A stretch of DNA of 64,000 bases from Candidatus Chloroploca sp. Khr17 (GTDB lineage: Bacteria; Chloroflexota; Chloroflexia; Chloroflexales; Chloroflexaceae): the NCBI RefSeq assembly GCF_004138165.1, contig NZ_RYFF01000007.1:1-64000 (forward strand). The letters run 5' to 3'. The stretch's first letter is position 1. Each line of letters opens with the position of its first letter. The translations under genes were made by a program, and so were the position numbers. This document shows, in pieces, positions 1 to 64,000 of this stretch. The notes beneath the pieces are model-generated. The model saw only the letters and a list, made by a program, of their open reading frames with translations. It was not told the DNA's origin and searched no databases.

Positions 1-3000
1 GCCCCCGCTGCCGCTGCCGAAGATGACGTCGACCTGACACCCTTCTCGCTCGATGACCTCGGCCTCAGCGCGGACGAGATCGCGCAACTCGAAGCCGCCG
101 TGCCTGCGGAAGAGGCCGCCCCCGCTGCCGCTGCCGAAGATGACGTCGACCTGACGCCCTTCTCGCTCGATGACCTCGGCCTCAGCGCGGACGAACTCGC
201 TAACTTTGAAGCTGCCATCGCGGCGGAAGAGGCAGGCAAAGGGCAGGAAATGCGCCAGACCCAGGGCACTGAGGAAGAGGGAACGGCAGCATTCAGTGAG
301 ATGATCGATCTTGATCTTAACTTCGATGATTTGCAGCCCTTCTCGCTTGATGATCTCGACCTCAGCAACCTCGAAGAGGGCACTGAAGGGCTACCATCCT
401 TCCTCCAGCCCTTCTCATTAGAAGAGGCAACGGCCACGCCAAGTGAGAAAGAGGCTCCAGAGCGCGACGAGCCCGAAATCTTCAGTTGGCAAGAACCTGC
501 AGCCCGTGAGCGAACAAGCTTTGGTCAACAAGAAGAACCAGAGCCATCAGGCGTCAGCATCTTTGGCAAATTGACCCAGCAAGCCGCCGAGCGGCCCCCT
601 CATGAACCGCCACCGCTGGCTCCGGTTGATGATGAAGAGGCCGAAGCGTCTGGGTATTTCTCGGATGATGATGTCGCCCTACGCGAAGAGATGTCGGGCA
701 GGCCAGAGCGTTTCGTTTCAGGTTTTCGTTTACCTCGCGAAGGTGAAGAACTCGCCGCTGAAGCCCCAGCCGAGGTCGAGCCTACCCAGGTCGAGCCTGC
801 CGAATTCACCCTTTCACCTCCACCTGAGCAAGACGTTGATCTAACGCCCTTCTCGCTCGCCGATCTGGGCCTCTCGCCTGAAGAAATTGCTGCCCTGGAA
901 GCTGAAGCTGCGGAAGGCGCAGCCATGACTGCCAGTAGTGAAATGGGCTTGCTCGGCGATGACGTTGATCTAACGCCCTTCTCGCTCGCCGATCTAGGCC
1001 TTTCACCCGAAGAGATTGCCGCGCTTGAGGGCGTTGAACTGCCTGAAGCGACGCCCGGAGAAGACGTTGATCTGACGCCTTTCTCGCTCGCTGATCTGGG
1101 CCTCTCACCTGAAGAGATTGCCGCGCTCGAAGCATCAAATCAGGATCAGTTCAATCTGCCAGTCACTGGCGAGACGATCGTGCCTGGGTGGTCACGCGGT
1201 GAAGAACCAGAATTAATCCCGTTTAGCCCCCAGGTCGAACCGCCTATCACACCAGAAGAGGCAACGCCCGAGCGGCTTGAGACCGATCAACCAGCATCTG
1301 AGCTATCTACAGATGAGGCTCTTGAATTCACCGACATATTTGAGGGTGATGTCCAACCCTTCTCATTTGATGAATTTGAGCTTGAGACGGGTGAGCCACG
1401 CACGCGCGAGCACGACGACGAAGGTATCAGTGGTGATGTGCAACCCTTCTCGCTGGATGATCTTGATCTCGGTGATCTTGATGCGTTTGCCCCCGATGCC
1501 GAAGAACGGAAACTGGGCGTCACCAGCGAAGAGCTTGCCGGCCTTGATCTTGGCAATCTCGAATCAATGACAGGCGAAAGACCGTCGCTCAAGATCGCCG
1601 ACGATCCGGCGGCTGCCCTGGGGCACCTGACAACCCTGGGTCAGCAACAAGGCTATGTGGATCTGACCGATATTATTAGCATGGTCTCTGATCCTGAAAC
1701 CGAAGCCGACCAGATCGAACAGATGGCGTGGTCACTCCATCACGCTGGCATCCAGATTCGTGATGGTGATGAGATCATTGACCTCGAAGGTGAAGCCGAA
1801 AGCGAAGAACTTGAAGCCATCGGTGATGTCTTTGACGCCGAAGCCAGGCTAGCCGAAAGCCAACCCTCTTCCCCCGAGCTTGAACCATTCTCGCTCAACG
1901 AGCTTGGCTTGAGCGATGACGAACTTGCCGCTCTCGGGCTCGCGAGTCTCGATCAACCAGAAGCCGCTGCACCTGGCCCACCAGAGGGTGAAGACGCCGA
2001 TCTGACTCCCTTCTCACTCGCTGACCTGGGCCTCACCCCGGATGAGATCGCGCTTTTCGAGGCCGATCTCAGCGAGGAGACCGAGGAGCCAGGGCCAGCG
2101 ATGGTACCAACAAGCGAGCCCGAAGCCGAATTGGAACCCTTCTCGCTCACCGATCTTGGCCTCTCCCCCGATGAGATCGCCATGCTCGAAGCGAGTGTCG
2201 AGCAAGCCGACCTGCTGGGGGCATCCACTGATCAGGATGCATCAGCCCCGACGGTTGACGCGACAGGCGAAGAAGAGCCAGGCTCAACCGAGGCTATTGA
2301 CGAAGACGAATTCAACTTTGATCTGACCGAAGCAACGCCAGTTGAAAGAGTCACTGCTCGCACCGAGCCGCGGATTGAAGCGCCAGTGACCGAGGCGGAT
2401 CCGGCTGATACTGACTTTGAGCCCGAGCCACTCGACAACCTGGATGATATCTGGGACGCGTCGGCAGAGGAAGCCGAACCACTCACACCGGCGCGTGTCG
2501 TCTTGCCACCAATGAGTGAACGGTTTGCCGAGCCACCTCCGCCGCCACGTCCGACAAGCATCACGCCTACCGTGCCACCTGCGTCTCCTCCACTGAGTCG
2601 TGATGAAGAGCGGTATGCGCGACGGGAAGCAGCGACACGGCGCTACCGCGAGCAAGAGCGGCAACCTCGGCGCTTCCAGCAAGCCGAGGCAACGGCAGCC
2701 CTGGCTACCGCCGCCGAATTTGCTGGCTTTGTGCCAACTGGTGATACCTTGCTCGATGATTATCTTGGGCAACTCGACGAAGAACCAGACAACCACGGTC
2801 TGGCAATGGCAATCGGTCATCTCTGCGCCCAAACAAACCGGCCAGACATCATGACCCGGGCCTTCAAGCGCGTTATTCGCGCCGGGCAGGGCCTTGAACA
2901 GATCGTATCCGAACTCGAAACCTTGATGGCAAGCGTCGAAGAACCGGCGATCAAACAACCGTTGACCCGCTTGCTGGGCGATGCCTACTCCAAACAGGGC

Positions 3001-3048
3001 CGGTATACCGAAGCCATGCAAGCGTATGGTGCCACGTTCACCCGATGA
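1..3048 (+). CDS. Acidic PFS-motif repeat protein with sigma-1.1-like and TPR segments (5' end outside window)
   Basis: The frame is open from base 1, so the gene starts left of the window; the GTG at 100 is internal. About 1015 residues are visible, very rich in Asp and Glu. A motif of the form DLxPFSLxDLGLSxxEIxxLE, or its PFS core, recurs 13 times (PFS codons near 40, 157, 337, 409, 847, 976, 1078, 1219, 1357, 1444, 1885, 2008, 2137). Around 1600-1790 lies a segment that reads like sigma-70 region 1.1 (GYVDLTDI, DQIEQM, HHAGIQIRDGDE). A Pro-rich linker follows, and the last ~100 residues look like TPR helices (LLGDAYSKQGRYTEAMQAYG). The neighbour is a roadblock protein, so a scaffold or polarity/signalling role is possible. 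The function is unknown; a cytoplasmic location is inferred from the absence of membrane segments. Confidence 0.85.
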   Translation, partial: APAAAAEDDVDLTPFSLDDLGLSADEIAQLEAAVPAEEAAPAAAAEDDVDLTPFSLDDLGLSADELANFEAAIAAEEAGKGQEMRQTQGTEEEGTAAFSEMIDLDLNFDDLQPFSLDDLDLSNLEEGTEGLPSFLQPFSLEEATATPSEKEAPERDEPEIFSWQEPAARERTSFGQQEEPEPSGVSIFGKLTQQAAERPPHEPPPLAPVDDEEAEASGYFSDDDVALREEMSGRPERFVSGFRLPREGEELAAEAPAEVEPTQVEPAEFTLSPPPEQDVDLTPFSLADLGLSPEEIAALEAEAAEGAAMTASSEMGLLGDDVDLTPFSLADLGLSPEEIAALEGVELPEATPGEDVDLTPFSLADLGLSPEEIAALEASNQDQFNLPVTGETIVPGWSRGEEPELIPFSPQVEPPITPEEATPERLETDQPASELSTDEALEFTDIFEGDVQPFSFDEFELETGEPRTREHDDEGISGDVQPFSLDDLDLGDLDAFAPDAEERKLGVTSEELAGLDLGNLESMTGERPSLKIADDPAAALGHLTTLGQQQGYVDLTDIISMVSDPETEADQIEQMAWSLHHAGIQIRDGDEIIDLEGEAESEELEAIGDVFDAEARLAESQPSSPELEPFSLNELGLSDDELAALGLASLDQPEAAAPGPPEGEDADLTPFSLADLGLTPDEIALFEADLSEETEEPGPAMVPTSEPEAELEPFSLTDLGLSPDEIAMLEASVEQADLLGASTDQDASAPTVDATGEEEPGSTEAIDEDEFNFDLTEATPVERVTARTEPRIEAPVTEADPADTDFEPEPLDNLDDIWDASAEEAEPLTPARVVLPPMSERFAEPPPPPRPTSITPTVPPASPPLSRDEERYARREAATRRYREQERQPRRFQQAEATAALATAAEFAGFVPTGDTLLDDYLGQLDEEPDNHGLAMAIGHLCAQTNRPDIMTRAFKRVIRAGQGLEQIVSELETLMASVEEPAIKQPLTRLLGDAYSKQGRYTEAMQAYGATFTR

Positions 3049-3123
3049 ACAGGATCCACTATCAGGCCGCCTGTCTAGAATACAGACATGTTTGGTCAAC
3101 ATAAGTTTACGAGAGGTCAAGGT

Positions 3124-3471
3124 ATGCGCCGCATCGTTGAAGACCTGCTACGCGTTGAAGGGGTCATTGGAAGCCTCCTGGTTGGCAAAGATGGGCTTGT
3201 TGTCTCGAGTACCCTGCTCGACGAAGAGGATGCCGAAATTCTTGGCGCCATGTCGGCCGCCGTCTTTGGTGAGATTGACAAAGCAACCAAACGTATCGGT
3301 ATCGGCACGCTGATCGACTCGATTATCGATGCCAAAGATGGCTCGATTCTGCTCCTTGAAGCCAAGGAACTGATCCTGGTCGTCATTACCCAGCGTACCG
3401 TCAATCTCGGCCTCGTGAAAATGGAGATGCGCCGGGCAGCCAAGCGCATCAGCGAAGCCGTGCCGATCTAA
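3124..3471 (+). CDS. Roadblock/LC7 domain protein
   Basis: A 115-residue single-domain protein of the roadblock/LC7 fold (VEGVIGSLLVGKDGLVVSS, then alternating strands and helices through NLGLVKMEMRRAAKRI). Bacterial members act with small Ras-like GTPases or as dimeric scaffolds in polarity and motility. I chose the ATG at 3124 because GAGAGG lies about 8 bases before it. An upstream in-frame ATG at 3088 would add 12 residues and sits 6 bases after a TAGAAT box, so a leaderless longer form is possible. It lies 75 bp after the PFS-repeat protein on the same strand and may work with it. No GTPase gene is visible nearby. Confidence 0.85.
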   Translation: MRRIVEDLLRVEGVIGSLLVGKDGLVVSSTLLDEEDAEILGAMSAAVFGEIDKATKRIGIGTLIDSIIDAKDGSILLLEAKELILVVITQRTVNLGLVKMEMRRAAKRISEAVPI

Positions 3472-3500
3472 GGGCTATTGCTCTCCAATGCAATCCTGCG

Positions 3501-3539
3501 GTGTGCCAAAAAGCCAGCGACGCTGGCTTTTTGGTACAC
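3501..3539. terminator. Bidirectional hairpin terminator after the roadblock gene
   Basis: An almost perfect inverted repeat: 19-base arms with one G-T mismatch around a central A. Both ends carry A/T runs (AAAAAGCCAGC and GCTGGCTTTTT), so it can terminate in either direction. It separates the roadblock gene from ndk. Confidence 0.8.
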
Positions 3540-3575
3540 CGCGACGTGGTAATCTACCCACAACAGGTAGGGAGA

Positions 3576-3606
3576 TTTACCCCGCCTGTTATGGGTGTGG
3601 TATACT
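3576..3606 (+). promoter_or_regulatory. Candidate ndk promoter
   Basis: TATACT at 3601-3606 lies 37 bases before the ndk start. A weak TTTACC at 3576-3581 is 19 bases upstream of it. The region overlaps an imperfect inverted repeat with arms AACAGG (3562) and CCTGTT (3585-3590). Confidence 0.45.
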
Positions 3607-3643
3607 GGACTCAATTATTCTTGCTACACAGAATGAGGAACTT

Positions 3644-4099
3644 ATGGAACGTGCATTGATTATTCTCAAGCCTGATGCAGTCCAACGTGGGTTGATCGGG
3701 CCAATCCTTTCACGCCTCGAGCAACGTGGACTGCGCTTTCAGGGCCTCAAGCTGATTCAGATGACGAAAGATATGGCGTGCCAGCACTATGCCGAGCACG
3801 AAGGCAAAAGCTTTTTTAGCGGCCTCATCAGCTATATCACTTCAGCTCCAGTCCTGGTGCTCGTCGTCATAGGCAAAGCCGGCACCGTCGAACTGGTGCG
3901 GGCGATGGTTGGCTCAACCAATCCGTCTAAAGCGGCTCCGGGCACGATCCGTGGTGATTTTGGCCTCGAGATCGGGCGCAACCTCATCCATGCCTCTGAC
4001 TCGCCCGAAAACGGTGAGCGTGAAACGGAGATCTTCTTCAAACCTGAGGAACTCATAGGCCAATGGGACCGCGCCACCGATACCTGGATTCACGAATAA
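3644..4099 (+). CDS. ndk: Nucleoside diphosphate kinase
   Basis: 151 residues, the normal length for NDK. It transfers the gamma phosphate of ATP to NDPs through a phosphohistidine and balances cytosolic NTP and dNTP pools. The active-site motif NLIHASDS places the catalytic His at residue 116, and the N-terminal MERALIILKPDAV and the GSTNP and PGTIRGDFG segments are typical. The frame stays open upstream to 3488, but the ATG at 3644 has GAGGA 4 bases before it and gives the family-standard N-terminus. It has its own promoter candidate and lies between two hairpins, so it is probably monocistronic. Confidence 0.97.
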   Translation: MERALIILKPDAVQRGLIGPILSRLEQRGLRFQGLKLIQMTKDMACQHYAEHEGKSFFSGLISYITSAPVLVLVVIGKAGTVELVRAMVGSTNPSKAAPGTIRGDFGLEIGRNLIHASDSPENGERETEIFFKPEELIGQWDRATDTWIHE

Positions 4100-4112
4100 G
4101 CTTGGACAGTCC

Positions 4113-4138
4113 AAAAAGCGAACGGCCCTGGCTTTTTT
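4113..4138 (+). terminator. Weak terminator after ndk
   Basis: AAAAAGC (4113-4119) pairs with GCTTTTT (4131-4137) around an 11-base loop, ending in a T run. The stem is A/T-rich and short. Confidence 0.4.
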
Positions 4139-4155
4139 GCCCGTCAAGAAACGTA

Positions 4156-4180
4156 GTTTGCAGAGGTAGTCCTCGCAAAC
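4156..4180 (+). promoter_or_regulatory. Leader hairpin before DAHP synthase
   Basis: GTTTGC plus GAGG (4156-4166, one bulged A) pairs with CCTC plus GCAAAC (4171-4180) around TAGT. It sits 28 bases before the aroF start. Its role is unknown. Confidence 0.3.
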
Positions 4181-4207
4181 CATGCGCTGCTGCAGAAGAG
4201 AAATCGT

Positions 4208-5230
4208 ATGCTCGTGGTTATGGAAGCCCATGCCGATGCTGCCAAGATCGAGGCGGTTTGTGCTGAAATTCGGGCAATGGGCTATGTCCCCCATCCAATG
4301 CCCGGTCCAACCCGTACCGCCATCGGCATCACCGGTAATCGTGGCCCGGTTGAACAGGCAACACGCCTCCAGCGTATGCCCGGGGTCGCTCAGCTTATTC
4401 GCGTAACAGCACCCTATAAACTGGTCAGTCGTGAGTTTCACGAAGGTGATACCCTTGTCCAGGTCGGCCAGGTTGTTTTTGGCGGCCCCGCTGTGACCGT
4501 CATCGCTGGCCCCTGTACCGTCGAGACCCGTGAACAGACGCTGACCATTGCCCACGCTGTCCGTGAGGCCGGCGCAACCATGCTCCGCGGCGGTGCGTTC
4601 AAGCCGCGTACCTCGCCTTATGCCTTCCACGGGCTCGGCGAAGAGGGGTTGCGTATTCTCGCTGAGGCCCGTGAGGCGACCGGAATGCCCGTCGTTACCG
4701 AGGTGATGGATGTCGAGACGCTCCCTATGGTCTGTGAGTATGCCGATATGCTGCAGATCGGGGCACGCAATATGCAGAATTATCCGCTGCTCCGCGCCGT
4801 CGGACGCTCGGGTCGCCCGGTGTTGCTCAAACGAGGCTTTGCCGCAACCGTGAAAGATCTGTTGCTCGCCGCCGAGTATGTGCTCAATGAAGGCAATGCC
4901 GATGTCGTGCTCTGTGAGCGCGGGATCCGTACCTTTGATGATACACTCCGCTTTACCCTCGACCTCGGCGCAGTGCCGATGATCAAGCAACTCTCGCATT
5001 TGCCGGTCATTGTTGATCCTTCCCACGCGAGTGGACGCTGGGATCAGGTGTTGCCTATGGCACGGGCGGCCATTGCCGCCGGGGCCGATGGGTTGATTGT
5101 TGAAGTGCATCATAATCCAGCCTTTGCCCTCTGTGATGGGCAACAGTCGCTGGTGCCTGATCGTTTTGTCGCCATGATGGAACAGGTCGCCCGCATCGCT
5201 AACGCGATGGAACGCCCAATGGTATTGTGA
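4208..5230 (+). CDS. aroF: 3-deoxy-7-phosphoheptulonate (DAHP) synthase
   Basis: 340 residues. It joins phosphoenolpyruvate and erythrose 4-phosphate, the first step of the shikimate pathway. The architecture is the Thermotoga type: an N-terminal ferredoxin-like/ACT-like regulatory domain (residues ~1-70, ending LVSREFH) and a TIM-barrel catalytic domain with IAGPCTVE, LRGGAFKPRTSPYAF, QIGARNMQN, LLKRGF, LCERGIRTF and VDPSHASG. The last motifs hold the phosphate and metal ligands. Related enzymes are feedback-controlled through the N-terminal domain. The ATG at 4208 follows GAAGAG. It is followed 29 bp later by rodA, so the two may be cotranscribed. Confidence 0.95.
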   Translation: MLVVMEAHADAAKIEAVCAEIRAMGYVPHPMPGPTRTAIGITGNRGPVEQATRLQRMPGVAQLIRVTAPYKLVSREFHEGDTLVQVGQVVFGGPAVTVIAGPCTVETREQTLTIAHAVREAGATMLRGGAFKPRTSPYAFHGLGEEGLRILAEAREATGMPVVTEVMDVETLPMVCEYADMLQIGARNMQNYPLLRAVGRSGRPVLLKRGFAATVKDLLLAAEYVLNEGNADVVLCERGIRTFDDTLRFTLDLGAVPMIKQLSHLPVIVDPSHASGRWDQVLPMARAAIAAGADGLIVEVHHNPAFALCDGQQSLVPDRFVAMMEQVARIANAMERPMVL

Positions 5231-5259
5231 GATGGCTTGCATCGTGACGTTGTGAGTGT

Positions 5260-6390
5260 ATGGAAATACGTCGTTGGCGTCAGTATAATTGGCCGTTGCT
5301 GGTCTGTGTGATTGTCTTGCTGGTGCTCGGCGCACTGGCAGTCTATAGCGCCACCCTCACGGCGGTTACCGGCACAGGGGTGCCGTTGCATATCATCTAT
5401 CCCGATCATTTGATCAATATGAGCCTCGGGCTCGCCTTGATGGTTGCGTTTACCTTCTTTGATTATCAGTTGCTCTCGAGTCTGGCGCGCCCGATCTATT
5501 TGATCGGGGTCGTCTTGCTGATCCTGGTTCTCTTTATTGGCCGTACCAGCGAAGGTGCGCGCAGTTGGATTGAAGTTGGTGCCCGTACCTTTCAACCAAC
5601 TGAACTCGCCAAACTTGCGCTGATTATTGTGCTTGCCGCCTATTGGCAACGCTTTGAGCAGATAAGCGACCGCTGGCTTGTGCAACTCGGAGGGTTGGTG
5701 CTGGCAGGGATGATCGGGGTGTTGGTGCTCGTGCAACCCGATCTCGGCGGCGCTATTGTGATTGTTTCGATCTGGATTATGATGACTTGGGGATCCGGCG
5801 TCCGCTGGCAACAGATTCTGACGCTCACGCTTATTACGCTGCCCCTTGCCTACATCGGTTGGCAATCGGATGCGTTCCTTGATGACTATCAGAAACGTCG
5901 CTTGCTCACCTTTTATTATCTGCTGAACGATCCGTCACAAGTTGATTTCAATGATAGCTATAATGTTGTGCAGGCAATGAATGCGCTCACTCAGGGCGGT
6001 TTGTTTGGCGCAGGTTTGACCAATGGGCTCTTCAGTCAAGGTAATTATGTTCCTGTACAACATACCGATTTCATTTTTGCAGTCATTGGCGAAGAGATGG
6101 GTTTTTTCGGTGGTGTTGTGCTGATTACCTTCCAGGCCATCCTGCTCTGGCAGGCACTCTCGATTGCGAACCAGGCCCGCGATACCTTCGGTCGCCTGAT
6201 GGCCCTTGGGATCTTTGGCATGCTCTTTTGCCATCTGGTGATCAATCTTGGCATGAATATGAGTCTGTTGCCCGTCACCGGTCTGCCCTTGCCGCTCGTC
6301 TCGCACGGTGGTAGTTTTATGATCATTACGCTCATCTCGATTGGCCTGCTCCAGAGCATTGCCCTCCGCAGTAAGCGACTGGTTTTCTGA
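5260..6390 (+). CDS. rodA: SEDS peptidoglycan glycosyltransferase, RodA type
   Basis: 376 residues with about ten hydrophobic segments, an integral membrane protein of the SEDS family (FtsW/RodA/SpoVE). These enzymes polymerise lipid II into glycan strands together with a class B PBP. Typical motifs are the amphipathic GARSWIEVG...FQPTELAKLALI, LVQPDLGGA, QHTDFIFAVIGEEMGFFGG and the C-terminal TGLPLPLVSHGGSFMI. The PTELAK and SHGG motifs fit RodA at least as well as FtsW, so the division versus elongation role is not certain. Its TGA overlaps the ATG of the next gene by one base, which implies translational coupling with the dehydratase. Confidence 0.92.
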   Translation: MEIRRWRQYNWPLLVCVIVLLVLGALAVYSATLTAVTGTGVPLHIIYPDHLINMSLGLALMVAFTFFDYQLLSSLARPIYLIGVVLLILVLFIGRTSEGARSWIEVGARTFQPTELAKLALIIVLAAYWQRFEQISDRWLVQLGGLVLAGMIGVLVLVQPDLGGAIVIVSIWIMMTWGSGVRWQQILTLTLITLPLAYIGWQSDAFLDDYQKRRLLTFYYLLNDPSQVDFNDSYNVVQAMNALTQGGLFGAGLTNGLFSQGNYVPVQHTDFIFAVIGEEMGFFGGVVLITFQAILLWQALSIANQARDTFGRLMALGIFGMLFCHLVINLGMNMSLLPVTGLPLPLVSHGGSFMIITLISIGLLQSIALRSKRLVF

Positions 6391-7343
6391 TGTTTGCCCT
6401 TACCTTCGCTGATGTCGAACAGGCCGCCGCGCAGTTGCACGGGGTGGCCCATGTGACCCCCGTGATGACCAGTCGTACGCTGGATGCGTTGACCGGGCGG
6501 GCGCTCTTTCTCAAGTGCGAGCAATTTCAACGCGGTGGGGCGTTCAAGTTCCGCGGGGCCTACAATGCGATCAGCCGGTTGAGTGAGCACGAACGGCAAT
6601 GTGGCGTGATCGCGTTTAGCAGCGGCAATCATGCGCAGGGCGTTGCCCTTGCCGCCCAACTCGCCGGGGTGCCCGCCGTGATCTGTATGCCCGACGATGC
6701 GCCACCCGTCAAATTGGCCGCAACCCGTGACTATGGGGCCGAGGTCGTGATCTATCAACGGGCGACCACCGACCGCGAGGCCTTTGCCCGTACCCTTGCC
6801 GCGCAGCGTGGCCTCACCCTGATCCCACCCTATGACCATCCGCATATTATGGCCGGTCAAGGCACCGCTGCCCACGAATTGCTGACCCAGATCCCCGAGC
6901 TTGATGCCCTGATTATGCCAGTTGGTGGCGGCGGTCTGATCAGTGGCTGCACCATCGCCGCCAAAGCCCATAACCCGACGCTCCGTATCTTTGGGGTCGA
7001 GACCGAAGGGGCCGACGATGTGCGGCGTTCGCTCGCCTGCGGCGAACGGGTAACGATTGACCCGCCTACCACCATTGCTGATGGCATCCGTACCACCGCC
7101 CCTGGGTTCCTCACTTTTCCAATCATTCGGCAGTATGTCGAGCAAATCCTGGTTGTACCTGACGCCGCGGTGCTGGAAACCATGCGCTTTTTGTTGCTGC
7201 GCATGAAACTGGCGGTTGAACCAACGGGTGCCGTTGGCCTCGCCGCAGTGATGATGGGCTTGCTCCCCCCGGCATGTCAGCGCATCGGTGTCATCATCAG
7301 CGGCGGCAATGTCGATCCTGCGCTGCTGGCATGCCTCGGCTAG
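6390..7343 (+). CDS. ilvA: Threonine/serine dehydratase (PLP, no ACT domain)
   Basis: 317 residues, a fold-type II PLP enzyme deaminating threonine or serine to the 2-oxo acid. The PLP lysine is K53 in GGAFKFRGAYN. SSGNHAQG, the glycine-rich phosphate loop PVGGGGLISG and IISGGNVDP are all present. The C-terminal ACT-like domain of biosynthetic IlvA is absent, so it resembles the short TdcB/serine-racemase-like forms; isoleucine synthesis or catabolism are both possible. The start codon overlaps the rodA stop, so expression is probably coupled. It converges on uvrC, with 11 bp between the stops. Confidence 0.9.
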   Translation: MFALTFADVEQAAAQLHGVAHVTPVMTSRTLDALTGRALFLKCEQFQRGGAFKFRGAYNAISRLSEHERQCGVIAFSSGNHAQGVALAAQLAGVPAVICMPDDAPPVKLAATRDYGAEVVIYQRATTDREAFARTLAAQRGLTLIPPYDHPHIMAGQGTAAHELLTQIPELDALIMPVGGGGLISGCTIAAKAHNPTLRIFGVETEGADDVRRSLACGERVTIDPPTTIADGIRTTAPGFLTFPIIRQYVEQILVVPDAAVLETMRFLLLRMKLAVEPTGAVGLAAVMMGLLPPACQRIGVIISGGNVDPALLACLG

Positions 7344-7354
7344 CCGTCAGCACG

Positions 7355-9382
7355 CTACAGCATCCCCTTCAACTCTTCAGCAGCTTTGCGGTTCATCCCC
7401 GGCACAGCCGCCAGTTCTTCGATGCTGGCCTTACGGATGCCGTCAAGTGAGCCAAAGGCTTTGATCAGGGCTTTTTTGCGTTTGGGGCCGATGCCAGGGA
7501 TCGTATCGAGCGAGGAACTGAGGCTTGCTTTGCTCCGCACTTTGCGATGATAGGTGATCGCAAACCGGTGCGCCTCTTCGTCAATGCGCTGCACCAAGCC
7601 AAGCACAGGGCTATTGCGCTCAAGCACAATAGCCTCGGGTTGATGAGCAAGCACCAGATCAAACCGATTGCGGTCAGGCCCCTTGGCGACACCGGCAAGT
7701 GGGATGCGTTCAAAGCCAAGACTCTTGAGCGCATCAAGGGCCGCATTGACCTGGCCGCGCCCTCCATCAACCAGCAGCAGGTCGGGAAGATCCGCCCATT
7801 TCGCCAAGGCTTCGTCGCGCTCGGCATCGCTGGCCCCGGGTGCGGCCACACTGTCCGCAGCATCATCAGGGTCGCCTGCGCCAGTGCTCACTCCCCCAAA
7901 AAGATCAGCCTGAACCAACTGAACTTCGTCGTTGGTCGCGGACTCCTCACTGGAGAGCGCTTCGGCGGCCCGCTTGAAGCGACGCACCAGCACCTCGTGC
8001 AGCGAAGCGACATCATTGGCCCCAGTCACCGTCTTGATCTTGAAACGCCGATAGGCCGACGGGCGCGGCTCGCCGCGTTCAAAGACGACCATGCTCGCAA
8101 CCGAGTGCTGGCCCTGCGTGTTCGAGATATCGTAGCACTCGATGCGCTGCGGAAGCGTGGCGAGATCGAGCAGATCACGTAACGCACTCAGGCCAGCCAC
8201 CGCCCGCTGTTCGCTATTGAGCCACTGCTGGCGCACCTCTTCGAGCTTCTGGTGGGCATTTTTGGCCGCCAGTTCGATCAATTGCTTCTTTTCGCCCCGA
8301 CGCGGCACACTCAACTCGACCCGATGCCCCGCCTTCTGCTCGAGCCACGACGCAATGATCATCGGCTCTTCGATATGATCGGCGAGCAGTAGGGTCGGCG
8401 GCACGTTGGGCGCGTGATCGTAAAACTGCGTAATAAATGACGCAAGCAGATCGGCATCAGTCTCGTCGTCGGTCCCCTGCAGCGTGAAGGGCTCGGCATT
8501 GACCAGTTTGCCCCCACGAATAAAGAGCACCTGCACAACGGCGCTGCCATCTTCGCGGGCAAAGGCAATGACATCCTGGTCTTCATCAACCGTACGCAGC
8601 ACCTGCTGGCGTTCCGAAATCTTCTCAATCGCCTGCAACCGATCACGCACATAGGCCGCCCGCTCAAACTCCAGCGCATCGCTGGCCTGCTCCATCTGAC
8701 GACGCAAATCGCGCACAACCTGATCCGTCTTGCCTTCAAGAAACCGGCAGACCGCCTCGATCGTGGCACGATATTCGGCCTCAGTGACGAGACCGGGCAC
8801 ACACGGGCCGAGGCAGCGTTTCATCTGGTGGTAGAGACAGGGGCGGCCCAGCTTGCGATAGTGCTTGAACTTATCATCCTTGCACTCGAAGGAAGGACGA
8901 AAAGCAAAGAGCCGATTGAGCAGATCGAGCGTCTTGCGCACCGAGCCGGCGCTTGCATAGGGGCCAAAATAGCGCGCCCCATCATCAGCCACCCGCCGCG
9001 TCGAAAAGACCCGCGGCCAGGTATCTTGCAACGTCACCTTGATATAGGGGTATGACTTATCGTCCTTGAGCAGAATATTGTAACGCGGGCGATGCTGCTT
9101 GATCAGATTCATTTCAAGGAGCAACGCCTCAAGCTCACTCTGCGTCACAATGATCTCGAAATCGGCGATATGACTGACCATCCGCCGTGTTTTAGCACTC
9201 AACCCACGGGGTGCCCCAAAATAGGATCGCATCCGATCACGGAGCCGTTTGCTTTTGCCGACATAGATCAACTGGCCCTGGGCATCCTTCCAGAGATAGA
9301 CTCCGGGGGTGTCGGGCACCAAGCGCAGGCGCTCATCAAAGGCGACCGGATCGGCGATAGCAGTAGCTGAAAAATCTGGCAT
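7355..9382 (-). CDS. uvrC: Excinuclease ABC subunit C
   Basis: 675 residues. UvrC cuts on both sides of a lesion in nucleotide excision repair with UvrA and UvrB. Domains in order: GIY-YIG nuclease (~20-100, here GVYLW...LIYVGKSKRLRDRMRSYF), a Cys-containing segment with CLYHQMKRCLGPCV, the UVR UvrB-binding helix pair (FERAAYVRDRLQAIEKI), the RNase H-like second nuclease (CYDISNTQG, LLLVDGGRGQVNAAL), and C-terminal helix-hairpin-helix motifs (IPGIGPKRKKALI, VPGMNRKAAEEL). The frame stays open a further 66 codons upstream, but MPDFSATA gives the normal start. TACAAT lies 7 bases before this ATG, so the mRNA may be leaderless. There is an insertion of low-complexity residues before the second nuclease block. 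Confidence 0.97.
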   Translation of the reverse strand: MPDFSATAIADPVAFDERLRLVPDTPGVYLWKDAQGQLIYVGKSKRLRDRMRSYFGAPRGLSAKTRRMVSHIADFEIIVTQSELEALLLEMNLIKQHRPRYNILLKDDKSYPYIKVTLQDTWPRVFSTRRVADDGARYFGPYASAGSVRKTLDLLNRLFAFRPSFECKDDKFKHYRKLGRPCLYHQMKRCLGPCVPGLVTEAEYRATIEAVCRFLEGKTDQVVRDLRRQMEQASDALEFERAAYVRDRLQAIEKISERQQVLRTVDEDQDVIAFAREDGSAVVQVLFIRGGKLVNAEPFTLQGTDDETDADLLASFITQFYDHAPNVPPTLLLADHIEEPMIIASWLEQKAGHRVELSVPRRGEKKQLIELAAKNAHQKLEEVRQQWLNSEQRAVAGLSALRDLLDLATLPQRIECYDISNTQGQHSVASMVVFERGEPRPSAYRRFKIKTVTGANDVASLHEVLVRRFKRAAEALSSEESATNDEVQLVQADLFGGVSTGAGDPDDAADSVAAPGASDAERDEALAKWADLPDLLLVDGGRGQVNAALDALKSLGFERIPLAGVAKGPDRNRFDLVLAHQPEAIVLERNSPVLGLVQRIDEEAHRFAITYHRKVRSKASLSSSLDTIPGIGPKRKKALIKAFGSLDGIRKASIEELAAVPGMNRKAAEELKGML

Positions 9383-9389
9383 ATGATCT

Positions 9390-9436
9390 ATTGTACCGCA
9401 GCTTTTCACCGAGTTGTCATCTATTTCGAGTATACT
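9390..9436. promoter_or_regulatory. Divergent promoter region, uvrC and phosphoesterase
   Basis: On the reverse strand TACAAT (9395-9390) is followed by 7 bases and the uvrC ATG, with ATGACA 19 bases upstream. On the forward strand TATACT at 9431-9436 lies 50 bases before the phosphoesterase start. The two genes share about 100 bp of upstream DNA. Confidence 0.5.
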
Positions 9437-9486
9437 AATAAGAGTGCCTTCCAGAGGTATTGGTGGCCGCAAGCCCCAGGAAAACA

Positions 9487-10434
9487 ATGACAACGACAAG
9501 CCAAAAACCCCGCCAGAAGGGGCGACGCTTTGACCCGAGCCCGGGCAAGATCCGCTATTCACGTCGCTGGATCGGCGCAACCGTCGCGGGTGGCATGCTC
9601 ACCACCGCCGCGCTAGCAACCGGTCGCCTGAAAACAACCGCCTTGCTGGCAAGCATCGGCGCAACCAGTCTGGCGTATGCTACCTTGTACGAGCCACGCA
9701 GCCCGCGGCTTGAACGCATCACCCTGAACCTGCCCAGACTTCCCCTGGCGCTTGACGGCCTCCGGATCGGCCAGATCAGCGACATGCACCTAGGCCTCCG
9801 GTATACGACCGAAAATAGCCGCTGGGCCGTCCACCAAATGGCCGTCGAAGAGCCTGATCTGCTCGTCTTTACCGGTGATTTTGTGAGCTACGAACACGCC
9901 ATTGCCGAACTGCCTTTTGTGCTCGAGGGCTTGCCCAGGGCACCGCTGGGGCGCTTTGCGGTTCCTGGCAACCATGACTACTGGGAAGGCGTGCCCGAGA
10001 TCAAGCAGACCCTGACCGATCTCGACATCGAGATGTTGATCAACGAGCATCGTCCGGTTACAATCGGGAAAGAGACCCTGGTCGTGGCCGGGCTTGATGA
10101 TATGTGGGACGGCGTACCCGATATCGAGGCCACCCTGCAACACGCCCCTCCACAGAGCGTCCGGCTCCTTCTGGCCCATTGTCCCGACGCCCTTGATTAC
10201 ATCAGTGGGCAGCGGATCGACGTCCAGCTTTCGGGGCACACGCATGGGGGGCATATGTGTCTACCAGGCTTAGGCTCATTCTGCCTGCCCCGCTTTGGCT
10301 GGCACTATGCAAGCGGCCATTTTCACGTCAACGAGACGCAACTCTATGTCAGTCGCGGGCTAGGCGGGCTACCCTTACGGCTCGGTTGCCCGCCCGAGGC
10401 CACGATCTTCACGCTCCAACGGGGGAGCGCATAA
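9487..10434 (+). CDS. Metallophosphoesterase, YaeI-like
   Basis: 315 residues of the calcineurin-like metallophosphoesterase fold. All metal-binding blocks are present: ISDMHLG, FTGDFVS, VPGNHDYWEG, LLLAHCPD and SGHTHGGH. The closest family is YaeI/YkuE, membrane-associated phosphodiesterases reported to act on lipid or UDP-sugar-lipid phosphodiesters; the substrate here is inferred only. The N-terminus has twin basic residues and a hydrophobic stretch (SRRWIGATVAGGMLTTAALA), which could be a Tat-like signal or membrane anchor. I chose the ATG at 9487, preceded by AGGAAA; an in-frame GTG at 9460 would add 9 residues. The next gene follows after 24 bp. Confidence 0.85.
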   Translation: MTTTSQKPRQKGRRFDPSPGKIRYSRRWIGATVAGGMLTTAALATGRLKTTALLASIGATSLAYATLYEPRSPRLERITLNLPRLPLALDGLRIGQISDMHLGLRYTTENSRWAVHQMAVEEPDLLVFTGDFVSYEHAIAELPFVLEGLPRAPLGRFAVPGNHDYWEGVPEIKQTLTDLDIEMLINEHRPVTIGKETLVVAGLDDMWDGVPDIEATLQHAPPQSVRLLLAHCPDALDYISGQRIDVQLSGHTHGGHMCLPGLGSFCLPRFGWHYASGHFHVNETQLYVSRGLGGLPLRLGCPPEATIFTLQRGSA

Positions 10435-10458
10435 ACACGTCATCCGAGGAACCAAGCT

Positions 10459-11442
10459 ATGTCATCATCTTCAGACGACCTTCAGAACGAACTGACCCGC
10501 CTCCAGCATCTTGTCGACCGACGGGACGCCATTCTCTCGGCGATGGCTGAAGTGTCACGCCTACTCTCACTTCACCTTGATCCGCTTGAAGAGGCCCCTC
10601 GGATGCTCGAATTGATAGGGCGCGCCCTCGAAGTGAGCCGTGCCTATATCTTTGTCAACGGTGAAAACGAGGCCGACGAACGCACCATAAGCCAGTGCGC
10701 CGAGTGGTCAGCACCAGGTTTCCCCCCCCAGATTGACAACCCCGATCTGCAAGACCTGCCTTACAAAGCGGCTGGGTATAGCCGATGGGAAACTCTGTTG
10801 AGCCAGAATCAACTCTTGTACGGCCTTGTGGCCGATTTTCCCGTTGATGAACACGAACTCCTGGTCAGTCAGGATATTCAATCATTGATCGTGGCCCCGA
10901 TCTTTGTCCACGACACCTGGTGGGGCTTTATGGGCTTCGATGATTGCACAACCAGCCATATCTGGGAACCAGTCGAAGCAGAGACCTTGCGGAGCCTCGC
11001 AGTCATGTTTGGCGTCGCCCTGCACAACCAGCAGATCCAGCAACAGATCCTCAACAGCCAGCACGAAATGCTGCGTGAACTCTCAACCCCATTGCTCCCG
11101 ATTGCCGACGAAATTATGGTTCTGCCACTGATCGGCACCATTGACCGTCAGCGTGCCGCCCAGGTCATGGAGACCCTGCTCGAAGGGGTAGCGCGCTACC
11201 AGGCCACCCTGGTCATTGTTGACATCACCGGGGTCGCTATGGTTGACACCCAGGTGGCGCAGACCCTAATCCAGGCAGCGCGGGCCGTGAAACTGCTCGG
11301 GGCGCGCGTCATGCTCACCGGGATTAAACCACAGATTGCCCAGACCCTCGTGCATCTTGATGTTGATCTCAGTGACATCAATATGCAGGGCAGCTTGAAG
11401 AGCGGCATTGCCGCCGCGCTGCAAACCATGCAGAAGGGCTAA
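10459..11442 (+). CDS. GAF-STAS sensor regulator (RsbR-like)
   Basis: 327 residues, soluble. A coiled N-terminal segment (~1-40) leads to a GAF domain (~45-200, with LEVSRAYIFVNG, SLIVAPIFVHDTWWGFMGFDD, LRSLAVMFGVAL), a helical linker (QQIQQQILNSQHEMLRELS) and a C-terminal STAS domain (~220-325, PLIGTIDRQRAAQVMETLLEG, VDITGVAMVDTQVAQTLIQAARA, LLGARVMLTGI). This is the layout of RsbR-type stressosome co-antagonists, where the STAS domain is controlled by serine/threonine kinases. Thr and Asp occur in the STAS loop (VDITGV, VDTQV). No partner kinase lies nearby. The ligand of the GAF domain is unknown. Confidence 0.85.
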   Translation: MSSSSDDLQNELTRLQHLVDRRDAILSAMAEVSRLLSLHLDPLEEAPRMLELIGRALEVSRAYIFVNGENEADERTISQCAEWSAPGFPPQIDNPDLQDLPYKAAGYSRWETLLSQNQLLYGLVADFPVDEHELLVSQDIQSLIVAPIFVHDTWWGFMGFDDCTTSHIWEPVEAETLRSLAVMFGVALHNQQIQQQILNSQHEMLRELSTPLLPIADEIMVLPLIGTIDRQRAAQVMETLLEGVARYQATLVIVDITGVAMVDTQVAQTLIQAARAVKLLGARVMLTGIKPQIAQTLVHLDVDLSDINMQGSLKSGIAAALQTMQKG

Positions 11443-11464
11443 TGTCGCAAGAAAGCTAGCAAGA

Positions 11465-12859
11465 ATGACGACAACTTTTGCTCCTATGGCCGCTCTTTCG
11501 CCCCTCGATGGGCGGTATCGTCGTGATCTGGCCGAATTGGCCGGGTATTTCAGTGAGGCGGCCCTCTTTCGCTATCGGGTACGCGTTGAAGTTGAGTATC
11601 TGATCTTTCTTTCCCGGGCGCAGGGGATCGCCTTTGTCCCCTCCCTCGACTCGCACCAACAGGCACGTTTACGTGCCCTCTATCGCGAGTTTACCGATGA
11701 GCATGCCGAAGCCATTGCCGCATGGGATCGCAAGGTCAACCACGATGTCAAAGCCGTCGAGTACTGGCTGCGTGAACAACTTGAGGGCTTCGGGCTGACC
11801 CATGTGCAGGAGGCTGTCCACTTTGCGCTGACGTCTGAGGATGTCAATAATCTGGCCTATAGCCTGCTGGTGCGGGATGCCCGTGATATGGTGATGGGGC
11901 CCGCGGTGGGGCAGATCATCGAGCGCCTGCGCCATCTGGCTGATACCGAGGCAACGACTGCGATGCTCGCCCGCACCCACGGGCAGGCGGCAACGCCAAC
12001 GACGTTCGGGAAAGAGATCAATGTCTTTTTTATGCGTCTGCGGCGTGCGAGCAATGCGTGCAAAGAGATCAAACTGACCGGCAAACTCAATGGTGCGACC
12101 GGCACCTTTGCGGCCCAGGTTGCCGCCTTGCCTGAGGTCGATTGGCTCAAGTTTTCCAAGGCCTTCGTACGTTCGCTTGACCTTGAACCGGTGCTCTTGA
12201 CCACCCAGATCGAACCGCACGATACGCTTGCGATGCTCTGCGATGCGCTCAAACACACCAATGTCATCATGCTCGATCTGTGCCAGGATATGTGGCGCTA
12301 TATCAGCGATGGCTACCTCGCTCAGGCGCTGCAAGCCGGTGAGGTCGGGTCATCAACGATGCCGCATAAGGTCAATCCCATCGACTTTGAAAATGCCGAA
12401 GGCAACTTGGGCATAGCCAATGCCCTGCTCGAACATTTTAGCCGGAAATTGCCCATCTCGCGCCTGCAACGTGATCTTTCAGACAGTACGGTGTTGCGCA
12501 ACCTCGGGGTCGCGTTTGGCTATAGCCTGCTCGGCTATCAGCGCACTCTGCGTGGCCTGCAGAAGATCGCCGTGCGCCACGAGACCATGCAGGCTGACCT
12601 GATGGCTCACCCCGAGGTGCTCGCCGAGGCTGTCCAGACAATCCTTCGCCGTGAGAACTATCCCGAACCGTACGAAGCCCTCAAAAACCTGACCCGCGGG
12701 CGGCCCCTCAGCCTGGAACTGCTCCGCGAGTTTGTGGCAAGCCTGACGGTGCGCGAAGAGGTCAAGGCCGAACTGCTGGCTCTTAGCCCCGAGCGCTATA
12801 CCGGCCTTGCCAATCGCCTCGCCTTGCTCCGCGATGAACAGGCCTTCGGTGGGTGGTGA
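11465..12859 (+). CDS. purB: Adenylosuccinate lyase
   Basis: 464 residues of the fumarase/aspartase superfamily, E. coli PurB subtype. It cleaves SAICAR to AICAR and adenylosuccinate to AMP in purine synthesis. Motifs: LSPLDGRYR near the N-terminus, KVNHDVKAVEYWLRE, TSEDVNNLAYSLL, ARTHGQAATPTTFGKE with a catalytic His, and the flexible signature loop GSSTMPHKVNPIDFENAEGN holding the catalytic Ser. The frame is open back to 11408 inside the previous gene; the ATG at 11465 gives the standard N-terminus, 22 bp after the GAF-STAS stop, with only a weak ribosome site. Confidence 0.96.
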   Translation: MTTTFAPMAALSPLDGRYRRDLAELAGYFSEAALFRYRVRVEVEYLIFLSRAQGIAFVPSLDSHQQARLRALYREFTDEHAEAIAAWDRKVNHDVKAVEYWLREQLEGFGLTHVQEAVHFALTSEDVNNLAYSLLVRDARDMVMGPAVGQIIERLRHLADTEATTAMLARTHGQAATPTTFGKEINVFFMRLRRASNACKEIKLTGKLNGATGTFAAQVAALPEVDWLKFSKAFVRSLDLEPVLLTTQIEPHDTLAMLCDALKHTNVIMLDLCQDMWRYISDGYLAQALQAGEVGSSTMPHKVNPIDFENAEGNLGIANALLEHFSRKLPISRLQRDLSDSTVLRNLGVAFGYSLLGYQRTLRGLQKIAVRHETMQADLMAHPEVLAEAVQTILRRENYPEPYEALKNLTRGRPLSLELLREFVASLTVREEVKAELLALSPERYTGLANRLALLRDEQAFGGW

Positions 12860-12935
12860 GGGATGCACCCCAATAGCCCGATTGCGCTAGTCGCACGCAC
12901 TCCTGGTACTAAGCCGTTCCCCTCCTTGTGGGCTA

Positions 12936-12965
12936 TTCACAGCAGGGCCTGTCGTAGCGTACAAT
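12936..12965 (+). promoter_or_regulatory. Promoter for a transcript upstream of hup
   Basis: TTCACA (12936-12941) and TACAAT (12960-12965) are separated by 18 bases, a good sigma-70-type match. No long reading frame follows directly; a structured segment and a terminator-like hairpin do. Confidence 0.55.
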
Positions 12966-12971
12966 AGCTAT

Positions 12972-13120
12972 GCGGTACGGAGATAGGTCTGGGAGTAAGG
13001 AAGGTGCTGCACCAGGCGTCAGGGGCCGCCTTTCATTCCCTAGCCAATAAGATTGACACCGCAAGCGCAGTCTGTCGTATCAGGATACGATGGGCTGTGC
13101 TTCTTTGTTAAAAGTTTTTT
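12972..13120 (+). ncRNA. Candidate structured small RNA of unknown family
   Basis: The segment lies between a good promoter and a terminator-like hairpin, with no convincing coding frame. Possible pairings: GCGGT (12972) with ACCGC (13058) closing the fold, GGGA (12991) with TCCC (13037), GGTG with CACC (13003-13013), and AGGCG (13014) with CGCCT (13027). A second domain has AAGCGCAG (13063) pairing with CTGTGCTT (13095) around TCGTATC/GATACGA, then a T run at 13115-13120. The predicted length is about 110-150 nt. I looked for the SRP RNA, tmRNA and RNase P signatures and did not find them; 6S RNA cannot be excluded. A leader for hup is the other option. Confidence 0.35.
13063..13120 (+). terminator. 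Terminator-like hairpin upstream of hup
   Basis: An 8-bp outer stem (AAGCGCAG/CTGTGCTT, one G-U pair) encloses a TCGTATC/GATACGA hairpin and is followed by a T-rich stretch ending in six Ts. Confidence 0.5.
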
Positions 13121-13238
13121 GCTTGTCAGATGCTTGCCACGACACTTTTTTAGCATTAGAAAGCGCTAGAACAGGTATAGTGCCGTCAAAAAAGGGATTC
13201 AAGGCATTACAATGCGACATGGGGCTTGACAAGTGCGG

Positions 13239-13244
13239 TATACT
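13239..13244 (+). promoter_or_regulatory. Candidate -10 box of hup
   Basis: TATACT 80 bases before the hup start. A GCGACA 19 bases upstream is the only -35-like hexamer. TTGACA at 13226 is too close to serve as its -35. Confidence 0.35.
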
Positions 13245-13323
13245 GCGTCCCGAAGGGCAAAAATCGCACGTCCGTAGAATACGTGGAAACTATCATTACT
13301 AGACCTTAAGGAGGACTGCACCG

Positions 13324-13608
13324 ATGCAGAAGACTGATTTTATCAAGGCCGTCGCCGAAAAAGCCGGGGTGTCGCAGAAGGAGACGAAGCTGGTCATTGA
13401 CTCGGCGCTCGATGTGATCACCGAGCAACTCGCCAAAGGCGAAAAGGTGACCTTGACGGGGTTCGGGACTTTTGAAGTTCGTCACCGTCAGCAGCGTGAA
13501 GGCGTCAATCCACAGACGCGTGAGAAGATCACGATCCCTGAAACCAAAACGCCCGGCTTTAGCGCCAGCAGTACGCTGAAAGAGGCTGTCAAGGGCGAAT
13601 CAGCATAG
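13324..13608 (+). CDS. hup: HU-family DNA-binding protein
   Basis: 94 residues, the usual HU length. HU dimers bind and bend DNA in the nucleoid. The start MQKTDFIKAVAEKAGVSQKET, the hinge GFGTFEVRHRQ and the DNA-binding arm region VNPQTREKITIPETKTPGF match the family; the C-terminus ends with a short EAVKGESA. A strong ribosome site, AAGGAGG, lies 10 bases before the ATG. It is preceded by a long 5' region with a promoter candidate and followed 40 bp later by the STAND-like gene. Confidence 0.97.
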   Translation: MQKTDFIKAVAEKAGVSQKETKLVIDSALDVITEQLAKGEKVTLTGFGTFEVRHRQQREGVNPQTREKITIPETKTPGFSASSTLKEAVKGESA

Positions 13609-13648
13609 GGCGGCACGCCTCTTCCAGGTAGCGCAGTGAGGTCGCGTT

Positions 13649-16600
13649 GTGGCTCCAGTAGCTCCGGCACTTGTCGCAATCGAGGGGTTGCCAATGCTGG
13701 CAGCCCCCCTCCAGCATGAGCTAGCTCGACACAAAGAGGCGCTCAAGACGGCGCTCGCCCATACCCACGAGCGGGCAAGGCTGTGCACGCGACTTGAACA
13801 GTACCTCGATGGTTCGCCAGGTGGCCTGATCCTCGTGGAAGGCCCACCTGGCAGCGGCGTGAGTACCCTCTTGGCCCAACTCGCGGTGCGCCGCCCCCTG
13901 CCCCTCTGGCAGTCCGCTGTGGCCGGGGCGCAGAGTCTGCATCTGCTCTACGCGCAGTTGGTGGCGTGCTATCGCCCAACGTTGCCGCTCGTTGATCCAA
14001 GCGTCACGACCGATCCTGCTGCGTTCGAACGCCTCGTCGCCGATATCGTGCGGCGCAACCCTCACCACCCGGTGGTTCTGGCCCTCGATGAGCTTACGCC
14101 GCCCGGCCAACCTCGCTATCCTGGCCCGTTACCCTTGCTCGTCGATCTTCCCCCGGGCGTGACCATCCTGCTTGGCTGTAGCCCAGGGGCAGCCCCGCCC
14201 TGGCGCCCGATCGCACGGTTGTGCCTACCTGGTGATGATCCTGACTCGACCCTGGTGCAGGCCCAGATCCTCCGGGCCATAGGCTGCCCTTCAAGCTGGA
14301 TCGGCCCCTTGTTACTCGCCGCCCAGGGCAATTTCCTCTATCTTCGGCTGGCCGTTGCTATGCTGCACACAAAACAGCTCGCGCTTCAGGCCTTGCCGCA
14401 GGGCCTTGAGGCCCTGTTGCTGCACTGGTGGGCCATGCTTGCCCCAGCCGAGCGTCAGTTGGCGCTGGTGCTGGCCGCCGCCGATGCACCGATCCCACCC
14501 AGCCTCGCGGCACTCGTGCTCAAGTACAATCCCATCCTGCTGCTTGCCAGGTGGCAACAAGGCAAGTTGCTTACGCTTTCATGCGAGGCGCGGGCCGGGC
14601 TTGATGGCGATGGAAGCCCCTTGCCACCGGTGCGCTCTGTCCGTTTTGCCCATCGGGCCATCCCTACCCTGGTTGCCCAGATCGCCCCGACCGAAGTAGC
14701 CCGGATGCATCAGAGCCTGGCTGAGTTGGCCGTACAACGCAACGTCACGGTTCCCCGCCACGATCAGCCAGGGCAGCAACCCGTCCGTCACGATGAACCA
14801 ACCGGACCATATCTGCGCCAGGCGTATGCACGGCATGCCGCCCTGGCCTCATCAACCATCCCCTCCGGGCAAAGGCCAGTTTCCACCGTGAGGCCCAGAC
14901 CAGCCAACGCTACTCCACATGAGTTTATGCTTGAGCCAGACCACGCCTGGGTACGTACCCACGAACGGAACGGCACCCTCTGGTATGCGTATGATGAACT
15001 GCGCTGGCGGTTGCGGATGCTGGTCGAAACGAGTATCTACCAGACAAACGAGTTGGGATCGCTAAGCGACCTGATCAGTACGGCGTTGCGTACGGGAACA
15101 TTAGCGAGCCGCGTACGCACGCTGGATCCAGCGATGGCCGCTGAAGCGTTTGTGCAGGCGATCGAGCACAGCGGCCGTGAGGTGGCCCTCAAACAGGTCA
15201 TGGACCAGGTCGAACGTCTTCCCGATGGGCTACAAAAAGCCGTCATCCTGCGGCGTCTTGGCGAGATCTGTTACGCCAACCGGATGCGTCCAACCGCGAT
15301 GCGCTTGCTCTCGCGAGCCCTCGATCTCGAAGCCAATCCCTTGTCACGCGCCTGGCACGAGAGCCGCGAAACGCTGCATATGGCCCTTGCCCGGGCAGCC
15401 CTGCGGCTCGGTGAAGTGGCGGCAACGCTGGCAATTACCGAGCGCATTGAACACCTCGAGCGTCGGGCGATGGTCGAGACCGAGGTTGTACGCCATCTGG
15501 TGACCCTGGGAGCTTGGGAAGAGGCATGCCACCTGGCCTGTGGCATGATGCACGAAACAATGGGCGCCTGGGCGCGCGCCGAGGTTGGGGTCGCCCTGGT
15601 GCGTGCTGGGCACCCCGATGGACAACGTTTGATTGACAGCAGTTCGCTCGCAACGGTTGTTGCCTGGGCCGAAATCGAACTCGCATGCAGCGAAGTCCAA
15701 CACGATGAAGCTGCCGCTCGCCAACGGATCGCCCGGCTCGCCACGCAGAGCCAGCGCGACCGCGGGTTGGCGGCGCTCACACGTACCCTGGCCGCACTCG
15801 GCAATGATGGGGCTGCGCTCAGTGCCGCCGAAAGCATCGTTGGCGTCGAGACACGGATTGCGGCCCTCATCGAACTGCGCCTCACCCTCAACGGCCTGGT
15901 CGCCATGCTCGCCCTGGAACAGGCAACCCGTGCGATCGGTGCGGTGAATGAGGCCGAACGCGCCCCACTGCTCGTGGCGCTCGCCGCTGCCCTCGCCATC
16001 CTGGGGCGGATCGAACGAGCGATCACGCTCGCCAACACCTTGCCCCCAGGCGAAGAACGCCATCGGGCAATGGCAAAAGTCGCTGTTGCGATGGTTCAGA
16101 CCGGTGCGTATGAAGCCGCTTATCGCCTCATGGAAAAGGTCGAGGACACAGATGAGCAAGCCTGGGTCTACACTGAATGGGCCCGTCATCTGGGGCTTAC
16201 CGGGCACTGGGACGAAGCCATGGCTCTGTGCCAGCGCATCCCCGACCCAACACAACAGGCCCATGCCATTGCCAACCTGAGCATCGAACAGGCCCGGAAT
16301 GACGACCCGCGCCTGGCCGTGCAAAAAGCGCTGACCATCACCTGGGCAGCCGAACGTACCCGTGCCCTGATCTTGATGGCACCGCACATGATTGCCGCCG
16401 GAGCCGACCACGAGGCCCTTGCCCTTGCCAACGATCCCTCGGTACTCGCACCGGGCGAGGATCGCGCCCGCTACCTAGCCGCCATTGGGACAGCCCAGGC
16501 CGAACAGGGACACACAATAGCTGCAGCAACCGTCATCGCCTCAATCCGGCGACCAGCCGAGCGCGCCCGTGCGGCCGCCGCGCTGATCTATGCACTCGCC

Positions 16601-16777
16601 GACGAACATCCCAGGCTGGCCCGATCCATCCTCGCCAGTATTCTGCGCACATCAGCCTATGGGCGCGAGGCCATCCTGCGCACCCTCGAAGTAACGGCCC
16701 CCGCCCTGGCGCGCCTGGGGGGGGCCGAATTACTCATCGCAACTGCCGCTGCCGCCGATGCATGTGATCAATGGTGA
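13649..16777 (+). CDS. STAND-like NTPase with degenerate P-loop and helical-repeat C-terminus
   Basis: 1042 residues. The N-terminal part (~45-330) reads as a STAND/AAA-type NTPase: P-loop region LVEGPPGSGVSTLL (65-73), Walker B VVLALDEL (~142-149) and a winged-helix-like region with LAPAERQLALVLAAADAP. The P-loop Lys is replaced by Val71, so nucleotide binding or hydrolysis may be lost. Residues ~480-1040 are Ala/Leu/Arg-rich helical repeats of TPR type (for example RAMAKVAVAMVQTGAYEAAYRLMEKVED), a likely protein-binding solenoid. The GTG start follows GTGAGG; the ATG at 13694 is an alternative. Such proteins often act as signal-dependent scaffolds or in defence; the role here is not known. 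Confidence 0.8.
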   Translation: MAPVAPALVAIEGLPMLAAPLQHELARHKEALKTALAHTHERARLCTRLEQYLDGSPGGLILVEGPPGSGVSTLLAQLAVRRPLPLWQSAVAGAQSLHLLYAQLVACYRPTLPLVDPSVTTDPAAFERLVADIVRRNPHHPVVLALDELTPPGQPRYPGPLPLLVDLPPGVTILLGCSPGAAPPWRPIARLCLPGDDPDSTLVQAQILRAIGCPSSWIGPLLLAAQGNFLYLRLAVAMLHTKQLALQALPQGLEALLLHWWAMLAPAERQLALVLAAADAPIPPSLAALVLKYNPILLLARWQQGKLLTLSCEARAGLDGDGSPLPPVRSVRFAHRAIPTLVAQIAPTEVARMHQSLAELAVQRNVTVPRHDQPGQQPVRHDEPTGPYLRQAYARHAALASSTIPSGQRPVSTVRPRPANATPHEFMLEPDHAWVRTHERNGTLWYAYDELRWRLRMLVETSIYQTNELGSLSDLISTALRTGTLASRVRTLDPAMAAEAFVQAIEHSGREVALKQVMDQVERLPDGLQKAVILRRLGEICYANRMRPTAMRLLSRALDLEANPLSRAWHESRETLHMALARAALRLGEVAATLAITERIEHLERRAMVETEVVRHLVTLGAWEEACHLACGMMHETMGAWARAEVGVALVRAGHPDGQRLIDSSSLATVVAWAEIELACSEVQHDEAAARQRIARLATQSQRDRGLAALTRTLAALGNDGAALSAAESIVGVETRIAALIELRLTLNGLVAMLALEQATRAIGAVNEAERAPLLVALAAALAILGRIERAITLANTLPPGEERHRAMAKVAVAMVQTGAYEAAYRLMEKVEDTDEQAWVYTEWARHLGLTGHWDEAMALCQRIPDPTQQAHAIANLSIEQARNDDPRLAVQKALTITWAAERTRALILMAPHMIAAGADHEALALANDPSVLAPGEDRARYLAAIGTAQAEQGHTIAAATVIASIRRPAERARAAAALIYALADEHPRLARSILASILRTSAYGREAILRTLEVTAPALARLGGAELLIATAAAADACDQW

Positions 16778-16813
16778 AAAGCTCGCTCACGGCGAGACAA
16801 CCGCACCACTTCA
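16770..16813 (-). promoter_or_regulatory. Putative UGA selenocysteine codon with bacterial SECIS-like hairpin
   Basis: On the reverse strand TGA (16813-16811) is followed at once by AGUGGUG (16810-16804), which pairs with CACCAUU (16776-16770). Inside, CUCGC (16796-16792) pairs with GCGAG (16786-16782) around the loop CGUGA, 20 bases after the UGA. The spacing and the G early in the loop fit known bacterial SECIS elements. The 3' arm runs past the next stop (16787). Confidence 0.65.
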
Positions 16814-17833
16814 GGTAGAGCCCGCTGCGGCGGTACATGCATAGCAGTGTGCCCCGGTACGGATCACCCGTCCGGCCAGATCCGCAGGCGTGAGCGCCAA
16901 AATCGTCTGGGGCAGAGCCATGTCGAGCATCTGGTTGAAGTCACAATCGTAGAGGCGCCCATCCCATCCGACTGACAGGATCGTCTTGCACATCAGCCCT
17001 TCAACTGTGCTCGGATTAAAGTTGTTCACCAACAATTCCATATACGCGTGCAGCTCACCTGTGGTCAGCAGATGCTCAAGATAGCGACTGATGGGCATAT
17101 TGGTGAGGGTATAGAGTCGGGTAAACTGGATGTCATAGCGTTGCAGCAACTCACGTCGCCACGTATCCTCAATCGAGGCCTGGGGAAGCGGCAACTCGGG
17201 GCCAAGCGGGTTGGCAATCAAATTAAGTTGCAAGGCAGGATCACGGCCATAGCCACGCGCATTAAATTCTTGCAAAGCTGCGATTGACTGCGCAAAGACC
17301 CCGTCGCCACGCTGCGCATCGGTGCCCTCGAGCGCATAGTGGGGCAACGACGCGATCACCTCTACCTGGTGTTCGGCAAGAAAGGCCGGCAAATAGGCAT
17401 AGTTTGGCAAGCGTGTGATCGTTAAATTGCAACGATCAATCACATGCCGCCCCATCGCCCGCGCCCGCCGCACCATCTCATCAAAAGCCGGATGCAATTC
17501 AGGGGCACCACCGGTAATATCAAGCGTCGGGATCGCGGCGCGCTCCAAAAACGCAAGACATGCTTCAACAACTTCAGGAGGCATCACCTCGGTGCGATCC
17601 GGACCGGCATCAACGTGGCAATGGTGGCAGGTCTGGTTACAGCGACGTCCAACATTGATCTGTAGAACTTCGACCTGCGGTGTTGCACGTAAGGTTGGCA
17701 GACCCGCCTCGGCTAGTTTCGTGCTAAAGCGCGGGACGGGGATTTCGGCCAGGATCCGGCGCTGGGCCTCAGGTGATGCGAGCATATGCTTGCGTCGCTG
17801 CAAGGTTGGGATCAGGCTGATTTTCTCAAGCAT
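16787..17833 (-). CDS. arsS: ArsS-like radical SAM protein, probable selenoprotein (Sec at 16811-16813)
   Basis: 348 residues if the TGA at 16813-16811 is read as selenocysteine, 340 if it stops there. The radical SAM motif is C65-NQT-C69-HH-C72, followed by LDITGGAPELHP and a C-terminal Cys-rich domain (VEGLMCKTILSVGWDGRLYDCDFNQ, HCYACTAAAGST). Relatives from arsenosugar synthesis and the TIGR04167-type family end in GSSCGG. Here GST is followed by TGA and then SGAVVSP before a second TGA at 16789-16787, so the TGA occupies the conserved Cys position. A SECIS-like hairpin follows directly. The start has GGAGG 8 bases upstream. No arsM or sel genes lie in the window. The substrate is inferred from the family. 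Confidence 0.85.
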
Positions 17834-18000
17834 AGGCTATGCCTCCTTCATCGTCTGTAGAATACATCGGCGAGTCTTCCTGGGAGCGTAGGCGGCCCGC
17901 CGGACACCGGGAACTGTGGTTGACCCACGACTTAATTTCTCGTTACTGGTATCTATTGTACTACCTTTAGGCAAATCCACCCGTTTGAGCCCCGTAGTAG

Positions 18001-18060
18001 GGGCGCAGCAGCGCCTGGCCCACCCCTTGCGCAAAGGCATGCCTGATGGCTGCTGCGCCC
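18001..18060. repeat. Inverted repeat with GGGCGCAGCAGC arms
   Basis: Perfect 12-base arms, GGGCGCAGCAGC (18001-18012) and GCTGCTGCGCCC (18049-18060), enclose 36 bases. It lies just past the brnA stop and may end the brnT-brnA transcript. A nearby tract (17876-17910) resembles the GGCGGCCCGCC palindrome at 54.2 kb. Confidence 0.5.
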
Positions 18061-18066
18061 ACAGTG

Positions 18067-18363
18067 CTATGATCCCGTTCCACTACGAATCTCGCGAAGA
18101 ATAGCCTCAACCTGGTCTGGTGATTGACCATGACGAGCTAGCACGTTCGCGGTTAGTTCCAGCACCTGATCGGCAAAGCGCTGGGCAAGCTCCTGGCGGA
18201 GACCCTGCCCAAGATAGAGTTTGATCAGCGCGTCTACCGACATATCGCGTGCTCCTGCGATGCGCGCCAGGTGTTCGTAGGTCTCGGTTGGCACCTTCAG
18301 TTCAACCCTGGTAACAGGCCTTGGGCGAAGCTTCAACTCAGTGGGAAACTCAGGCTGACTCAT
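18067..18363 (-). CDS. brnA: BrnA-type ribbon-helix-helix antitoxin
   Basis: 98 residues. RVELKVPTETYEHLARIAGARDMSVDALIKLYLGQGL reads as a ribbon-helix-helix DNA-binding domain, and the C-terminal helix (AQRFADQVLELTANVLARHG) is a likely toxin-binding tail. It follows a BrnT-family toxin gene and overlaps it by 14 bases, the usual order for BrnT/BrnA. BrnA-type antitoxins neutralise BrnT and repress the operon. I chose the ATG at 18363; the frame is open further upstream into brnT. The name rests mainly on the partner. Confidence 0.75.
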   Translation of the reverse strand: MSQPEFPTELKLRPRPVTRVELKVPTETYEHLARIAGARDMSVDALIKLYLGQGLRQELAQRFADQVLELTANVLARHGQSPDQVEAILREIRSGTGS

Positions 18364-18649
18364 ACTGCTTCCTTTCGGCCCGTGTTGCCGTGCGTGCAGA
18401 AATAATCTTTGTACGCTCGCCCCGTTCCGTAAAAACAACCAGCAATAACCGCTGGGAGATCGAATAGCCGAGGATGAAGTCGCGTTGCTCGCTTACTCCA
18501 TCTGGGGTTGCATCACCGGATTGATAGAAGGGATCGAAGAAGACTTCGGCTGCTTCGGGAAATGCAATCCCATGCCGAACCAGATTCTGCTTTGCCTTCT
18601 CGTCATTCCACTCGAACGTCATCCCTTGAAGCCAGAAGACAACATCCAT
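18350..18649 (-). CDS. brnT: BrnT-family ribonuclease toxin
   Basis: About 99 residues of the BrnT (DUF497) family, RelE-like ribonucleases. Diagnostic parts: TFEWNDEKAKQNLVRHGIAFPEAAEVFFDP near the N-terminus, then RDFILGYSISQRLLLVVFTERGERTKIISARTATRAERKQYE with the basic and Arg residues used in catalysis. Starts at 18661 (GTG), 18649 (ATG) and 18622 (ATG) are all in frame; 18649 gives the usual 8-10 residues before FEW. It is first in a two-gene operon with brnA, probably autorepressed. Confidence 0.85.
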   Translation of the reverse strand: MDVVFWLQGMTFEWNDEKAKQNLVRHGIAFPEAAEVFFDPFYQSGDATPDGVSEQRDFILGYSISQRLLLVVFTERGERTKIISARTATRAERKQYESA

Positions 18650-18732
18650 ACCGCTGCTCACAGAAAGATCAATCTTTACAGCTCATGATACCATACCATC
18701 ACTTCCCATCCACTTCCCATCCACCAAGGTTG

Positions 18733-18960
18733 TTACCGCCTGACCAGAGGCAGGAAGAGCCCTTCCGAGCCAGCCGCGATGTTGGCCGGAACCGCAACCG
18801 CAGCAGCCGCAACCCCTGCTGGCGATTCGCGCATCGGCGCATCGGTGTCAAGGCGATAGTTCGTCGTGGCCTCGCTGACGCTGTTCGCCGGGTGCAGCGC
18901 GGTTGGCCCAGCGATGACCTGCAGCACCACAGCGGACTGCGCCGACTCGCTCAGGCCACG
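18733..18960 (-). pseudogene. Relic of a secreted-protein C-terminus ending FLPLVRR
   Basis: The reverse frame ends VPANIAAGSEGLFLPLVRR then TAA. Short tails such as xLPLVxR are common at the ends of Chloroflexi secreted proteins. Upstream in the same frame SAQSAVVLQVIAGPTALHPANSVSEATTNYRLDTDAP looks like an extracellular domain edge, but no plausible start or signal sequence precedes it. The rest of the 18.66-19.20 kb gap shows no gene. Confidence 0.35.
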
Positions 18961-19172
18961 CAGAAGACCTTTGCAAGCCAAAAGCCGAGCCATTGACGGC
19001 CACGGCAAGCAGATGCCATCACCCTGCCTACCCTGCGACAATACTAGCAAAATCAACGAAAAAAGGGTATACTCGTACCCATATGCAACGTAAGCCTTCA
19101 GTTGGGGTTGGGGGCCTGCAGCTGCCAAGAATTTTGCGCGTGCTGACGGAAATGGCCAGCACATGCATAGAT

Positions 19173-19194
19173 TATTAGGGCGGATGCCCTAATA
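19173..19194. promoter_or_regulatory. Palindrome just before the sugar acetyltransferase gene
   Basis: TATTAGGGC (19173-19181) and GCCCTAATA (19186-19194) form a 9-bp perfect stem with a GGAT loop, ending 9 bases before the start codon. It could be an operator or a structure covering the ribosome site. TAATAT within it resembles a -10 box. Confidence 0.4.
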
Positions 19195-19203
19195 TAGAGC
19201 ATT

Positions 19204-19761
19204 ATGACAACTATTCATCCGACTGCTGATGTTTCGTCAGCAGCGATCATTGGTGACAGAACGCGGATCTGGGCTCATGTGCAGATCCGTGAAGGCGCAC
19301 AGATTGGCGCGAACTGTATCATCGGTCGCAACAGTTATGTCGACTCTCATGTTCATATCGGCGATAACGTCAAGATCCAGAATAATGCATCGCTCTATCA
19401 TGGGCTGACGGTCGAAGATGGCGTCTTCATCGGGCCGCATGTCGTCTTTACCAATGATAAATTGCCGCGCGCGATCAATGCTGATGGCAGCCTCAAGAGT
19501 GCCGCCGACTGGCAGGTAGGGCAGACGCGCCTCTGTTATGGGGCCGCGATTGGGGCGCATAGCGTGGTCGTCACCGGCGTCACCATTGGGCGTTGGGCCA
19601 TGATTGGCTCGGGCACCACCGTCACGAAAGATGTGCCTGATCACGCCCTGGTCGTCGGCAACCCTGGCCGCATCATTGGCTGGGTGAGTGCCAATGGCGT
19701 ACGCTGCGCAACCCAGGCCGAGGCCCAGGCTCTGACTGAGCAAGAGATGACTGCGGGCTAG
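19204..19761 (+). CDS. wbpD: UDP-amino-sugar N-acetyltransferase, WbpD/WlbB-like
   Basis: 185 residues with left-handed beta-helix hexapeptide repeats (IGDRTRIWAHVQIREGAQIGANCIIGRNSYVDSH and onward). The WbpD/WlbB type adds the 3-N-acetyl group to UDP-2-acetamido-3-amino-uronic acid, giving the diacetamido sugar. The NDKLPRAINADGSLKSAADW loop and the TKDVPDHALVVGNPGRIIGW end are typical of that group. Two following genes encode the matching dehydrogenase and aminotransferase, which supports the assignment. It is separated from them by 334 bp and may have its own promoter. Cytosolic enzyme. Confidence 0.85.
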   Translation: MTTIHPTADVSSAAIIGDRTRIWAHVQIREGAQIGANCIIGRNSYVDSHVHIGDNVKIQNNASLYHGLTVEDGVFIGPHVVFTNDKLPRAINADGSLKSAADWQVGQTRLCYGAAIGAHSVVVTGVTIGRWAMIGSGTTVTKDVPDHALVVGNPGRIIGWVSANGVRCATQAEAQALTEQEMTAG

Positions 19762-19950
19762 CCCAAAAACCGCCGCTTGATAACAAGGCACGGCCCTGCT
19801 TCAAACAATGTGGCAAGGCGCCTGCCCTATTGGGGTAACAGGCAAACCTGGGAGTGAGGACGTCCCACCCTTGCGCCCAGGGGAAGGATGAACACATACC
19901 AAGTAGTTGACAATTGACAGATCAGAATGTCACCGGTTTGTCATATTGAT

Positions 19951-19982
19951 CTTTGTATACACCTGATAGGATAGGTACAAAG
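19951..19982. promoter_or_regulatory. Inverted repeat in the gap before the sugar dehydrogenase gene
   Basis: CTTTGTA (19951-19957) and TACAAAG (19976-19982) are perfect 7-base arms. The 334-bp gap (19762-20095) also holds TTGACA boxes near 19908 and a short palindrome with GGACGTCC, but I cannot define one promoter with confidence. Confidence 0.25.
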
Positions 19983-20095
19983 ACTTAGCAGGACACGCTC
20001 ATGCCCGCATCAGATTCCACTGGTCACAATCCTCGAAACAAGCTTATGCTCAATCCACTACGCTCACTCGCTACACACAGCCAAGGAGGTATGTT

Positions 20096-21103
20096 GTGCT
20101 AGGTATCGGTGTCATCGGCTATGGTTACTGGGGGCCAAATCTCGTACGGAATTTTTCACAAGCCCAAGGGGCCCGGGTTGTCGCTGTGTGCGATCAACGG
20201 GCCGAACAACGCGCCAAAGTTGAACGCCTCTATCCAGCGATCAAGACCTATGCCGACGTGGACGAGATGTTGCGTGACGCTGCGGTTGATGCCGTCGCCG
20301 TCGCCACCCCCGTACATACCCATTTCCCGCTCACCCTCAAGATTCTTCAAGCTGGCAAGCATGCGTTTGTCGAGAAGCCACTCACGTCAACCGTGGCCGA
20401 GGCCGAGCAATTATTGGAAGAGGCCGAGCGACGTGGGTTGACGATCATGGTCGACCATACGTTCATTTACACGAGCGCTGTGCGCAAGATCAAGGAGTTG
20501 CTTGACAACGGCTCGCTGGGCACGCTCTATTATTACGATTCGGTGCGCGTGAATCTGGGGCTGTTTCAGAGCGATGTCAATGTGCTGTGGGATCTCGCCG
20601 TACACGATCTTTCGATTATGGATTATCTCGTTGAACGATCGCCTGTTATGGTCGCCGCAACAGGCATGGCACATGTGCCAGGTCGCCCCGAGAATATGGC
20701 GTACCTGACCTGCTTCTTTGAAGATAACTTGATTGCACACTTCCATGTCAACTGGATGGCCCCCGTTAAGGTTCGTCAGACCTTGCTCGGAGGCTCGGAA
20801 AAAATGATCGTTTATAATGATATGGAATTAAGTGAGAAGATCAAGGTTTATGATAAAGGCATTATTGTCAGCGAAGATGAGGCTGAGATCTATCAGCGCC
20901 ATGTCGGCTATCGCACCGGTGATATGTGGGCGCCGCGCATTGACAATGTTGAGGCCCTACAAATCGAGGCCAGTCATTTTATTGATTGCATAACAACCGG
21001 GCAACGCCCATTCTCAAGTGGCGAGTCTGGGCTGCGTGTGGTGCGTATTCTTGAGGCCGCTTCACGTTCGATGGCCCAGCACGGTCAGCCGATCAAGTTA
21101 TAG
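20096..21103 (+). CDS. wbpB: Gfo/Idh/MocA oxidoreductase, WbpB/WlbA-like sugar dehydrogenase
   Basis: 335 residues. The N-terminal Rossmann motif is IGVIGYGYWGPNLVRNF; EKPLTSTVAEAEQLL carries the catalytic-site Lys, and DHTFIYTSAVRKIKELL and WDLAVHDLSIMDYL are the usual conserved blocks. The WbpB/WlbA group oxidises C3 of UDP-N-acetylglucosaminuronic acid before transamination. The GTG start has a full AAGGAGGT site a few bases upstream. It is followed 44 bp later by the aminotransferase. A general inositol- or glucose-type dehydrogenase is the alternative; the neighbours favour the sugar nucleotide role. Confidence 0.87.
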   Translation: MLGIGVIGYGYWGPNLVRNFSQAQGARVVAVCDQRAEQRAKVERLYPAIKTYADVDEMLRDAAVDAVAVATPVHTHFPLTLKILQAGKHAFVEKPLTSTVAEAEQLLEEAERRGLTIMVDHTFIYTSAVRKIKELLDNGSLGTLYYYDSVRVNLGLFQSDVNVLWDLAVHDLSIMDYLVERSPVMVAATGMAHVPGRPENMAYLTCFFEDNLIAHFHVNWMAPVKVRQTLLGGSEKMIVYNDMELSEKIKVYDKGIIVSEDEAEIYQRHVGYRTGDMWAPRIDNVEALQIEASHFIDCITTGQRPFSSGESGLRVVRILEAASRSMAQHGQPIKL

Positions 21104-21147
21104 CAATGACGATGCGTTGTCCCTGAGGGTCAAAAGGAGTTCGTTTC

Positions 21148-22251
21148 ATGATACCGTTTGTTGATCTGAAGGCTCAATATCTTTCGATCAAAGAAGAGGT
21201 TGATCAGGCTGTGCTGGGGGTGCTGGCAAGCACCCAATTTGTGCTGGGCAAAGAGGTCGCCGCCTTCGAGGAGCTCTTCAGTGCCTATACGCAGACGAGC
21301 CATACGATTGGTGTGAATAGCGGCACCAGTGCGCTGCACCTCGCCCTGCTCGCCGGTGGCATTGGCCCTGGCGATGAGGTCATTACGACGCCGCATACGT
21401 TCATTGCGACTGTGTCGGCGATTGACTATGCGCGTGCGACGCCGGTCTTTGTTGATATTGATCCGGTCAGTTTTACGCTTGATCCTGCGTTGCTCGAGGC
21501 TGCCATTACGCCACGTACCAAAGCCTTGCTGCCCGTCCACCTCTATGGGCAACCCGCCGATATGGATCCGATCATGGCAATCGCCCGTAAACACGGCTTG
21601 CTCGTGATCGAGGATGCCGCCCAGGCGCACGGGGCCGAATATAAGGGTCGTCGCGTCGGTTCCATTGGCGATATGGGTTGCTTTAGCTTCTATCCGGGCA
21701 AAAACCTCGGGGCCTATGGCGAAGGTGGCGCAGTTACCACGAATAATGCTGAGTTTGCCCGTACCCTACGCATGCTCCGGGATTGGGGGGCCGAACGCAA
21801 GTATTACCACGATCTCAAGGGCTTTAACTATCGCCTCGAAGGCGTGCAAGGGGCTGTGCTCAAGGTCAAGATGAAGTATATCGAGGCCTGGACGGAAGCG
21901 CGCCGGGCGGTGGCCGCACGCTATGATGCGCAGTTAACCCCACGTGGGATCGCTACCCCCGCCGTGCTGCCGGATCGTCGCCATGTCTTCCATGTCTATG
22001 CGATCCGTGAACCGAAGCGCGATCAACTTCAGACGTTTTTGCATGACCACGGCGTGAGCACCGGCATCCATTACCCCATTCCCGTCCATCGCCAGCGCGC
22101 CTTCGCTGAGCTAGGCTACCCCGAGGGGGCCTTCCCGCACGCCGAAGCCGCCGCCCGCGAGGTGCTCTCGCTGCCAATGTATCCCGAATTGACCCACGCC
22201 CAGCAGGATGTCGTGGTGGCAGGCTTGAAGCTATGGGCCGAGCAGGTATAG
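21148..22251 (+). CDS. wbpE: DegT/DnrJ/EryC1 sugar aminotransferase, WbpE/WlbC-like
   Basis: 367 residues, PLP-dependent fold-type I. Motifs: [10 protein letters not shown] start, [54 protein letters not shown] with the PLP lysine in PGKNLG, and [13 protein letters not shown]. WbpE/WlbC converts the 3-keto sugar made by the previous enzyme to the 3-amino sugar. AAAAGGAG precedes the ATG. With the preceding dehydrogenase and the acetyltransferase at 19.2 kb it makes a nearly complete route to UDP-2,3-diacetamido-glucuronic acid; the first enzyme, a UDP-GlcNAc 6-dehydrogenase, is not in the window. Confidence 0.9.
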
Positions 22252-22278
22252 TTAGCGTGTAAGGAGACAAGATCACGT

Positions 22279-23265
22279 ATGAGCAACCCACAACCACAGC
22301 GCGTACTTGTGACCGGCGGCGCCGGTTTGATTGGTTCGCATATTGTTGACCAGTTGATGGATGGCCGCGAGCAGGGCAAGTACGGCGAGATCATTGTCGT
22401 TGACAACTTTGTCCGTGGTCGCCTCGAGAATCTGGCCGAGGCCCGCGCCCGCGGCGAGGTGACGCTCGTTGAAGGCGATATTTGTGATCGTGATTTGATG
22501 CACCAGGTGATGCAAGGCGTTGATCTCGTCTTTCACCTCGCCGCGATTCGTATTACGCAGTGTGCCGAAGATCCGCGCCTGGCCCACGATGTGCTGGCGA
22601 CCGGGACGTTCAATGTGCTTGAGGCTGCGGTGCAAGCCGGGGTGCAAAAGGTCGTCGCTTCCTCGTCAGCCTCGGTCTATGGCCTCGCCGAGGTCTTTCC
22701 GACGACCGAACGCCACCATCCCTACAATAATCGTACCATCTATGGGGCCATCAAGGTTTATAATGAGGCGCTGCTGCGCAGCTTCAACGAGATGTATGGC
22801 TTGAAGTATGTCGCCCTGCGCTACTTCAATGTCTATGGACCGCGGATGGACATCTATGGGGCCTACACCGAAGTGCTGATCCGCTGGATGGATCGCCTGA
22901 TCGACGGCAAGCCGCCGGTGATTTTTGGTGATGGTACCCAGACCATGGATTTTGTCTATGCGCCTGATATTGCCCGTGCTAATATGCTCGCCGCCGAGGC
23001 CGCTGTCTCTGATGAGGTCTTCAATGTTGCCTCTGGGGTCGAGACGAGTTTGCAGGAACTTGCCGAGACCCTGATGCGTACGATGGGCGTCGATCTGCCG
23101 ATTGAGTATGGCCCCGAGCGCAAGGTCAATCCTGTGCCCCGCCGCCTCGCCGAGATTAGCGCCGCCCGCGATAAACTCGGTTTTGTGGCTCAGGTCGGGC
23201 TTGAAGAAGGGCTGCGTGACCTGGTCGCCTGGTGGAAGACGCAAAAGAGCGGAGTGATTGCATGA
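22279..23265 (+). CDS. NAD-dependent UDP-sugar epimerase/dehydratase
   Basis: 328 residues, extended short-chain dehydrogenase fold. NAD-binding GGAGLIGSH at the N-terminus, the catalytic SSSASVYG and YGAIKVYNE (YxxxK) and the ALRYFNVYGPRMD block are typical of UDP-hexose 4-epimerases and related dehydratases. It lies in the surface-sugar cluster, with 27 bp to the previous gene. Its last codons overlap the next aminotransferase by 4 bases (ATGA), so the pair is translationally coupled and likely acts on the same intermediate. The exact substrate cannot be told from sequence alone. Confidence 0.87.
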   Translation: MSNPQPQRVLVTGGAGLIGSHIVDQLMDGREQGKYGEIIVVDNFVRGRLENLAEARARGEVTLVEGDICDRDLMHQVMQGVDLVFHLAAIRITQCAEDPRLAHDVLATGTFNVLEAAVQAGVQKVVASSSASVYGLAEVFPTTERHHPYNNRTIYGAIKVYNEALLRSFNEMYGLKYVALRYFNVYGPRMDIYGAYTEVLIRWMDRLIDGKPPVIFGDGTQTMDFVYAPDIARANMLAAEAAVSDEVFNVASGVETSLQELAETLMRTMGVDLPIEYGPERKVNPVPRRLAEISAARDKLGFVAQVGLEEGLRDLVAWWKTQKSGVIA

Positions 23266-24419
23266 CGACCGCAGCGAAGCATATGACTATCCCGCTGACC
23301 CGCCCGCTTGTCGGAGAGGCCGAAGCCGAGGCTTCACGTCGTCCGATTATGTCGGGTTGGCTCACCCAGGGTCCCGAGGTGGCGGCATTCGAACAAGAGT
23401 TTGCCGTCTACACCGGGGCTGCCTACGCGACCGCAGTCTCGAATTGTACGACAGCCCTGCATCTGGCGTTGCTGACCCTTGGCGTTGCCCCCGGTGACGA
23501 GGTCATTACGGTGAGCCACTCGTATGTGGCGACCGCCAATGTGGTGCGCTATTGCCACGCAACCCCGGTCTTTGTTGATATCGAGCCAGCCACAAGCAAT
23601 CTTGATCCGACAAAGATCGCCGCCGCGATCACACCACAGACGAGAGCGATCCTCTGCGTTCACCAGATGGGGATGCCGTGCGATCTGGCAACGATCCTCA
23701 CGCTCGCCCAGGAACACGGGTTACCCGTGATTGAAGATGCCGCCTGTGCCAGTGGCAGCGAGATCCTGTGGCAGGATGAATGGCAAAAGATTGGCAAGGC
23801 CCACGCTGACATTGCCTGCTTTTCGTTTCACCCGCGGAAGGTGATCACGACTGGCGATGGTGGCATGATCACAACCAACAACCCTGAGTATAACGCGCAG
23901 TTTCGCTTGCTCCGGCAGCACGGTATGAGCATCAGTGACCGTGTTCGCCATAGTGCCAACCAGGTCATCTTTGAAGAACACGCCGTGATCGGCTACAATT
24001 ACCGCATGACCGATGTTCAGGCCGCCATTGGGCGCGAACAACTCAAGCGCTTGCCCACGATTGTGGCGGCCCGCCGCCGTCTCGGTGAACGCTACCAGCA
24101 GTTGCTCGCGGCGATTCCTGGCCTGACGCTGCCCCATGAGCCATCATGGGCACGCACCAATTGGCAGAGTTTCTGGGTGCGCCTTCCCGATCACCTCGAC
24201 CAGCGCGAGGTGATGCAGGGCATGCTCGACCGGGGGGTGGCGACACGCCGCGGCATTATGTGCGCACACCGCGAAAAACCTTACCAGCGCGAGGGCGGCT
24301 ATGAGCTACCCGAGTCTGAGCGTGCCCAGGATCGCAATGTCATCTTGCCGCTCTATCCGCAGATGACCGATGAGGAGCAGGAGTATGTTGTCGCGATGCT
24401 GAGTGAGGTATTGCTGTAA
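23262..24419 (+). CDS. Second DegT/DnrJ/EryC1 sugar aminotransferase
   Basis: 385 residues from the ATG at 23262, which overlaps the epimerase stop. PLP enzyme with SNCTTALHLALL, EDAACASGSEI and CFSFHPRKVITTGDGGM, where the Lys of HPRK forms the PLP aldimine; NYRMTDVQAAIGREQL follows. The HPRK form is seen in PglE/PerA/PseC-like enzymes that make 4-amino-4,6-dideoxy sugars, so it probably acts on a different sugar from the WbpE-like gene upstream. Coupled to the epimerase. The surface glycan therefore probably contains at least two amino sugars. Confidence 0.88.
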   Translation: MTTAAKHMTIPLTRPLVGEAEAEASRRPIMSGWLTQGPEVAAFEQEFAVYTGAAYATAVSNCTTALHLALLTLGVAPGDEVITVSHSYVATANVVRYCHATPVFVDIEPATSNLDPTKIAAAITPQTRAILCVHQMGMPCDLATILTLAQEHGLPVIEDAACASGSEILWQDEWQKIGKAHADIACFSFHPRKVITTGDGGMITTNNPEYNAQFRLLRQHGMSISDRVRHSANQVIFEEHAVIGYNYRMTDVQAAIGREQLKRLPTIVAARRRLGERYQQLLAAIPGLTLPHEPSWARTNWQSFWVRLPDHLDQREVMQGMLDRGVATRRGIMCAHREKPYQREGGYELPESERAQDRNVILPLYPQMTDEEQEYVVAMLSEVLL

Positions 24420-24535
24420 GCAGAGACGCAGCCGGAGTGCATGGCGCTTGTTGTGTCACCCTGAGTATGAAATGGCCTGCAAGCCAACTACTAGCAGATT
24501 CCTGGCGAATGAACTGAAGACCGGAAAAGGCATCT

Positions 24536-25789
24536 ATGCAACCCAAAGACAAACCTTCAACGGTAGCAGAGACAAGCGACGAGGATCAGGCAACAAGCGC
24601 ATCGCCTGAACACACGCCCTACACCAAGCATCCCGAAGAGCAACCTTCACCCCGCAAGCGCGTCCTGCTCTTTACCAATAGCGTGGCGATGGGTGGCATG
24701 GAAGAACACGTCGTCTTGCTGGCGCATCAGCTTGATCGTACCCGCTTTGAGGTCTTTGCGATCTGCCCTGACTGGTCCAAGACGAAAGATCTCACCACCA
24801 GGTTGCATCTGGCCGCGGATCATGCTAGTGAGATCTCCCCTGATCGACGCTATGGCTGCTGGACTCAGGCGTATGAAGGGTGGCGGATGTTCAAGCAACT
24901 GCGCACGTGGTCAATCGATGTGATGCATATGCACTCGACCGGCTACAAGGGCCAGTTGCTGGCGCTGATCATGGCACGCCTCGCTGGGGTGCAACAGATC
25001 TATATCACCGAACACCTCGCCCCCGACGAGCCACTGCCCCTGCCGATGCGCCTCTTGCGCGATCTCTTCAGCCTCCAGGTTGATGGCATTGTCTGTGTGT
25101 CGGAAAAAAATTATCGTGCGCGGGGGATGCACCTCTATACGCCCCACGAGCGGACGATTGTGGTGGTCAATGGGGTTGATGTTGACAAATTTACGCCAGT
25201 GCCCGAAGACGTTTTGGAGGATCTGCGCAGGCAGTACGATCTGCCCGCTCAGGCCCAGATCATCGGGACAGTGGTGCGTTTTGAGCCCGAAAAAGGCTTG
25301 CAAGACCTGCTGGCGGCATTCTCGACCATCCGCGAGGCATGTCCCGATGCCTATCTGTTGATGGTTGGTGACGGCTCGCTGCGTGAAGCGTTGGAACAGC
25401 AGGCCCGCGAGCTTGGCGTGGCTGACTATGTGCGTTTCACCGGTTTTCAACCGAATCCACGGCCCTTCCTCGGGTTGATGGATGTGTTTGTCTTGCCGGT
25501 GCCAGTTGGTTCAATGTCGATCGGTCTCCTCGAAGCGATGGCGATGCGGCGTGCCGTGGTGATCACGTTTGGGGGCAAGGGTGAAGCCGTTGTCCATGGC
25601 GAAAGTGGCTTTTGCGCTGAGCCACATAATCCTGCCTCGATTGCCCATTTTGTGATCCAAATTCTTCAAAACCCTGCGCTCCAACAGCAACTGAGTGACG
25701 CGGCACGCCAACGGGTTGAAACATCCTTTTCGTCCCAGCGCGTCGCAGAAGTCCTCGGTGCCTTGTATGAGCAAACCATGGTGCGCTGA
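24536..25789 (+). CDS. Glycosyltransferase family 4
   Basis: 417 residues, GT-B fold. The first ~38 residues are polar and disordered, then RVLLFTNSVAMGGMEEHVVLLAHQL (glycine loop). The C-terminal domain has GTVVRFEPEKGLQDLLAAF, LLMVGDGSLREALEQQA, RFTGFQPNPRPFLGLMDVFVLPV and SIGLLEAMAMRRAVV with the retaining-GT4 EX7E-like pattern. It transfers a sugar from a nucleotide donor to a growing glycan at the membrane face. No membrane segment is seen. AAAAGG precedes the ATG. It is part of the surface polysaccharide cluster. Confidence 0.9.
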   Translation: MQPKDKPSTVAETSDEDQATSASPEHTPYTKHPEEQPSPRKRVLLFTNSVAMGGMEEHVVLLAHQLDRTRFEVFAICPDWSKTKDLTTRLHLAADHASEISPDRRYGCWTQAYEGWRMFKQLRTWSIDVMHMHSTGYKGQLLALIMARLAGVQQIYITEHLAPDEPLPLPMRLLRDLFSLQVDGIVCVSEKNYRARGMHLYTPHERTIVVVNGVDVDKFTPVPEDVLEDLRRQYDLPAQAQIIGTVVRFEPEKGLQDLLAAFSTIREACPDAYLLMVGDGSLREALEQQARELGVADYVRFTGFQPNPRPFLGLMDVFVLPVPVGSMSIGLLEAMAMRRAVVITFGGKGEAVVHGESGFCAEPHNPASIAHFVIQILQNPALQQQLSDAARQRVETSFSSQRVAEVLGALYEQTMVR

Positions 25790-25846
25790 CGAACCACAGC
25801 ACCTCACAAGCGCCTTGCCCAATATCTGGGCCGAGAAGAAAGCCTT

Positions 25847-26569
25847 ATGTCACGTTTAAATCCAAAACAGGCCGTGGTGAAACTATTTGATACTGCGGGT
25901 ACCAAACTGCTCAGCCCGCCGGCAACGGGGTTTGGCTACTTTGTAAACCACGGCCCACGCGATCAACGCAAAGTGGCCCTCACCTTTGATGACGGCCCGA
26001 GTCGCCCGTGTACCGAGCAGTTGATCGAAGCGATGGATGCGTTGGAAGTCAAGGGGACGTTCTTTTGTCTCGGGATGAATGTGCGCTACAACCCTGATTT
26101 GCTGCTCGAGATGTACCAGGCAGGCCATGTCATTGGCAATCATTCGGGGTGGCATAGCCGCAAAACCGGCCTGATGCCTGGCTCGAATATTAGCCATATT
26201 ACCGCTGGCGAAGAGGCGATCCGCGAAGTGATCGGCGTACGCCCTCGTTTCTATCGCCCGCCCTGGGGCTGGCTCACCCCCTGGGAAGGCAAACGGCTCA
26301 CGAAAGCAGGGTATACTATTATCGGGTGGGATGTCTACACGCTTGACTGGGTAATCCCTGAAGTTGACGGAATGACGCTCGCGCATGATGCATATCACGC
26401 GACCCAGCCAGGCTCGATCTTCTGCTTTCACGATGCCAAGCCCTGGGAAAAGATCTGGGAAAAACGCGAGACAACCCGGGCAGTGCGCACCCTCGTGCCC
26501 ATGCTGCGCGATCAGGGCTATGAGTTTGTGACCGTCGCCGAGTTATTGAAGATGCCAGCCTATCGTTAA
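25847..26569 (+). CDS. Polysaccharide deacetylase (NodB/CE4 domain)
   Basis: 240 residues. The CE4 motifs are clear: TFDDGPS (catalytic Asp and metal Asp), GNHSGWHSR (metal His pair), RPPWGW (catalytic-groove Arg) and IFCFHDAKPW near the end with the last His. These enzymes remove N-acetyl groups from GlcNAc-containing glycans or peptidoglycan. There is no signal peptide, only a short N-terminal extension (VVKLFDTAGTKLLS), so it may act on a cytoplasmic or lipid-linked intermediate. It lies between the glycosyltransferase and the FemAB-like pair. Confidence 0.92.
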   Translation: MSRLNPKQAVVKLFDTAGTKLLSPPATGFGYFVNHGPRDQRKVALTFDDGPSRPCTEQLIEAMDALEVKGTFFCLGMNVRYNPDLLLEMYQAGHVIGNHSGWHSRKTGLMPGSNISHITAGEEAIREVIGVRPRFYRPPWGWLTPWEGKRLTKAGYTIIGWDVYTLDWVIPEVDGMTLAHDAYHATQPGSIFCFHDAKPWEKIWEKRETTRAVRTLVPMLRDQGYEFVTVAELLKMPAYR

Positions 26570-26595
26570 GACCTATTGCGGTTGAGGATACCGCC

Positions 26596-26666
26596 TTGTC
26601 ACCCTGAGCGGCACGAAGGGTCTGCCCTATCAAAGGGAAGATGGGGCCCTTCGCTCAGCATGACAA
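26596..26666. repeat. Palindromic repeat with TTGTCA/TGACAA ends
   Basis: A 71-bp imperfect palindrome: TTGTCACCCTGAGCG and GAAGGGTC on the left, GGGCCCTTCGCTCAG and TGACAA on the right. The CCTGAGCGAAGGGTC core is a very common dispersed element in several phyla. A partial copy (GTCACCCTGAGTATG) lies near 24456. Confidence 0.65.
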
Positions 26667-26714
26667 TCAAGCGACATCAGCAACGGTAATTAGGCAAACA
26701 AGAGGGAGAGTGTA

Positions 26715-27713
26715 TTGTCGTTACAAATCGTTCACCCGGTACCCGAAGATTTTTGGTGGAATGTGGCCCGTCAATGTGCGTATGCAACGTTTTATCATAC
26801 CCCGCTCTGGCAAAATATTGCCCTACACAGCTTCCTCGTAACATACCAAGATGCGACCTTCGGAGCCATCCTCGCAAATGGGACTCGAGTCGTCTTCCCG
26901 ATCATTGCGACCAGAACAATTGGACCTTTCCGCTGGCTTCATTCGACCTTCGAGAATTGCTACGGTGGGTTCATCGCCGATGGTCCCGTAAACGACGATG
27001 AAGCGGCGGTGCTTTATCAGCATGCATGTCGAATCTCAACCTATACGTTGTATGCGATTGACAATCCATTTGATGCCCCCTTGCCTAAGCCAATTCAGAG
27101 CAGGTTACAGGAAGTCTATACCGAACCAACCTATCTCGTACACCTCGATGCTGATTTTGATGCGATTATGGCCCGTTTCAGTCGGGCTCGGCGTACGGCC
27201 TATCGGCGTGGGTTGAAGAAGGGCGTGGAAGTACGCCAGATGCGTTCACTCGATGAGATGGTCATCTATTATGAAAGCTACCGTGATGCCATCGAACGTT
27301 GGGGTGAAGCAACAGGGTATGGATATCCGTGGCATTTGTTTGAGCACATTTACTATTTGAGTCGAGCATATCCTGAGCAGATCAAGATCTGGGTGATGAT
27401 CGTGAATAAGCAGATTGCTGGTGGGCGCATGATCTTTTATTGGAACAAGGTGGCCTCACTCTGGCATGGGGCCTCACATCGCGACTTTCTCGAATATGAT
27501 GTCATGCCCGTCGGCGACACCGAGATCATTCGTGATGCACTGGATCACGGCTATCGCTACTTTGATTTCAATACCAGTGGAAACAAAGAAGGTGTGATGA
27601 CCTACAAAGAACGCTTTGGTACCGAGACCCGACCGGTCACGATGTGGCGCTTTGCCAACCCGTTCTTGCAGCCAGTGCAACAAATCTACTGGAAAGCGAC
27701 GGGTAAACGCTAG
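26715..27713 (+). CDS. FemAB/GNAT-like peptidyl or aminoacyl transferase, copy 1
   Basis: 332 residues of the FemAB-like acetyltransferase superfamily (double GNAT fold). Features: FWWNVARQCAYATFYHTPLWQ near the start, SRARRTAYRRGLKKGVEVRQM (basic linker), IAGGRMIFYWNKVASLWHGAS and DFNTSGNKEGVMTYKERFGTE at the end, the usual FemAB-like signature. Relatives add amino acids to lipid II or modify surface sugars; within this cluster, acylation of an amino sugar is plausible. The start is TTG with AGAGGGAGAG upstream. A paralogue follows 24 bp later, also with a TTG start. Confidence 0.8.
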   Translation: MSLQIVHPVPEDFWWNVARQCAYATFYHTPLWQNIALHSFLVTYQDATFGAILANGTRVVFPIIATRTIGPFRWLHSTFENCYGGFIADGPVNDDEAAVLYQHACRISTYTLYAIDNPFDAPLPKPIQSRLQEVYTEPTYLVHLDADFDAIMARFSRARRTAYRRGLKKGVEVRQMRSLDEMVIYYESYRDAIERWGEATGYGYPWHLFEHIYYLSRAYPEQIKIWVMIVNKQIAGGRMIFYWNKVASLWHGASHRDFLEYDVMPVGDTEIIRDALDHGYRYFDFNTSGNKEGVMTYKERFGTETRPVTMWRFANPFLQPVQQIYWKATGKR

Positions 27714-27737
27714 CTGCGATACAGGAGGTTATGGCTT

Positions 27738-28730
27738 TTGAAATTGCTCAAGACGATCGAATCTGAATTCTGGTGGTATGTCGCTCGTCACTGTGACTAT
27801 GCGACGTTTTTTCATACGCCGCTCTGGCAAGAACTTGCGCTACGCATGCACCCCGAGTTTGCTGACGCCTCAGTTGGCTTTATCTCGCCTCGTGGCGTAC
27901 ATGCAGTGCTACCCCTGCTCGCCACCAAACGTATGGGCCCACTCCAGAGTCTGCTTTCGACCTTTGAATACTGTTATGGAGGCATTATTGCTGATGGCGA
28001 ACTGAGCGATGAAGACGTAACAACGATGTATCAACTGGCATGTGATTGGAATGTTACTGGAATGCGTTTGCTCGAGAATCCAATTGCACCACGCCTTGAT
28101 CTATCAGCACAGTTTCAAGGTACAGGGTATCATTCATACATTGTCAAGCTGGATGCAGACTTTGACACGGTGTTTGGGCGCTTTGCCAAAAGCCAGCGTA
28201 ACGCCTACCGTAAAGGGATCAAAGAGGGTGTAACGATCGATCTCGTCGAGACACTCGATGATTACCGTGCCTACTATGGAGTCTATCAGGATACGATCCA
28301 GCGCTGGGGCGAAGACCCATCCACCTATGGTTATGGGTGGGATCTGTTTGCTACAATCTTTGAGTACGCACAACAATACCCCGAAACGATCAAACTCTGG
28401 GTTGCCCGGATCGATGGAGAGATAGTTGGTGGCACAATTGGCTTCTACTGGCAGCGCCATGTCGTTGCATGGCACGGTTGCATAGCGACCGCATATCTAA
28501 AGCATAAAACAAATGTCGTGCTCGATACCGAAATCATTCGCGATGCGCTGGCTCGCGGCTATGCCTACTATGACTTCAATCCGACTGGAGACCTCAACCC
28601 CGGCATTGATGATTATAAAAAGCGCCTTGGCTCCACCATCTATCCGGTGACGAGTTGGCAATATGAAAACGCTCTAGTGCAACAAGCCAGACAGAGAGTC
28701 GCAACAATACGGCAGATGGTGTCTCGCTAA
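27738..28730 (+). CDS. FemAB/GNAT-like transferase, copy 2
   Basis: 330 residues, clearly paralogous to the previous protein along its whole length (EFWWYVARHCDYATFFHTPLWQELAL, FAKSQRNAYRKGIKEGV, IVGGTIGFYWQRHVVAWHGCI, DFNPTGDLNPGIDDYKKRLGS). The start is TTG at 27738, with AGGAGG about 10 bases upstream; the ATG at 27731 is in another frame. The tandem duplication has diverged strongly, so the two proteins probably have different acceptors or donors. It is followed 30 bp later by an acetyltransferase gene, consistent with one operon. Confidence 0.8.
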   Translation: MKLLKTIESEFWWYVARHCDYATFFHTPLWQELALRMHPEFADASVGFISPRGVHAVLPLLATKRMGPLQSLLSTFEYCYGGIIADGELSDEDVTTMYQLACDWNVTGMRLLENPIAPRLDLSAQFQGTGYHSYIVKLDADFDTVFGRFAKSQRNAYRKGIKEGVTIDLVETLDDYRAYYGVYQDTIQRWGEDPSTYGYGWDLFATIFEYAQQYPETIKLWVARIDGEIVGGTIGFYWQRHVVAWHGCIATAYLKHKTNVVLDTEIIRDALARGYAYYDFNPTGDLNPGIDDYKKRLGSTIYPVTSWQYENALVQQARQRVATIRQMVSR

Positions 28731-28760
28731 GCATATGCTGACTGGGATTACAGGAAATCT

Positions 28761-29351
28761 ATGGACACCGCTGAAGAGGAACCGTTCTTACCCGGATCAG
28801 TCCAGCCTCAAGCATACAAGCTCAAAGAGATCTGGTCGAACGCGAGGGCGCTGCTGTGCGCCTCTTGGTATTTGCGCCACGCGACGTTTGTCGGGCGACG
28901 GGTACGCCTCTGGGGCAAGCCTGCGATCACTAATAATGGTACACTCATTGTACAGAACCGCGTTCGCCTCGTTTCAAACATTGTGCCTCTGGAATTGTTT
29001 ATTGGGCACCATGGGCACCTGGAGATTGGCGAGGGTAGCTTTATCAATTATGGCTGCTCGATTGCGGCAAGTCAGTTGGTGCATATCGGCTTAAACTGCA
29101 GCATTGGTTCACATGTGATTATCATGGATAATGATTTTCACCGCCTGGAACCTGAACGACGTGAAGAGATGCCCCCTTCAGCACCGATCATTCTCGAAGA
29201 AAATGTCTGGATTGGTGTGCGTGCCGTGATCCTGCGCGGCGTCAGGATCGGGGCAGGCAGTGTGATCGGGGCGGGCAGTGTCGTGACCCGCGACATCCCC
29301 CCGCGCACGCTGGCCGCCGGGATGCCGGCCCGCGTCCTTCGGCAACTCTAA
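28761..29351 (+). CDS. Hexapeptide-repeat acyltransferase (LbetaH)
   Basis: 196 residues. An N-terminal helical part (~1-45) is followed by a left-handed beta-helix with repeats such as FIGHHGHLEIGEGSFINYGCSI and VWIGVRAVILRGVRIGAGSVIGAGSVVTRDIPPRTLAAGMPARVL. This is the WbbJ/maltose-O-acetyltransferase type that acetylates surface sugars from acetyl-CoA. IIMDNDFHRL holds the catalytic His loop. AGGAAA precedes the ATG. It is the last gene of the surface-glycan cluster; a palindrome lies just after it. Confidence 0.88.
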   Translation: MDTAEEEPFLPGSVQPQAYKLKEIWSNARALLCASWYLRHATFVGRRVRLWGKPAITNNGTLIVQNRVRLVSNIVPLELFIGHHGHLEIGEGSFINYGCSIAASQLVHIGLNCSIGSHVIIMDNDFHRLEPERREEMPPSAPIILEENVWIGVRAVILRGVRIGAGSVIGAGSVVTRDIPPRTLAAGMPARVLRQL

Positions 29352-29361
29352 TGGTCATCAA

Positions 29362-29395
29362 TTTGACGCAAAGGCGCAAAGTCCGTTGCGTCAAA
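29362..29395. repeat. GACGCAAAGGCGCAAAG element forming a hairpin
   Basis: TTTGACGCAA (29362-29371) and TTGCGTCAAA (29386-29395) are perfect 10-base arms. The left arm is part of the dispersed GACGCAAAGGCGCAAAG family. It may end the transcript of the glycan cluster. The rest of the gap to nifJ holds a TATACT at 29528 but no gene. Confidence 0.5.
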
Positions 29396-29582
29396 CAAAC
29401 CGCCTTCCTGGCATAGAACCATCTCCACAGACTCCCCCCGCTGCTTTGCCCTCATAATAGTTGCGCAAGAAAAGAGATCGCTACCAAAGGTTGTTCTGCT
29501 TTTACCTAGTGACGGCAGGCGCAATATATACTGAGTCTATCAGCATGTGACATGAGAAGTTCAGAGAGGAGCCGTTCGAGTT

Positions 29583-32500
29583 ATGGATGAACGCCAGGCA
29601 CGTGATAGTGCGACCGGCCTTATAGAGCCGATCCCACAGGTGACGATTGATGGCAACGAGGCTGTCGCAAATGTTGCCTATACGCTCAGTGAGGTGATCG
29701 CAATCTATCCGATCACGCCATCCACCCCGATGGGTGAGTCAGCTGATGCGTTTGCAGCTGTGAAGCGACCGAATCTCTGGGGTACAGTCCCGACTGTCTA
29801 TGAGATGCAGTCCGAGGGCGGGGCCGCCGGGGCTCTCCACGGGGCGATGCAGACCGGCGCGCTGACCACGACGTTTACGGCCTCGCAGGGGCTGCTGTTG
29901 ATGATCCCCAATATGTATAAGATCGCCGGCGAGTTGACCGCCACGGTCTTTCATGTGGCAGCCCGTTCGCTGGCCGCCCAGGGTCTTTCGATCTATGGCG
30001 ACCACGCCGATGTGATGGCAACCCGGGCCACCGGCTGGGCGCTGCTCTCGTCGGGTTCGGTTCAAGAGGCCCAGGATCTCGCGCTCGTGGCCCACGCAGC
30101 CACCCTCAAGGCGCGGGTACCCTTTATGCACTTCTTCGATGGGTTCCGTACGTCGCACGAGGTGAATAAGATTACCCCCGTTGATGAGATGATCATTCGC
30201 GCCATGATTGACGATGATCTGGTGCGTGCGCACCGTATGCGCGGGCTTTCGCCTGAGCATCCGGTGTTGCGTGGTACCGCTCAGAATCCTGATGTCTATT
30301 TCCAGGCACGTGAGAGTGTCAATCCGTTTTATGATGTTTGCCCTAGCATTGTCCAGGACGCGATGGATCAGTTCTATGCATTGACTGGCCGTCGCTACAA
30401 TCTCTTTGATTATGCCGGTGCCCCCGACGCCGAGCGCGTCATTATTATTATGGGTTCCGGCGGTGAGACCGCTGAAGAGACGGCACGCTACCTGGCGGCC
30501 CAGGGCGAGAAGGTCGGCGTGCTGCGCGTACGCCTCTATCGGCCGTTTACCGCCGATGCGTTTGTGCATGCGTTGCCTGCTTCGACCCGCGCCATTGCGG
30601 TGCTCGATCGTACCAAAGAGCCAGGGAGCACCGGCGAGCCACTCTTCCTTGATGTCGTCTCGGCCGTCTATGCTTTTGGGGGCAGCCATTTCCTTGATGC
30701 ACGGACGAGTGGGGCCACCGAACAGCGTGAGTTGCCAAAGATTATTGGCGGGCGCTACGGGCTTTCCTCAAAGGAATTCACCCCCGGGATGGTCAAGGCC
30801 GTCTTTGATGAACTGAGCCAGGCGCAGCCTCGTCCGCGGATCACGGTCGGGATCAACGACGATGTCGGTGGCACCAGTCTGACCTATGATCCATCGTTCA
30901 ATGTTGAGCCATCCGGGACGGTACGCTGTCTCTTCTTTGGCCTCGGGGCCGATGGTACGGTTGGGGCCAATAAGAATAGCATCAAGATCATCGGCGAAGA
31001 GACCCCGAATGATGCGCAGGGCTATTTTGTCTATGACTCGAAGAAGTCGGGGTCGATCACCACGTCACACTTGCGTTTTGGCCCCGAGCCGGTTCGTGCT
31101 CCCTACCTGATTGGTGATGGACAGGCCCAGTTTGTCGCGTGTCACCAGTTCAATTTCCTCGAGCGCATTGATATGCTGCGTTATGCCAGCCCTGACGGCG
31201 TATTGCTCCTCAACAGCCCGTATGCGCCTGATGAGATCTGGGGGCATCTGCCCGCCGAGGTGCGTAAGGCGATCCGGCAGAAGAACCTGCACCTCTGGGT
31301 GATTGATGCCATTGCCGTTGCGACTGCGACTGGTATGCGTGGGCGGATCAATACCGTCATGCAGACCTGCTTCTTTGCGATCAGTGGGGTGCTGCCCCGC
31401 GATGAGGCCATCGCCGAAATCAAACGGAGCATCAAAAAGACCTATGGCAAACGCGGGGATGCCGTCATCAAGCAGAACTATATGGCGGTTGACCGCACGC
31501 TCGAAAATCTCTACGAGGTGACGATCCCCGCAACTGATGACCCTGCCAATGGGCTGCATCTCAAATCCCCGGTGCCCGATAACGCCCCCGCGTTTGTTCG
31601 CGAGGTGCTTGGCCCGATGATTGCCCAGCGCGGCGATGAACTGCCGGTCAGTGCGATGCCGGTTGATGGCACCTATCCCACCGGGACGACCAAATGGGAG
31701 AAGCGCAATATTGCGTTGGAAATCCCCGTCTGGGAGCCAGATCTCTGCATCCAGTGCGCCAAGTGTGCCTTTGTCTGCCCCCACGCAGTGATCCGGCCCA
31801 AAGTCTATGAGCCTGCCGCCCTCGAGGGAGCACCCGAGACCTTCAAGAGTACGACGGCGCGCTTTAAGGAATTGCCAGGACAACTCTTTACCCTCCAGGT
31901 CGCGCCCGAAGACTGCACCGGCTGTGGCCTCTGCGTCGAAGCATGTCCAGTCAAGGATAAACGCCAGACGGGGCGCAAAGCGATCAACATGACCCCACAG
32001 CCAGCACTGCGCGACAGTGAAGCAGCCAACTGGGACTTCTTCCTGAACCTGCCTGAAGTTGATCGGACGCTGATTCAACTCAATAGCATCAAGAATTCAC
32101 AGCTGCTCGAGCCGCTCTTTGAGTTCTCGGGGGCTTGTGGTGGTTGTGGCGAGACGCCCTATATCAAACTGGTGAGCCAGCTCTATGGTGATCGCTCGGT
32201 CATTGCCAATGCCACCGGGTGTTCCTCAATCTATGGCGGCAACCTGCCCACGACACCCTGGACGGCAAACAAACAGGGACGAGGACCGGCTTGGTCTAAC
32301 TCACTCTTTGAGGATAACGCCGAATTCGGGCTCGGGATGCGGCTAACGATTGACAAGCAGGTTGAGTATGCCCGTGAGTTGCTCCCACGATTGGCCGTCT
32401 ATATCCACCCCGATCTGATTGAAGAACTGCTCGAAGCTGACCAGAGCACCGATGCTGGGATTAATGCACAGCGTGCGCGTGTTGCCGTGCTCAATCAGCA

Positions 32501-33236
32501 GATCGATGCAGCCCTGGCAGGCAATGTCGGTAGCGATACGTCGCTGCTCAAGGATCTGCGGTCACTCTCGGATCTCCTGGCCCGCCGCAGTGTCTGGATC
32601 ATCGGTGGTGACGGATGGGCCTACGACATTGGCTATGGCGGGGTTGACCATGTGCTCGCCTCGGGACGCAACATCAACATCCTCGTGCTCGATACCGAGG
32701 TCTATTCCAACACGGGTGGACAGGCCAGCAAGTCAACGCCCCTCGGCGCGGTCGCCAAGTTCGCGGCCAGCGGCAAAGCCACCCCCAAAAAGGATCTTGG
32801 TCTGATTGCCATGGCCTATGGCAATGTCTACGTCGCCCGGATCGCGATGGGTTATGACGATGTTCAGACCCTTCGGGCCATTCAGGAAGCCGAAGCGTAT
32901 GACGGGCCATCGCTGATCATTGCCTACAGCCACTGCATTGCCCACGGCATTGATATGCGCCGTGGTCTCGAACAGCAAAAACTGGCGGTGCAATCAGGCA
33001 TGTGGACGCTCTACCGCTACAATCCGTTGCTGGCGATGGAGGGCAAGAATCCGTTGATTATCGACTCGAAGCCCCCGTCGATCAGCCCCGAAAAATACAT
33101 CGCCGGCGAGGGACGCTTCCAGATCCTTGTGCGTAGCGATCACGAACGCGCCGATCTTCTGATTGCCGAGGCTCAACGCACCAATGCCGAGCATTATCAT
33201 CGCCTCAAGCAAATGATGTCGAAGGAAGAAGACTAG
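29583..33236 (+). CDS. nifJ: Pyruvate:ferredoxin (flavodoxin) oxidoreductase
   Basis: 1217 residues, the full single-chain PFOR. It converts pyruvate and CoA to acetyl-CoA, CO2 and reduced ferredoxin, or runs in reverse for CO2 fixation. Order: pyrimidine-binding domain I (YPITPSTPMGE, YEMQSEGGAAG), domain II, CoA-binding domain III, a two-cluster ferredoxin domain (CIQCAKCAFVCPHAV ~722; CTGCGLCVEACPVKD ~778), the CGGCGETP proximal-cluster cysteines (~851), and the TPP motif GGDGWAYDIGYGG with NTGGQASKSTP (~1009-1060). All cluster ligands are present. It is the core carbon-metabolism enzyme of this segment and oxygen-sensitive in most organisms. Confidence 0.98.
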   Translation: MDERQARDSATGLIEPIPQVTIDGNEAVANVAYTLSEVIAIYPITPSTPMGESADAFAAVKRPNLWGTVPTVYEMQSEGGAAGALHGAMQTGALTTTFTASQGLLLMIPNMYKIAGELTATVFHVAARSLAAQGLSIYGDHADVMATRATGWALLSSGSVQEAQDLALVAHAATLKARVPFMHFFDGFRTSHEVNKITPVDEMIIRAMIDDDLVRAHRMRGLSPEHPVLRGTAQNPDVYFQARESVNPFYDVCPSIVQDAMDQFYALTGRRYNLFDYAGAPDAERVIIIMGSGGETAEETARYLAAQGEKVGVLRVRLYRPFTADAFVHALPASTRAIAVLDRTKEPGSTGEPLFLDVVSAVYAFGGSHFLDARTSGATEQRELPKIIGGRYGLSSKEFTPGMVKAVFDELSQAQPRPRITVGINDDVGGTSLTYDPSFNVEPSGTVRCLFFGLGADGTVGANKNSIKIIGEETPNDAQGYFVYDSKKSGSITTSHLRFGPEPVRAPYLIGDGQAQFVACHQFNFLERIDMLRYASPDGVLLLNSPYAPDEIWGHLPAEVRKAIRQKNLHLWVIDAIAVATATGMRGRINTVMQTCFFAISGVLPRDEAIAEIKRSIKKTYGKRGDAVIKQNYMAVDRTLENLYEVTIPATDDPANGLHLKSPVPDNAPAFVREVLGPMIAQRGDELPVSAMPVDGTYPTGTTKWEKRNIALEIPVWEPDLCIQCAKCAFVCPHAVIRPKVYEPAALEGAPETFKSTTARFKELPGQLFTLQVAPEDCTGCGLCVEACPVKDKRQTGRKAINMTPQPALRDSEAANWDFFLNLPEVDRTLIQLNSIKNSQLLEPLFEFSGACGGCGETPYIKLVSQLYGDRSVIANATGCSSIYGGNLPTTPWTANKQGRGPAWSNSLFEDNAEFGLGMRLTIDKQVEYARELLPRLAVYIHPDLIEELLEADQSTDAGINAQRARVAVLNQQIDAALAGNVGSDTSLLKDLRSLSDLLARRSVWIIGGDGWAYDIGYGGVDHVLASGRNINILVLDTEVYSNTGGQASKSTPLGAVAKFAASGKATPKKDLGLIAMAYGNVYVARIAMGYDDVQTLRAIQEAEAYDGPSLIIAYSHCIAHGIDMRRGLEQQKLAVQSGMWTLYRYNPLLAMEGKNPLIIDSKPPSISPEKYIAGEGRFQILVRSDHERADLLIAEAQRTNAEHYHRLKQMMSKEED

Positions 33237-33359
33237 GATCATGGCCTTGGTTTGTGGCGTTGCCGCGAGCCAAGGCTATGATGCGTAGACCGCACATGAC
33301 CCATAACCGGGGCCAAACGGTCTCGTCGAATGCGACATATGTGTAACCAGATAAGGTAT

Positions 33360-33404
33360 GATAAGACATGCGAGATATTTTCGGATATCCTCGTATGTCT
33401 TATC
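33360..33404. repeat. Large hairpin between nifJ and the DHODH-like gene
   Basis: Left arm 33360-33378 (GATAAGACATGCGAG then ATAT) pairs with right arm 33385-33404 (ATATC, then CTCGTATGTCTTATC) with one mismatch and one bulge. It lies 32 bases before the next start codon and has no T run. It could be an mRNA-processing or operator site. Confidence 0.55.
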
Positions 33405-33436
33405 CGGTGTCTAATACCCTGAACCAGGAGCATCCC

Positions 33437-34513
33437 ATGGTCGACATGACCACTAGCTATCTCGGCCTCCCATTGCGTACGCCACTGGTGGCTTCGGCCT
33501 CCCCTATTTCTCAACGGGTTGAGAAGGTGAAGCGTCTGGAAGAGGCGGGCCTCGCAGCAATTGTGATGTACTCGCTCTTTGAAGAGCAGATCATCCATCA
33601 AAGCCTCGAAATCGACTACCTGTTGAGTCACGGTGCCGATAGCTTTGCCGAGGCGCTCTCTTACCTGCCTGATACCGGGCGCTACAGTATCGGCCCAGAA
33701 CGGTATATCGAGCAACTGCACAAATTGAAGAAGTCGGTTGATATTCCCGTCATTGGCAGTCTCAACGGTGTTTCGCCAGGCGGCTGGGTTCACTATGCCC
33801 AGTTGATGCAAGAGGCTGGCGCCGATGCGGTTGAACTCAATATTTACTATATTCCTACGGATCCCGCGATTACCAGTGCCGATCTAGAGCAGACGTATGT
33901 TGACCTGGTACGAGCCGTGCGGGCCGAAATTACGATCCCGCTCGCCGTCAAGTTGAGTCCGCAATTCACCGCCCTACCCAATCTCGCGATGCGGCTGGCT
34001 GACGCGGGAGCGAATGGCCTTGTCCTGTTTAATCGGTTCTATCAGGCCGACTTTGATCTCGAGAATCTCAATGTCGTCCCATCGCTCACCCTCAGCACGC
34101 CCGACGAAGTGCGGCTGCCGCTGCGTGAAGTCGCCATCCTCTACGGGCGCGTGCCGGTTGATTTTGCGATCACGAGTGGCATCCACTCGGCTTCTGAAGT
34201 GCTCAAAGCAATGATGGCCGGGGCACGGGTCGCCATGATGGCATCAGCGCTGCTGGTGGGCAATGCGACAGCGCATGTACGCGATATGCTGCACGACCTG
34301 CAGACCTGGATGGAAGAGCACGAATACGACTCGATCTCCATGATGCAGGGCAGTATGAGCCAGAAAGCCGTCGCCGAACCAGCCGCCTTCGAACGGGCTA
34401 ACTATATGAAGGTGCTCGGCGCGTACCGCTTTAGCAGTGGCTCATCGGCCCACGCAGCCCTGACTGGCGATATGCTCTATCCCTTCCTCGGTGTCGGCAT
34501 CGAAAACGACTAA
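33437..34513 (+). CDS. Dihydroorotate-dehydrogenase-like flavoprotein
   Basis: 358 residues, FMN-binding TIM barrel of the DHODH-like group. It has [69 protein letters not shown] and a phosphate-binding end [15 protein letters not shown]. Proteins of this subgroup are often encoded next to nifJ and are not the pyrimidine enzyme; the true electron donor or substrate is uncertain. The frame is open back to 33368, but the ATG at 33437 follows CAGGAG with 7 bases and gives the normal N-terminus. A large hairpin lies in its leader. Confidence 0.85.
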
Positions 34514-34527
34514 AGCGAAAAACAACG

Positions 34528-34574
34528 TGGACATGCCAAGAGGCGCGGCATTGCCGCGCTTCTTGGCATGTCCA
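34528..34574. terminator. Convergent hairpin between the DHODH-like gene and the cytochrome gene
   Basis: A long inverted repeat, TGGACATGCCAAGA plus GCGCGGC on one arm and GCCGCGC plus TCTTGGCATGTCCA on the other. No T run follows, but the position between two converging genes fits a bidirectional terminator. Confidence 0.65.
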
Positions 34575-34584
34575 ATGCCCCTGC

Positions 34585-34956
34585 CTATTCGAGCGTCAGC
34601 ATATAGGCCACAAGCGCCTCAAGCTGATCAGGCCGTAGCGCTCGTTCATAATCAGACGGCATAAGCCCCGGGCTATAGCCCGGCGTGACGACGGCATTGG
34701 GATTGACCGTTTCACGGTAGAGCCATTCGGCTGCCGTCAGACCCTCGTCATTCTTGGCCGCACGCGTAGCGATCCCCGCAAGACTCGGCCCTAGCGCCGT
34801 CGGACCATCAGGCTCAAGGCTATGACACCCAATGCACCAGATCCGAAAAAGGCGCTCGCCCTCTAGAACTGGATCGACCGACGGACGTTGTGCACCCCCA
34901 CACGCAACCAGGCTCACAAGAAAAACGAGCCAGACCATCCCGCGCCCTAGTGACAT
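34585..34956 (-). CDS. Small c-type cytochrome lipoprotein
   Basis: 123 residues. An N-terminal signal with a lipobox (VWLVFLVSLVACGG) predicts a lipid-anchored protein on the outer face of the membrane. The heme is attached by CIGCH (~41-45), and LMPSDY supplies a likely Met ligand, so it is a class I mono-heme cytochrome c. It probably carries electrons between a quinol-oxidising complex and a terminal acceptor; the partner is unknown. It is transcribed away from the truncated hemoglobin gene. Confidence 0.9.
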   Translation of the reverse strand: MSLGRGMVWLVFLVSLVACGGAQRPSVDPVLEGERLFRIWCIGCHSLEPDGPTALGPSLAGIATRAAKNDEGLTAAEWLYRETVNPNAVVTPGYSPGLMPSDYERALRPDQLEALVAYMLTLE

Positions 34957-34976
34957 ACAAGACCATTTCCAGGAGG

Positions 34977-35032
34977 GGCACGGCGACGCCGTGCCCCCGC
35001 TTCCGCCGTACGGGCACGGCGCCGCCGTGCCC
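34977..35032. repeat. Two adjacent GGCACGGCG palindromes
   Basis: GGGCACGGCG/CGCCGTGCCC occurs twice, at 34977-34999 and 35012-35032. It lies in the divergent gap between the cytochrome and the hemoglobin gene. Of REP type. Confidence 0.65.
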
Positions 35033-35051
35033 CAACACCAGAGATTTCTAT

Positions 35052-35057
35052 TATAAT
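35052..35057 (+). promoter_or_regulatory. -10 box of the hemoglobin gene
   Basis: A perfect TATAAT. It overlaps the ATG at 35056 and ends 7 bases before the in-frame ATG at 35065, which therefore is the likelier start of a leaderless mRNA. No clear -35 is seen; a palindromic repeat sits in that place. Confidence 0.55.
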
Positions 35058-35064
35058 GGATGAT

Positions 35065-35457
35065 ATGAATGAAAAAAAGGCAACCACCATCTACGAGCAG
35101 ATTGGCGGGGCCGATGTTTTACGCCAACTCGTCGAGGCCTTCTACACCCGCGTCGAACGTGATCCGCGGTTGCGTCCGATGTTTCCCGACGACCTCGAAC
35201 CCGGCAAAGAGCATCAGTTCCTCTTTCTGATGCAGTATTTTGGCGGGCCTGGTGAATATGGGCAGCGACGCGGCCATCCGCGGTTGCGCATGCGGCATGC
35301 CCCCTATCCTATTGGCCCGGTTGAACGTGATGCCTGGCTCGAGCATATGCTCGCCTCAATTGCTCAGGTGGGCATTGACGAACCGGCCCGTTCAGTCATG
35401 CGCACCTACTTTGAACAGGCCGCCAACGCCATGATGAATCGCTACGCGCCTGAATGA
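35065..35457 (+). CDS. glbO: Truncated hemoglobin, group II (TrHbO)
   Basis: 130 residues, a 2-on-2 globin. TTIYEQIGGADVLRQLVEAFYTRVERDPRLRPMFP, FLFLMQYFGGPGEYGQRRGHPRLRMRH and the proximal-His helix PIGPVERDAWLEHMLASI fit group II. It binds O2 or NO reversibly and is linked to respiration or nitrosative stress defence. The ATG at 35056 overlaps the -10 box, so I used the next in-frame ATG, 9 bases on. Divergent from a cytochrome c gene. Monocistronic as far as I can see. Confidence 0.95.
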   Translation: MNEKKATTIYEQIGGADVLRQLVEAFYTRVERDPRLRPMFPDDLEPGKEHQFLFLMQYFGGPGEYGQRRGHPRLRMRHAPYPIGPVERDAWLEHMLASIAQVGIDEPARSVMRTYFEQAANAMMNRYAPE

Positions 35458-35703
35458 ATGCACCTTGTCGTGTTGGTAACCGAAAAACTATCCCTAAACA
35501 TAGGTGCAACGAAACAACCCTGCTCTACAATAGAGACGCCCCATCAACATGAGAATGTCTTTGGGTCGCTGGAGAGAAGGCAAGCATCGCTAGAGCACTC
35601 CTATTTGGGTTGTATCCAACAGTCATGACTGATACATATTGAGTCTTACATCGGGTCTATGGGAGTGCCGGCTTATGAATATTCAATATTACATCGGGTC
35701 TAT

Positions 35704-35912
35704 GGGAGTGCCGACTTCAGTCGGCTTCCGGCTCAGTAGTCTGTGAAATAAGTTTTCTGGTAGCGCCGCTGACCACGAATGCTGAGAACGAAGAAACGAA
35801 TATGGGTTGCTCCATGCGCTATTCGTTCATTCGTGGCCCCAATTTGTGGACGGCTGAGGACGCCAGAAAACTTACTTCCCAGACCATTCAGCCGACTGAA
35901 GTCGGCACTCCC
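35704..35912. mobile_element. 209-bp foldback element, MITE-like
   Basis: Terminal inverted repeats of 23 bases are perfect (GGGAGTGCCGACTTCAGTCG start at the left, its complement at the right end). Imperfect pairing continues inward through GTCTGTGAAATAAGTTTTCTGG against CCAGAAAACTTACTTCCCAGAC, then CACGAATG/CATTCGTG. No coding frame lies inside. A direct repeat TTACATCGGGTCTATGGGAG occurs twice just to its left (35645 and 35691). The 35458-36050 gap otherwise shows no gene. Confidence 0.65.
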
Positions 35913-36050
35913 TGATGTCATGCTTAAAAACCATAAGCCGACTAAAGCCGATCCTCCTGAGACGCACATCGTCTAGGATTGCCATAGGCGTGTTTCCAGC
36001 GAAGCAGCAAGGTACGAGGGCGTGTATATGCGATAGGATAGGAGCGAGCT

Positions 36051-36584
36051 ATGTTCAAAGTGCCGTCGGTTGCGAAAGAAGAAAAGGTTCCATTCTGGCT
36101 CGTGTTGGTACTCGGTATCAGTTATATCATCCTGGGGCTGCTGCTCCTTTTTCAACCCCTGATGACAACGCTTTTCATTGTGCTCTACATTGGGGCCTCG
36201 TGGTTGATTTCAGGCATCGCAGATCTGATCAGCCTGTTCCGTAGTCGCGAGCGGTGGTTTTTAACGCTGCTCAGTGGGATCATTGGCATTTGGGCAGGCC
36301 TGGCCGTCTTGAGCCAACCGCTGCTCGGTGGCGTCGTTGTGGCGACCTTTTATATCATTATGCTGGGCGTCACAGGCATTTTTATGGGCGGCGTCCGCGT
36401 GGTACAGGCCTTCCAGGGCGGGGGCATCGGCGTCGGTATCTGGGGGGTGCTCACGATTGTGTTGAGCTTCTTGATCCTATCGTCACCGCTGGCCGGTGTC
36501 GTGGTGCTGCCCTTCGTGTTCGGCATCACAGCCCTTGTCGGGGGGATTATGACGATTGTGGGGGCTTTCATCGGGAGAAAGTAG
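36051..36584 (+). CDS. HdeD/DUF308 family membrane protein
   Basis: 177 residues with six closely spaced hydrophobic segments in three pairs, the internal repeat pattern of the HdeD family (FWLVLVLGISYIILGLLLLFQP, FLTLLSGIIGIWAGLAVLSQP, GVLTIVLSFLILSSP). Family members are linked to acid resistance in enterobacteria, but most bacterial copies have no known role. The LLLFQP, VLSQP and LILSSP ends of each hairpin are characteristic. It stands alone and is followed by a strong terminator. Confidence 0.85.
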   Translation: MFKVPSVAKEEKVPFWLVLVLGISYIILGLLLLFQPLMTTLFIVLYIGASWLISGIADLISLFRSRERWFLTLLSGIIGIWAGLAVLSQPLLGGVVVATFYIIMLGVTGIFMGGVRVVQAFQGGGIGVGIWGVLTIVLSFLILSSPLAGVVVLPFVFGITALVGGIMTIVGAFIGRK

Positions 36585-36607
36585 CGCGGCACACAAGCGA
36601 AACGCCC

Positions 36608-36650
36608 ATTCCAGCCAAAATGCCAGCAATGCTGGCATTTTTGCTGGAAT
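36608..36650. terminator. Terminator after the HdeD-like gene
   Basis: ATTCCAGC and AAATGCCAGC pair with GCTGGCATTT and GCTGGAAT around AAT, with T runs in the stem. Confidence 0.75.
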
Positions 36651-36651
36651 G

Positions 36652-36660
36652 TGGTATAAT
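36652..36660 (+). promoter_or_regulatory. Extended -10 promoter before the COX2-like gene
   Basis: TGGTATAAT, a TGn extended -10 with a perfect TATAAT. It lies directly behind the terminator and 108 bases before the first start of the ctaA-ctaB operon. Confidence 0.55.
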
Positions 36661-36768
36661 CGCAACAAAGTAGTAATTTGTGAATAACTCCACAAACTTG
36701 CACCCCTTCCCCTGGTAGGGCTGTGTCGCCGCAGCGCATTGCGCACAACAAGAAAGCGAGCAAGCCTG

Positions 36769-36981
36769 ATGCAAGCTCTTCTCTTCTGGTTCATCGTGGC
36801 TGTTTGTATCGTTGGACAGGCCTTGCTGATCCACGCCGCCTGGCGGCTACGTCGGCAAACCACCGAACTGCCCGCCGGTGTCCCACAGAGTCACGGGGCC
36901 AGTGATTTGGCCTGGACAGTAGCGACGGCAGTGTTGACCGGGGTGCTGTTGTACGGCTCATTTCTTGCGCTCAGCGCGTAA
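36769..36981 (+). CDS. Small COX2-type transmembrane hairpin protein
   Basis: 70 residues with two membrane segments (LLFWFIVAVCIVGQALLIHAAW and WTVATAVLTGVLLYGSFLAL). The pattern WRLRRQ, a polar loop, then SDLAWTVA resembles the N-terminal membrane hairpin of cytochrome c oxidase subunit II (RxRR...LExxWTVIP), but the CuA domain is absent. It lies 17 bp before ctaA-ctaB, so a role in oxidase assembly or as a small oxidase subunit is plausible. I chose the ATG at 36769; an in-frame ATG at 36739 exists. The assignment to COX2 is by eye only. Confidence 0.65.
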   Translation: MQALLFWFIVAVCIVGQALLIHAAWRLRRQTTELPAGVPQSHGASDLAWTVATAVLTGVLLYGSFLALSA

Positions 36982-36998
36982 TTCTCTACGGTGACGAT

Positions 36999-38738
36999 AT
37001 GCCAGATACGTTGTTACGTCGAAGTGCGGTGATCGGTTCCTTGTTGACGCTGGTCGCCATCGTGTCGGGTGGCCTGGTCAGTGCCACCGAAAGTGCCGGC
37101 GTCTGTACCGGCTGGCCGCTCTGTGCCGAGTTGTTCACTAGCCCGGCTACGCCGGCCCTCTGGCTCGCGTTTGGGCACCGCCTCCTTGTTGCCATAGCAA
37201 TGGTTGTGGCGCTGTTCATTGCCGTGATGGTCTGGCGGCGTCCCGACCTCGATCGGTGGGTGCGGCTTCCCTTGCTGATCGCACCGCTCTTCGGGCTGGT
37301 CGAGGTGGCTGCCGGTGGCATCATGGTCACCCTGGGTCTCTATGAAGCAATTAATCAGGTTCACCTGGGGCTCGCGCTGCTGATGCTTGGCGCACAAGCC
37401 GTCGGGACGGTAGCGCTGCTGCAGCCTCTGCCGACAACGCGCGCAGGTGGGCGGGCCACCCGTGAAGCACGGCGCTTGAGTGGACTTGCCTGGTGGACGG
37501 CAGGCGCAACGGGGGTGCTTGCCCTCGCGCTGAGTGCGCGCATTCTTGATGACCCAGCCACCAGTGCGGCTTCTATCCTGCCCATCAATGCAGGAGGAGC
37601 CGTAGCAATGGCCGGGATGCTTGCCAGCGGGACGTTCTGGCAGACGTGGCGTTCGCGGCGCGGTGATCATCTGCTTATTGGCGTCGCTACGGCGGTACTG
37701 CTCTTGATCCTTGTTGAAGTGCCGCTCATCTTGTTGCCACCAGCCGCGGCTGGCATGGGCGTCGGCCTCGCCGCGCTTGTCTGGGGGGCGACCCTCGCCC
37801 TCGCCGTGCTCGCGCTGCGCCGCCCGTTGCCCGCAACCATGCCCGTAGTTGCCGCACGGCCAGCCACCGATGAAGCACCGCCGCTCTGGAAAGATTATCT
37901 CAGCCTCACCAAACCCAAAGTCATCTCGTTGCTGCTGGTGACGACGGCCGGGGCGATGTACCTTACCGAGGCAGGCTCACCATCGCTCTGGTTAGTCTTC
38001 TGGACGATGATCGGCGGCTATCTGGCGGCAGGCGGGGCCGGGGCCATCAACTGCGCGTTCGATAGCGATATTGATATCAATATGGGGCGTACCAGCCGGC
38101 GGCCTGTCCCTTCGGGACGAATCTCGCGGCGCAATGCGATGATCTTCGGGTTCGTCTTGAGTGCGCTCTCGGTTGTAGTGATGCTGGCCTTTACCACCCC
38201 GCTCGCAGCGCTGGTCTCGACCCTCGGCATTTTTTACTATGCCTGGTTCTATACCCAGTGGCTCAAGCGGAGCACCTGGCAAAATATTGTGATCGGTGGC
38301 GGGGCCGGTGCGCTCCCGCCGCTGGTTGGCTGGACCGCCGTCACAGGTGAGTTGAGCGTGGCGGCCCTGCTGCTCTTTGCGATTGTCTTTTACTGGACGC
38401 CGCCCCATTTCTGGGCGCTGGCGCTGGTCAAGCAGAAAGACTATGCGCGGGCAGGGGTGCCGATGCTGCCCGTCGTCGCTGGTGAAGGTGAGACCCGCTG
38501 GCAAATCCTGGTCTATTCCGTCATCCTGGTGGCGCTCAGCCTCTTGCTCACGGCAATCGGCGCGATGGGGTGGATCTACTTTGGCGGGGCCGCGCTGCTC
38601 GGCGCACTCTTTCTGCAATCAGCGTGGCACGTCTGGAAGCGCGGCGATCAGGCGAGCATCTGGGGCCTCTACAAGTACAGCCTGCTCTATCTCGCCCTTT
38701 TGTTTGCCGTCATGGTCATTGACCGGGTGATGGCCTGA
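36999..38738 (+). CDS. ctaB: Fused heme A synthase (CtaA) and protoheme IX farnesyltransferase (CtaB)
   Basis: 579 residues, polytopic. Residues ~1-285 resemble CtaA: CTGWPLC cysteine pair, FGHRLLVA and NQVHLGLALLML with heme-ligand His residues, and about eight segments. Residues ~290-579 are CtaB/CyoE: DYLSLTKPKVISLLLVTTAGAMYL, the prenyl-diphosphate motif NCAFDSDIDINMGRTSRRPVPSG, and YFTP-like YWTPPHFWALAL followed by DYARAGVPMLPVV. The fusion joins the two consecutive steps heme B to heme O to heme A for aa3-type oxidases. Such a fusion is known in Chloroflexi. In the CtaA half some loops are short, so activity there is less certain. Confidence 0.9.
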   Translation: MPDTLLRRSAVIGSLLTLVAIVSGGLVSATESAGVCTGWPLCAELFTSPATPALWLAFGHRLLVAIAMVVALFIAVMVWRRPDLDRWVRLPLLIAPLFGLVEVAAGGIMVTLGLYEAINQVHLGLALLMLGAQAVGTVALLQPLPTTRAGGRATREARRLSGLAWWTAGATGVLALALSARILDDPATSAASILPINAGGAVAMAGMLASGTFWQTWRSRRGDHLLIGVATAVLLLILVEVPLILLPPAAAGMGVGLAALVWGATLALAVLALRRPLPATMPVVAARPATDEAPPLWKDYLSLTKPKVISLLLVTTAGAMYLTEAGSPSLWLVFWTMIGGYLAAGGAGAINCAFDSDIDINMGRTSRRPVPSGRISRRNAMIFGFVLSALSVVVMLAFTTPLAALVSTLGIFYYAWFYTQWLKRSTWQNIVIGGGAGALPPLVGWTAVTGELSVAALLLFAIVFYWTPPHFWALALVKQKDYARAGVPMLPVVAGEGETRWQILVYSVILVALSLLLTAIGAMGWIYFGGAALLGALFLQSAWHVWKRGDQASIWGLYKYSLLYLALLFAVMVIDRVMA

Positions 38739-38759
38739 TAGTTGCAGCGATGTTTGGCT

Positions 38760-38812
38760 TACATAACCTTGCTCGACCAGACTTGTGAGGTCTGGTCGAG
38801 CAAGGTTATGTA
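38760..38812. terminator. 23-bp hairpin after ctaA-ctaB
   Basis: Perfect 23-base arms 38760-38782 and 38790-38812 around TTGTGAG, containing the TCTGGTCGAGCAAGG sequence. A shorter hairpin with the same TGTGAGGTCTG core is at 40693-40731. Confidence 0.75.
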
Positions 38813-38818
38813 GTTGAT

Positions 38819-38966
38819 TGCTCCTGCGGTGCTTCTTACATACAATAGTGGCAACGTGATACGAGAGGCTGAACCAGCTGTCCCTCATTGGCGTATGGCG
38901 GTGAATGATCTTTTTCCTGACCCAAACAATCCCTTTATCCTGCCGGCCTAAAGCCAATCCTTTGCA
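38819..38966 (+). pseudogene. Internally deleted copy of the Uma2 gene
   Basis: The left part (38819-38869) matches the promoter region of the intact Uma2 gene (40803-40852), including CTTACATACAATAGTGGCAA. The right part (38870-38966) matches its last codons and 3' flank (41360-41456), with PHWRMAVNDLFPDPNNPFILP still readable. Everything between is missing. The junction is at GAGG, present at both ends of the deleted part in the intact gene. Confidence 0.85.
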
Positions 38967-39122
38967 AATAAAGCGGTTTTTCTGACGCAAAGGCGCAAAG
39001 TTTTTGGCGTAGGTGCGCTAACCCTTGGGGGCTTGACGTGAGCTTATTTGCGTGGCGCCCACGCCTGATGCCATCCGTTCGTGTGCCTCGGCTGTTCAAC
39101 GACAATGGCGAGGACAAGACCA

Positions 39123-39863
39123 ATGAAAACCCGTATTGTCGCACATCGTGGGCATGCCCGTGTCGCACCAGAAAACACTATCCCTGCCTTTGAGGCCGCA
39201 ATCAGCTGTGGAGCAGACGCTATCGAGTGCGATGTCCACCTGACCGCCGATGGTGCGCTTGTCATCCATCATGACTACTATCTTGGACGGACGACCACTG
39301 GCACTGGGGCCATCAGCGATCATTCGCTCGATGCACTGCAAGCTTTGGACGCTGGGCACTGGTTTCACTCGCGTTTCGCTGGACTCCGCATCCCCACGCT
39401 TGACCAGGTGTTGGAACTGACCCGTGGCCAGGTTCAGCTTGAACTGGAGTTACGGACGCCCGATCGTCGCCTTGTGCCATGCGTCCATGCACACCTTGAC
39501 CGGTTTGGGATGCGCAACGACGTGGAAATAACGTCGGAACACATCCCTCTGCTGACCGCACTCCGCACATGTGACGCTCAGATACGCACGGGGTTCTTCT
39601 TTCGTCCCCCACCGCCGTGGATGGAAGCAAGCCTGTGGCTCCAGCATGTCCTTGGCTGGATGACATTGGGTGCTGCCCACGTCGCCCATCTGCCACGCGA
39701 ATGCCTGACCGATGCGGTCGTCACAACCCTTCGTGCCAAGGGGTACATGGTTCATGGTGCCAATCTTAACACCGAGCACGACATTGTTCACGCGCTGCAG
39801 CTTAAGGTGGATCAGTTTTCAACTGATGAACTGAACGTAGCGATAACGCTTCGTGAGCGTTGA
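39123..39863 (+). CDS. Glycerophosphodiester phosphodiesterase
   Basis: 246 residues, GDPD-type TIM barrel. The catalytic His pair lies in VAHRGHARVAPENT and VIHHDYYLGRTT, with metal ligands in ECDVHLTADG. PTLDQVLELTRGQVQLELEL supplies the next Glu ligands. It hydrolyses glycerophosphodiesters to glycerol 3-phosphate and an alcohol. No signal peptide, so cytosolic. The frame extends upstream to 39081; the ATG at 39123 gives the standard N-terminus and follows CGAGGA. It sits between repeats in an accessory region. Confidence 0.92.
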   Translation: MKTRIVAHRGHARVAPENTIPAFEAAISCGADAIECDVHLTADGALVIHHDYYLGRTTTGTGAISDHSLDALQALDAGHWFHSRFAGLRIPTLDQVLELTRGQVQLELELRTPDRRLVPCVHAHLDRFGMRNDVEITSEHIPLLTALRTCDAQIRTGFFFRPPPPWMEASLWLQHVLGWMTLGAAHVAHLPRECLTDAVVTTLRAKGYMVHGANLNTEHDIVHALQLKVDQFSTDELNVAITLRER

Positions 39864-39966
39864 CAGAATAGCAGAGCTATATGATCATTAGGGTCGGGCA
39901 ACGAATAGAGGAACACGTTTGAGATGGCTGCGTTCACAAAGTTCGCAAACCACAGAAATTGACACT

Positions 39967-40428
39967 ATGCGGTCTCTAGAGTTAAAAATACCCCCTGTCG
40001 TCGTACTTGCCATTTTTGCTGTAGCGGCTATTATCTTAGCAAAGTTAACGCCGATCGCTCGCGTTGATTTCGCAGGACGTTACCTAGCATCGTTTCTTAT
40101 AGCACTTCTTGGCGTGAGCGTCGCCCTTGCTGGCGTCTTTGAATTTCGATGCGCAAAAACTAGTGTTAATCCTCTAAAGCCGAACTCCGCATCCACAGTG
40201 GTTAGTACAGGAATCTTCCGCTATAGTCGGAACCCCATGTATGTAGGAATGGCACTAGCACTACTGAGCATCATTACGCTTACTGGATCAATTGTGGCAT
40301 TAGCAATGGTTCCCGCATTTTGCGTCTACATGACAAACTACCAGATAAAACCTGAAGAGCGCATGCTGCAGCAGACCTTCGGGGAAACGTATTTGAAATA
40401 CATGCTTTCAGTAAGGCGCTGGCTCTGA
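39967..40428 (+). CDS. Isoprenylcysteine carboxylmethyltransferase-family membrane protein (integron-cassette-like)
   Basis: 153 residues with about four membrane segments. The family core is GIFRYSRNPMYVGMALALLSI and the end KPEERMLQQTFGETYLKYMLSVRRWL, as in ICMT/phospholipid methyltransferase-like proteins, which use SAM. Base composition is visibly lower in GC and codon use differs from its neighbours (AAA, TTA, ATA are frequent). An attC-like site follows its stop within two bases, so it looks like a captured integron gene cassette. The substrate is unknown. The ATG at 39967 is my choice; 39919 is also in frame. Confidence 0.85.
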   Translation: MRSLELKIPPVVVLAIFAVAAIILAKLTPIARVDFAGRYLASFLIALLGVSVALAGVFEFRCAKTSVNPLKPNSASTVVSTGIFRYSRNPMYVGMALALLSIITLTGSIVALAMVPAFCVYMTNYQIKPEERMLQQTFGETYLKYMLSVRRWL

Positions 40429-40429
40429 T

Positions 40430-40494
40430 GCCTAACAATTCGCTCAACCTGACACATTGTGGCAGGTTAGCTCAAATCGCTCGCCGCGTTAGGA
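40430..40494 (+). mobile_element. attC-like recombination site of an integron cassette
   Basis: GCCTAAC (40430-40436) and GTTAGGA (40488-40494) are the outer core sites, with complementary CCTAAC/GTTAGG. Between them AATTCGCTCAACCTG and CAGGTT form the inner arms around a small CAC/GTG hairpin. The CTAACAATTCG start is that of common 59-base elements. The last base of the 3' core is A rather than a pyrimidine. Confidence 0.7.
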
Positions 40495-40664
40495 AGTGCC
40501 CGTCCATATGCACTTCGATGTCAGCGCAGATCGACAAACGCCCATCGCCTATCCGATCCCCGGCCCAGCATCGCGCTCTAGACCGCCGCTACGTGATCGC
40601 AACCCTGCGGTTGCATTCAAGGCCGTCGCGTGCCGCCCCCATCTCGACCTGTCAACGGCACAGC

Positions 40665-40692
40665 GGCGCGGCTAAGCTCAAGCATTACATGC
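40665..40692 (+). mobile_element. Degenerate right half of a second attC-like site
   Basis: GGCGCGGCTAAGCTCAAGCA then TTACATGC resembles the right half of the aadA-type attC, but the core G is lost (ATTACAT instead of GTTAGAT). The 40495-40664 stretch shows no convincing gene. Confidence 0.4.
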
Positions 40693-40731
40693 GCGGACGA
40701 GCAGACCTGTGAGGTCTGACCGCCGCGTCCG
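40693..40731. repeat. Hairpin with CGCGGACG/CGTCCG arms
   Basis: CGCGGACG and CAGACC pair with GGTCTG and CGCGTCCG around TGTGA. It shares the TGTGAGGTCTG core with the hairpin after ctaB. Confidence 0.5.
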
Positions 40732-40860
40732 GAACTGTATGCCTGCGCGCCGAAGGCACCCAGCTTCGCCATTGCCGCTTGACAATCATCACGGTATCTT
40801 GTTTGCTCCTACGGTGCTTCTTACGTACAATAGTGGCAACGTGATACGAAAGGAGGAGGT

Positions 40861-41442
40861 ATGCGTACTCGTACCACCGCAACAATTGAAGATTTGTATC
40901 ACCTGCCCGAGAACGCGAAGGCTGAATTGGTTGATGGAGAAATTCAGATCATGTCACCGACAGGCGAAGCACCAGGCTATGCCGCTGACGAAATTTTCGT
41001 GGCTCTCCGTGCCTACAGCAAACAAGTTGGTCACGGACGAGCGGTTGGTGACAATCGAGGCTTCCGGGTGTATCTGCCGCATCGAAGCTCGTTTAGCCCT
41101 GATGCAGCGTATTATGTTGGTCCCGAAGCTGGCATGCGCTTTTTTGAAGGGGCTCCCGTGTTTGCGGTGGAGGTGCGAAGCGAAGGTGACTATGGGTCAC
41201 AAGCAGAAGCACAGTTGGCGCAAAAGCGAACAGATTACTTTGCCGCAGGTACCGTTGTTGTATGGGATGTTGATCTGCTCAATGAAGAGGTCGTGCGCGT
41301 CTACCGTGCGACAGACCCAACCAAGCCAACGATCTACCGTCGTGGTGAGATTGCCGAGGCAGAACCAGCTGTCCCTCATTGGCGTATGGCGGTGAACGAT
41401 CTTTTTCCTGACCCAAACAATCCCTTTATCCTGCCGACCTAA
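40861..41442 (+). CDS. Uma2-family (DUF820) putative endonuclease
   Basis: 193 residues of the PD-(D/E)XK-like Uma2 family. ELVDGEIQIMSPTGEAPGYAADEIFVAL, SPDAAYYVGPEA and VEVRSEGDYGSQAEAQLAQKRTDYFAAGTVVVWDVD give the D, ExE and K positions expected for a metal-dependent nuclease fold. Function is unknown; these genes are abundant in cyanobacteria and Chloroflexi and move often. A GGAGGAGG site precedes the ATG, and TACAAT at 40826 may be the -10. A deleted duplicate with the same promoter lies 2 kb upstream. Confidence 0.85.
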   Translation: MRTRTTATIEDLYHLPENAKAELVDGEIQIMSPTGEAPGYAADEIFVALRAYSKQVGHGRAVGDNRGFRVYLPHRSSFSPDAAYYVGPEAGMRFFEGAPVFAVEVRSEGDYGSQAEAQLAQKRTDYFAAGTVVVWDVDLLNEEVVRVYRATDPTKPTIYRRGEIAEAEPAVPHWRMAVNDLFPDPNNPFILPT

Positions 41443-41462
41443 AGCCAATCCTTTACACATAA

Positions 41463-41560
41463 GACAAGGATTTAGGAGCTAGAAAATAGGAAATAGCCGA
41501 GCGCATCAGGACGCGATGGATGCCTCTAAACTGTAAAGTAACCTGAAACCTTGCCTAAGG
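41463..41560 (+). repeat. Dispersed ~100-bp repeat, copy 1
   Basis: It shares AAGGATTTAGGAG, TAGAAAA, AGGAAATAGC, CCTGAAACC and CTAA in the same order with copy 2 at 43206-43305. A GACGCAAAGGCGCAAAGG block follows at 41570. Confidence 0.6.
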
Positions 41561-41698
41561 AAGTTTTTTGACGCAAAGGCGCAAAGGCGCAAAGTTTTTG
41601 GCGTAGATATGACAACACAAACACGTATCCATATTGGCAAGGTTGTCCAACATGCTCGTCTGTTTCATGCCCAACAATGGCAAGGAAGCCCAAGGCCT

Positions 41699-42265
41699 AT
41701 GGAAGACCTCCTCCAATCTGTCGACAACTTGTTCAGCCTGCTCGATGAGAGAAAGATGAACTATGTTCTTGTTGGTGGTATTGCCTTGCTTCAATATATT
41801 CAAGGGAGAAACACTGAGGATATCGACCTTATTCTCAATGTGACAGCCCTGCAAAAATTACCAGAAATCAAGCTCACCAACCAGAGCGAGTATTTTGCTC
41901 GCGGCACATATCAAAACCTTCAAATCGATTTCCTGTTAACCAAGAACCCACTCTTTGCCCACGTTCAAACGTATCACACAACCCCGCAGCCGTTTTTTGA
42001 GCGAACAATTACCTCAGCGACCGTAAAAGGTCTGCTTCTTCTGAAATTATATGCCCTTCCCTCGCTCTATCGACAAGGTGATTTTGCCCGAGTTGGCTTG
42101 TATGAAAACGACGTGGCGACGCTCATGTTCTATTACAGCCCAGATATGCAAGAAATACATGCTGAATTAGCATCATTTATCAGCAACCAGGATTTGACTG
42201 CCATTCAAGATATTGTGCTTGACCTTACCCAGCGTATTGCTCGGTTTCAGCGCAATCAAGAGTAA
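41699..42265 (+). CDS. Nucleotidyltransferase-fold protein
   Basis: 188 residues. MNYVLVGGIALLQYIQGRNTEDIDLILNV is the GG-x-A...R-x-T-x-D-I-D pattern of the AbiEii/MNT-like nucleotidyltransferase superfamily, with the two Asp of DID as metal ligands. Relatives act as toxins or RNA modifiers, but no partner gene is adjacent. Base composition is lower in GC than the chromosome, like a recent arrival. The frame is open to 41609, inside the upstream repeat; I prefer the ATG at 41699, preceded by CAAGG. Confidence 0.7.
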   Translation: MEDLLQSVDNLFSLLDERKMNYVLVGGIALLQYIQGRNTEDIDLILNVTALQKLPEIKLTNQSEYFARGTYQNLQIDFLLTKNPLFAHVQTYHTTPQPFFERTITSATVKGLLLLKLYALPSLYRQGDFARVGLYENDVATLMFYYSPDMQEIHAELASFISNQDLTAIQDIVLDLTQRIARFQRNQE

Positions 42266-42348
42266 GCATACATTGCGCTACAAGCAAGGCGTCACGCACG
42301 ATATGAACGACCGCGCCGATGTTCAACCCTATACCTGGAGGTTTCCGT

Positions 42349-42792
42349 ATGGTGTCTTTCAGCAAGCGTTTGCTGCAGTTGGCGATGTTCATCCACACGC
42401 TGATCTACCGACTGTCGCACGGTCGGCTGCTCAATGTCGGCGACCACATTATTCTGCTTACCACGATTGGTCGCAAGAGTGGGCAGATGCGCACGGTGCC
42501 GCTCTATAGTGTGCAAGACGGCGGCGCCTATGTTGTCATCGGCTCGTACGGTGGTGCCGATGCCCACCCGGCATGGTATCATAACCTCCAGGCGCGAGCG
42601 CACGCCCTCGTGACTGATCGTGGGCAGACTCTGCCCGTGAGCGCTACGGTCGTCGAAGGCGCCGAGTACGAGCGGCTCTGGGCAGTGCTAACAACCGAGA
42701 ATCCAAACTATGAGCGCTACCGCAGTCGCACGGCGCGCACGATCCCTATCGTTCGCCTGCACCATCGTGGCGCATCACAACCAATGCCGTGA
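42349..42792 (+). CDS. Deazaflavin (F420)-dependent nitroreductase family protein
   Basis: 147 residues of the Ddn-type split beta-barrel family. NVGDHIILLTTIGRKSGQMRTVPLYSVQDG, VIGSYGGADAHPAWYHNLQARAHALV and ERLWAVLTTENPNYERYRSRTARTIPIVRL are diagnostic. Members use F420H2 to reduce nitro or quinone compounds. GGAGG lies 7 bases before the ATG at 42349. The next gene, 23 bp downstream, is another F420/FMN split-barrel oxidoreductase, so the two probably share a substrate or stress response. Confidence 0.9.
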   Translation: MVSFSKRLLQLAMFIHTLIYRLSHGRLLNVGDHIILLTTIGRKSGQMRTVPLYSVQDGGAYVVIGSYGGADAHPAWYHNLQARAHALVTDRGQTLPVSATVVEGAEYERLWAVLTTENPNYERYRSRTARTIPIVRLHHRGASQPMP

Positions 42793-42815
42793 AGCTTATC
42801 AAGGAGTGTGCCTGT

Positions 42816-43205
42816 ATGTCTGAGACACCCGCGTCCCACTTTATGCCCTTGCATGGGGCAGAGTTTATCGTTCTGACGACCTACCGCCGCACTGGTGCCG
42901 CCGTGCCAACCACCGTCTGGTTTGCCGAGGCTGGAGGTAACCTCTACCTGACCACCGGTGCGCAGGCGGGCAAGGCAAAACGGCTGAGCGCCAACCCAGC
43001 GGTGCTGGTTGCGCCGAGTGACCAGATTGGCAATGTCCAAGGGCCGGCCTTGCCAGGGCACGCCCGTGTACTCGAGCCACACGAGGAGGCATCCGCCATC
43101 GCTGCGCTCCAGCAGAAGTATGGCGAGGCATTTACCCGTCTGACCGCCCAGATGGACGCCGCCCAGCCAACCCGAGGCCGAATCTACATCGTCGTCACGC
43201 CGTAA
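42816..43205 (+). CDS. PPOX-class F420-dependent oxidoreductase
   Basis: 129 residues, split beta-barrel flavin/F420 fold. EFIVLTTYRRTGAAVPTTVWFAEAGGNLYLTTGAQAGKAKRLSANPAVLVAPSD is the family core. It probably binds F420 and catalyses hydride transfer in an unknown reaction. AAGGAG lies 9 bases before the ATG at 42816; the earlier in-frame start at 42789 overlaps the preceding stop. The shared operon with the Ddn-like gene supports F420 use in this organism. Confidence 0.87.
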   Translation: MSETPASHFMPLHGAEFIVLTTYRRTGAAVPTTVWFAEAGGNLYLTTGAQAGKAKRLSANPAVLVAPSDQIGNVQGPALPGHARVLEPHEEASAIAALQQKYGEAFTRLTAQMDAAQPTRGRIYIVVTP

Positions 43206-43305
43206 GGCAAGGATTTAGGAGATAGAAAACAGGAAATAGCTCAAGCGTATCTGGATACGGTGTGTGCCTCGGCACTGAAAAATAGCCTGAAACCCTGGCT
43301 AACGA
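43206..43305 (+). repeat. Dispersed ~100-bp repeat, copy 2
   Basis: Second copy of the repeat at 41463-41560, differing at scattered positions and with a few small length changes. It lies between the F420 pair and the Fe-S carrier gene. Confidence 0.6.
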
Positions 43306-43441
43306 GCAAAGATGCGACGACTTTCACAAGAAACCCCTAGCAATAGCGGCTGATCTCTGGTATACTTCCCTTCGAACCTCCCTGCTCAAACATGTGAGCA
43401 ATGGTAGTGGCATAAAATATCAGGTTGAAGAGGAGTTGCAC

Positions 43442-43867
43442 ATGGCAACGATGGAACACACCCTAACCGCGGTGGCCGAGGCCACTCCGATGCTCGTGGT
43501 GAGCGAGACCGCATCAAGCCGTCTGCTGGCAATGATGGACGAGAAGCAACTCGAGGGGTACTCTCTGCGCGTTTTTGTGTCGGGGGGTGGGTGCTCGGGG
43601 ATGCAGTACGGGATGACGTTTGACGACGAAGTACGTGAAGGCGATAGTCAGTTTGATGCCAGTGGCCTGCGGGTACTGGTTGATCCGATCAGCGCCAACT
43701 ATCTGCTGGGCGCTTCCATTGACTATGTTGATAGTCTGATGGGTGGTGGCTTCAAGATTGAGAACCCGAATGCCGTTTCAAGCTGTGGCTGTGGACATTC
43801 GTTCCGGACGGCCAATGACGGCGGCGAGGCGAGCAGCGGGGGTGGTTGCGGCAGCTGCAGCGGCTAA
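43442..43867 (+). CDS. erpA: A-type iron-sulfur carrier protein (ErpA/IscA-like)
   Basis: 141 residues. The three ligand cysteines are in GGGCSGMQYG and SCGCGHSF. It delivers [4Fe-4S] or [2Fe-2S] clusters to target enzymes, perhaps including the Fe-S-rich PFOR nearby. The N-terminal ~18 residues and the C-terminal tail with GGGCGSCSG are longer than the usual ~107-115 residues, and the tail holds two extra Cys. GAGGAG precedes the ATG at 43442. TATACT at 43360 may be its -10. Confidence 0.92.
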   Translation: MATMEHTLTAVAEATPMLVVSETASSRLLAMMDEKQLEGYSLRVFVSGGGCSGMQYGMTFDDEVREGDSQFDASGLRVLVDPISANYLLGASIDYVDSLMGGGFKIENPNAVSSCGCGHSFRTANDGGEASSGGGCGSCSG

Positions 43868-43899
43868 GTGAGCAGTTGACCAGTGAGGGTACGCAGATA

Positions 43900-43927
43900 C
43901 CAGGGGAAGGCTTCCGCCTTCCCCTGG
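43900..43927. terminator. Hairpin after erpA
   Basis: CCAGGGGAAGGC and GCCTTCCCCTGG are perfect 12-base arms around TTCC. Confidence 0.6.
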
Positions 43928-43949
43928 CTGATTCGTAGGATCCGTACCG

Positions 43950-44285
43950 ATGAGTGAGGACATCGAGCACCTTGAAGGCGCTTACCGTGAGGGCCTCAGG
44001 CTCTTCAATGCCGGCCATTACTGGCATGCCCACGAACAGTGGGAGTATTGCTGGCTGCGGGTTGAGGGCGAAGCGGCGATGTTTTACAAGGCCATCATCC
44101 AGACTGCGGCAGCCCTCGTCAAATGGCAACAGGGCAACCGGCGCGGCCTCGCCCTGAACTGGGCCAAGAGCCGTCGGCGTCTGCTGAGCCTGCCAAATCA
44201 CTATCAGGGTCTTGATCTCGTCAAGCTCCGTGAGACGATGGAGGCCCTCTGTGATGGAACGTCGAACACCCCACCGGTGCTGTAG
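43950..44285 (+). CDS. DUF309 domain protein
   Basis: 111 residues. GLRLFNAGHYWHAHEQWEYCWL is the conserved FNxGxYxxAHExWE motif of DUF309, with a helical C-terminal half. The conserved His and Glu suggest a metal or catalytic site, but no function is established. Bounded by hairpins on both sides, so probably transcribed alone. Confidence 0.88.
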   Translation: MSEDIEHLEGAYREGLRLFNAGHYWHAHEQWEYCWLRVEGEAAMFYKAIIQTAAALVKWQQGNRRGLALNWAKSRRRLLSLPNHYQGLDLVKLRETMEALCDGTSNTPPVL

Positions 44286-44290
44286 CAAGA

Positions 44291-44343
44291 AGCGATGCTA
44301 GCGAAAACGGCCAACTTCGTTGGCCGTTTTCGCTAGCATCGCT
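44291..44343. terminator. 24-bp perfect hairpin terminator
   Basis: Arms 44291-44314 and 44320-44343 around CTTCG, followed by TTT. It carries the GCTAGCGAAAACGGCC sequence and would be very stable. Confidence 0.8.
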
Positions 44344-44525
44344 TTTCAGGGCGGCAGCTTATGCGCGAAGCATGTTACAGCATGGTACCATGAGCGTGTT
44401 ATCATAGAGTACAATACAGCAAATCATGGAAGATGCTTTGCCATGATGGTAACCCACTGATCCCTCCTAGCATCTTCGGGAAATTAGGGGGCGGCTTCTA
44501 TGCCACCTTCGAGAAAGGGACGGAC

Positions 44526-45515
44526 GTGTCAGCCAAGATTCTGGTTGTTGATGATGATCCAGCCATCGTCAACCTGCTGGTACGTACACTCAAGCGCGAT
44601 CACTATACACCAATTACCGCATCAAATGGGCTAGAAGCACTCGAAATGGTGGAACGCGAGGCTCCCGACCTGATTTTGCTTGATGTGACGATGCCAATGC
44701 TGGATGGCTTCGCGGTGTGTCAACGCTTGAAAGATAATGAGGCAACCGCCCTCATTCCCGTCACGATGCTGACTGGCCTGGATGATCGCGAACATCGCCA
44801 GCGCGGTCTCGAAGTTGGGGCTGATGACTTTCTCACCAAGCCGTTTGACCATAGCCTGTTGCGCGCACGCATCAGTTCACAACTGCGGGTCAAACGGCTG
44901 ACTGACCAACTTGAACGCACCGAGCATGTCATTTTTATGTTGGCACTCGCCGTCGAGGCCAAAGACTCGTACACCGAAAGCCATCTGCGCCGTCTGTCGA
45001 GCTATAGCGAACAACTCGCCGTTGCCGCCCATATTCCCGCCGAGCAACTCAAGGCGATCCGTTTTGGCGGTCTGTTGCACGATATCGGCAAAATCTCGGT
45101 TGATGACGCAATCCTGCGCAAACCAGGCAAGTTGACAAACGAAGAGTATGAGCAGATCAAGAAGCATCCCGAATATGGGGCACGCATTATTCAACCGATG
45201 CGCTTTGCCGCTGACGTAGGGCCGATTATTCGCCATCACCACGAGCGCTGGGACGGGAGTGGCTATCCGAGTGGGATGGCCGGTGAGGCAATCCCGATTG
45301 GGGCACGCATTGTGGCTATTGTGGATGCCTATGATGCGATGATGACCGACCGCCCCTACCGGAAGGCCCTTGGCCTCCCCGAGACGCTGCGCCGCCTTCG
45401 TGAGGGCCAGGGACGTGAATGGGATCCGCAGTTGCTCGATCTCTTCTTGGCCCTGGTCGAAGAAGGCCAGTTGATGGAACCGAAGGAAGTTGGTGTGTTG
45501 CTGATGGATACTTAA
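44526..45515 (+). CDS. Response regulator with HD-GYP phosphodiesterase output
   Basis: 329 residues. Receiver domain 1-120 (ILVVDDDPAIV acidic pocket, LILLDVTMP with the phosphoacceptor Asp, MLTG, KPF with the conserved Lys), a short coiled linker, then HD-GYP (~150-320: LLHDIGKISVDDAILRKPGKL, HPEYGARII, IIRHHHERWDGSGYP). HD-GYP proteins hydrolyse cyclic di-GMP, so phosphorylation probably controls its level. The start is GTG at 44526 after AAAGGGA; the frame is open to 44433. The partner kinase is not in the window. Confidence 0.94.
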   Translation: MSAKILVVDDDPAIVNLLVRTLKRDHYTPITASNGLEALEMVEREAPDLILLDVTMPMLDGFAVCQRLKDNEATALIPVTMLTGLDDREHRQRGLEVGADDFLTKPFDHSLLRARISSQLRVKRLTDQLERTEHVIFMLALAVEAKDSYTESHLRRLSSYSEQLAVAAHIPAEQLKAIRFGGLLHDIGKISVDDAILRKPGKLTNEEYEQIKKHPEYGARIIQPMRFAADVGPIIRHHHERWDGSGYPSGMAGEAIPIGARIVAIVDAYDAMMTDRPYRKALGLPETLRRLREGQGREWDPQLLDLFLALVEEGQLMEPKEVGVLLMDT

Positions 45516-45545
45516 GGTGAACCGCGAGAGGAAACTGGTTGCTGT

Positions 45546-46373
45546 ATGTATGTTGAGGCGTTGCAATATCTGACTTGTCCGCAGCATCCCGAGATGCTGC
45601 TTGAGTTGATCGAAGGGGCCGAATACGATGATCAGGGTGAACTGATCACAGGTGAGTTGCGCTGTCCGACGTGCGGGATGCGCGCGACTATCCGCGAGGG
45701 CCTGGTCGATCTCCTTGGTACCCCGCTGATGCCCGAGAGCATTGCCCAACTGGCGAATGTGCTGCCGGTCGCAGCCTGGGGCTATGAACGTACTTGGCGG
45801 CCCCAGTCGTTGTCGTTGCTCGCCGGTGAGCCGTTCGATTATAGCCGTGAGCTGCCCCTGCTGGTCGGGTTGACGATGCCTGAGCGCGGTGGCCTGATTG
45901 TTGATGTCGCTTGCTCGAATGGTCTCTATGCGCGCACGCTTGAACAGGCGCGCCATGGGACGCCCGGACATGTGATTGGCCTTGACCATTCGCTGGCGAT
46001 GTTGCAACAGGCGCGTACGTATGCCCTCGCCGAGGGGCTGCGCATTACCTATGTGCGCGCCAAAGCCCAGGCGTTGCCCTTTGCCCCTGGTGCAGCTGCG
46101 ACGATGGCGATGGGTGGCTCGCTCAATGAGATCGGCGATATTCCGACCGCCCTGCGTGAACTGCGCCGTGTGCTCGATCCCACGGGACGCTGTGTGTTGA
46201 TGAATCTCGTCCAGGCTGAGGAGTTGCCCACCCGCGCCCTCCAGGGCTTGCTCGGGGCCGGTGGGGTGGCTTTCCCCGCACTGGCCGAAGTGAATCGCCT
46301 CTTTGCCCTGGCCGGGTTGCGCCTGCGTGCCCAGTGGCAATATGGGGTTGTGCTCTTTAGTCTGGTGACTTGA
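45546..46373 (+). CDS. Class I SAM-dependent methyltransferase with N-terminal zinc-ribbon
   Basis: 275 residues. An N-terminal Cys pair unit (LTCPQHP...LRCPTCGMRATIREGLVDLLG) looks like a Trm112-type zinc ribbon. The SAM motif is LIVDVACSNGLYARTL, followed by HVIGLDHSLAMLQQA, LPFAPGAAATMAMGGSLNEI and LRRVLDPTGRCVLMNL. The layout resembles RlmA-like or UbiE-like enzymes; the substrate is unknown. It follows the HD-GYP gene by 30 bp. Confidence 0.87.
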   Translation: MYVEALQYLTCPQHPEMLLELIEGAEYDDQGELITGELRCPTCGMRATIREGLVDLLGTPLMPESIAQLANVLPVAAWGYERTWRPQSLSLLAGEPFDYSRELPLLVGLTMPERGGLIVDVACSNGLYARTLEQARHGTPGHVIGLDHSLAMLQQARTYALAEGLRITYVRAKAQALPFAPGAAATMAMGGSLNEIGDIPTALRELRRVLDPTGRCVLMNLVQAEELPTRALQGLLGAGGVAFPALAEVNRLFALAGLRLRAQWQYGVVLFSLVT

Positions 46374-46387
46374 CCGCATTTTTCGCT

Positions 46388-46417
46388 TTGACGTGAGTTA
46401 CTCAGGACAGGTATACT
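46388..46417 (+). promoter_or_regulatory. Strong promoter of the DUF58/vWA operon, predicts a leaderless mRNA
   Basis: TTGACG (46388-46393) and TATACT (46412-46417) are 18 bases apart. The GTG start of the next gene begins 6 bases after the -10, where transcription would start. Confidence 0.7.
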
Positions 46418-46423
46418 GTTACG

Positions 46424-47707
46424 GTGAGTAACCTTTCCCTTCAGACACAACTTGAACGCCTCGCCAGTGATCGCTGGGCGCGCCGTGGGGTGCGGATTCT
46501 GCTGCGGGCAAGCGGGCTAGCCCTGTCGGTGGCTTGCCTCGCCCTTGGTCTGCAGTTGCTGCTCGGCTGGTCGCTGATGTGGACGTGGGTCTCGACGCTG
46601 ACGTTGATCTGCGTGGCGGTCGGGGCCTTGCTGGTGTTGCGCCCACGGATGTCCAGCCACGAGGTGGCCCGTCGCCTCGACCGGCGCTTTCAGTTGCACG
46701 ATCAGTTGGCGACGGCGCTCGAAGTCGATCCCGCAAGCGAAGGCGTGGCGGCATATCTCAATGAGCAGTCGCGCCGTACGATGAACCAGATCAGGCGCCG
46801 CGTGATGGCCCATCGAGCCTTCCCCTGGGCTGAACTGGGCCTCGTCGTGGCCCTGGCGTTGCTGCTCGGGGGCCTGTTGATCATGGCTGGCGTGGGCTCT
46901 ACCCTTCCCCAATCTGGAGCAGAACCGCTGCCAGGGCTGGTCACCCCACCGGTGCGTAGCCCTGCCGATGAGGCGGCCCCGCCCGAGCCGCAGCCTCCCG
47001 AGGCGGACGAGCCACAGGAGAATCAGGCCAGCCAGAATGAGCTCGCGAATGCCGCTGCGCTCGAAGCGCTCGCCAATGCGTTGCGCGATCAGGGTCTTAC
47101 CCGACCCGCTGCCGATTCAATCGATCAGGGCAATCCTGACCAGGCCGCCCAACAACTCCGCGATCTGGCCACCCAGGCCAGCGGGCTGACCAGTCAGACG
47201 CGCGCCGAGCTGGCCCAGGATTTACGCGCCGCCGCCGATCAGCTTGCGCCAACCAATCCCGAGGTGGCCGAGCAGCTTCGTGAAAGTGCCGATGCACTTG
47301 CGCCGGGGAGCAGTACCCCGGAAGCGGGCTTTGAGCAATTGGCCGATACGGTCGAGCAACTCGGCCAGGGGCAGGGCAATCAGGGCGAAACGAATGGGGA
47401 AGATGAGAATGCCGCTGCTGGTGCGGGTGGCGGTGCCGGGCAGACGGCCCAGCCCGGTGCCCAGCGTGAGCGCAGTAGTGACCGCCTCGGGGTGGACGGC
47501 GTGCCGCTCGAACTCGATGGTGCGGGGCAAGGCAATCAGCCAGCTCAGGGCAGCGGCAACGAAGCCGCAACGGAGGCCGGTACGGCTAATCCGCGTGGCG
47601 GGTTTGAACGTGGCGGTCAGAGTAGTCAACGGGTCGAAATTGGTGACGACCCGTTGCGTATCCCGGCGGATCTACGAGATGTGGTTCAAGACTATTTTTC
47701 GCCGTAA
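46424..47707 (+). CDS. Membrane protein with long Gln/Ala-rich helical region, first gene of a vWA operon
   Basis: 427 residues. Two membrane segments near the N-terminus (ASGLALSVACLALGLQLLLG and LTLICVAVGALLVL), a conserved-looking segment MSSHEVARRLDRRFQLHDQLATALE, a third segment (LVVALALLLGGLLIMAGV), then a low-complexity Ala/Gln/Pro/Glu tail with coiled-coil potential (LRDLATQASGLTSQTRAELAQDL). The HEVARRLDRRFQLHDQLATAL part resembles DUF4175-like proteins that accompany DUF58/vWA genes. GTG start with no ribosome site. The next gene overlaps its end by 29 bp. Confidence 0.72.
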   Translation: MSNLSLQTQLERLASDRWARRGVRILLRASGLALSVACLALGLQLLLGWSLMWTWVSTLTLICVAVGALLVLRPRMSSHEVARRLDRRFQLHDQLATALEVDPASEGVAAYLNEQSRRTMNQIRRRVMAHRAFPWAELGLVVALALLLGGLLIMAGVGSTLPQSGAEPLPGLVTPPVRSPADEAAPPEPQPPEADEPQENQASQNELANAAALEALANALRDQGLTRPAADSIDQGNPDQAAQQLRDLATQASGLTSQTRAELAQDLRAAADQLAPTNPEVAEQLRESADALAPGSSTPEAGFEQLADTVEQLGQGQGNQGETNGEDENAAAGAGGGAGQTAQPGAQRERSSDRLGVDGVPLELDGAGQGNQPAQGSGNEAATEAGTANPRGGFERGGQSSQRVEIGDDPLRIPADLRDVVQDYFSP

Positions 47708-48647
47708 GCGGCGCACTGCCGATGCCCCGGCACGCTCAAGCCAAGGGCAAGGCCATACCAACCCCCACGGGCCGCTCTTTGATGAAGCCTTCCTGCGCCG
47801 CATGCAACGGATGAGCCTCCAGGCCCAGCGGACACTCCGGGGCAACCCGGCGAGCGGCGAACACCCCAGCCGCCATCGGCTGCCTGCGACCGTTTTTAGT
47901 GACCATCGTCCCTATAGCAGCGGCGATGACTTGCGGTATGTCGACTGGAACGCCTATGCGCGTCAGTCGCATGTGCTGGTCAAACTCGGCGATGCCGAAC
48001 AAGATGTGCATATCCATCTGCTGCTTGATGCGTCACGCAGCATGATGCTCGGCCAGCCGTCCCGCCTGCGGTTGGCGCAACAGATTGTGGGTGCGCTCGG
48101 CTACCTTGCGCTCACGCATAGTGATCGCCTGCATATCGTGCCCTTTGGCCCAACGCCCCAGCGCCCGTTCGGGCCGGTGCAGGGCAAGGCAAATATGATG
48201 CGGATGTTCAAGTTTATCGAGCAGATTACGCCCCAGACCGAAACCCATCTGGCCCATGTGGTCAAGCAGTATGCCCGTAGTCGGCCATTTGGCGGCATGC
48301 TTGTCATCTGTTCCGATCTGTTATCACCTGATAATTTAGAAGAAGCATTGCGCTCGGTTGCGCCGCCGCGCTGGCAAACGGTTGTCTTGCACCTGCTTGA
48401 TCAGCGCGATCTGCAACCCGATCTCGATGGGCCGCTCGAATTGCAGGATAGCGAAACCGGCGCACGGATCGAGTTGACGCTGAATGATGAGGTGCTGGGC
48501 CACTACAAACGGCGGGTGGCCGCCTGGCGCGAAGAGGTAGCCCGGATCTGTGCACAACGCGGCGCGACCTATGCCCCGGTGATGAGCCACTGGCCGCTTG
48601 AAAAGATGGTGTTGCCTTATCTGCGCACCCGTCGGTTGTTGCAGTAG
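47679..48647 (+). CDS. DUF58 domain protein
   Basis: 322 residues. FDEAFLRRMQRMSLQAQRTLRG, then GEHPSRHRLPATVFSDHRPYSSGDDLRYVDWNAYARQ is the DUF58 signature; LLLDASRSMMLGQPSRL is a vWA-type MIDAS (DxSxS). DUF58 proteins normally act with a MoxR AAA+ ATPase and vWA proteins in metal insertion or complex assembly; no MoxR gene is in the window. The ATG at 47679 lies within the end of the upstream gene, overlapping 29 bp, so translation is probably coupled. Confidence 0.87.
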   Translation: MWFKTIFRRKRRTADAPARSSQGQGHTNPHGPLFDEAFLRRMQRMSLQAQRTLRGNPASGEHPSRHRLPATVFSDHRPYSSGDDLRYVDWNAYARQSHVLVKLGDAEQDVHIHLLLDASRSMMLGQPSRLRLAQQIVGALGYLALTHSDRLHIVPFGPTPQRPFGPVQGKANMMRMFKFIEQITPQTETHLAHVVKQYARSRPFGGMLVICSDLLSPDNLEEALRSVAPPRWQTVVLHLLDQRDLQPDLDGPLELQDSETGARIELTLNDEVLGHYKRRVAAWREEVARICAQRGATYAPVMSHWPLEKMVLPYLRTRRLLQ

Positions 48648-48666
48648 ACCGATAAAGAAGGCTCTT

Positions 48667-50568
48667 ATGTCGTTGCTCGCGCCGCTTGGCCTGCTTGCCC
48701 TATTGACGCTTCCAGTTATTCTCTTGCTGCATATGCTGCGCGAACGACGCCGCCGGGTTGTCGTTCCCTCGCTGTTGCTTTGGCAGGGTTTGCCCCAGCC
48801 GCAAGAGGCGCAACGGCGCCGCCGATTGCCCTTGACGCTCTTGCTGCTGCTGCATCTGCTGGCTGCCCTGCTGATGGCGCTTGCCCTGGCCCAACCCCAT
48901 TGGCGCTTTGCGCTCTTTGGCCAGGCCGGGCATCTGGCGATTGTGCTTGATACGTCAACCAGCATGGCCGCACCTGCGTCCAACTTCGGCGGCTCACGCC
49001 TCGATGCGGCGCGCGAAGAGGCCCGACGCTTGATCAATAGCCCAACCGCGCCCACCCGGATCACGTTGCTTGAGGCTGGCCCACAGGCGCGCCTGCTCGA
49101 TACGGCTGATCCCGCGAGCATGGCCCGCCTGCTAATGGCACTCGATGCGCTGCAGGCCGGCGGGACAGGCACCGATCTGGCGGGGGCACTCACCCTCGCC
49201 GAAGCAGCGCTCCAGGGTTTCCCCGAGGCTCGGGTGGTCGTGCTGACCGATGCGGCCCTCCCGGAAACCCAGGCGGCCAGTCTTGCCGTCCGTGCGACGA
49301 GCGTGCCGGTTGAATGGGTAACGGTTGGTGGCCCGCGCGCGAATCGAGCGCTCGTTACGCTCGCCGCCCGCCCGCGCAGCAACAACGGGCCAGTGCAAGT
49401 CTATGCCCGCGTCGTCAACTATGGCAACGAGCCAGAGCAGACGATCTTACGCCTCTTTGGCGATGACCAGTTGCTTGATGCCCAGGTCATCACGATTAGG
49501 CCACGCGGCGAGACCGAATTGACCTGGACGGTGCCGCGTGGCCTGGCGATCTTGCGCGCCGAGCTTGATGGCAACGATGATCTGCCGATTGATGATGTGG
49601 CAACGCTCAGCCTGAACCAGACGCGACCAGTCGCCGTCACCATTGTCTCGGCGCAACCCGAGACCCTGCAACGTGCGTTGCGTGCGGTGCCGAGGCTTAC
49701 CGTGAGCACGGTGACCCCGACAAGCTATGGGCGTACCTTGGCGACGGTCGAGCCTGATCTGACGATCTTTGATGGCTACCTTCCCACGACATGGCCCGCC
49801 GGCGGGGTGCTGGTGATCAACCCGCCTGCTGGCACACCTTTGCTAGAGGTGAGCACGCAGCCACGCCAACCCGTGCCAGGCCAACTCGCGCTGCGCATCA
49901 CAGACGGTCAGCCGCCTCTCTTTGAAGGGGTGAGTCTCGATAGTGTCGAGTTCGGGCCAGTGGCGGTGATCCAGCCCCCCGCGTGGGCGGCAACGCTTTT
50001 GGTGCGCGGCGATCAGCCCCTGATGCTGCGCGGTCGTACCGGAACCAGCGAAATCGCGGTCTGGGCGTTTGATCTGGAACGCGGCAATCTGACGAGCCGC
50101 GTTGCGTTTCCCTTGCTGTTGACGCGCACAGTGCGCGATCTGACCCCGCCTGCTCTGCCCGGTGCGATATTGGCCGGCGAAGCGCTGGTGATTACACCCG
50201 ATCCGCGGACAACCCGCATCGAACTCGGGCGACCAGATGGGAGCGCCGAGGTGTTTATGGTGGAGCCAGGGGCCACGCAGGCGCTTGATCTCGCGCTACC
50301 GGGGGTCTACACCTTGCAAGAATACGCCAATCAACAACTGATCTATACTGGTCAACTGGCCGTCAATGCAGGTGCGCCTGCCGAGTCAGATCTAACACCT
50401 CGTGGACTCCCGGCATCAGGTGCGCCAGACCTTGATCAGATGCTAGTCGAAGATGAGAGCGGTCAGCCCTTGTGGCCCTGGCTACTCGGGCTAGCTCTGG
50501 TTGTTTTGCTGTTTGAATGGATCTATGTTCACAACCGGCGGCGCACGCCGGGTGAAAGCACGGCATAA
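48667..50568 (+). CDS. BatA-type vWA membrane protein
   Basis: 633 residues. Starts with the BatA N-terminal unit (LAPLGLLALLTLPVILLLHML then RRRRVVVPSLLLWQ), a second membrane segment (LTLLLLLHLLAALLMALALAQP), a vWA domain with MIDAS LDTSTSM (~98-104), TGTDLAGAL and VVVLTDAAL, a long beta-rich extracytoplasmic region, and a C-terminal membrane segment (PWLLGLALVVLLFEWIY). The ATG at 48667 lies 20 bp after the DUF58 stop. Its stop overlaps the next start by one base. Confidence 0.87.
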   Translation: MSLLAPLGLLALLTLPVILLLHMLRERRRRVVVPSLLLWQGLPQPQEAQRRRRLPLTLLLLLHLLAALLMALALAQPHWRFALFGQAGHLAIVLDTSTSMAAPASNFGGSRLDAAREEARRLINSPTAPTRITLLEAGPQARLLDTADPASMARLLMALDALQAGGTGTDLAGALTLAEAALQGFPEARVVVLTDAALPETQAASLAVRATSVPVEWVTVGGPRANRALVTLAARPRSNNGPVQVYARVVNYGNEPEQTILRLFGDDQLLDAQVITIRPRGETELTWTVPRGLAILRAELDGNDDLPIDDVATLSLNQTRPVAVTIVSAQPETLQRALRAVPRLTVSTVTPTSYGRTLATVEPDLTIFDGYLPTTWPAGGVLVINPPAGTPLLEVSTQPRQPVPGQLALRITDGQPPLFEGVSLDSVEFGPVAVIQPPAWAATLLVRGDQPLMLRGRTGTSEIAVWAFDLERGNLTSRVAFPLLLTRTVRDLTPPALPGAILAGEALVITPDPRTTRIELGRPDGSAEVFMVEPGATQALDLALPGVYTLQEYANQQLIYTGQLAVNAGAPAESDLTPRGLPASGAPDLDQMLVEDESGQPLWPWLLGLALVVLLFEWIYVHNRRRTPGESTA

Positions 50569-53129
50569 TGTTTTTGCGTAACCCTCTGTTGCTCTGGTTG
50601 CTTTTGCTGCTCCCTCTTGTCGTGCTCTTCTGGTGGCGGCAACAGCGCCGGATGCATCCGGTGATCCTGGTGCTACGGCTGGCGCTCTTTGCCAGTCTGA
50701 TCGTCGCGCTCGCTGATCCGGTCTTCGGCACGCCCCCGGCCCCACCAGGGCCACTGGTCGTGCTCGTTGACCAGTCCGACAGCCTGCCCCTCGACCTGCG
50801 CGCGACGCTCCGTGCCCAGGCCGAAAATCTGGCGCGTGAGGGAGGCGATCAGGCGCGGGTGCTCTATGTTGGGGCAGATGTGGTGAGCGGGCCGAGCAGT
50901 GCCCAGGATGCACCGGTGTTCCCTGATCCATCGGGGAGCGATCTGGCCGCCGGGTTAGAGGCCGCACGGGCCTTGCTGCCCGGTGGCGGCAGAGTGCTTC
51001 TCCTCTCGGATGGCCTGGCAACCGGCGCTGATCCGCTGCGCGAAGCACGGATAGCCGCCGAAGCTGGCGTGAGCATTGATGTCGTCCCGCTGGCCCCACT
51101 CCGCCAGCCTGACGCCACGATCATTGACCTCAGTGCGCCGGCGCGTCTCCGGGTCGGCGAAGAGTTCCCGATTACCATCAATACCCGCTACCATCCCGGT
51201 ACCGCTGGTCCGACCGCTTCGGTGACCGGCCAGTTGCGGCTGTGGCAAGATGAGATCCTGCTTGGCGACGAGACCGTGACCCTCTTTGCCGGTGACGAGA
51301 GCTTCACCTTCCGTCACCAGGCAACCACCCCTGGGGTGATGCGTTTGCGGGCCGAGCTTGATCTGGGCGCAGGCGACAGTTTTGCCGCCAACAATAGCGG
51401 CAGCACCATCGCTGTGGTCAACGAGCCGCCCGCCGTGCTGGTCATTGCCAACAGTGCCGACGACGCCATCTTGCTCACCGACGCCCTCGAGCGGCAGGCG
51501 ATTATTACCCAGCGGATCAGCCCAATTGAACTGCCCACCCGCCTGGCCGATCTGGCGGCCTTTGATGGCATGATTCTCATCGACGTACCGGCAGCGGCGC
51601 TCTCGCTCGAACAGATGGCAAATATCCGCGAGTTTGTGCGCAGCGAGGGCAAAGGCCTCGTCGCTGTCGGCGGGCGAACCTCCTTCACTCTCGGTGAATA
51701 CAAAGGCACCCCGCTCGAAGAGGTTTTGCCGGTGCAGATGGACCCGCCCCCGCGCCCGCAGCGCGGCGAGATCGCCCTGCTCTTGATCGTTGATCGCTCG
51801 GCCAGTATGTCCTCGGCCTTTGGCGTCAGCAAGTTTGATATGGCGAAAGAAGCCGCGATTCTCGCGACCGAGAGCCTCGGGCCAGACGATCGCCTTGGCA
51901 TTCTATCCTTTGATACCGGCACGTTCTGGGTCGTTGATTTTCAGAGCGTCGGCGAGGCGGCCAATCGTGCGCAGATCCAGCAAACAATCCTGAACCTGCC
52001 TATTGGCGGAGGAACCGATATCGAACTTTCGCTCGCTACTGGGCTGCCCGCGCTGGCGTTGCAGCCAACAGGCGTGCGCCATGCCGTGCTGCTCACCGAT
52101 GGGCGTAGTTTCACCAACAATCCCGCCAATTATGAGCGCCTGATGGAGACCGCCCGCGCCAACGATATTACGCTGTCAACGATTGCTATCGGCGACGACG
52201 CCGATGCGATGTTGCTCAATCAACTGGCCCGGCTTGGCGGTGGGCGCTACTATTTTGCCAATCGGCCCGAAGATATCCCCCGGCTGACGTTGCTCGAGAG
52301 TGAGTTGGCCCGCGCCGATCCTGCGGTCGAAGGGCTGATGCGCGCCAACCTTGGCCAACCGCACCCCATGCTCCGCGATTTTGCGCCCGCCGAACTGCCC
52401 GACCTCAACGGCTACGTCGCCACAACCGCCCGCGAGGCCGCCGAAGTGGTGCTCGAGGCCCCCGAAGCCGATCCGCTGCTCGCCGTCTGGCAGTATGGCC
52501 TGGGACGTGCGGTCGCCTGGACGCCCACGATTGGCGCGCCGTGGGCAGGCGAGTGGCGTACCTGGGCGGGCTTTGAACGCTTCTGGGCACAGATGGTACG
52601 CTACACCCTGCCCGAACCCGACAGCGGGCCGATTCAGGTCGCGGTTGAACAACGCCCCGGCGGGAGCCGCCTGGTGGTTGATGCGGTCTTGCCAGGGGGC
52701 GAACCACTCGATCTGGCGACCGTCAATGCCCGCGCGATCCTGCCCGACGGCAGCCAGCGTAGCTTTGATCTCCGCCAGAGCGCACCAGGACGTTATAGCC
52801 AAGATCTGGCGCTCGGTCTCCCCGGTGCCTATGTGCTCTCGGTGGCACTGCAATACGACGGCACCCGCGAGGTGCGCGAGATCGGCTATGTGCAACCTGT
52901 GCCCGCCGAATACCGGCTGCTCGCCAACCCCGAGTCTGGGCAGGCGCTGCTCACGCAGATCGCTGACGTAACTGGTGGTACCATACGTGAAGAACTGACG
53001 CCCGCACGTGCCGAGGCGCCTGCCGAACGCACCACGAGCAGCGCGGGTCTCTGGATCTGGTTCCTGAGTCTTGCCCTGGCCCTCTGGGTCACTGAAATCG
53101 CCCTTCGCCGAGGTCGCTTGCGACGCTAA
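50568..53129 (+). CDS. Large vWA / GATase1-like membrane protein
   Basis: 853 residues. Two N-terminal membrane segments, then a degenerate vWA-like region (VVLVDQSDSLP, LLLSDGLATG), a beta domain, a GATase1-like Rossmann unit (VLVIANSADDAILLTDAL, GMILIDVPAAALSLEQMANIREFV, GLVAVGGRTSFTLGEY), a full vWA domain (LLIVDRSASMSS, GGGTDIELSL, AVLLTDGRS), and a C-terminal membrane anchor (LWIWFLSLALALWVTEI). It ends the operon and is translationally coupled (TAATG). Such proteins span the membrane with their sensor part outside. Confidence 0.87.
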   Translation: MFLRNPLLLWLLLLLPLVVLFWWRQQRRMHPVILVLRLALFASLIVALADPVFGTPPAPPGPLVVLVDQSDSLPLDLRATLRAQAENLAREGGDQARVLYVGADVVSGPSSAQDAPVFPDPSGSDLAAGLEAARALLPGGGRVLLLSDGLATGADPLREARIAAEAGVSIDVVPLAPLRQPDATIIDLSAPARLRVGEEFPITINTRYHPGTAGPTASVTGQLRLWQDEILLGDETVTLFAGDESFTFRHQATTPGVMRLRAELDLGAGDSFAANNSGSTIAVVNEPPAVLVIANSADDAILLTDALERQAIITQRISPIELPTRLADLAAFDGMILIDVPAAALSLEQMANIREFVRSEGKGLVAVGGRTSFTLGEYKGTPLEEVLPVQMDPPPRPQRGEIALLLIVDRSASMSSAFGVSKFDMAKEAAILATESLGPDDRLGILSFDTGTFWVVDFQSVGEAANRAQIQQTILNLPIGGGTDIELSLATGLPALALQPTGVRHAVLLTDGRSFTNNPANYERLMETARANDITLSTIAIGDDADAMLLNQLARLGGGRYYFANRPEDIPRLTLLESELARADPAVEGLMRANLGQPHPMLRDFAPAELPDLNGYVATTAREAAEVVLEAPEADPLLAVWQYGLGRAVAWTPTIGAPWAGEWRTWAGFERFWAQMVRYTLPEPDSGPIQVAVEQRPGGSRLVVDAVLPGGEPLDLATVNARAILPDGSQRSFDLRQSAPGRYSQDLALGLPGAYVLSVALQYDGTREVREIGYVQPVPAEYRLLANPESGQALLTQIADVTGGTIREELTPARAEAPAERTTSSAGLWIWFLSLALALWVTEIALRRGRLRR

Positions 53130-53134
53130 AAACT

Positions 53135-53962
53135 ATGCATCCAACCCATCACCTTGCCTTTGGAGGCCAGGGGCCGATCCTGCACCTGGCTCCAGCCAAC
53201 GGCTTTCCACCCGAAACGTACCGCCCCTTTGCCGAGGCCCTGACGCCCCATTTTCGCGTCATCGGCCATCGTCCGCGTCCACTCCGTGCCACTTACCCAC
53301 CTGCAAGCATCACCTCGTGGCACGATCTAGCAGATGATCTGGCTGCCGATCTGAATTACTTTGGCAACGAATCAATTATTGGCGTCGGCCACTCACTCGG
53401 CGGCATTCTGAACCTCTACTGTGCCGCCCGTCAACCCGAGCGCTTTCGCGGGCTCGTCCTGATCGACCCGGTGTTGCTGCCGCACCTGCTCTTGCCGGTG
53501 CTCTGGGTGATGCGCAAACGCGGCTTGCAGCACTACTTCCCCCTGGCGCGGGGCGCAGCGCGGCGACGGGATCGTTTTGCCAGTCACGACGAAGCCCGGA
53601 CGCGCTACACCGGGCGCGGTGCCTTTGCCAATTTCGTCCCAGAGGCGTTCGACGGCTACCTCGAAGGCGGCCTGCGCCCCGCCCCCGACGGCGGCTTTGA
53701 ACTCGCCTGGCCCCGGGCATGGGAGTCACATATCTTTGGGCTGGCCCCAATTGACGCCTGGAACGCCCTGCGGCATATTCACGTCCCGCTGCTCATCATC
53801 CGCGGAACAGAATCAGATCTGATCATCGATCGCAGCTGGGTCGAACTACAACGCTACGCCCCACACGCGCATCTCGCCGAAGTCAGCGGCGGCCACATGG
53901 TACCGATGGAACAACCCGCAGCCGTTGCCGAAGCGATCGTGGCATGGGCACGGGGCGTGTAG
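53135..53962 (+). CDS. Alpha/beta hydrolase
   Basis: 275 residues. The nucleophile elbow is GVGHSLGG (~Ser at 87), with LAPANGFPPETYRPFAEALTP as the oxyanion-hole region, LIIRGTESDLI near the acid and SGGHMVPMEQP holding the catalytic His. The substrate is unknown. It follows the vWA gene after 5 bp and could be in the same transcript although unrelated in role. Confidence 0.87.
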   Translation: MHPTHHLAFGGQGPILHLAPANGFPPETYRPFAEALTPHFRVIGHRPRPLRATYPPASITSWHDLADDLAADLNYFGNESIIGVGHSLGGILNLYCAARQPERFRGLVLIDPVLLPHLLLPVLWVMRKRGLQHYFPLARGAARRRDRFASHDEARTRYTGRGAFANFVPEAFDGYLEGGLRPAPDGGFELAWPRAWESHIFGLAPIDAWNALRHIHVPLLIIRGTESDLIIDRSWVELQRYAPHAHLAEVSGGHMVPMEQPAAVAEAIVAWARGV

Positions 53963-53978
53963 GGAAGATTGACCCATG

Positions 53979-54006
53979 TTGACGCAAAGGCGCGAAGGCG
54001 CAAAGA
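53979..54006 (+). repeat. GACGCAAAGGCGCAAAG-family element
   Basis: GACGCAAAGGCGCGAAGGCG followed by CAAAG. Other members are near 29364, 38984, 41569, 54333-54352 (reverse) and the 59.2-kb array. Confidence 0.6.
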
Positions 54007-54056
54007 CAAGGTTTCAGCGTACTTTACAGTTTACGCTCATCGTAGTGCCGACTTCA

Positions 54057-54190
54057 ACGCTTGGTGTGAGTTCTCGTACACGGTTTTGCATCAGGATGCG
54101 GTACACGCGTAGCCTCCGCATCGCAATCGGGCGAAAGAGGTATTTTTCGGTGGCGTCCCAGTGCGGCAAAAACGATCTCACACCAAGCGT
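54057..54190. mobile_element. 134-bp MITE-like insertion with TTCA target duplication
   Basis: Perfect 14-base inverted ends, ACGCTTGGTGTGAG (54057-54070) and CTCACACCAAGCGT (54177-54190). It is flanked by TTCA on both sides (54053-54056, 54191-54194). The outer sequence GCCGACTTCA and TTCAGTCGGC is a GCCGACTTCAGTCGGC palindrome split by the insertion. No coding frame is convincing. Confidence 0.7.
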
Positions 54191-54238
54191 TTCAGTCGGC
54201 TGAGTTGGAAGCCGACTAAAGTAAAGTTTTCCGACCTT

Positions 54239-54303
54239 CCTGGGTGCGCGGGCGGCCCGCCCGCTGGTGCTCCCGAAGCGGGCGGGCCGCCCGCGCACCC
54301 AGG
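54239..54303. repeat. GC-rich palindrome with 26-base arms
   Basis: CCTGGGTGCGCGGGCGGCCC and its extension form a left arm 54239-54264, matched by 54278-54303 around 13 bases. It lies downstream of the RibD-C gene on the reverse strand and may end its transcript. Confidence 0.7.
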
Positions 54304-54328
54304 GCGCAACAACATCAGAAATTTTAGG

Positions 54329-55198
54329 TTACACACTACTTCGCGCCTTTGCGTCCAAAACCATCGCCCGTTGAAATAAATAATCCTCAAAGCGCCGCAG
54401 GCTCACCAGATGCAGACGCGGGGGGTCGTCAGGGCTAAAGGCGGTGCCTTCGACGAGGCTGGTGCGCGGGGGCGCGGGCGGCACGCGGTTGCCGACGATG
54501 ATCGGGCTGAGCGTGGTAAAGACTTCGTCAATCAGGCGATCGCGCAGCAGTTCGCCATAGACACGCGCCCCTCCCTCGCTGAGCAGCGTGGTGATGCCGT
54601 GGTCAACGCGGAGGCTCCGTAACAACGGGGCAAGGTCAACTCGTTCGCCAGGGGCCACGACGATCGTCAGGTTGGGATGGTCGGGCAAGGCGGCCCGCAC
54701 CCGTTCCGCGCCGGCGGCGGTGGTCGCAATGAGCAACGGTTGACCAGGCACATGCAGCGCGGGCGCGGTAGCAGGGAGATCGCCGCGGCCACTGATGACC
54801 ACCAGCAGCGGCAACGGTTGACGACCCTCGGCGGCCCGGAGCGCCGCCAGTTCCACCTCGGCAGCCGGAAACGTCTCCCACGGCGTCCAGCGATGGCGGC
54901 CCGCGGCCCGCAGCGTCCCTCCGCCCGTCAAGATCGCATCGGCGCGGGCGCGGATCAAGGCCATCAGCCAAACATCGTGGGGAGCGTGGCGGCTCACCTC
55001 GCCACCGCCAGAACGGTGCGGCTCATCAAAAGAGATGCGTCCATCCTGGGAGACCACAAAATTGGTGAAGGTATAGGGACGTTCGGCGGGCGGGGGCGGC
55101 ATGCGCCAGTCGCTCCCGTACAGGGCCTGGAACAACAAGGGAAGACCAGGGCCACTGCCCCGGTCTTCATCAAAAAGCAGCGTATAAGGCACAATCAC
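54329..55198 (-). CDS. RibD C-terminal/dihydrofolate-reductase-like protein
   Basis: 289 residues. TFTNFVVSQDGRISFDEP, DVWLMALIRARADAILTGGGTLRAA, HGITTLLSEGGARVYGELLRDRLIDEVFTTLSPIIVG are the RibD_C reductase motifs; no deaminase half is present. It probably reduces a pyrimidine or similar intermediate with NADPH in riboflavin-like or other metabolism. The GTG start overlaps the stop of the upstream PSD-like gene. Its last ~8 codons (DAKARSSV) are encoded by a GACGCAAAGGCGCGAAG repeat, so the C-terminus has been altered by the element. Confidence 0.85.
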   Translation of the reverse strand: MIVPYTLLFDEDRGSGPGLPLLFQALYGSDWRMPPPPAERPYTFTNFVVSQDGRISFDEPHRSGGGEVSRHAPHDVWLMALIRARADAILTGGGTLRAAGRHRWTPWETFPAAEVELAALRAAEGRQPLPLLVVISGRGDLPATAPALHVPGQPLLIATTAAGAERVRAALPDHPNLTIVVAPGERVDLAPLLRSLRVDHGITTLLSEGGARVYGELLRDRLIDEVFTTLSPIIVGNRVPPAPPRTSLVEGTAFSPDDPPRLHLVSLRRFEDYLFQRAMVLDAKARSSV

Positions 55199-55869
55199 AG
55201 AGGCACAACCATGCCCAGGCGACTCGTGCCAGCCGTGAGGCGAGCGCCGCTCTGCACCTGAAGGCGGGCCGAATCGCGTTGCAGATAGAGGTCAGCGCGG
55301 GTGCCAAAACGAGCGGTGCCGAGCCGCGTACCGGCGTCAACACGATCGCCAGGACGTACTCGACAGGCGAGGCGTCGGCCAATTGGCCCGGCGATCATCG
55401 CCAGCAAGATCGGCCCCCATTCGGTGTGCAGGCCGAGGTAGATGCGATCATTGCGATCACCGGCCTCGGCATCGCCGACTGGGCGAAACTCACCTGCGAC
55501 ATGCTCGACCATGCGCACCATCCCCGCAACCGGACTCCGCACAAACGGCACATTCAGCGCACTAATGCCAATGCTGATACGCAGACAATCGGAATGGATA
55601 AACCGATGCTCGTAGACATCATCAACATTGAGCACCACGCCATCGGCGACCGCAAAGAGCGTCGCGGGCTCGTAGGGCGTGGTGCGTTCAGGGTCGCGGT
55701 AGAGGGCCGCAGTCAGGGCGGTGAGCGCGAGCGGGACGGCAGCGAAACGAGGGCGCAAGCCAAGGGTCAACCCGGTCAACCCAAGCCCAAGCCCGAGCAG
55801 AGGCGTCGCCTCAGGATCAAGTCCGGGGATCAATTGCGGGCGTTCATTTGGAAGTGTCTGCTCTGGCAT
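55195..55869 (-). CDS. psd: Phosphatidylserine decarboxylase-like protein
   Basis: 224 residues. Two hydrophobic stretches near the N-terminus, then LYRDPERTTPYEPATLFAVADGVVLNVDDVYEHRFI, LRISIGISALNVPFVRSPVAGMV and ARFGTRADLYLQRD. The family cleaves itself at a GS bond (FGSR in this short type) to make the pyruvoyl group; here the residue is Thr (FGTR), so normal pyruvoyl formation is doubtful. It acts on membrane aminophospholipids in active members. It lies upstream of and overlaps the RibD-C gene, so both are on one transcript. Confidence 0.8.
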   Translation of the reverse strand: MPEQTLPNERPQLIPGLDPEATPLLGLGLGLTGLTLGLRPRFAAVPLALTALTAALYRDPERTTPYEPATLFAVADGVVLNVDDVYEHRFIHSDCLRISIGISALNVPFVRSPVAGMVRMVEHVAGEFRPVGDAEAGDRNDRIYLGLHTEWGPILLAMIAGPIGRRLACRVRPGDRVDAGTRLGTARFGTRADLYLQRDSARLQVQSGARLTAGTSRLGMVVPL

Positions 55870-55915
55870 AAGGCATATCGTCGGGGCAAATGGTTTTTAG
55901 AAATTAAATGAGGGA

Positions 55916-55961
55916 GTGCCGACTTCAGTCGGCTTCGGGCTCTGCCGACTGAAGTCGGCAC
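55916..55961. repeat. GTGCCGACTTCAGTCGGC double palindrome
   Basis: Arms 55916-55933 and 55944-55961 are exact complements, each itself a GCCGACTxxAGTCGGC palindrome. The same unit ends the 35.7-kb foldback element and is the target of the 54.06-kb insertion. Confidence 0.7.
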
Positions 55962-56071
55962 GCCGGTACGCCTGATTTAATTCTTCATCTTCATCTGCCC
56001 ATTAGGAAGCTTGTTCAACACGCTATTGCTTGATTCTAGCACGGCCCTCGCATGAACGCAACTAGAGAAAC

Positions 56072-56080
56072 TGTTATAAT
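56072..56080 (+). promoter_or_regulatory. Extended -10 promoter of the YesL-like gene
   Basis: TGTTATAAT, a TGn extended -10. The ATG at 56088 starts 7 bases after it, so a leaderless transcript is possible although AGGAAGC lies between. Confidence 0.5.
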
Positions 56081-56087
56081 AGGAAGC

Positions 56088-56846
56088 ATGTCAAACCCAT
56101 TTCGAGCCTTTGGCAGTGCGGTGCGGGACCTCTTTGACGAGATTGTCGTCCTGACCGTCTGCAACGTCATCTGGGCACTGCTCTGTCTCCCGACCTGGAT
56201 CTTTGCCAACTTCTTGCTTGGCGAAGGTGAGCCCCTGCTGGCCGGGGTGACGCTGCTGGCCGGTATTTTGCCGACTGGCCCTGCAACAGCAGGGTTATCC
56301 TATGTAGCCTACCGAGTCGTTGATGGGCGCGCCGTCAAGCTCAACGACTATTTTGAGGGCATGCGACGCTACGCCCGCTCGGGTTGGATAATGGCCGCCA
56401 TCTGGCTCACCGGGTTTGTCACGATCATCTTCAACCTTAATTTTTATGGTGGTGGTGACAGCATCTTCAGCGTCCTCATGGTGGTCTTCTGGTTCTACAT
56501 ACTGCTCTTCTGGCTTGCCACCCTGATCTACGCGCCGGCGCTGGGGCATCTGCAAGAGCAACCAACCCTGCGGACGCTTGCGCGCAATACTTTTTTGATG
56601 GTCATGGGCCGTCCGATCTACACCCTGGTGACCCTCGTGCTGATGGGGGTCTTCTTTGGCTTGAGTCTGATCCTGCTCATCGTACCAATCATGATCACCT
56701 TCAGCTTCTTTGCCGTCTGGGGCGCACGAGCAACCAAGCAGCTTGTTGATGAAGCCCGTCGGCGCCGGGAAGAGGCATCCGGTGGCCCGGCAGCGGTGAG
56801 TGAGGGTGAAGAACGAGGACGCAAAGGCCAGGTACGACCCAAATAA
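56088..56846 (+). CDS. YesL/DUF624-like membrane protein
   Basis: 252 residues with about five membrane segments. NPFRAFGSAVRDLFDEIVVLTVCNVIWALLCLP, GPATAGLSYVAYRVVDGRAVKLNDYFEGMRRYARSGW and NTFLMVMGRPIYTLVTLVLMGV match the DUF624 (YesL) family, often next to sugar ABC transporters. No transporter is nearby. A charged tail (EARRRREEASG...EERGRKG) ends the protein. The ATG at 56088 lies right after the promoter; an in-frame ATG at 56052 lies upstream of the -10 box. hisF follows by 24 bp. Confidence 0.82.
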   Translation: MSNPFRAFGSAVRDLFDEIVVLTVCNVIWALLCLPTWIFANFLLGEGEPLLAGVTLLAGILPTGPATAGLSYVAYRVVDGRAVKLNDYFEGMRRYARSGWIMAAIWLTGFVTIIFNLNFYGGGDSIFSVLMVVFWFYILLFWLATLIYAPALGHLQEQPTLRTLARNTFLMVMGRPIYTLVTLVLMGVFFGLSLILLIVPIMITFSFFAVWGARATKQLVDEARRRREEASGGPAAVSEGEERGRKGQVRPK

Positions 56847-56870
56847 GCCTTACCGCAGGAGAATGGCACC

Positions 56871-57650
56871 ATGCTTACCCGACGGATCATTCCGTGTCTC
56901 GATGTCAAAGCCGGTCGCGTCGTCAAAGGGGTCTCGTTTGTGAACCACCGTGACGCCGGTGACCCGGTCGAACTCGCGGCGGCCTACGATGCCGCCGGCG
57001 CTGATGAACTGGTCTTTTACGATATCACCGCCTCAAGCGACGAGCGGGCGATTATGTACGAGGTCGTCGAGCGCACCGCTGCCCAGGTCTTTATCCCACT
57101 CACCGTCGGTGGCGGGTTGCGCACTGTCGAGGATATGTACCGCATGTTGCGCGCCGGGGCCGATAAAGTCTCGATCAATACTGCAGCCGTGCTCAACCCC
57201 CAACTGATCGAAGACGGCGCCCGTCGCTTTGGCAGTCAGTGCATTATGCTCTCGGTGGACGCCCGGCGGATCAATGCGCCCGACGAACCACCGCGCTGGG
57301 CGGTCTTTACCCACACCGGGGCCAACCCGCGCCCGACCGGGCTCGACGCGATTGAATGGATCAAACGCGGCGTCGAACTCGGCGCTGGCGAGATCTGCAT
57401 CAACAGCATGGACGCCGATGGGCAAAAACAGGGCTACGACCTCGAACTGCTGCAAGCCGTCAGCGACGCCGTTCCAGTGCCCGTCATCGCCTCGGGCGGG
57501 GCCGGCTCACCCGACGACATGTACCGTGGCCTCGCCGAAGGGCGGGCCGACGCCGTCCTGGCCGCCTCGATCTTCCACTTTGGCGAATACACCATCGCCC
57601 AGGTCAAAGCCTTCCTCAGCGAGCAGGGCGTGCCCATGCGCCGCATGTAA
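56871..57650 (+). CDS. hisF: Imidazole glycerol phosphate synthase cyclase subunit
   Basis: 259 residues, TIM barrel. The start [33 protein letters not shown] contains catalytic Asp11, and [18 protein letters not shown] contains the second catalytic Asp (~132). [12 protein letters not shown] and [11 protein letters not shown] bind phosphate. With HisH it makes IGP and AICAR in histidine synthesis; AICAR feeds the pathway that includes purB. AGGAGA precedes the ATG. No other his gene is adjacent. Confidence 0.97.
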
Positions 57651-57764
57651 ACGTACACACGCTACGTAACTGCGCCGAGTACGATACACCTAGCGGGGCG
57701 CGGACGGGCTGACGGCCCCGGCCTCAGCTTCAGCCCATGATTGGCAATCCTGGAGGTCCATATA

Positions 57765-58166
57765 ATGGAGCACCGACTGCATATCGGGCAACATGCCAGT
57801 ATGCGTAAAACCATCACCGAAGCCGATGTAGTACTATTTGCGAGCGTAAGTGGCGATCAGAATCCAGTACATATAGACGCTCTTGCCGCTGAGGACTCAC
57901 GTTTTGGGCGGCGCATTGCCCACGGCATGCTCGCCGCAGGGCTGATCTCAGCCGTGCTTGGCATGCGGCTCCCGGGGCCAGGCACCATCTACCTCAAACA
58001 GAGTCTCAACTTCCGCAAACCAATCTACATCAACGATACCATCACCACCACCGTCGAAGTCACCGAACTGCGCGAAGACAAACCCATCGCCACCCTCGCA
58101 ACCCGCGTCGTCAATCAGGCAGGTGAAACCGTCGTTGACGGCGAATCGCTCGTCTTCTACGAGTAG
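57765..58166 (+). CDS. MaoC-like (R)-specific enoyl-CoA hydratase
   Basis: 133 residues, hot-dog fold. FASVSGDQNPVHIDALAAEDSRFGRRIAHGMLAAGLISAVLG contains the catalytic Asp and His of the MaoC/PhaJ hydratase motif. It hydrates trans-2-enoyl-CoA to (R)-3-hydroxyacyl-CoA, a link to polyhydroxyalkanoate or fatty acid metabolism. GGAGGT lies 7 bases before the ATG at 57765. A strong terminator follows. Confidence 0.92.
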   Translation: MEHRLHIGQHASMRKTITEADVVLFASVSGDQNPVHIDALAAEDSRFGRRIAHGMLAAGLISAVLGMRLPGPGTIYLKQSLNFRKPIYINDTITTTVEVTELREDKPIATLATRVVNQAGETVVDGESLVFYE

Positions 58167-58180
58167 GTATCACGCGAAGA

Positions 58181-58221
58181 GCTAGGCGCACAGGCCAGCA
58201 AAGCTGGCCTGTGCGCCTAGC
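58181..58221. terminator. 19-bp hairpin between converging genes
   Basis: Arms 58181-58199 and 58203-58221 are perfect with an AAA loop (GCTAGGCGCACAGGCCAGC). It lies between the MaoC gene and the reverse-strand pilin-like gene. Confidence 0.75.
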
Positions 58222-58226
58222 GTACC

Positions 58227-58730
58227 CTATTCCTCACGCACCACCAGCGTGCTCAGATCAACCTCATTTTCGGGGGCGACGGTATGGTAATAGCACTTGC
58301 CATCAGCCGCCTCGCACCAGATATTCCAGCCATCATAGAGCTTGCGCACCGTATTATTCCGATCAGTGACATAGATCTGCAGATTATCGCCGGGCCGATT
58401 CCCCAACCCGATCCGCGGCCCATTCGGATTCCAGACGACCCCGGCCACCGGTTGACTCCAATCAGCCGGATCGAGCCCAAGGTTAGTGAAACGCTCATCC
58501 CCCCAACTACGCGGCCAGCGATTATTCAGCTGATAAAACGCATTGATCCGACCGAGAAAATCGGCGGTAAGATCAAGCACCGATGGCGCACCCTCGGCTT
58601 GCTCGAACGCCCGCGAAACACCGCCCCCCAGCAGCGTCAGGCCACCGATGGCAACCAGGGCCACCAGCGCGAGCAACAGACTATATTCAACCAGCGACTG
58701 GCCTGTTTTTCCTGGATCGAGAAGCATCAC
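58227..58730 (-). CDS. Pilin-like protein with class III/IV prepilin signal
   Basis: 167 residues. DPGKTGQSLVEYSLLLALVALVAIGGLTLLG is a prepilin-like N-terminus, with cleavage after Gly and Glu at +5, as in Flp/Tad pseudopilins. The remainder is soluble, with two Cys near the end (IWCEAADGKCYYH) that could form a disulfide. It could be a minor pilin or a TadE-like surface protein. It is second in a two-gene reverse operon, 19 bp after its upstream neighbour. No Tad machinery is in the window. Confidence 0.75.
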   Translation of the reverse strand: MMLLDPGKTGQSLVEYSLLLALVALVAIGGLTLLGGGVSRAFEQAEGAPSVLDLTADFLGRINAFYQLNNRWPRSWGDERFTNLGLDPADWSQPVAGVVWNPNGPRIGLGNRPGDNLQIYVTDRNNTVRKLYDGWNIWCEAADGKCYYHTVAPENEVDLSTLVVREE

Positions 58731-58749
58731 ACACCACCTCTGCTGAACA

Positions 58750-59145
58750 TCACGGGATCATCAACGTCCCAAGCGCCAGGGCCTGATCAGAAACAATCAC
58801 CACCTCAAAGCGCACCGGCGCGCCAGCAGCTGGCTCAAGCACCACCTGCTGACGCCCCGGCGGAAGCTCGGCAAAAAAGAAACAGCCATCAGCATAGGTC
58901 GCCTTGCGCTGCGTACCAACGGTCACCATCGCCATCACCGGTGCACCCTCGGGCGACGCAAGACACCCATCGAGGCCACCGGGGGCAGCGGGAAAGAGCA
59001 ACCACCACACCAACAGCAACTCCAACAGAACGATAAGAGCCACGGCCCCCCAGATCCAGAAGCGCCGCCGATGAAACCAATCACGATTGAAGCGTTCCAA
59101 ACCAGGGCGAGGCCGGGGCAAACGAGGATTCGCATCAGACAGCAT
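58750..59145 (-). CDS. Membrane-anchored protein with carboxypeptidase-regulatory-like domain
   Basis: 131 residues. A basic N-terminus, one membrane segment (FWIWGAVALIVLLELLLVWWLLFP), then a short extracellular domain (GCLASPEGAPVMAMVTVGTQRKATYADGCFFFAELPPGRQQVVLE) that resembles the CarboxypepD_reg/SpaA beta-sandwich, with two Cys. I placed the start at 59145, with GGAGG 8 bases upstream; the open frame extends into the repeat array. Its function is unknown; the neighbour suggests a surface-fibre role. Confidence 0.75.
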   Translation of the reverse strand: MLSDANPRLPRPRPGLERFNRDWFHRRRFWIWGAVALIVLLELLLVWWLLFPAAPGGLDGCLASPEGAPVMAMVTVGTQRKATYADGCFFFAELPPGRQQVVLEPAAGAPVRFEVVIVSDQALALGTLMIP

Positions 59146-59164
59146 CGAAGCACCTCCACACAGC

Positions 59165-59309
59165 TTTTTGACGCAAAGGGTTTTTGACGCAAAGGCGCAA
59201 GGGCGCAAAGGGTTTTTGACGCAAAGGCGCAAGGGCGCAAAGGGTTTTTGACGCAAAGGCGCAAGGGCGCAAAGGGTTTTTTGACCCAAAGGCGCAAGGG
59301 CGCAAAGGG
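59165..59309. repeat. Tandem array of a 32-bp unit (GACGCAAAGGCGCAAGGGCG)
   Basis: A short 16-base unit (59165-59180) is followed by three perfect 32-base units (59181-59212, 59213-59244, 59245-59276) and one 33-base variant with GACCCAAAG (59277-59309). No spacers. A GGCTTGGCGTGAGCTTATT tail at 59349 matches one near 39032, so the array is an expanded member of the dispersed family. Confidence 0.9.
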
Positions 59310-59463
59310 TTTTTAGCAGAAGGTCGCTCATCCTTCGCGCCTTGGCGGCTTGGCGTGAGCTTATTGGAAAGGTATTGGATCTAGCATAGCAGAGGCGCAT
59401 TACGAAGAAGGCAACGGGGAGCGCGACAGGGCGATTGCATCTTCCGTGTATGCACCCCGCCAA

Positions 59464-59580
59464 GGCACCCGCAAGGGCACCCGCAAGGGGTGCCCCTACA
59501 CCGGGCCCGCCCCCCGGCCCTGTACGGGCACCCCTTGCGGGTGCCCCACCCCGGTACGGGCACCCCTTGCGGGTGCCCCG
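59464..59580. repeat. Cluster of GGCACCCGCAAGGGGTGCC palindromes
   Basis: One forward and two inverted copies of GGGCACCCGCAAGGGGTGCC in about 115 bp. The 59146-59849 gap shows no gene besides these repeats and a TACAAT promoter-like duplicate at 59655. Confidence 0.7.
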
Positions 59581-59714
59581 TTGTATCCGATTTCGTATGA
59601 TGCAATCGCCCTGAGCGTAGCCCTCAGGCCCGTATTCGCACGCCTACCCATCTGCTACAATAGAGGCCAGCGCGAAAGGGCGCGTTCGCCCCAAGGCCGC
59701 CTCGCCTCATCGAT

Positions 59715-59756
59715 CATCATCGCAAGCATGGCGGCGCAGGGCAGGACGGTGGTGGG
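59715..59756 (+). repeat. 42-bp direct repeat left of hicB
   Basis: CATCATCGCAAGCATGGCGG and onward matches 60145-60186 with about four differences. The two copies flank hicB and the broken hicA. Confidence 0.6.
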
Positions 59757-59849
59757 CTTGGGCGATGGGCGGTTCCGAGTACCACGACAAAGTTGCCTCA
59801 GCAGGTAAACTGCTCTTTGCAGAGCATAGCAAACGAAACGAGCGAGGAT

Positions 59850-60071
59850 ATGATTAGAAAACTCACCGCGATCATTGAACGTGAAGGAAATGGCTACGTT
59901 GCCCTCTGCCCCGAATTCGATATTGCAAGCCAGGGCGATACCATCGAAGAGGCCCGAGCAAACTTAAAAGAAGCTCTCGAACTCTTCTTCGAGGTCGCCT
60001 CACCTGATGAGGTACTTGATCGACTCCATCCTGACGTTTTTGTAACAAGCGTCGAGGTAACAGTTGGGTAA
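59850..60071 (+). CDS. hicB: HicB-like antitoxin
   Basis: 73 residues. MIRKLTAIIEREGNGYVALCPEFDIASQGDTIEEARANLKEALELFFE is the partially degraded RNase H fold of HicB (UPF0150). HicB neutralises the mRNA interferase HicA. GAGG lies just before the ATG. The companion hicA begins by overlapping its stop but is broken after 23 codons, so this antitoxin may be orphaned. Confidence 0.87.
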   Translation: MIRKLTAIIEREGNGYVALCPEFDIASQGDTIEEARANLKEALELFFEVASPDEVLDRLHPDVFVTSVEVTVG

Positions 60072-60135
60072 ACTTCGTTTACTTTCAATCATTCGTCAGT
60101 CTGGGGTGCCAAGAACTGAATTTGAGGCCAATTGA
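60064..60135 (+). pseudogene. Truncated hicA relic
   Basis: A TTG codon overlapping the hicB end opens a frame LGKLRLLSIIRQSGVPRTEFEAN then TGA. GKLRLLS matches the HicA N-terminus, but the double-stranded-RNA-binding core with GSH is absent. Confidence 0.55.
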
Positions 60136-60144
60136 TCTTGGCTA

Positions 60145-60186
60145 CATCATCGCAGGCATGGCAGCGCAGGGCGGGACGGTGGTGGG
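60145..60186 (+). repeat. 42-bp direct repeat right of hicB/hicA
   Basis: Second copy of the 59715-59756 repeat. Confidence 0.6.
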
Positions 60187-60210
60187 GGGCAAGCCGAACG
60201 AGCCGCATTC

Positions 60211-60396
60211 ACCCGTGACAGACGAACAATGCGAAGCCCCACAAAAACAATGATGGCCTCACAGCGCTTGTGGCTTGCCTGCGGCATCGGAATCATTGCT
60301 GGCCTGCTCATCAATGTCATTCACCCTGACTTTGACTAGGGTCTGACCGATGATCGACTTTGTTTCACCCTCGTACGTGATCGCAATCAAGGTAAA
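60211..60396 (+). pseudogene. Decayed, deleted copy of the 62.2-kb membrane protein gene
   Basis: From ACCCGTGACAGACGAACAAT it follows the 5' part of the gene at 62218 (LASPRFWLACGIGVIAGLL region, here SQRLWLACGIGIIAGLL), reaches the PDF codons, then jumps by a deletion to the part equivalent to 62570 (GATCGACTTTGTTTCACCCT). A TAG lies at the junction. Not translatable as a full protein. Confidence 0.8.
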
Positions 60397-60402
60397 ACTA
60401 GG

Positions 60403-60511
60403 GTTTCATGGGATGTTATGCTAGATAATATGAGCTTGGAGGCTCAAATTCACCTCTTTCGCCAGCGCGTCCAAGTTTCATGGGATGTTATGCTAGATAA
60501 TATGAGCTTGG
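60403..60511 (+). repeat. In-frame 72-bp duplication at the start of a membrane glycosyltransferase gene
   Basis: GTTTCATGGGATGTTATGCT and the following 17 bases occur at 60403-60439 and again at 60475-60511, a period of 72 bp (24 codons). Both copies contain the same ATG and leader, giving two possible starts (60418, 60490). Confidence 0.8.
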
Positions 60512-62145
60512 CCCAGGTGATCAAACGGCCCACGTTCTGGTACCACGTCATCCTGATCATGATCCTGGTGCTTGCAGCGGTGCTACGACTGTACCAGAAT
60601 GATCGCCCGTTTGCCAGCAGCGATCATGCCGAACTAGCGGCAATTGTCACCTTTTTCTACCCGCGTAGTCTTGCAAGCCTCATCGAAGCTCCAGCACCAA
60701 GCTGGCAAGCGCTTACCAGTGTTCATGGGATGGTGCCGGTGCTCATTGGGATGGTTGCGATGACCCTGGTAGGCAGCATTGGCATCACTATTACCGAGTG
60801 GTGGTGGAATCTTCCGTTTGTGCTCATCAGTCTGATGACGCTGTATGCCGGAGCCCAGTTTGCCAAAGCCTTAGGTGGGCAACGAGCTGGCATCTATGCG
60901 GCCTTATTCATAAGCGTGTTACCGATCCATGCCGTGACGTCGCGCAGTTCGGGACTTGCCCATGTGACCTTGATGGCCCTAAGTCAGCTGCTTGCGCTGT
61001 GGGCTGTGCTCATCTACAGCGAAAACCCAACAAGAGTATCTATGCGTCGTGCCAGTCTTGCGGTTAGTTTTGCGTTGCTCATCGATCTCTTCTTTCCCAT
61101 TTTACTGGCGCTTATTTGTGCAGCCGCAGGCTTGGGTGTTCGTCATACGACATCTTTCTGGGAGCGTCTGGCGCGTACGCGTTACCTCTTGACACGACCG
61201 GGTTTTCTACTGCTGCCTTTCATGATCATTCTTGGCAATGGTGTTTTGATGGTGGCCTCACGCCTGGGTTGGGCGTTCCAGGGTGGGGTCTTCTCACGGC
61301 TGTTTGACGGGTCAGATCGTCAGATCGGGATCTACGGGGGCGCATTCTGGACGAATGCGGTCTTTGTGGTTGGTGTTGTCGGCTTGGTTGTGCTGGTTGG
61401 TCTCGCCCTCGCGGCGCTGCCCTGGTTGTTACGGCTTGATCGCCGCACCTTGCCCCTCATCTGGGCGTTGGGCTATCTTGTTCCGTTTGTCTTATTCACG
61501 CGCGCAAATATAACCGCCTACCTGGTGATGGGCATGGTGGCCTTGAGCCTCAATGCAGCGCTGATCGTCGCAGACCTTGGTGCGCGGCGTTCCTCCTGGC
61601 AAGCTTGGGGAGCACTGGGTCTCGTTGCTGTGCTGACCATTTTTTTGGGCTTACGCACATTGACCATCATCTTTCCACTGAACTTTGGATCAGTGATTGG
61701 TGCTGGTCAGGCGCAGGGCGGGGTCTTTCCCGATACAGGCCTCAAGGCGGCAGGGTGGTGGCTGCGGATGCATACATCCTCAGACGATCTTGTCTTTGGC
61801 GATGCACGTTTCGAACCATATGAACTCTGGTATTATGTGCGCCGTCCATCTTTGGCCCTTACTGATGCCCAGCGTCCCGAAGAACCCTACGCGCGCTTAA
61901 AAACAGCCGCGCAACAACCACGCATCTTTCTTGTGCCACCTGACCGTGTCCCGCTCCTCTTTGCATATGTCGAACATGCGCCAAGCTTATTGTTGGTTAT
62001 TACCGATCAAGAAAAACCGATCCTGCATATTTATGGGTATCAGCCTATGCCTGTGGCATATCTTGACGTAGCACAAGGTAATCGTTGGTTTGATCAAGCT
62101 TTTGGACATGCAGCTGCGATGTTTTCGCTGGCGACAACGCCGTAG
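60418..62145 (+). CDS. Polytopic membrane glycosyltransferase, GT39/PMT-like
   Basis: 575 residues with about ten to twelve membrane segments. After a polar leader, VILIMILVLAAVLRLYQNDRPFASSDHAELAAIV gives the first segment and the acidic ND/DHAE loop typical of lipid-phosphate-sugar-dependent transferases (PMT/ArnT group). A soluble C-terminal part (FGDARFEPYELWYYVRRPSLAL) lies outside. It probably moves a sugar from a polyprenyl carrier to a surface acceptor. The first 24 codons are duplicated in frame, so the true start may be 60490. Confidence 0.8.
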   Translation: MLDNMSLEAQIHLFRQRVQVSWDVMLDNMSLAQVIKRPTFWYHVILIMILVLAAVLRLYQNDRPFASSDHAELAAIVTFFYPRSLASLIEAPAPSWQALTSVHGMVPVLIGMVAMTLVGSIGITITEWWWNLPFVLISLMTLYAGAQFAKALGGQRAGIYAALFISVLPIHAVTSRSSGLAHVTLMALSQLLALWAVLIYSENPTRVSMRRASLAVSFALLIDLFFPILLALICAAAGLGVRHTTSFWERLARTRYLLTRPGFLLLPFMIILGNGVLMVASRLGWAFQGGVFSRLFDGSDRQIGIYGGAFWTNAVFVVGVVGLVVLVGLALAALPWLLRLDRRTLPLIWALGYLVPFVLFTRANITAYLVMGMVALSLNAALIVADLGARRSSWQAWGALGLVAVLTIFLGLRTLTIIFPLNFGSVIGAGQAQGGVFPDTGLKAAGWWLRMHTSSDDLVFGDARFEPYELWYYVRRPSLALTDAQRPEEPYARLKTAAQQPRIFLVPPDRVPLLFAYVEHAPSLLLVITDQEKPILHIYGYQPMPVAYLDVAQGNRWFDQAFGHAAAMFSLATTP

Positions 62146-62217
62146 CCAGGATGTGTCTGATACTCCGTCTATCTTATTGTGATAGGTTCAAAATCCACCC
62201 ATGACAGACAAACAATA

Positions 62218-63165
62218 ATGCAAAGCCTGCCTAAAACAATGCTTGCCTCACCGCGCTTCTGGCTTGCCTGCGGCATCGGAGTCATTGCGGGTCTGCTCGT
62301 TGGCATCATCCGCCCCGACTTTTACCGCGTATTGACCGACATCGGCTGGGCCTTTCAGGCCGCCCGCGATCTGGTTGCTCATCGTGATCCCTACCGCCAC
62401 TCCATTGCAGAGGGTCTTGTTCCATATCCTTTAACCGCAGCTATCATTGTCATGCCATGGGCCTTGCTTCCTGACAACCTCGGCATCATGCTCTTCTTTG
62501 GGGGTAGCAGTGCCCTCCTTGCCTATGGTCTGCTTCGTGATGGGCAGTACTGGCGCTTGATCGTCTTTGTTTCACCTTCGTACTTTATCGCCCTCAAAAC
62601 CGTCCAGTGGAGTCCGCTCTTGATGGCGGTCTTCTTCTTCCCGATGCTGGCGCCCCTGCTGCTTGCCAAGCCAACCCTGGCACTGCCGATAGCCCTAACC
62701 ATGCGCTGGAACCGCTACGCGATCATCGGCACAGCGGCCATCGTGGGACTATCGCTGCTTGCGATGCCTGACTGGCCGGTGCGCTGGCTTGCCCAGACAG
62801 GTCAGTATCAGGGCTTTATTCCTCTCTTCACATGGGCCGGCCCCCTGTTGCTCACCAGTCTCTTCTTCTGGCGTAACCGGCAAGCGCGCATCTTTTTTCT
62901 GTTGACGATCACCCCACAACACTACTTTTTCTACGACCAACTCTTGTTATGGATGATCCCACAAACACGTCGGCAGATGCTCATTCTGACCATCACGGCG
63001 TGGATCGGCATCATGCTTACCTGGCACAACCATCCTTCGCTGTGGTATAGCGAGCCATACCTCTTGCTTTTCGTTTACCTCCCAGCCTTGCTCATCGTGC
63101 TGTGGCAACAAGCACGGGTGCAGCAGGGCATTGCCTTTGTGCTAACGCGCATGCGGCTTTTCTAA
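62218..63165 (+). CDS. Polytopic membrane protein, possible GT87-like mannosyltransferase
   Basis: 315 residues from the ATG at 62218 (an in-frame GTG at 62179 would add 13). About nine membrane segments; FWLACGIGVIAGLLVGIIRPDFYRVLTDIGWAFQAARDLVAHRDPYRHSIAEGLVPYPLTAAIIVMPWALLP has the Asp loop and the Y-P-L-T motif seen in GT87 (DUF2029)-type enzymes. DWPVRWLAQTGQYQGFIPLF matches the next gene product. A decayed copy of its 5' end lies at 60.2 kb. The assignment to GT87 is by pattern only. Confidence 0.7.
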   Translation: MQSLPKTMLASPRFWLACGIGVIAGLLVGIIRPDFYRVLTDIGWAFQAARDLVAHRDPYRHSIAEGLVPYPLTAAIIVMPWALLPDNLGIMLFFGGSSALLAYGLLRDGQYWRLIVFVSPSYFIALKTVQWSPLLMAVFFFPMLAPLLLAKPTLALPIALTMRWNRYAIIGTAAIVGLSLLAMPDWPVRWLAQTGQYQGFIPLFTWAGPLLLTSLFFWRNRQARIFFLLTITPQHYFFYDQLLLWMIPQTRRQMLILTITAWIGIMLTWHNHPSLWYSEPYLLLFVYLPALLIVLWQQARVQQGIAFVLTRMRLF

Positions 63166-63321
63166 GCAAGGCTCCACACCAGTACTGGTAATACCCACCT
63201 GCTACAATAGAGGCCATGTGACGAACCGAGAGCGCGATGGCACACCATAGCGCCAACGGGTGGCTATCCGCCCCATCTGCCACAATTTCCAGGTAAGAAG
63301 AGACATCATTAGGTCAAACGT

Positions 63322-64000
63322 ATGCGAGGAGCCTTCCTCTTTGCCCTCACCATTGGACTCATCGTAGGCAGCATCCGATTGACCCAGGGATTGCAAACAA
63401 ACGATCTCTGGCTCGCGTATGGGTCTGCCCAACTCTGGTGGGCAGGTCAACCACCCTATGATTATCCAACCAACGGATGGCCTTCCAACCCGATGACAAC
63501 CATTCTTGTCTTACTACCCTTTGCTTGCTGGTTGCCACTAGATATTGTTGGCGCAGGCATGATCGCATTGTCAACCGGTGTCCTCGTCTATGGAATTGCG
63601 CATAGTGGCAACCTGGCAAAACTCTGGGTTCTCGCAAGCTGGCCCTTTTGGTACAACGTCATCTATGCACAATGGGGCATCCTCTTTCTCGCGATCCTGA
63701 TGGTGCCAAAGCTCACGTGGCTGACACCGATCAAACCACAACTGGGGATGGGGATCTTTCTCGCCAACGTGCGGTGGCGACAGTTCGTGTACACCAGCCT
63801 CTTTCTTGTGCTCAGCTGGCTCGCCGATCCTGGATGGCCCAATCGCTGGCTCGCACAAGTTGATTCATATGATGGATTTCTTCCCCTACTTTATGCTCCA
63901 CTCGCAATTGGAGGCCTCCTAACCATTCTTCTACCCTACCGAGGATTGAATCGTAAACATCTCTGGTTTTTGATCTTTTGCCTTACACCCCAACGGCCCT
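63322..64000 (+). CDS. Paralogue of the preceding membrane protein (3' end outside window)
   Basis: Open from the ATG at 63322 to the window edge, 226 codons visible. LFALTIGLIVGSIRLTQGLQTNDLWLAYGSAQLWWAGQPPYDYPTNGWPSNPMTTILVLLPFACWLPL and WLADPGWPNRWLAQVDSYDGFLPLLYAPL parallel the preceding gene product in order and spacing. TACAATAGAGGCC at 63203 is a promoter candidate shared with 59655. About seven segments are visible. The 3' end and any C-terminal domain lie beyond the window. Confidence 0.75.
   Translation, partial: MRGAFLFALTIGLIVGSIRLTQGLQTNDLWLAYGSAQLWWAGQPPYDYPTNGWPSNPMTTILVLLPFACWLPLDIVGAGMIALSTGVLVYGIAHSGNLAKLWVLASWPFWYNVIYAQWGILFLAILMVPKLTWLTPIKPQLGMGIFLANVRWRQFVYTSLFLVLSWLADPGWPNRWLAQVDSYDGFLPLLYAPLAIGGLLTILLPYRGLNRKHLWFLIFCLTPQRP

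Follow-up and report, generated by a model that had tools for sequence, protein, structure and literature searches.

Does a radical SAM gene on the reverse strand of this 64,000-nt window end at the first TGA in its frame, or is that TGA read as selenocysteine (Sec), with a second TGA ending the protein eight codons later? The called ORF, 17833..16811 on the reverse strand, encodes 340 amino acids with the C-terminus HCYACTAAAGST, followed by TGA at 16813-16811; read-through of this TGA yields Sec341-SGAVVSP and then the second TGA at 16789-16787. A preliminary description of the window favored read-through. Its coordinates and letters for the gene end, both TGAs, the arms of the hairpin that follows and a CGUGA loop 20 nt from the UGA are correct, as is its statement that gene callers would truncate the protein by eight residues (340 vs. 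348 amino acids). The features discussed below are:

16787..17833, reverse strand: full arsS selenoprotein frame, 348 amino acids with putative Sec341, translated with the TGA read through; TIGR04167, Radical_SAM, DUF3641
16811..16813, reverse strand: putative Sec codon TGA, aligning with the GSSCGG Cys of homologues
16787..16789, reverse strand: putative terminator TGA, inside the SECIS loop; invariant in 11/11 Sec-form relatives
16770..16810, reverse strand: hairpin of SECIS type, immediately 3′ of the Sec codon, with outer arms at 16810-16804 and 16776-16770
16782..16796, reverse strand: conserved apical stem-loop CUCGC-CGUGA-GCGAG; CGCCGTGAGCG invariant in the alignment, with two covarying pairs

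The arsS gene and its family

By profile search, the product matches NCBIfam TIGR04167 (“arsenosugar biosynthesis radical SAM (seleno)protein ArsS”) over residues 53-340 with 401.6 bits, above the curated cut-off of 300 bits, and contains Radical_SAM and DUF3641 domains. In a 40-sequence alignment the radical SAM motif CxxxCxxC (C65, C69, C72) is invariant, as are C282, C297, C330, C333, G343, and position 341 if Sec is read as Cys. The C-terminal GSS[C/U]GG motif is present as GSTU-SGA, with position 341 aligned to the homologue Cys, confirming the earlier placement of the TGA on the conserved Cys of GSSCGG. The gene at 17833..16787 is thus very probably an ArsS with Sec in place of the family Cys (probability about 0.95, from sequence comparison). 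Standard gene calling cuts off the C-terminus, and an invariant residue of catalytic type is lost.

Two neighboring regions of the window may be mentioned. A 1042-amino-acid AAA_16-like protein is encoded on the opposite strand (13649-16777, forward), ending 9 bases from the true arsS end, and its final codons run into the 3′ arm of the outer hairpin stem. At 18067-18661 on the reverse strand are two short ORFs that overlap each other (103 and 123 amino acids) and by eye have the look of a BrnT/BrnA-type toxin-antitoxin pair; neither has an NCBIfam match.

Function and predicted structure

ArsS enzymes join the 5′-deoxyadenosyl radical of SAM to dimethylarsenite, yielding DDMAA, a precursor of arsenosugars. 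The window's enzyme probably makes this precursor. Elsewhere in the host genome, on contigs other than that of arsS, are genes for an arsM-type methyltransferase (289.8 bits; cut-off 263 bits) and for a TIGR04282 arsenosugar transferase, which scored 161.6 bits; as neither is near arsS, the assignment to arsenosugar synthesis depends on membership in the family. A Sec-containing enzyme with a different substrate and no part in DDMAA synthesis would fit both this lack of arsenic genes beside arsS and a function assigned solely via the family. It is nevertheless improbable, given that the match to TIGR04167 is at equivalog level and that in five relatives arsS has a TIGR04282- or TIGR04283-type gene as its neighbor (in G031, for example, a TIGR04283 transferase adjoins it).

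For the favored arsenosugar enzyme, the predicted structure has a pLDDT of 93, falling below 50 in the tail (residues 342-348). The fold of the model is that of the SPASM/twitch radical SAM enzymes, with SkfB (6efn) aligning at Z 20.0 and rmsd 3.1 over 241 residues; Foldseek likewise ranked this group first. The same fold is found in SuiB, EpeE, BlsE, and anSMEcpe, and the CX9GX4C sequence of these enzymes is matched at C282-G292-C297, a spacing (C282-x9-G-x4-C297) that fits the known SPASM/twitch signature. Unlike them, ArsS has the short C-terminal HCYxC...GSSC/U motif of DUF3641, and identity is 16%. A sequence search for a solved structure of a close ArsS relative found none, matching only distant radical SAM enzymes. 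Because of the fold and the signature, C282, C297, C330, and C333 are probable auxiliary-cluster ligands in the model; position 341 is eight residues past C333.

Conservation of the TGA and the selenocysteine machinery

Within the window's family, 11 genomes, the host included, use TGA as codon 341, with TAA or TAG in none of them, an outcome that bears out the preliminary description for close relatives. Homologues in other phyla, outside this family, carry Cys within GSSCGG or a motif much like it; within the family, G012 has Cys at this position. All 81 of the Cys-type homologues compared have Cys at the aligned position. Following the UGA, the Sec-form relatives retain the sequence [SAT]G(A/T)[VI]xxP through synonymous changes, as expected for translated sequence. 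A survey of 400 genomes of the phylum found the Sec-form pattern in nine, all in the window's family, and a reversed control pattern in none.

The preliminary description had also pointed to the sel genes as a check. The host genome (6.38 Mb, 100% complete) contains all of them by profile search: selA (554.9 bits), selB (315.9 bits), and selD (375.5 bits), together with a tRNA-Sec (70.5 bits; anticodon tca according to ARAGORN). selD has its own in-frame TGA near the N-terminus: the gene (L018:1480-2523, forward strand) is itself a selenoprotein gene, with TGA at codon 18 in the context SSAG-U-ASKLGPGALAKLL. Among the genomes searched from the window's family, selA was found in 31 of 36. One genome with a Sec-form arsS (G030, locus L024) has selA only as a 58-residue fragment, probably because its assembly is broken up (1640 contigs, with 7% contamination).

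The hairpin

Directly downstream of the UGA, AGUGGUG (16810-16804) can pair with CACCAUU (16776-16770) as an outer stem, within which CUCGC and GCGAG close the CGUGA loop; the first loop base is 20 nt past the UGA. Published rules for bacterial SECIS elements (bSECIS) call for an apical loop of 3-9 nt, an upper stem of 4-16 bp, a distance of 16-37 nt from the UGA, and a G within the first two loop positions (PMC13188914). The arsS hairpin, with its 5-nt loop, 5-bp stem, and loop start at 20 nt, satisfies these, as do 364 of the 2335 TGAs in the window (15.6%). Folding alone is not above chance either (z = −1.18, with 24 of 200 shuffled sequences folding equally well), and hairpin strength was rejected as stand-alone evidence on both counts. 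An Rfam search with the hairpin found no match.

Comparison among relatives is more informative. The earlier proposal of a SECIS hairpin holds for the apical stem, which is conserved with covariation; the outer arms pair only within the window's genus (G001 and G002), with no conservation farther away. Ten distinct sequences all carry CGCCGTGAGCG unchanged, with constant spacing to the Sec codon, and 100% of their apical-stem cells are paired; a separate prediction gives the same stem. The two outer of its five pairs vary, with compensatory changes only (CG/UA in one, GC/UA/AU in the other). There are 7 compensatory cells against 2.2 expected, a value reached in 0 of 500 shuffles, for a set of rows from one family in which only these two pairs vary.

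The evidence for Sec is above chance because it combines the TGA conserved in 11 genomes, the apical-stem covariation, and a full set of Sec machinery. The first TGA is, to be sure, a normal stop codon at which any gene caller would end arsS, and such hairpins are common in the DNA of the window. An ArsS that ended at GST in this lineage, having lost its last conserved Cys, is nonetheless very unlikely: relatives show TGA and never TAA or TAG, the residues downstream match the family tail, covariation in the stem spans the later stop, and all the sel genes are present.

A putative stop codon within the SECIS loop

The position given earlier for the second TGA was right, but its place in the hairpin had been missed. 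In 11/11 Sec forms, this putative terminator UGA forms the final three bases of the CGUGA loop, eight codons past the Sec codon. Since the stem's 3′ half follows this stop and would not be translated, its covariation with the coding arm cannot stem from constraint on the protein. That both UGAs encode Sec and the protein runs on can be dismissed as scarcely credible: the second codon is likewise always UGA, but past it only GCG is kept, which is the 3′ stem arm, there is no second conserved hairpin, and the Cys-form sister G012 ends at the same place with TGA. Read-through at the second UGA was accordingly rejected for lack of downstream conservation.

With the second UGA taken as the terminator, its origin can be considered. 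Of the 81 Cys-type homologues, 34 stop at TGA, 26 at TAA, and 21 at TAG; the stop is mostly six codons past the Cys. The nearest Cys sister, G012, has a TGA stop at the same spacing as the Sec forms, and since it is a Cys form, this single sister sequence suggests that the terminator may predate the SECIS. It is possible, though doubtful, that the SECIS of this lineage was built round a pre-existing terminator UGA, so that a single triplet both belongs to the recoding signal and ends translation. If so, SelB bound at the loop could also influence termination, or initiation at an overlapping next gene in relatives.

UXX-star selenoproteins, as their name implies, have Sec as the third residue from the end, and SECIS elements running past the stop must also occur in these. 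The literature searched, with incomplete coverage, contains no mention of a stop codon within a SECIS loop, or of the ArsS of this lineage.

Separately, in one genus (L027, L028, and L029) a TIGR04282-type glycosyltransferase frame starts within or just after the arsS SECIS (L028:812-1525, reverse strand, is the copy scored), which suggests translational coupling.

Origin and other Sec-form ArsS proteins

A tree of 92 sequences groups the 11 Sec forms as one clade (support 100/99), nested within the Cys forms beside G012. Because of this nesting, the simplest reading is a single Cys-to-Sec change in the lineage.

Sec in this family is not new, and its novelty had been overstated: both the ArsS family and its GxxU Sec site were already in print, with “Radical SAM domain protein, TIGR04167, GxxU, AAR34688.1” listed as a predicted prokaryotic selenoprotein (PMC13188914, PMC9312934). 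The window's ArsS is a well-supported addition to this known selenoprotein family. It resembles the AAR34688.1 type in family, in Sec position (GSTU and GxxU, respectively), and in its short tail after Sec; it differs in belonging to a Sec clade nested among Cys forms, in its terminator UGA within the SECIS loop, and in its host, which belongs to the window's own family.

Another Sec-form ArsS, from a phylum other than the window's, is found at L137 (genome G725, in the phylum of G423), ending GSTU-TGAVAGGQPA-TAA. The GSTU-TGAVA tail is like that in the window, and a hairpin follows the UGA at a similar distance; the hairpin itself is different (GGCAGGC-GGUCA-GCCUGCU), and the stop is a TAA after the loop rather than inside it. 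A search for the Geobacter Sec-ArsS covered 3 genomes from a single order and 395 from a single phylum, chosen round a presumably deltaproteobacterial locus; it returned one Sec form but not the Geobacter protein, the set possibly containing no Geobacter.

Proposed mechanism and implications

From the sequences we infer that UGA341 would be decoded as Sec by SelB and tRNA-Sec through the hairpin directly 3′ of it. The ribosome would then unwind the SECIS hairpin, add seven residues, and terminate at the second UGA, until then part of the hairpin loop. Sec341 would take the place of the invariant Cys near the auxiliary-cluster-type residues C282, C297, C330, and C333. It may ligate the cluster, serve in redox chemistry, or bind arsenic; most likely, it would do the work of the Cys thiol in a more reactive or arsenic-binding form during adenosylation of dimethylarsenite.

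Small as it is, the placement of a stop codon in a SECIS loop is a peculiarity of recoding that can be tested. For the family, a clear single Cys-to-Sec conversion in an arsenic-handling enzyme, with Cys-form sisters at hand, would allow a direct test of selenium preference.
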